This document shows, piece after piece, positions 1-14,494 of a DNA stretch of 14,494 nucleotides (the first letter of the stretch is position 1; every line of letters begins with the position of its first letter). The notes beneath the pieces are model-generated. The model saw only the letters and a list, made by a program, of their open reading frames with translations. It did no database searches and had not been told where the DNA came from. Source of the DNA: a bacterium. Its GTDB lineage: Bacteria; UBP14; UBA6098; 4484-93. Position numbers and translations under genes: made by a program. The stretch covers positions 1 to 14,494 of the forward strand of contig JAGGUN010000053.1 of the NCBI GenBank assembly GCA_021158465.1, given 5' to 3'.

Positions 1-113
1 CTTGCCAGGACCATAGTCATAGCGGCAGTGAGGGTAGTTTTGCCATGGTCGATATGCCCGATGGTTCCGATGTTCAGATGTGGCTTACTTCTGTCAAACT
101 TCTCCTTCGCCAT
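1..113 (-). CDS. tuf: Elongation factor Tu, 5' part of second tuf copy (partial)
   Basis: EF-Tu is the cytoplasmic GTPase that delivers aminoacyl-tRNA to the ribosomal A site. Only the first 37 codons plus two bases are present; the gene runs off the left edge. The protein begins [20 protein letters not shown] and continues into the P-loop (G1) motif GHIDHGKT at about residues 19-26, which is diagnostic of EF-Tu. The ATG lies 7 nt after a perfect AAGGAGG ribosome-binding site. It follows fusA by 21 nt, so it is the last visible gene of the str operon. A second tuf copy lies at the right edge in the same orientation. The two fragments cover opposite ends of the gene and cannot be compared here. 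Identity is certain; the assignment as tufA or tufB is arbitrary. Confidence 0.97.
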
Positions 114-120
114 TATAGCT

Positions 121-127
121 CCTCCTT
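121..127 (-). promoter_or_regulatory. Shine-Dalgarno of the left tuf
   Basis: On the minus strand this reads AAGGAGG, a full match to the anti-Shine-Dalgarno core, 7 nt before the tuf ATG. It lies in the 21-nt fusA-tuf gap. It is one of the strongest sites in the window, in contrast to fusA just upstream. Confidence 0.85.
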
Positions 128-134
128 GTTGTTT

Positions 135-2231
135 TCAAATTAAGCCCTTTAGTTTCAGCATAAACTCTTTTTCTATTTCAGGGGGGATTTGCTGGTATTT
201 GTCGAAAAACAGAGTAAAGACTCCCCTTCCTTGAGTAAGAGAACGAAGAGCTGTTGAGTAGCCGAACATTTCGGAAAGCGGTGTTTTTGCCGTTATCTTC
301 TGTCCGTCTGGAGTCTTCTCGAGGGATGTTATTTCGCCGCGCCGCTGATTGATGTCTGTTATGACATTTCCCATATACTCTTCTGGAACAATCACCTCGA
401 GGTTCATAATCGGTTCGAGGATGATAGGTTTTGCTGATGCGCATGCCTTCTGGAACGCCTCCGAGAAAGCGTACTCGATTGCTCCCAGGTGGATATTTGT
501 TTCGTCGAACTCGAGCTCCTTTAGTGTGATTTTTATGTCTATCATCTCGTATCCTGCTATTGGACCGCTTTTGGTTACCTCTTTTGCGAGCGTCTCAAGG
601 CTGCGGACAACCTCCCTCGGCAGGGTTCTGTTTTTGGGGAGTTTTATCTTGAATGCGAAGTGCTTGCTTGGATCGCCGATTGGTGATACCGCCACCTGTG
701 CCGTTGCAGATACCATTTTCGTCCCGATGAGCTTGCTGAACTCGCCTGTTCCCTCTGCTTCCTGAGTAATCGATTCCCTGTATGTCACCATTGGCTTGCC
801 TACGTTCACATTCAAATTGAATTCCCGCTTGAGCCTATCAATAATGACCTCAAGGTGGAGTTCGCCCATGCCCTTGACAATCCTCTGTCCTGTTTCCTCA
901 TTGATGGAGAAATCGAGGGTTGGGTCCTCTTCGACGAGGTGTTCGAGAGCTATCTGTAGCTTTTGCTCGTCGGTGCTGTTCTTTGGCTCGACAGCGATGG
1001 AGATAACAGGCTCGGGGAATGTCATGCCCTCAAATACCACCGGGTTGGAGCTGTCGCAGAGTGTATCTCCTGTTGCGACATTCCGAGGTCCGGCGATGGC
1101 AACAATATCTCCTGCCTTTGCGAGCTCCTTTTCCTGTCGACGATTGGAGTGCATCTCAAATATCTTGGCGACCCTTTCCCTCTTCCCTGTCCTTGGATTG
1201 AGGTAGCTTCTCCCTGTTTTCATCACACCGGAGTAAACCCTTGTGTAGAGTAACCGCTCAACATACGGATCGTATGCGATCTTGAAAACGATCGCGGACA
1301 TAGGTTCGTGCACTGAGTATTTTCTCTCTACAGGTTTACCTGTTTTCGGGTGGGAACCCACGATTGAGCCGATATCGAGTGGGGATGGGAGGTAATCCAC
1401 GACTCCATCTATGAGCTGTTGAACTCCTCTGTTTTTCAGAGCAGAGCCAACAAAAACGGGGACAAATGACTGATGGATAGTAGCATTTCTTATCGTCCGC
1501 TTAATCTCTGACTCTGAGACCTCCTCGTTCTCTATGATCTTTTCAAAGAGCGTGTCATCGTATTCGGCAACCGCTTCTAAAAGCTCATCTTTATACCTTT
1601 TTACTTCTTCTATGATGTCATCTGGGACATCCTCCTCTGTGTAGGTAGCTCCCAGGTCCTCGGGGTTATGATATATGCTTTTTTCTCTTATGATGTCAAT
1701 TATACCTCGAAAGCTTGCCCCTGAGCCGATAGGGATCTGAACTGCGTATGCCTTTGCGCCGAGTTTTGTTCGGATGCTTTCGATGGCGTGCTTGAAGTCA
1801 GCCCCGGCTCTATCCATCTTGTTGATGTAAGCGATCCGGGGTATCTTGTATCGGTTAGCCTGCCTCCAGACCGTTTCTGACTGTGGTTGAACCCCTGCAA
1901 CACCGCAGAATATAGCAATGATACTATCGAGCACCCTAAGGCTCCGTTCCACCTCCATTGTGAAGTCCACATGTCCTGGCGTATCGATGAGATTGATCCG
2001 ATGATTTTTCCAGAAGAAGGTTGTAGCGGCTGATGTGATGGTGATGCCACGTTCCTTCTCCTGTTCCATCCAGTCCATCGTTGCGGTTCCCTCATCGACC
2101 TCACCGAGCTTGTGTGACTTGCCAGAGTAGAACAGTATCCGCTCGGTAGTGGTCGTTTTCCCGGCGTCGATGTGGGCAACGATCCCGATGTTGCGAATCC
2201 GCTGTTGCTCAGAGTCATCTTCCCTACTCAT
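135..2231 (-). CDS. fusA: Elongation factor G (translocation GTPase), divergent domain IV
   Basis: EF-G drives tRNA-mRNA translocation and helps recycle ribosomes. The protein has 698 residues, normal length. G motifs are all present: AHIDAGKT 19-26, RGIT 61-64, DTPGH 83-87, NKMD 137-140, SALK 263-266. Domain III has GMGELHLE near 454-461, and domain V has the expected [20 protein letters not shown]. Domain IV is unusual. Where most EF-Gs have QSGGRGQYG at the first tip loop, this one has LIGTKMVSA (501-509). Where they have YHDVDSS at the second, it has FDETNIH (575-581), with Asp576 in place of the tip histidine. Both alignments are gap-free, so a frameshift is unlikely. The ATG lies 18 nt after rpsG with no recognisable Shine-Dalgarno. 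Position in the str operon says fusA; the loops suggest a divergent EF-G subfamily (spdEFG-like or EFG II-like). Confidence 0.94.
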
Positions 2232-2249
2232 ATCAGGTTTCGGGCGAGT

Positions 2250-2720
2250 TTACCATTTAAAGTGAGCAAAGGCTCGGTTTGCCTCTGCCATCCTGTGTGT
2301 GTCTTCCTTTTTCTTAAAAGATGCTCCTTCCTTACGGCTTGCTGCTATTAACTCGGATGCAAGCTTCTCCGCCATAGAATGTTCGCTCCTGTTTCTGGCG
2401 GCGGTCAGTATCCATCTTATGCTCAGGGCTATCTGTCTCCTTGGATTAACCTCTGTCGGCACCTGGTAGTTGGCTCCACCGATCCTCCTCGAACGCACCT
2501 CCAGTGTTGGCTTCACATTGTTCACGGCAGTTTCAAGCAGCTCCAACGGATCTTTCTTCGTTCTTTCCTTTACTATATCAAGTGCAGAATAGAGTATCCT
2601 CTCGGCGAGGCTTTTTTTGCCCCGTTTCATTATGTTGTTGATGAATTTTGTGACCAGTACGCTCTTGTATTTAGGGTCAGGTGGTAACACCCTTTTTTCG
2701 GGTCTTCTTCTTCTTGGCAT
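2250..2720 (-). CDS. rpsG: 30S ribosomal protein S7
   Basis: S7 nucleates assembly of the 30S head by binding the 3' major domain of 16S rRNA, and lines the E site. The 156-residue length is typical. It starts [20 protein letters not shown] and contains the family signature around residues 20-35 ([17 protein letters not shown]). The conserved [17 protein letters not shown] follows at about 75-91. It ends [12 protein letters not shown], as many bacterial S7 proteins do. The ATG follows rpsL by 12 nt with a GGAG site 6 nt upstream, so it is cotranscribed with rpsL and probably translationally coupled. In E. coli S7 is the autogenous repressor of the str operon through the rpsL-rpsG intercistronic region. 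That region is about 100 nt in E. coli but only 12 nt here, so the same mechanism is not visible. Confidence 0.98.
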
Positions 2721-2732
2721 ATCTTACTCCGA

Positions 2733-3104
2733 TCATTTTGGTTTCTTTGCTCCGTATTTGGACCGTGCCTTTTTTCTTTCCTCAACCCCCTCCGTATCGA
2801 GAGCGCCACGGATAATATGGTATCTGACCCCTGGGAGGTCTTTGACCCTTCCACCTCTAACAAGGACAATAGAGTGTTCCTGGAGGTTGTGTCCGATGCC
2901 TGGTATATATGCTGTTACCTCCTGCCCGTTTGTCAGGCGGACACGTGCTATCTTCCGAAGGGCGGAGTTTGGCTTCTTTGGTGTCATTGTATAGACTCTG
3001 GTGCATACTCCCCGTCTCTGAGGGTTTTTCTGGAGCGCCGGCGATTTTGATTTCCTCTTCAGTTTCTTCCTGCCGTGCCTCAGCAACTGATTGATAGTTG
3101 GCAA
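2733..3104 (-). CDS. rpsL: 30S ribosomal protein S12 (TTG start)
   Basis: S12 sits at the decoding centre and monitors codon-anticodon pairing. I place the start at a TTG, giving a 123-residue protein beginning [10 protein letters not shown]. This matches the canonical S12 N-terminus, and an AAAGGAGG site lies 5 nt upstream. With this numbering Lys43 and Lys88 (TPKKPNS 41-47, GGRVKDLPG 84-92) fall exactly at the positions where streptomycin-resistance changes are known. Both are wild-type lysines. Asp89, the site of methylthiolation in many bacteria, is present. An in-frame ATG six codons upstream (3122) would add MAKEGN. Its purine-rich GGAAGG directly abuts the ATG, leaving no spacing, so I consider it unlikely. 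This is the first gene after the str promoter at 3147-3174. Confidence 0.95.
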
Positions 3105-3109
3105 ATTCC

Positions 3110-3117
3110 CCTCCTTT
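3110..3117 (-). promoter_or_regulatory. Shine-Dalgarno deciding the rpsL TTG start
   Basis: The minus strand reads AAAGGAGG, then a 5-nt spacer GGAAT, then TTG. This strong site is correctly spaced for the TTG at 3104-3102. It would lie inside the coding region if the upstream ATG at 3122 were used. Confidence 0.8.
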
Positions 3118-3146
3118 GCCATCCTTCCAAGAATTCACAAATCGCT

Positions 3147-3174
3147 AATTTATCCAGAAAAAACCTTTTGTCAA
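3147..3174 (-). promoter_or_regulatory. Putative sigma70-type promoter of the str operon
   Basis: On the minus strand a perfect -35 hexamer TTGACA (3174-3169) is followed by a 16-nt spacer and a -10-like TAAATT (3152-3147, four of six consensus bases). Transcription would start near 3140, about 36 nt before the rpsL TTG. It lies in the only sizeable non-coding gap of the window (3105-3249), where a str promoter is expected. The gap is flanked by the end of rpoC, so this promoter would boost rpsL-rpsG-fusA-tuf over read-through from rpoBC. This is sequence-based only. Confidence 0.6.
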
Positions 3175-3212
3175 GTTAAAACAGTAATTTCCCGTGTATT
3201 TTTTGGATAAAT
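3148..3212. repeat. Inverted repeat around the str promoter
   Basis: The arm ATTTATCCAGAAAAAA (3148-3163) is complementary to TTTTTTGGATAAAT (3199-3212): eight perfect pairs, a short bulge, then six A-T pairs, with a 35-nt spacer. The -35 hexamer lies in the spacer and the -10 in the left arm. It could be an operator or an RNA hairpin in rpoC read-through transcripts. Its AT-rich inner part may be chance. Confidence 0.5.
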
Positions 3213-3238
3213 GGGTAGCTTCCACAGGGACAGAATTG

Positions 3239-3270
3239 GGGAATAGTGGTTATTTGAAACCGCTATTCCC
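3239..3270 (-). other. Stem-loop spanning the rpoC stop codon, without U-tract
   Basis: The minus strand reads GGGAATAGCGGTT, a 6-nt loop TCAAAT, then AACCACTATTCCC. This is a 13-position stem with one C-A mismatch. The 5' arm encodes the last beta' residues, and the stop codon spans the loop and 3' arm. No run of T follows (CAATTCTGTCCC), so it is not a standard intrinsic terminator. It may mark an RNA 3' end, a processing site or a barrier to exonucleases between the rpoC and str transcripts. Confidence 0.6.
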
Positions 3271-6200
3271 TATCTGTCTTATGTTGAACGGGATCGCTTG
3301 TTGTTCCGTTTCCTCGGCGAACTCGTACTCTTCTTCCTGTTCTTTCACTACAACGGGTTTTACCTTTCGGTTCTTTCTGGCGCCTGTTCCGGCAGGGATT
3401 AGATTCCCCAGGATAACATTTTCCTTCAGTCCTCTCAGGTAGTCGACTGTTCCACGGATTGAAGCGGCTGTGAGGACCCTTGTTGTTTCCTGGAAGGATG
3501 CAGCGGATATGAACCCTTCTGTTGAGAGGGCGGATTTGGCGATGCCCAGTAGTATCGGTTCCCATTTTGCTGGGACCTTCCCTTCGTTTTTGACTCGTTC
3601 GTTTTCCTTCATCAGTTCTGTTCTGCTGACCTGTTCATTCTCCATGAATTTCGTATCGCCGGGGTCGACGATAACCACCTTTCTGAGCATCTGCCGTATA
3701 ACTATCTCGATGTGCTTATCGTTGATCTTCACACCCTGGAGCCTGTAGACCTGTTGGATTTCGTTGAGGAGGTATTCTGCCACCGCATTTGCCCCCTTGA
3801 CTCGGAGGATATCTTGTGGGACGATCGGTCCGGCGCAGAGCTTCTGTCCGGCTGTCACTTTCTCTCCGTTTCTGACAAGGATGTGCTTTCCTCTTGGGAT
3901 GAGGTATTCTCTCTTTTCGCCCTGGTCTCCATGTACGATAATCTTTTGCCCGACCTTTTTCTGGGTTTTCTCCTCGACGAATTCGACCGTTCCGTTCACC
4001 TCGGAGATGATAGCTGGGTTTTTAGGGTGTCTTGCCTCGAACAGTTCCGCCACTCTCGGTAGTCCACCAGTTATATCCCTTGTTTTGGAGATCTCCCTTG
4101 TCATCTTCGCCAGTGCAGTTCCAGCCTTTATTTTCTTGCCATCTGGGATGAGGATATGTGCACCAACAGGCATAAGGTATGTATCGAGGATCTTTTCGTT
4201 GTCATCCAGTATTACGATTCTCGGGTTGAGGTGTCGCTCCTTGGTCTCGGTGACAATGATCTGCTTCTTCATTGTCAGCTCGTCCACCTGCTCCTTGACC
4301 GTCTTATTCTTGAAGATGTCTATGTACTTGGCTTTTCCGCTGAATTCGGAGATTATCTGGCTTGCGTACGGTTCCCAGCTATAGATCTTCTGGTCTGCCT
4401 CCACAAACTGACCGTCTTTAACAAAGAGGAGAGAGCCGTATGGAACATTGTAGTTATGCTCGATACCGGCTTTGTCTGTTATAACTATGCGTCCGTTTCG
4501 GCTGAGGACGACGAGGGCGTTCTTGACGAAGGGCGAGGGGAGTGTGCGGATCCTGACATATTTTACTGTTCCGGATTGCTTGGCGTTGATGTCAGACCTC
4601 TGTGCCACCAGGCTTGCGGTTCCACCGATATGGAAGGTTCTGAGCGTTAGCTGAGTACCCGGCTCACCGATACTTTCCCCTGCGATGATGCCGACAGCCT
4701 CACCTATGGTGACATTTTCTCCTGTGGCTGGGTCCTGTCCGTAGCATTTGGCGCAGACGCCGTATGGAGATTCACAGGTAAGCACGGAGCGTATCTTAAC
4801 CTTTTCGATACCAGCCTCTTCTATCTTGTCGCAGTGCTCGGCTGTTATCATATGGTCTGCCTCGACGATCACCTCTCCCGTTACCGGGTTGACTATGTTC
4901 TCAAGCGCATATCTCCCGAGGATTCGCTCACGGAGTGGCTCGATTACCTTCTCGCCGTCTTTGAGTGCAGAGCGCTCCACGCCGATGATGGTTCCACAGT
5001 CTTCCTCCTGCACGATCACATCCTGGACGACATCTACCAATCTCCTTGTGAGGTATCCAGCTTCTGATGTCTTCAGTGCGGTGTCCGCTAATCCTTTTCG
5101 CCCTCCGTGGGAGGAAATGAAGTACTCGAGTACCGTCAACCCCTCTTTGAAGTTGGATTTGATTGGTGTTTCGATAATTTCTCGTCCTGTCAGTTTCTTC
5201 TGGGGTTTGGTCATAAGTCCGCGCATACCGCCGAGCTGTCGTATCTGGTCTCCTTTGCCTCGTGCTCCCGAAGAGATCATAAGCCACAGCGGGTTGAACC
5301 CTTGCTCGTGCTGGGAAAGCTCCTTGAAGAGTTCCTCTGCCACCTCACCCTGTGTTCTTGTCCAGACATCGATTATAGTGTTGTAGCGTTCGCCATCGGT
5401 GATGAGGTTCTTGCGACGTTTCTCGTTTATGCTTTCCACCTCTTTCTCTGCGGCGTCCAGTATCTTCTGCTTGTTCTTCGGGATGATCACATCGTCTATT
5501 CCTATAGACAGCCCTGACTGTGTGGCGTATTCGAACCCCATCTCTTTCATAGCGTCGAGGAATTCGACGGTAGTAAATCGCCCGCACTTCTGGTATGCTT
5601 CTGCTACCAGCTGTTTCAATATCTTGCCGCTCAGCTCTTTGTTAACGAAATCGAGTTCGTCAGGGACGATCTGGTTGAATATGACCCTTCCTGTGGTGGT
5701 TTCGATAATCCGCCCATCGACACGGACCCTTATTTTCTCGTGCAGTGTGATCTTTCTATGGTTGTAGGCGATTACAACCTCCTCTGGAGAGGAAAAGGTT
5801 CTGATCTTTCGCTGCTTGTGTGGTAGCTCCTTTGTTAGGTATGTGAGTCCGAGTACCATATCCTGTGACGGGACTGCTACCGGTTCTCCGCTCGCAGGAA
5901 GGAGGATGTTGTTTGTGGATAGCATAATAAGAATTGATTCCAGTTGAGCCTCGTATGAGAGGGGGACATGGACAGCCATCAGGTCACCGTCGAAATCGGC
6001 GTTGAAAGCAGCGCAAACGAGTGGATGGAGCTGGATAGCCTTCCCTTCGATGAGCTTTGGGTAGAACGCCTGTATTCCAAGCCTGTGTAGGGTTGGAGCT
6101 CTGTTTAATAGGACTGGATGGTCTTTGATAACCTCTTCCAGCAGGTCCCAGACCTCGGGCGGGTGTTCTTCGACTATCTTCTTTGCTCTCTTTATACTCT

Positions 6201-7368
6201 GGGTAATGCCTCGTTCCTCGAGTTTGTGCAGTACAAACGGCTTGAACAGCTCGAGAGCCATGGTCTTTGGCAGTCCGCACTCGTGCATTTTTAGCTCTGG
6301 ACCAACGACGATAACAGCCCTCCCTGAGTAGTCCACCCTTTTTCCGAGCAGGTTCTGGCGGAAGCGTCCCTTCTTGCCCTTGAGAAAATCGGATAGTGAC
6401 TTTAGCGGTTGTGTTCTCGATGTTGAGAATGCACGGTGTCGGATGGGAGCTTCGATGAGTGCGTCCACAGCCTCCTGCAGCATCCTTTTCTCGTTGCGAA
6501 TAATTACCTCTGGCGAACTTATCTCTATGAGTTTCTTTAGTCTGTTGTTCCTGTTGATCAGTTTCCGATAGAGTTCGTTTAGGTCGGATGTTGCGAATCT
6601 GCCACCGTCCAGAGCGACTAACGGTCTGAGGTCGGGTGGTAGGACGGGGATGACCTCGAGTATCATCCATTCTGGCTTGTTATTCGATTCCCGGAACGCC
6701 TCAACCACCTTCAGGCGTTTGAGGAGGGTTTTCTTTTTCTGCTCGGATGAGGTTGTTTTCAAGGTGCTGCGGATGTTTTCTGCCATCTCGTCGAGGTCGA
6801 GTTCCTGCAGTAGCACCTTTAGGGCGCTTGCACCCGTCATCGCCTTAAACTCGAGCCCCTTTGCTTTGAGCTCTCGGTATTCCTCCTCCGTCAAAAGCTG
6901 TTTTTTCCTCAGGTGTGTTTTCGATGTATCCCCTGGGTCGATCACAATGTAGCTCTCATAATATACGATGGATTCGAGGTCGTTCACGGAGAGCTCCAGC
7001 AGGGTTCCGATCCTCGATGGGGGGGATCTGAGGAACCAGATATGGGCAACAGGAACGGCGAGTTCGATGTGTCCCATTCTTTCCCTGCGGACCCTGGAGT
7101 ATGTTACCTCCACGCCACAGCGGTCACAGACTACACCCTTGAACCTTATCCCTTTATATTTTCCGCAGGCGCACTCAAAATCCTTCTGGGGACCGAATAT
7201 CCTCTCGCAGAAAAGTCCATCCTTTTCTGGTCTGAAGGAGCGGTAATTTATGGTTTCAGGTGATGTAACCTCTCCGTAGCTCCAGGAGCGGATTACATCT
7301 GGGGAAGCGAGCTGGATTTGGATAGCGTTAAAGTCGAGCTGTTCACGCTTCTCCTTTTTACTTGCCAT
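3250..7368 (-). CDS. rpoC: DNA-directed RNA polymerase subunit beta'
   Basis: Beta' provides the catalytic Mg centre, bridge helix, trigger loop and clamp of RNA polymerase. The protein has 1372 residues. The N-terminal zinc site is Cys66, Cys68, Cys81, Cys84 (ECACGK...CDRC). The catalytic motif NADFDGD spans 456-462, with Asp458, 460 and 462 binding Mg. The bridge helix lies at about 752-785 ([20 protein letters not shown]). The second zinc site is Cys791, Cys865, Cys872, Cys875. The trigger-loop base [10 protein letters not shown] (907-916) is separated from [10 protein letters not shown] (1097-1106) by about 180 residues. This is an SI3-like lineage-specific insertion absent from Gram-positive enzymes. 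The ATG has AAGGAG 8 nt upstream, overlapping the rpoB stop (TAAGGAG), which favours translational coupling. No disrupted motif was seen. A stem-loop covers the stop codon. Confidence 0.99.
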
Positions 7369-7380
7369 CTTTCATGCTCC

Positions 7381-10300
7381 TTATTCTTCTTCCGTCTTGA
7401 TGAGCCTTACATCGAGGCAGAGAGCCCTGAGCTCGTTCAACAGCACGTTGAATGAAGCAGGTATTCCGGGCTCCGGGATGTTTTCGCCTTTGACAATTGC
7501 TTCATATACCTTTGTTCTGCCGACAATGTCATCGGACTTATATGTAAGCATCTCCTGGAGTGCATAAGCAGCTCCGTATGCTTCCAGCGCCCAGACCTCC
7601 ATCTCTCCGAACCGTTGTCCGCCCTTTTGAGCCTTTCCGCCGAGTGGTTGCTGTGTGACGAGCGCGTACGGTCCAGTTGAGCGGGCGTGTATCTTATCCT
7701 CCGCCATATGAGCGAGCTTCATCATGTACATCGTCCCGACCACTGCAGGTTTGTCGAACGGTTCCCCAGTCTTGCCGCTATAGAGGGTGGTTTTCCCTGA
7801 TTCGGGAAGTTTTGCCTTCCTCAGAAGTTCCTTTATCTCATCGACTGTTGCGCCGTTGAAGGCGGGTGTCTCGACGAAAAGACCCAGCTCTGATGCAGCC
7901 CAGCCAAGGTGGGTCTCTAAGATCTGTCCAATATTCATCCTGGATGGCACACCGAGCGGATTTAAGATGATATCTACAGGGGTCCCATCCTCGAGATAAG
8001 GCATGTCCTCCACTGGGACTATCTTTGAGATGCACCCCTTGTTACCGTGTCGTCCTGCCAGCTTGTCCCCAACGGAGATCTTGCGCTTCATGGCGACAAA
8101 CACACTCACGGAGGCAATTACTCCTGGGGGGAGCTCATCTCCTCGGATGACCTTTTCTATCTCATTGGCGAGCTTAGTTTCCCTGTATGCGATGTATTCA
8201 TCCACCTGCCTCTGTAGCTTTTTGATGAGTTTGTTCGTTTCCTCATCGTCTGTCCATACGGATCTTGGTGAGACATCGAGTATGTTGATGTGGGAAAGCT
8301 CCTCCTCGCTTATTCTGGTTCCGGGTTCGATGAGCTTTTCCCCTGTAGTTATGCTTATTATCTCTGCTGCTCTTTTGCCGACCAGGAGCTTGCGCACCTT
8401 TCCTTCGAACAGGCGTTTTATCTGTTTGATCCTCTTTACATGCTCGATCTTCTTGATCCTTATAGCATCCTGCAGTTTTTTCCTTTCGGCTGCTGTTGAC
8501 TTCTGTTTGGAGAATACTGTTGCACCTATGACCACGCCTTCGATGCCTGGTGGAACAGTGAGCGATGTGTTCTTAACATCTCCTGCCTTTTCGCCGAAGA
8601 TTGCTCGAAGCAGTTTCTCCTCCGGTGTCAGCTCGGTTTTACCCCTTGGAGTTACCTTTCCTACAAGGATGTCACCCGACTCGACATAGGTTCCAACCCT
8701 GACGACGCCCTGTTCATCCAGGTTCTTTACCCCTTCTTCCGAGACATTTGGTAGCTCTCGTGTCAGCTCCTCAGGACCGAGTTTAGTCTCTCTAACATTG
8801 ATGGTAAACTCCTCGATGTGGATGGATGTGAGGGTGTCGTTTATAACCAGCTTTTCGCTTATGATGATAGCGTCCTCAAAGTTATATCCGTGCCAAGGCA
8901 TAAATGCTACCAGTAGATTTTTCCCGAGAGAAAGTTCACCGTGGCTTGTTGCTGGACCATCCGTCAGGATTTGCCCTTTCTTCACATGCTGTCCAACTCT
9001 AACCAGGGGTCTCTGATTGAGAGCAGTGTTCTGATTACTCTTTTCGAATTTCGCCAGGTGATATTCATCATTTTCAATGAGTGCTTTGAGATCCAGCTCA
9101 TTCTTTGGGTCTGGTTTGATTTCTATTCTGCTGGAGTCGACATAGACAACCTTTCCGCTCCTTTTAGCGATGAGTATTGCTCCGGAATCTCTGGCGACCC
9201 TCTTTTCCAGTCCTGTGCCGACGATTGGAGGCTCGGTGAGGAGAAGCGGAACTGCCTGACGCTGCATATTAGAGCCCATAAGTGCCCGGTTGGCGTCATC
9301 GTGTTCCAAGAATGGGATGAGTGCCGCTGAGGCACCAAACATCTGGTAGGGTGAGACATCCATATAGTCAACTTTGTTCCTTGGAGCAAGCACGAACTCC
9401 TGCTCTTTCCGGCAGACCACATAATTGTCGATGATCCTACCGTCCTCATCGACCAGCGTGCTTGCCTGTGCGATGTAGTATTTTTCCTCCTCGTCTGCGG
9501 TCAGATACTCTATCTCATCTTGGACACGACCATCTTTTACCTTCCTATATGGCGTTTCGAGGAAGCCGAACTCGTTGACCCTTGCATAGAGGCTGAGGCT
9601 GGTGATAAGCCCGATATTCTGCCCCTCGGGTGTTTCGATTGGGCACATCCTGCCGTAGTGGCTTGGATGGACATCTCTAACTTCGAACCCTGCTCTTTCG
9701 CGTGTGAGCCCTCCAGGACCGAGAGCTGACAGTCGACGCTTGTGTGTCAACTCAGCCAGCGGGTTGCACTGGTCCATAAACTGCGAAAGCTGACTTGAGC
9801 CAAAGAATGAGCTGAGAACGCCTGTGATTGTTCGAGTAGTTATGAAGTTCTGAGGTCCTATTTCTGATGTGTCGATTCCCCTTTTTCTTTTCTTCTCCTC
9901 CTTCCTTTCAGACTCGTATGAGCGCATCTTCTCCATGATATTTCGTGCCATCCTCATAACGCCCACCCTGAACTGGTTCTCCACGAGCTCACCCACGGTT
10001 CTCACGCGCCTGAAGCCAAGGTGGTCGATGTCATCGAGCGTCCCTTTCCCGTTTTTAAGGTTGATGAGTTTATGGGTTATGGCGAGCAGATCCTCTATCG
10101 TTATATAGTAGGTATCTGGTGGGACATTGAGTTGTAGGTGGTGGTTCATCTTGTATCTTCCTACCTCTCCGAGGTTGTATCTATTCGGATTCCGGAAGAT
10201 CTGGTTGAACCGCTCCTGGGCTATCTCTACTGTTGGGGAATCACCTGGTCGGACGAGGTGATGGAACTCGAGAAGTGCCTCTTCTTTGCTTCTTGCTGGG

Positions 10301-11238
10301 TCGACCCGGAGTGTGCTTAGAATAGGAGGAGTCTCTGACTCACTTGGTAGCCTGATAACGGGTAGCTTCTTAACGCCGGAATCGAGGAGCTTCTTGACAT
10401 CGTCCTTGGTCAACTTATCACCAAGGTAGAGGATAATCTCCCCCGTTTGTGGGCTAAATATGTCATCGCAGACGAAAACCGCCTCATCTGTTTGTGAGAT
10501 CTGTTGTGGGGTGAGGGGTTCAACAGTGTGAAATTCGCTTATGATCTCGGCTGTCGATAGTCCCCCGATAATCCGCATAAAGGTTGTGACGGGGAGCTTT
10601 CTTCTGGCATCGATGTAGAGCCAGATGGCGTTTCGGCTATCGAATTTCACCTCGAGCCAGGCGCCTCTTATAGGGATAATCCTCGCCGATTGGATAACCT
10701 TCTTCGTTGGGAGGGTGGTCTCGTCGAAGAATACCCCTGGTGAGCGGTGAAGCTGTGAGACAACTACACGCTCTGAGCCACGGATGATAAATGTTCCCTT
10801 ATCTGTTAGGGCGGGAATGTCACCGAGGTAGACCCAGGATTCTTTCGCCTCTTTGACCTTTGTTGTGCCGTCCTCTGCTACATCCTGGATGATGAGTCTC
10901 ATCTTTGCCTTGAGAGGAACGGAGTAAGTCAGATTCTTCTTCTTACATTCCTTCGGGCTGTATCTTGGTGGCTCGAGAGTGTAGGATAGGTACTCCAGGA
11001 TGAACCTTTTATGGACATCCTCAACAGGGAATATTTCCCGTAGGACCCGCTCAATTCCCACAGGCTTCCGCTTGTTGGGTGGAACATCTGCTTGTAGAAA
11101 CTGCTCGTATGAGTTTACCTGGATGCCCAGAAGGTGCGGAATCTCTAAAGCAGGTCTTAGCTTTGCGAAGCTTTTCCGCTTCACTCTTATAAGATCCGAA
11201 TCGAGGGGATCGGTGTTGCTCCTTTTATCTTTGTTCAC
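7381..11238 (-). CDS. rpoB: DNA-directed RNA polymerase subunit beta
   Basis: Beta forms one pincer of RNA polymerase and the rifampicin pocket. It has 1285 residues from a GTG start (MNKDKRSNTD). The start has only a distant GGGAG, 12 nt upstream. A second GTG at codon 19 (before KRKSFAKL) is a weaker alternative with no ribosome-binding site. Rif cluster I lies at 480-510 (SSQLSQFMDQ, then CNPLAELTHKRRLSALGPGG). Asp489, His499 and Ser504 correspond to E. coli Asp516, His526 and Ser531 and are all wild type. Cys491 stands where E. coli has Asn518. Other landmarks are YNFEDAIIISEKL from 785 and the active-site strand KRKISVGDKLAGRHGNKG (1051-1068). The C-terminal KAQKGGQRFGEMEVWALEAYGA begins at 1202. 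A charged, coiled insertion lies at about 905-1040, before RHGNKG, as in Gram-negative-type beta. It follows rplL by 30 nt and precedes rpoC by 12 nt. Confidence 0.98.
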   Translation of the reverse strand: MNKDKRSNTDPLDSDLIRVKRKSFAKLRPALEIPHLLGIQVNSYEQFLQADVPPNKRKPVGIERVLREIFPVEDVHKRFILEYLSYTLEPPRYSPKECKKKNLTYSVPLKAKMRLIIQDVAEDGTTKVKEAKESWVYLGDIPALTDKGTFIIRGSERVVVSQLHRSPGVFFDETTLPTKKVIQSARIIPIRGAWLEVKFDSRNAIWLYIDARRKLPVTTFMRIIGGLSTAEIISEFHTVEPLTPQQISQTDEAVFVCDDIFSPQTGEIILYLGDKLTKDDVKKLLDSGVKKLPVIRLPSESETPPILSTLRVDPARSKEEALLEFHHLVRPGDSPTVEIAQERFNQIFRNPNRYNLGEVGRYKMNHHLQLNVPPDTYYITIEDLLAITHKLINLKNGKGTLDDIDHLGFRRVRTVGELVENQFRVGVMRMARNIMEKMRSYESERKEEKKRKRGIDTSEIGPQNFITTRTITGVLSSFFGSSQLSQFMDQCNPLAELTHKRRLSALGPGGLTRERAGFEVRDVHPSHYGRMCPIETPEGQNIGLITSLSLYARVNEFGFLETPYRKVKDGRVQDEIEYLTADEEEKYYIAQASTLVDEDGRIIDNYVVCRKEQEFVLAPRNKVDYMDVSPYQMFGASAALIPFLEHDDANRALMGSNMQRQAVPLLLTEPPIVGTGLEKRVARDSGAILIAKRSGKVVYVDSSRIEIKPDPKNELDLKALIENDEYHLAKFEKSNQNTALNQRPLVRVGQHVKKGQILTDGPATSHGELSLGKNLLVAFMPWHGYNFEDAIIISEKLVINDTLTSIHIEEFTINVRETKLGPEELTRELPNVSEEGVKNLDEQGVVRVGTYVESGDILVGKVTPRGKTELTPEEKLLRAIFGEKAGDVKNTSLTVPPGIEGVVIGATVFSKQKSTAAERKKLQDAIRIKKIEHVKRIKQIKRLFEGKVRKLLVGKRAAEIISITTGEKLIEPGTRISEEELSHINILDVSPRSVWTDDEETNKLIKKLQRQVDEYIAYRETKLANEIEKVIRGDELPPGVIASVSVFVAMKRKISVGDKLAGRHGNKGCISKIVPVEDMPYLEDGTPVDIILNPLGVPSRMNIGQILETHLGWAASELGLFVETPAFNGATVDEIKELLRKAKLPESGKTTLYSGKTGEPFDKPAVVGTMYMMKLAHMAEDKIHARSTGPYALVTQQPLGGKAQKGGQRFGEMEVWALEAYGAAYALQEMLTYKSDDIVGRTKVYEAIVKGENIPEPGIPASFNVLLNELRALCLDVRLIKTEEE

Positions 11239-11268
11239 TTCTCTATGTTGCTCCCTTCTCTGAGGCTA

Positions 11269-11664
11269 CTATTTGATTTCTACGGTTGCTCCTACCGCTT
11301 CGAGCTTCTTCTTTATCTCCTCTGCTTCTTCCTTGGATGCATTTTCCTTAAGGGCTCTTGGTAGCTCTCCCTCGACGAACTCTTTTGCCTCCTTGAGAGC
11401 AAGACCTGTGATTCCTCTTACCTCCTTGATAACGGGTATCTTCTTCTCGCCGTAAGATTTGAGATACACTGTAAATGATGTTTTCTCCTCCTTGACAGCT
11501 GCTTCTTCCTTTGCCTGTGCACCCTGTGGGGCTGCAACTGCCACTGGTGTTGCTGCGGTCACCCCGAACTTATCCTCCAGAGCCTTTACCAGCTCCGCAA
11601 GCTCGAGCACTGTCAGTTTCTCAATCTGCTTGACGAGCTTCTGGATATTCTCTGATGTTCCCAT
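11269..11664 (-). CDS. rplL: 50S ribosomal protein L7/L12
   Basis: L7/L12 is the multicopy stalk protein that recruits translation GTPases such as EF-Tu and EF-G. The chosen ATG gives 131 residues ([20 protein letters not shown]). Three parts are visible: an N-terminal dimerisation domain (about 1-35), an Ala/Lys/Glu-rich flexible hinge (about 42-62), and a C-terminal factor-binding domain. The last carries the conserved [20 protein letters not shown]. The start overlaps the rplJ stop by one base (TAATG) and has AAGGAGG 4 nt upstream. An ATG five codons earlier (11679, MQGGIM) is rejected because that strong site would then be internal. The TAATG junction implies translational coupling to L10. 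There is no attenuator-sized gap before rpoB (30 nt, versus over 300 nt in E. coli). Confidence 0.97.
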
Positions 11665-12200
11665 TATTCCTCCTTGCATGGTTTGTTGTTTTTCTCTTTT
11701 ATCTGATTGAGGACAGAGACAAGGTTTCTCATCACGCCAGATAGGACGAAAACAAGCCCTAAGAGAGGTGTTTGCAGTCTTCCAACGAGTTGGGCACGCA
11801 GTTCGCTCTCGGTCGGTAGGCTGGAGAAGAAATCGAGCTTATCGTCTGGGTAGAAGTTACGACCGAAGTATATCACCTTCGGAACGGGTTTCTGCATCTC
11901 TTTTATGTAGTTTTTCAGTATTCTTGCGCCAGCGGAGATATCGTTTCCCGTGAGCAGAACAGATGTTGGACCTGTAAGAAGAGTTTCGTCTATCTCTTCA
12001 TTCTTTACCTCCTTCCAGGCAAGTTTCAGCAGGTTGTTCTTGACGATATGGAAGGAGGCGTTAACCTTAGCAAGCTCCTTACGGAATCTTGTTAGGTCAT
12101 TTACGCTTGTTCCGGTGTGGTCGGTGAAGATAATCCCTTTACTCTCCTCCAGGAACTGCTTTAGCCTTTCCAGTTGTCGGACCTTTCTTTCGCTTGGCAT
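11664..12200 (-). CDS. rplJ: 50S ribosomal protein L10
   Basis: L10 anchors the L7/L12 dimers to 23S rRNA together with L11 at the stalk base. The 178-residue protein ([20 protein letters not shown]) has the usual rRNA-binding globular domain. It carries the conserved core [20 protein letters not shown] (about 26-45) and KNNLLKLAW (about 54-62). The C-terminal helix ([20 protein letters not shown] onward) is the part that binds L7/L12 N-domains. The ATG follows rplA by 12 nt, with AAGG 5 nt upstream. The stop codon overlaps the rplL start (TAATG). In many bacteria L10 represses its own mRNA through a leader; here the upstream gap is too short to hold one, so any such structure would lie inside rplA. 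Confidence 0.97.
11669..11675 (-). promoter_or_regulatory. Shine-Dalgarno deciding the rplL start
   Basis: AAGGAGG on the minus strand ends 4 nt before the ATG at 11664. It lies within the last codons of rplJ. It supports the TAATG overlap start rather than the in-frame ATG at 11679. Confidence 0.8.
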
Positions 12201-12212
12201 ATTGACCTTCCT

Positions 12213-12917
12213 TTATTTTGCGAGGGCTACTGCTTGCCGCGGATCGACCTTGTACCCTGGGCTCATCGTTGAGGCGATGGTAATACTTTTTACATACTGT
12301 CCCTTGGCGGCGGCTGGCTTTGCTCTGATAACTGCTTCAATGAAGCTTTTGGCGTTCTCGAGCAGCTGCTCTTTTGAGAAAGAGACTTTGCCGATGGGAG
12401 CGTGTATGTTTGCCCCCTTATCTACTCGAAACTGCACTTTTCCTGCTTTTGCTTCCTTCACCGCATTTGCAATGTCAAATGTTACTGTTCCCGTCTTGGG
12501 GCTTGGCATAAGCTTTTTAGGACCGAGTATTCTACCCAGCTTTCCAACCTCGCTCATCATATCGGGTGTAGCGATCAGTGTATCGAAACCGAACCATCCG
12601 CCTTTTATCTTCTCTGCAAGCTCTTCACTGCCTACAAAATCTGCTCCTGCTTCTTCTGCCTCCTTGACCTTTTCCCCTCTGGCTATCACAGCGACTTTTA
12701 CCTCCTTCCCTATCCCGTGTGGGAGGACTACGGTTCCTCTGACCATCTGGTCGGAATGTCTTGGGTCGACTCCGAGCTTCATATGTATCTCCACTGTCTC
12801 GTCAAACTCTGCAAGTTTGTTCTCCTTGACCAGAGAGATAGCTTCCTCTACTGTGTAGAGTTTGTGTATGTCAACCTTTTCCAATAGGGCAGCTCGCTTT
12901 TTTCCAAGTTTTTTCAT
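12213..12917 (-). CDS. rplA: 50S ribosomal protein L1
   Basis: L1 forms the mobile stalk that guides deacylated tRNA out of the E site. The 234-residue length is typical. It begins [20 protein letters not shown]. It contains [20 protein letters not shown] (about 48-67) and [19 protein letters not shown] (about 127-145), both characteristic of L1, and ends [11 protein letters not shown]. The ATG has AGGAGG 4 nt upstream; the TAG stop of rplK is part of that site (TAGGAGG). Only 8 nt separate the two genes, which implies coupling. L1 classically represses the rplK-rplA mRNA by binding a leader before rplK. No non-coding leader exists here because nusG ends 9 nt before rplK. Confidence 0.98.
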
Positions 12918-12925
12918 AATTCCTC

Positions 12926-13354
12926 CTAATCTACCACCTCCACACCCATACTTCTTGCTGTTCCCTCGATGATCTTCATTGCTGACTCAAGGTCGTAGGC
13001 ATTGAGGTCTGGCATCTTTGTTTTGGCAATTTCCGCCAGTTTTTCCCTCGTTATCTTAGCGACCTTGTTCTTGTTTGGCTCGCTCGACCCCTTCTCAATC
13101 TTGGTGAAATTCTTTATCATCTCGGCAGCGGGCGGTGTCTTCGTGATGAATGAGAAGCTTCTATCCTCGTAGATGGTTATCACAACAGGGATAATCCATC
13201 CTGACTGCTTTTGTGTCAGTGCGTTGAATCTCTTGCAGAACTCCTGTATGTTTATGCCGGTCGGTCCAAGGGATGAACCTACCGGTGGAGCAGGGGTCGC
13301 TTGCCCTGCTGGTATCTGGAGCTTAACTATCTGCTTTACCTTCTTTACAGCCAA
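12926..13354 (-). CDS. rplK: 50S ribosomal protein L11 (TTG start)
   Basis: L11 with 23S rRNA helices 43-44 forms the GTPase-associated centre, the target of thiostrepton and needed for stringent-response sensing. It has 142 residues from a TTG start ([20 protein letters not shown]). The proline-rich N-domain motif [11 protein letters not shown] (20-30) keeps the drug-contacting prolines but has Ser-Ser where most L11 proteins have Pro-Ala. The C-domain has [27 protein letters not shown] and the end [13 protein letters not shown]. The ribosome-binding site AAGGGGG, 4 nt before the TTG, overlaps the nusG TAA stop, so nusG and rplK are probably coupled. The TTG is supported by the canonical N-terminal length. 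Confidence 0.97.
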
Positions 13355-13363
13355 TTTTCCCCC

Positions 13364-13894
13364 TTATGTTTTCTCTTCCTGGACCTGAAAGATATCCACT
13401 TCCACAGGTGTCAACCTGCCAAATATAGAGACCATTATCCGCACCTTACCCCGTTCCTTGAACAGCTCATCCACCGTGCCAACGAAATCCTTGAATGGAC
13501 CATCTATCACCTTTATTATGTCCCCCTTCTTGAACGGGGTCTCTATCTTCCGCTCTGTTCTTATTCCTTCTACCTTGGCAAGAACCCGTTCTATCTCTTT
13601 TTCGTCCATAGGAACAGGGTTTCCGCCTGTCATAACAAAGTTTGTTACCCCCGGTATCTCCTTCACGATCCTCTGTGTCTCCGGAGTAAGCTCCATAAGA
13701 ACAAACATATAAGAAGGGAATAGCTTTTTCTCGACATTCCTTTTCTTCCCATGCCTGATCTCTGTTACCGTCTCCATCGGGACGAGCACGCGGGCGATCT
13801 TATCTTGAATGTTGCGCTTCTCAATCTCGTTCTCCAGTATCCTTTTTGCCTTCAGCTCGTGCCCGGAGAGGGTATGAACTGCATACCACTTCAA
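13364..13894 (-). CDS. nusG: Transcription termination/antitermination protein NusG (TTG start)
   Basis: NusG binds the RNA polymerase clamp, modulates pausing and couples transcription to Rho or to the ribosome through S10. The 176 residues comprise an NGN domain (about 1-105, starting MKWYAVHTLSGHELKAKRIL, with FPSYMFV at 59-65). A KOW domain follows at about 121-150 (FKKGDIIKVIDGPFKDFVGT). The length is the compact bacterial form without a large inserted domain. The TTG start gives exactly the family N-terminus (M-K-W-Y) and has AGAGAGG 5 nt upstream. It follows secE by 23 nt and precedes rplK by 9 nt. Position next to secE and rplK is the standard bacterial arrangement. Confidence 0.98.
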   Translation of the reverse strand: MKWYAVHTLSGHELKAKRILENEIEKRNIQDKIARVLVPMETVTEIRHGKKRNVEKKLFPSYMFVLMELTPETQRIVKEIPGVTNFVMTGGNPVPMDEKEIERVLAKVEGIRTERKIETPFKKGDIIKVIDGPFKDFVGTVDELFKERGKVRIMVSIFGRLTPVEVDIFQVQEEKT

Positions 13895-13917
13895 TATCGC
13901 CTCTCTTGTGTTAGGGA

Positions 13918-14100
13918 TTATCTTATAACAGCTTTTACAATGCTAAATAGTAGAAAATCCACCAGTCCAGTATATACTGATAAAAGGATTGCTGCCACGA
14001 TAACTGCGGATGTAAGTCCGACCAGCTCCTCGCGTGAAGGCCAGGAGACCTTCTTGAACTCTGTATTTACTTCCCTGAGAAACGATATTACTTTTTGCAT
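13918..14100 (-). CDS. secE: Preprotein translocase subunit SecE
   Basis: SecE clamps the SecY channel in the inner membrane. This is the short 60-residue, single-span form found in most bacteria. Residues 1-24 form the amphipathic surface helix with the conserved EFKKVSWPSREEL. Residues of about 27-58 (LTSAVIVAAILLSVYTGLVD and onward) are the transmembrane segment. The ATG lies 22 nt after the 3' end of tRNA-Trp, with a purine-rich GGAAAGGAAAAGGG in between. If RNase Z or another nuclease trims the tRNA 3' end, the secE mRNA would begin there and keep its ribosome-binding site. nusG follows after 23 nt. Confidence 0.97.
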   Translation of the reverse strand: MQKVISFLREVNTEFKKVSWPSREELVGLTSAVIVAAILLSVYTGLVDFLLFSIVKAVIR

Positions 14101-14122
14101 ATCCCTTTTCCTTTCCGAACAG

Positions 14123-14195
14123 CAGGCCCGGAGGGACTCGAACCCCCAACCACCGGTTTTGGAGACCGATGCTCTACCAGTTGAGCCACGGGCCT
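14123..14195 (-). tRNA. trnW: tRNA-Trp, anticodon CCA
   Basis: A 73-nt cloverleaf folds fully. The acceptor stem AGGCCCG pairs with CGGGCCT, and the discriminator is G73. The D stem is GCTC/GAGC with loop AACTGGTA. The anticodon stem TCGGT/ACCGG closes loop CTCCAAA (anticodon CCA). The variable loop is TGGTT, and the T stem GGGGG/CCCTC closes loop TTCGAGT. A1-U72 and G73 are standard tRNA-Trp features. The 3' CCA is not encoded (the next bases are CTG). Its first base is inside the TAG stop codon of rpmG, a 2-nt overlap. Location between tuf/rpmG and secE is common in bacteria. Confidence 0.97.
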
Positions 14196-14343
14196 ATTTC
14201 GTCTCCCTGTGTATTGTGTGTTTATTGCACTTTGGGCAGAACTTTCTTATCTCAAACCTTCCGGTATGTTTCCTTTTGTTCTTTGTTGTCACATAGTTCC
14301 TTGACTTACACTCAGTGCATGCAAGCACTATTATCTCCCTCAT
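14194..14343 (-). CDS. rpmG: 50S ribosomal protein L33 (zinc-binding form)
   Basis: L33 is a small 50S protein near the E site. The 49-residue product ([20 protein letters not shown], then a basic stretch, ending [16 protein letters not shown]) has the expected length. It keeps two Cys pairs, CTEC (9-12) and CPKC (36-39), which form the zinc ribbon of the C+ type. The ATG is preceded by GAGGTG with a 4-nt spacer. It lies 33 nt after the tuf stop. Its TAG stop overlaps the first base of tRNA-Trp, so 5' maturation of the tRNA would cut the message inside the stop codon. The order tuf-rpmG-trnW-secE is a widespread bacterial arrangement. Confidence 0.96.
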
Positions 14344-14376
14344 CTTTCACCTCAGATGTTTTGTGGATCCTCCTGT

Positions 14377-14494
14377 TTATTCGATGATCTTTCCGACGAC
14401 ACCGGCGCCGACGGTTTTTCCGCCTTCACGGATAGCGAACCGTAGTCCTTCTTCCATTGCGATTGAGTATATAAGCTCCACATTCATATTGACA
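14377..14494 (-). CDS. tuf: Elongation factor Tu, 3' part of first tuf copy (partial)
   Basis: The gene enters from the right edge; only the last 39 codons plus one base are present. They encode the domain III end [20 protein letters not shown], then [14 protein letters not shown] and TAA. The stretch [14 protein letters not shown] is nearly invariant in bacterial EF-Tu and close to the kirromycin and EF-Tu/tRNA contact surfaces. It is the most upstream gene visible and probably heads the cotranscribed set rpmG-trnW-secE-nusG. A second tuf begins at the left edge in the same orientation. Identity is certain; copy name is arbitrary. Confidence 0.96.

Follow-up and report, generated by a model that had tools for sequence, protein, structure and literature searches.

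Which protein moves tRNA and mRNA through the ribosome when the elongation factor G (EF-G) of the str operon has lost the tip of its domain IV, and what is left for the altered protein to do? The question is raised by the window, the whole stretch of 14,494 nucleotides analysed here, which is contig C50 of a 54-contig, 2.04 Mb genome (G000, 97.6% complete). Its minus strand carries secE, nusG, rplK-rplA-rplJ-rplL, rpoB, rpoC, rpsL, rpsG and the EF-G gene fusA (Table 1), the genes other than EF-G, rpsL, rpsG and rpoC being named from their translations. A tRNA-Trp (cca) gene lies upstream of secE at window positions 14122–14195, an ordinary arrangement. In a relative from the same genus (G001), tuf follows fusA; the contig of the window ends before that point.

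Table 1. Features of the str-operon EF-G and its neighbours, in window positions.
Feature	Position	Strand	Basis
fusA, EF-G of 698 aa with tip-less domain IV and all G motifs	135..2231	-	NCBIfam TIGR00484 (EF-G), 881 bits vs cut-off 659
Domain IV (residues 480–603), fastest-diverging domain of the protein	423..794	-	PF03764, identity, dN/dS
Tip loop 2 (residues 575–581), FDETNIH replacing YH(D/E)VDSS	489..509	-	alignment
Tip loop 1 (residues 501–509), LIGTKMVSA replacing Q(S/T)GGRGQYG	705..731	-	alignment
Switch II DTPGH (residues 83–87), catalytic histidine retained	1971..1985	-	alignment
Switch I RGITI (residues 61–65) retained, no KDG insertion	2037..2051	-	alignment
rpsG (S7), upstream of fusA	2250..2720	-	order shared with G001 (same genus) and family f2
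rpsL (S12)	2733..3122	-	neighbour order
rpoC, first of rpoC-rpsL-rpsG-fusA	3250..7368	-	neighbour order

Loss of the domain IV tip in the str-operon EF-G

The replacement of both tip loops, first described in a sequence-only reading of the window, is reproduced exactly by alignment with canonical EF-G, which needs no gaps and sets D576 opposite the E. coli tip histidine H583. Nine tip positions were scored (Q501, G503, G504, G506, Q507, H576, V578, D579 and S580, in the residue numbering of the window protein, on which the EF-G domain limits are approximate). The str-operon EF-G retains one of the nine, whereas each of the 33 canonical EFG I proteins compared, to which it is ~47–51% identical, retains eight or nine. 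All of its G motifs, including both switch motifs, are present, as had been claimed. The losses exceed chance and are concentrated in domain IV: among positions that at least 90% of canonical EF-Gs share, domain IV has lost 21 of 38 across the class (17 kept) and the remaining domains together 28 of 207 (179 kept; Fisher p = 1e-7). The domain IV model PF03764 scores 52.6 bits in this protein versus 163 in the other EF-G of the genome, and mean within-class identity of the str copy is 41% in domain IV versus 60–62% in the other domains; for comparison, domain IV identity in canonical EFG I is 61%. The AlphaFold model, built with 13 class sequences, has a mean pLDDT of 70.6 (domain IV mostly ~79–94, domain II poor), keeps the beta hairpin bearing loop 1, shows the expected fold and finds its best PDB matches among bacterial EF-Gs; it is used here for its overall fold only.

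The loss of the tip is confirmed as real, in a gene that is intact and under purifying selection. The EF-G of G001, an independent genome, is 91% identical to the window protein and has matching loops, and comparison of the two genes gives a whole-gene dN/dS of 0.073; sequencing error is thereby ruled out, and the full-length open frame bears out the earlier view that the gene is neither frameshifted nor a pseudogene. A sequencing error, pseudogene or contamination as the source of the tip-less reading has a negligible probability, the one circumstance in its favour being that the contig ends 134 bases beyond fusA, and related tip loss in four families speaks against it. The gene was recovered from 14 genomes of the class, and none has canonical loops: all 14 carry a tip-less str EF-G, each with one to four of the nine tip residues, and the loop sequences vary among the class families. 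The gene order is rpoC-rpsL-rpsG-fusA-tuf in family f1, rpoC-rpsL-rpsG-fusA in f2 and rpsG-fusA in some f3 genomes; in f4 neither rpsL nor rpsG was observed beside the tip-less EF-G.

The partner EF-G and the placement of both copies

One other EF-G gene was found in the genome, on a different contig (C11:61924-63963, 695 residues, L046). It stands by itself, flanked by an aspartyl-protease-like gene on one side and yceD-plsX-fabH-like genes on the other. Neither a domain search nor a full-length EF-G query finds a third copy in this genome, all other matches being short or partial. The C11 protein is an EFG II: the trees place it in the EFG II clade, its switch I reads RGNSI instead of RGITI, and its switch II reads DAPGF instead of DTPGH and lacks the histidine. 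Its tip (QTGGHGQYG and YHPVDSS) is canonical at nine of nine positions. The sequence-only reading had posed a choice between translocation with an altered tip and a canonical EF-G encoded elsewhere, for which a genome search and a subfamily tree were the means of decision. Both were run, and the second option stands in part: an EF-G with a canonical tip does exist, as an EFG II and not as a second EFG I, and the window copy lies outside its clade.

Constraint on domain IV is reciprocal between the two copies. In the str copy its dN/dS of 0.133 exceeds that of the four other domains, and in EFG II its value of 0.057 lies below that of every other domain, both being point estimates from one genus pair. 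In the G domain, canonical positions are kept at 97 of 111 sites in the str copy versus 48 of 111 in EFG II, the model of which has a mean pLDDT of 84.7. Slower evolution of EFG II relative to EFG I was considered as a housekeeping sign and discarded, the trend being weak and the pairs non-independent.

In trees built without domain IV, a 100/100 split places the window EF-G with EFG I and spdEFG, apart from EFG II. A 55-sequence maximum-likelihood tree of this kind unites the class copies in one clade (99/97) and places spirochaete spdEFG2 with L065, L119, L048 and L049 in a separate clade (96/93). Joining the two clades is compatible with the data (p-AU 0.217), and the backbone of a 70-sequence tree is without resolution; that careful tree did not uphold a grouping of most tip-less EF-Gs seen in a quick one. 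A single origin of all tip-less EF-Gs and repeated origins are both compatible with these results. Two assignments of the window EF-G were rejected: spdEFG1, for want of the KDG insertion in switch I, and EFG II, on account of RGITI and a position outside the EFG II clade, both EFG II features being present in the C11 copy. Domain and full-length EF-G searches found no spdEFG1 in G000.

The window copy resembles EFG I (TIGR00484) in its str-operon location, the order rpoC-rpsL-rpsG-fusA(-tuf) and its GTPase motifs, and differs from it in the lost nine-residue tip signature and the weakened constraint on domain IV. The EFs-G known as spdEFG2 occur in spirochaetes (Borrelia EF-G2), planctomycetes and deltaproteobacteria, with EF-G2mt/GFM2 as their mitochondrial counterpart. 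Like them, the window copy combines EF-G architecture and intact GTPase motifs with an altered tip loop 1 in a genome that also encodes a tip-bearing EF-G; unlike them, it sits in the str operon (the spirochaete spdEFG2 loci read, some of them short, show no rpsL or rpsG neighbours) and is partnered by EFG II instead of spdEFG1, the usual companion of spdEFG2 in genomes that lack EFG I. The earlier suspicion of an spdEFG-type protein was thus right in kind, since spdEFG2 and mtEFG2 tips are also altered, while membership of the spdEFG2 clade is neither supported nor rejected.

A probable division of labour between recycling and translocation

The class-wide loss of the tip is best read as specialisation for ribosome recycling. 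The str-operon EF-G would be a dedicated subunit-splitting GTPase acting with RRF, for which the genome has one gene; it would still have its GTPase, domain III, domain V and the domain IV fold, and its tip would no longer engage the codon–anticodon duplex in the decoding centre. Translocation of tRNA and mRNA would fall to the unlinked EFG II paralogue with its whole tip. We give this reading a probability of roughly two in three: from the sequences we infer that the str copy has lost translocation and kept recycling, and that EFG II has taken translocation over. The str copy appears to keep what splitting needs and to have lost what translocation needs, and EFG II appears to be the reverse. 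The division is suggested by the fact that nearly every genome in which a tip-less EF-G was read also has a tip-bearing one, in a set of genomes chosen for low-scoring or several EF-G copies, so that counts do not stand for frequencies.

A recycling EF-G with an altered tip is known in principle. The spdEFG2/GFM2 proteins studied so far act in ribosome recycling and have no part in translocation (PMC8203779, PMC3150367), and the str copy probably works like spdEFG2/mtEFG2, with which a shared duplication is compatible by the same AU test. A loop-1 glycine is missing from each of two recycling-only factors, Borrelia EF-G2 and human EF-G2mt, and changes in loop 1 are reported to impair elongation while hardly affecting ribosome disassembly (PMC8203779). 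S. aureus EF-G H572K, the equivalent of an H583 mutant, acts with RRF to split 100S ribosomes as well as the wild type does, in a reaction that needs GTP hydrolysis (PMC7196661). Two EF-Gs sharing labour are also known from Pseudomonas (PMC3832671), although EF-G1A and EF-G1B are both EFG I proteins, unlike the pair in G000.

The absence of the switch-II histidine from EFG II counts against a role as translocase. E. coli mutants of this histidine are impaired in GTP hydrolysis to varying degrees, and more so in Pi release (PMC4532990). Mycobacterial EF-G2 and Thermus EF-G-2 belong to the same group as the C11 copy, which likewise lacks RGITI and the histidine and has an intact domain IV; the M. 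smegmatis protein is reported to have no GTPase activity, and the T. thermophilus protein is an active GTPase that supports elongation weakly (PMC9067457). A GTPase-less paralogue, Bacteroides EF-G2, translocates without GTP hydrolysis according to a citation in PMC12775393. With Bacteroides and T. thermophilus as precedents, EFG II is a plausible translocase by analogy.

Across the class, EFG II copies have eight or nine of the nine tip residues in every case, the f3 tip being slightly altered (QTGGAGEF, HPVDSKD; 8/9). Both EF-Gs were found in 11 of 17 class genomes and one copy in six, five of which are less than 90% complete. In families f1, f3 and f4 the EF-Gs are the tip-less copy and EFG II only, and seven such genomes are at least 92% complete; a third EF-G may have been missed in one genome of 97.6% completeness, which is unlikely for seven genomes from three families. 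In family f2 a third EF-G is present that carries the histidine and a full tip (L056, L060), so the translocase there need not be EFG II, a further point against. L056, of which L060 is a close relative, clusters at 100/100 with the unlinked partners found in G082, G131 and G180. On one reading the class ancestor had all three EF-Gs and the third was lost in f1, f3 and f4; alternatively, it may have been transferred into f2.

Among the other explanations, the str-operon EF-G might still be the main translocase, with an altered tip, and EFG II have a conditional role. Its position beside rpsG and its complete G motifs with the switch-II histidine fit this view, as does the finding that H583K slows translocation and stalls it at an intermediate without abolishing it (PMC4490557): H583 mutants keep slow translocation, so a tip-less EF-G could do the same, which tells against recycling only. 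We consider it unlikely, because the loops differ between class families as expected from released constraint and not from a new conserved contact, because the tip is lost almost only where another EF-G has it, and because, in the single genus pair compared, no other domain of EFG II is as constrained as domain IV. An overlap of functions is also rather improbable, with EFG II doing most translocation and the str copy recycling and special splitting, such as the revival of hibernating 100S ribosomes, in partial redundancy. S. aureus RRF and EF-G do split 100S ribosomes independently of translocation (PMC7196661), and sequence cannot separate such an overlap from a clean split between recycling and translocation. 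A role as a Tet(M)-like GTPase for ribosome protection or rescue, the altered loops displacing a ligand of the decoding centre, is very improbable: Tet proteins do have the architecture of EF-G and tip loops conserved in another way (PMC4342817), but the general Tet protection model gives 388 bits (cut-off 775), far from the EF-G score in Table 1, and the gene is a core-operon gene across the class whose loops are not conserved.

Recurrence in other lineages

A tip-less EF-G (at most 4/9) adjoining rpsG was found in 20 further genomes from ~14 family-level groups outside the class: Candidatus Kapabacteria (L119), G040, G063, G082, G102, G119, G131, G133, G138, G146, G178, G180, G207, G211, G225, G235, G237, G246, G250 and G275. 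The expectation that divergent EF-Gs lie mostly outside the str operon therefore fails for this type. Most of the 20 genomes have an unlinked EF-G with the histidine and a full tip (spdEFG1 or similar); in G119, G133, G138, G235 and G237 an EFG II type is the only tip-bearing EF-G found. Weaker cases are G117 (tip 5/9), G150 (5/9) and G253 (2/9); in G150 and G253 the gene does not adjoin rpsG. A histidine-bearing partner is still present in relatives of G117 (G224) and G119 (G225), which suggests that this partner was lost repeatedly. Among the matches listed in a survey of 250 genomes, which took the top matches, supplemented for part of the genomes, 45 genomes have a single EF-G, and in 44 of them its domain IV scores as canonical (E <= 2.6e-39). 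The exception, G275, is 98% complete, and the sole EF-G found there (L218, G275:C296) is tip-less (2/9); its partner is probably missing through the 430-contig assembly, as the genome would otherwise speak against the proposed division of labour.

In the usual view EFG I is indispensable and EFG II an accessory of obscure role (PMC3150367, PMC4342817), always described beside another EF-G, predominantly an EFG I held indispensable (PMC3150367). These roles would be reversed where, unlike in described members, EFG II is the only tip-bearing EF-G found, as in the genome of the window, in families f1, f3 and f4 and in a few other lineages. That an EFG II without the switch-II histidine is the sole translocase in several lineages, including three class families, with the ancestral str EF-G reduced to recycling, is a tentative proposal to which we give slightly less than an even chance. 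If it is true, all protein synthesis there relies on an EF-G whose GTP hydrolysis is absent or unusual. The tip kept by the accessory copy gives EFG II a concrete, testable role, and these bacteria offer a natural setting in which to ask if translocation depends on ordinary GTP hydrolysis by EF-G. Automated family models call the tip-less gene elongation factor G, so that such a functional split goes unseen. A literature search that covered few subscription journals found no paper on recurrent tip-less EF-Gs in str operons or on EFG II as sole tip-bearer; the recurrence in many lineages, and the sole tip-bearing EFG II found in several, appear to be new.

Several further proteins were noted. 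Intermediate tips (5–7/9) occur beside rpsG in L231 (G202), L224 (G116), L222 (G224) and L272 (G117), for example RQSAGKGQFG with GSYDDKDST, and are possibly stages of tip loss. Short EF-G-like proteins of 644–659 residues, 26–32% identical to the window EF-G (L217 in G108, L223 in G190, L275 in G080), have unusual tips (IEVPPNPYWA, MPKPCWA) and are perhaps Tet-like ribosome protection proteins. The EF-G of G226 was read through one in-frame TGA (G226:C1:774276-774626), perhaps a sense codon in that genome.
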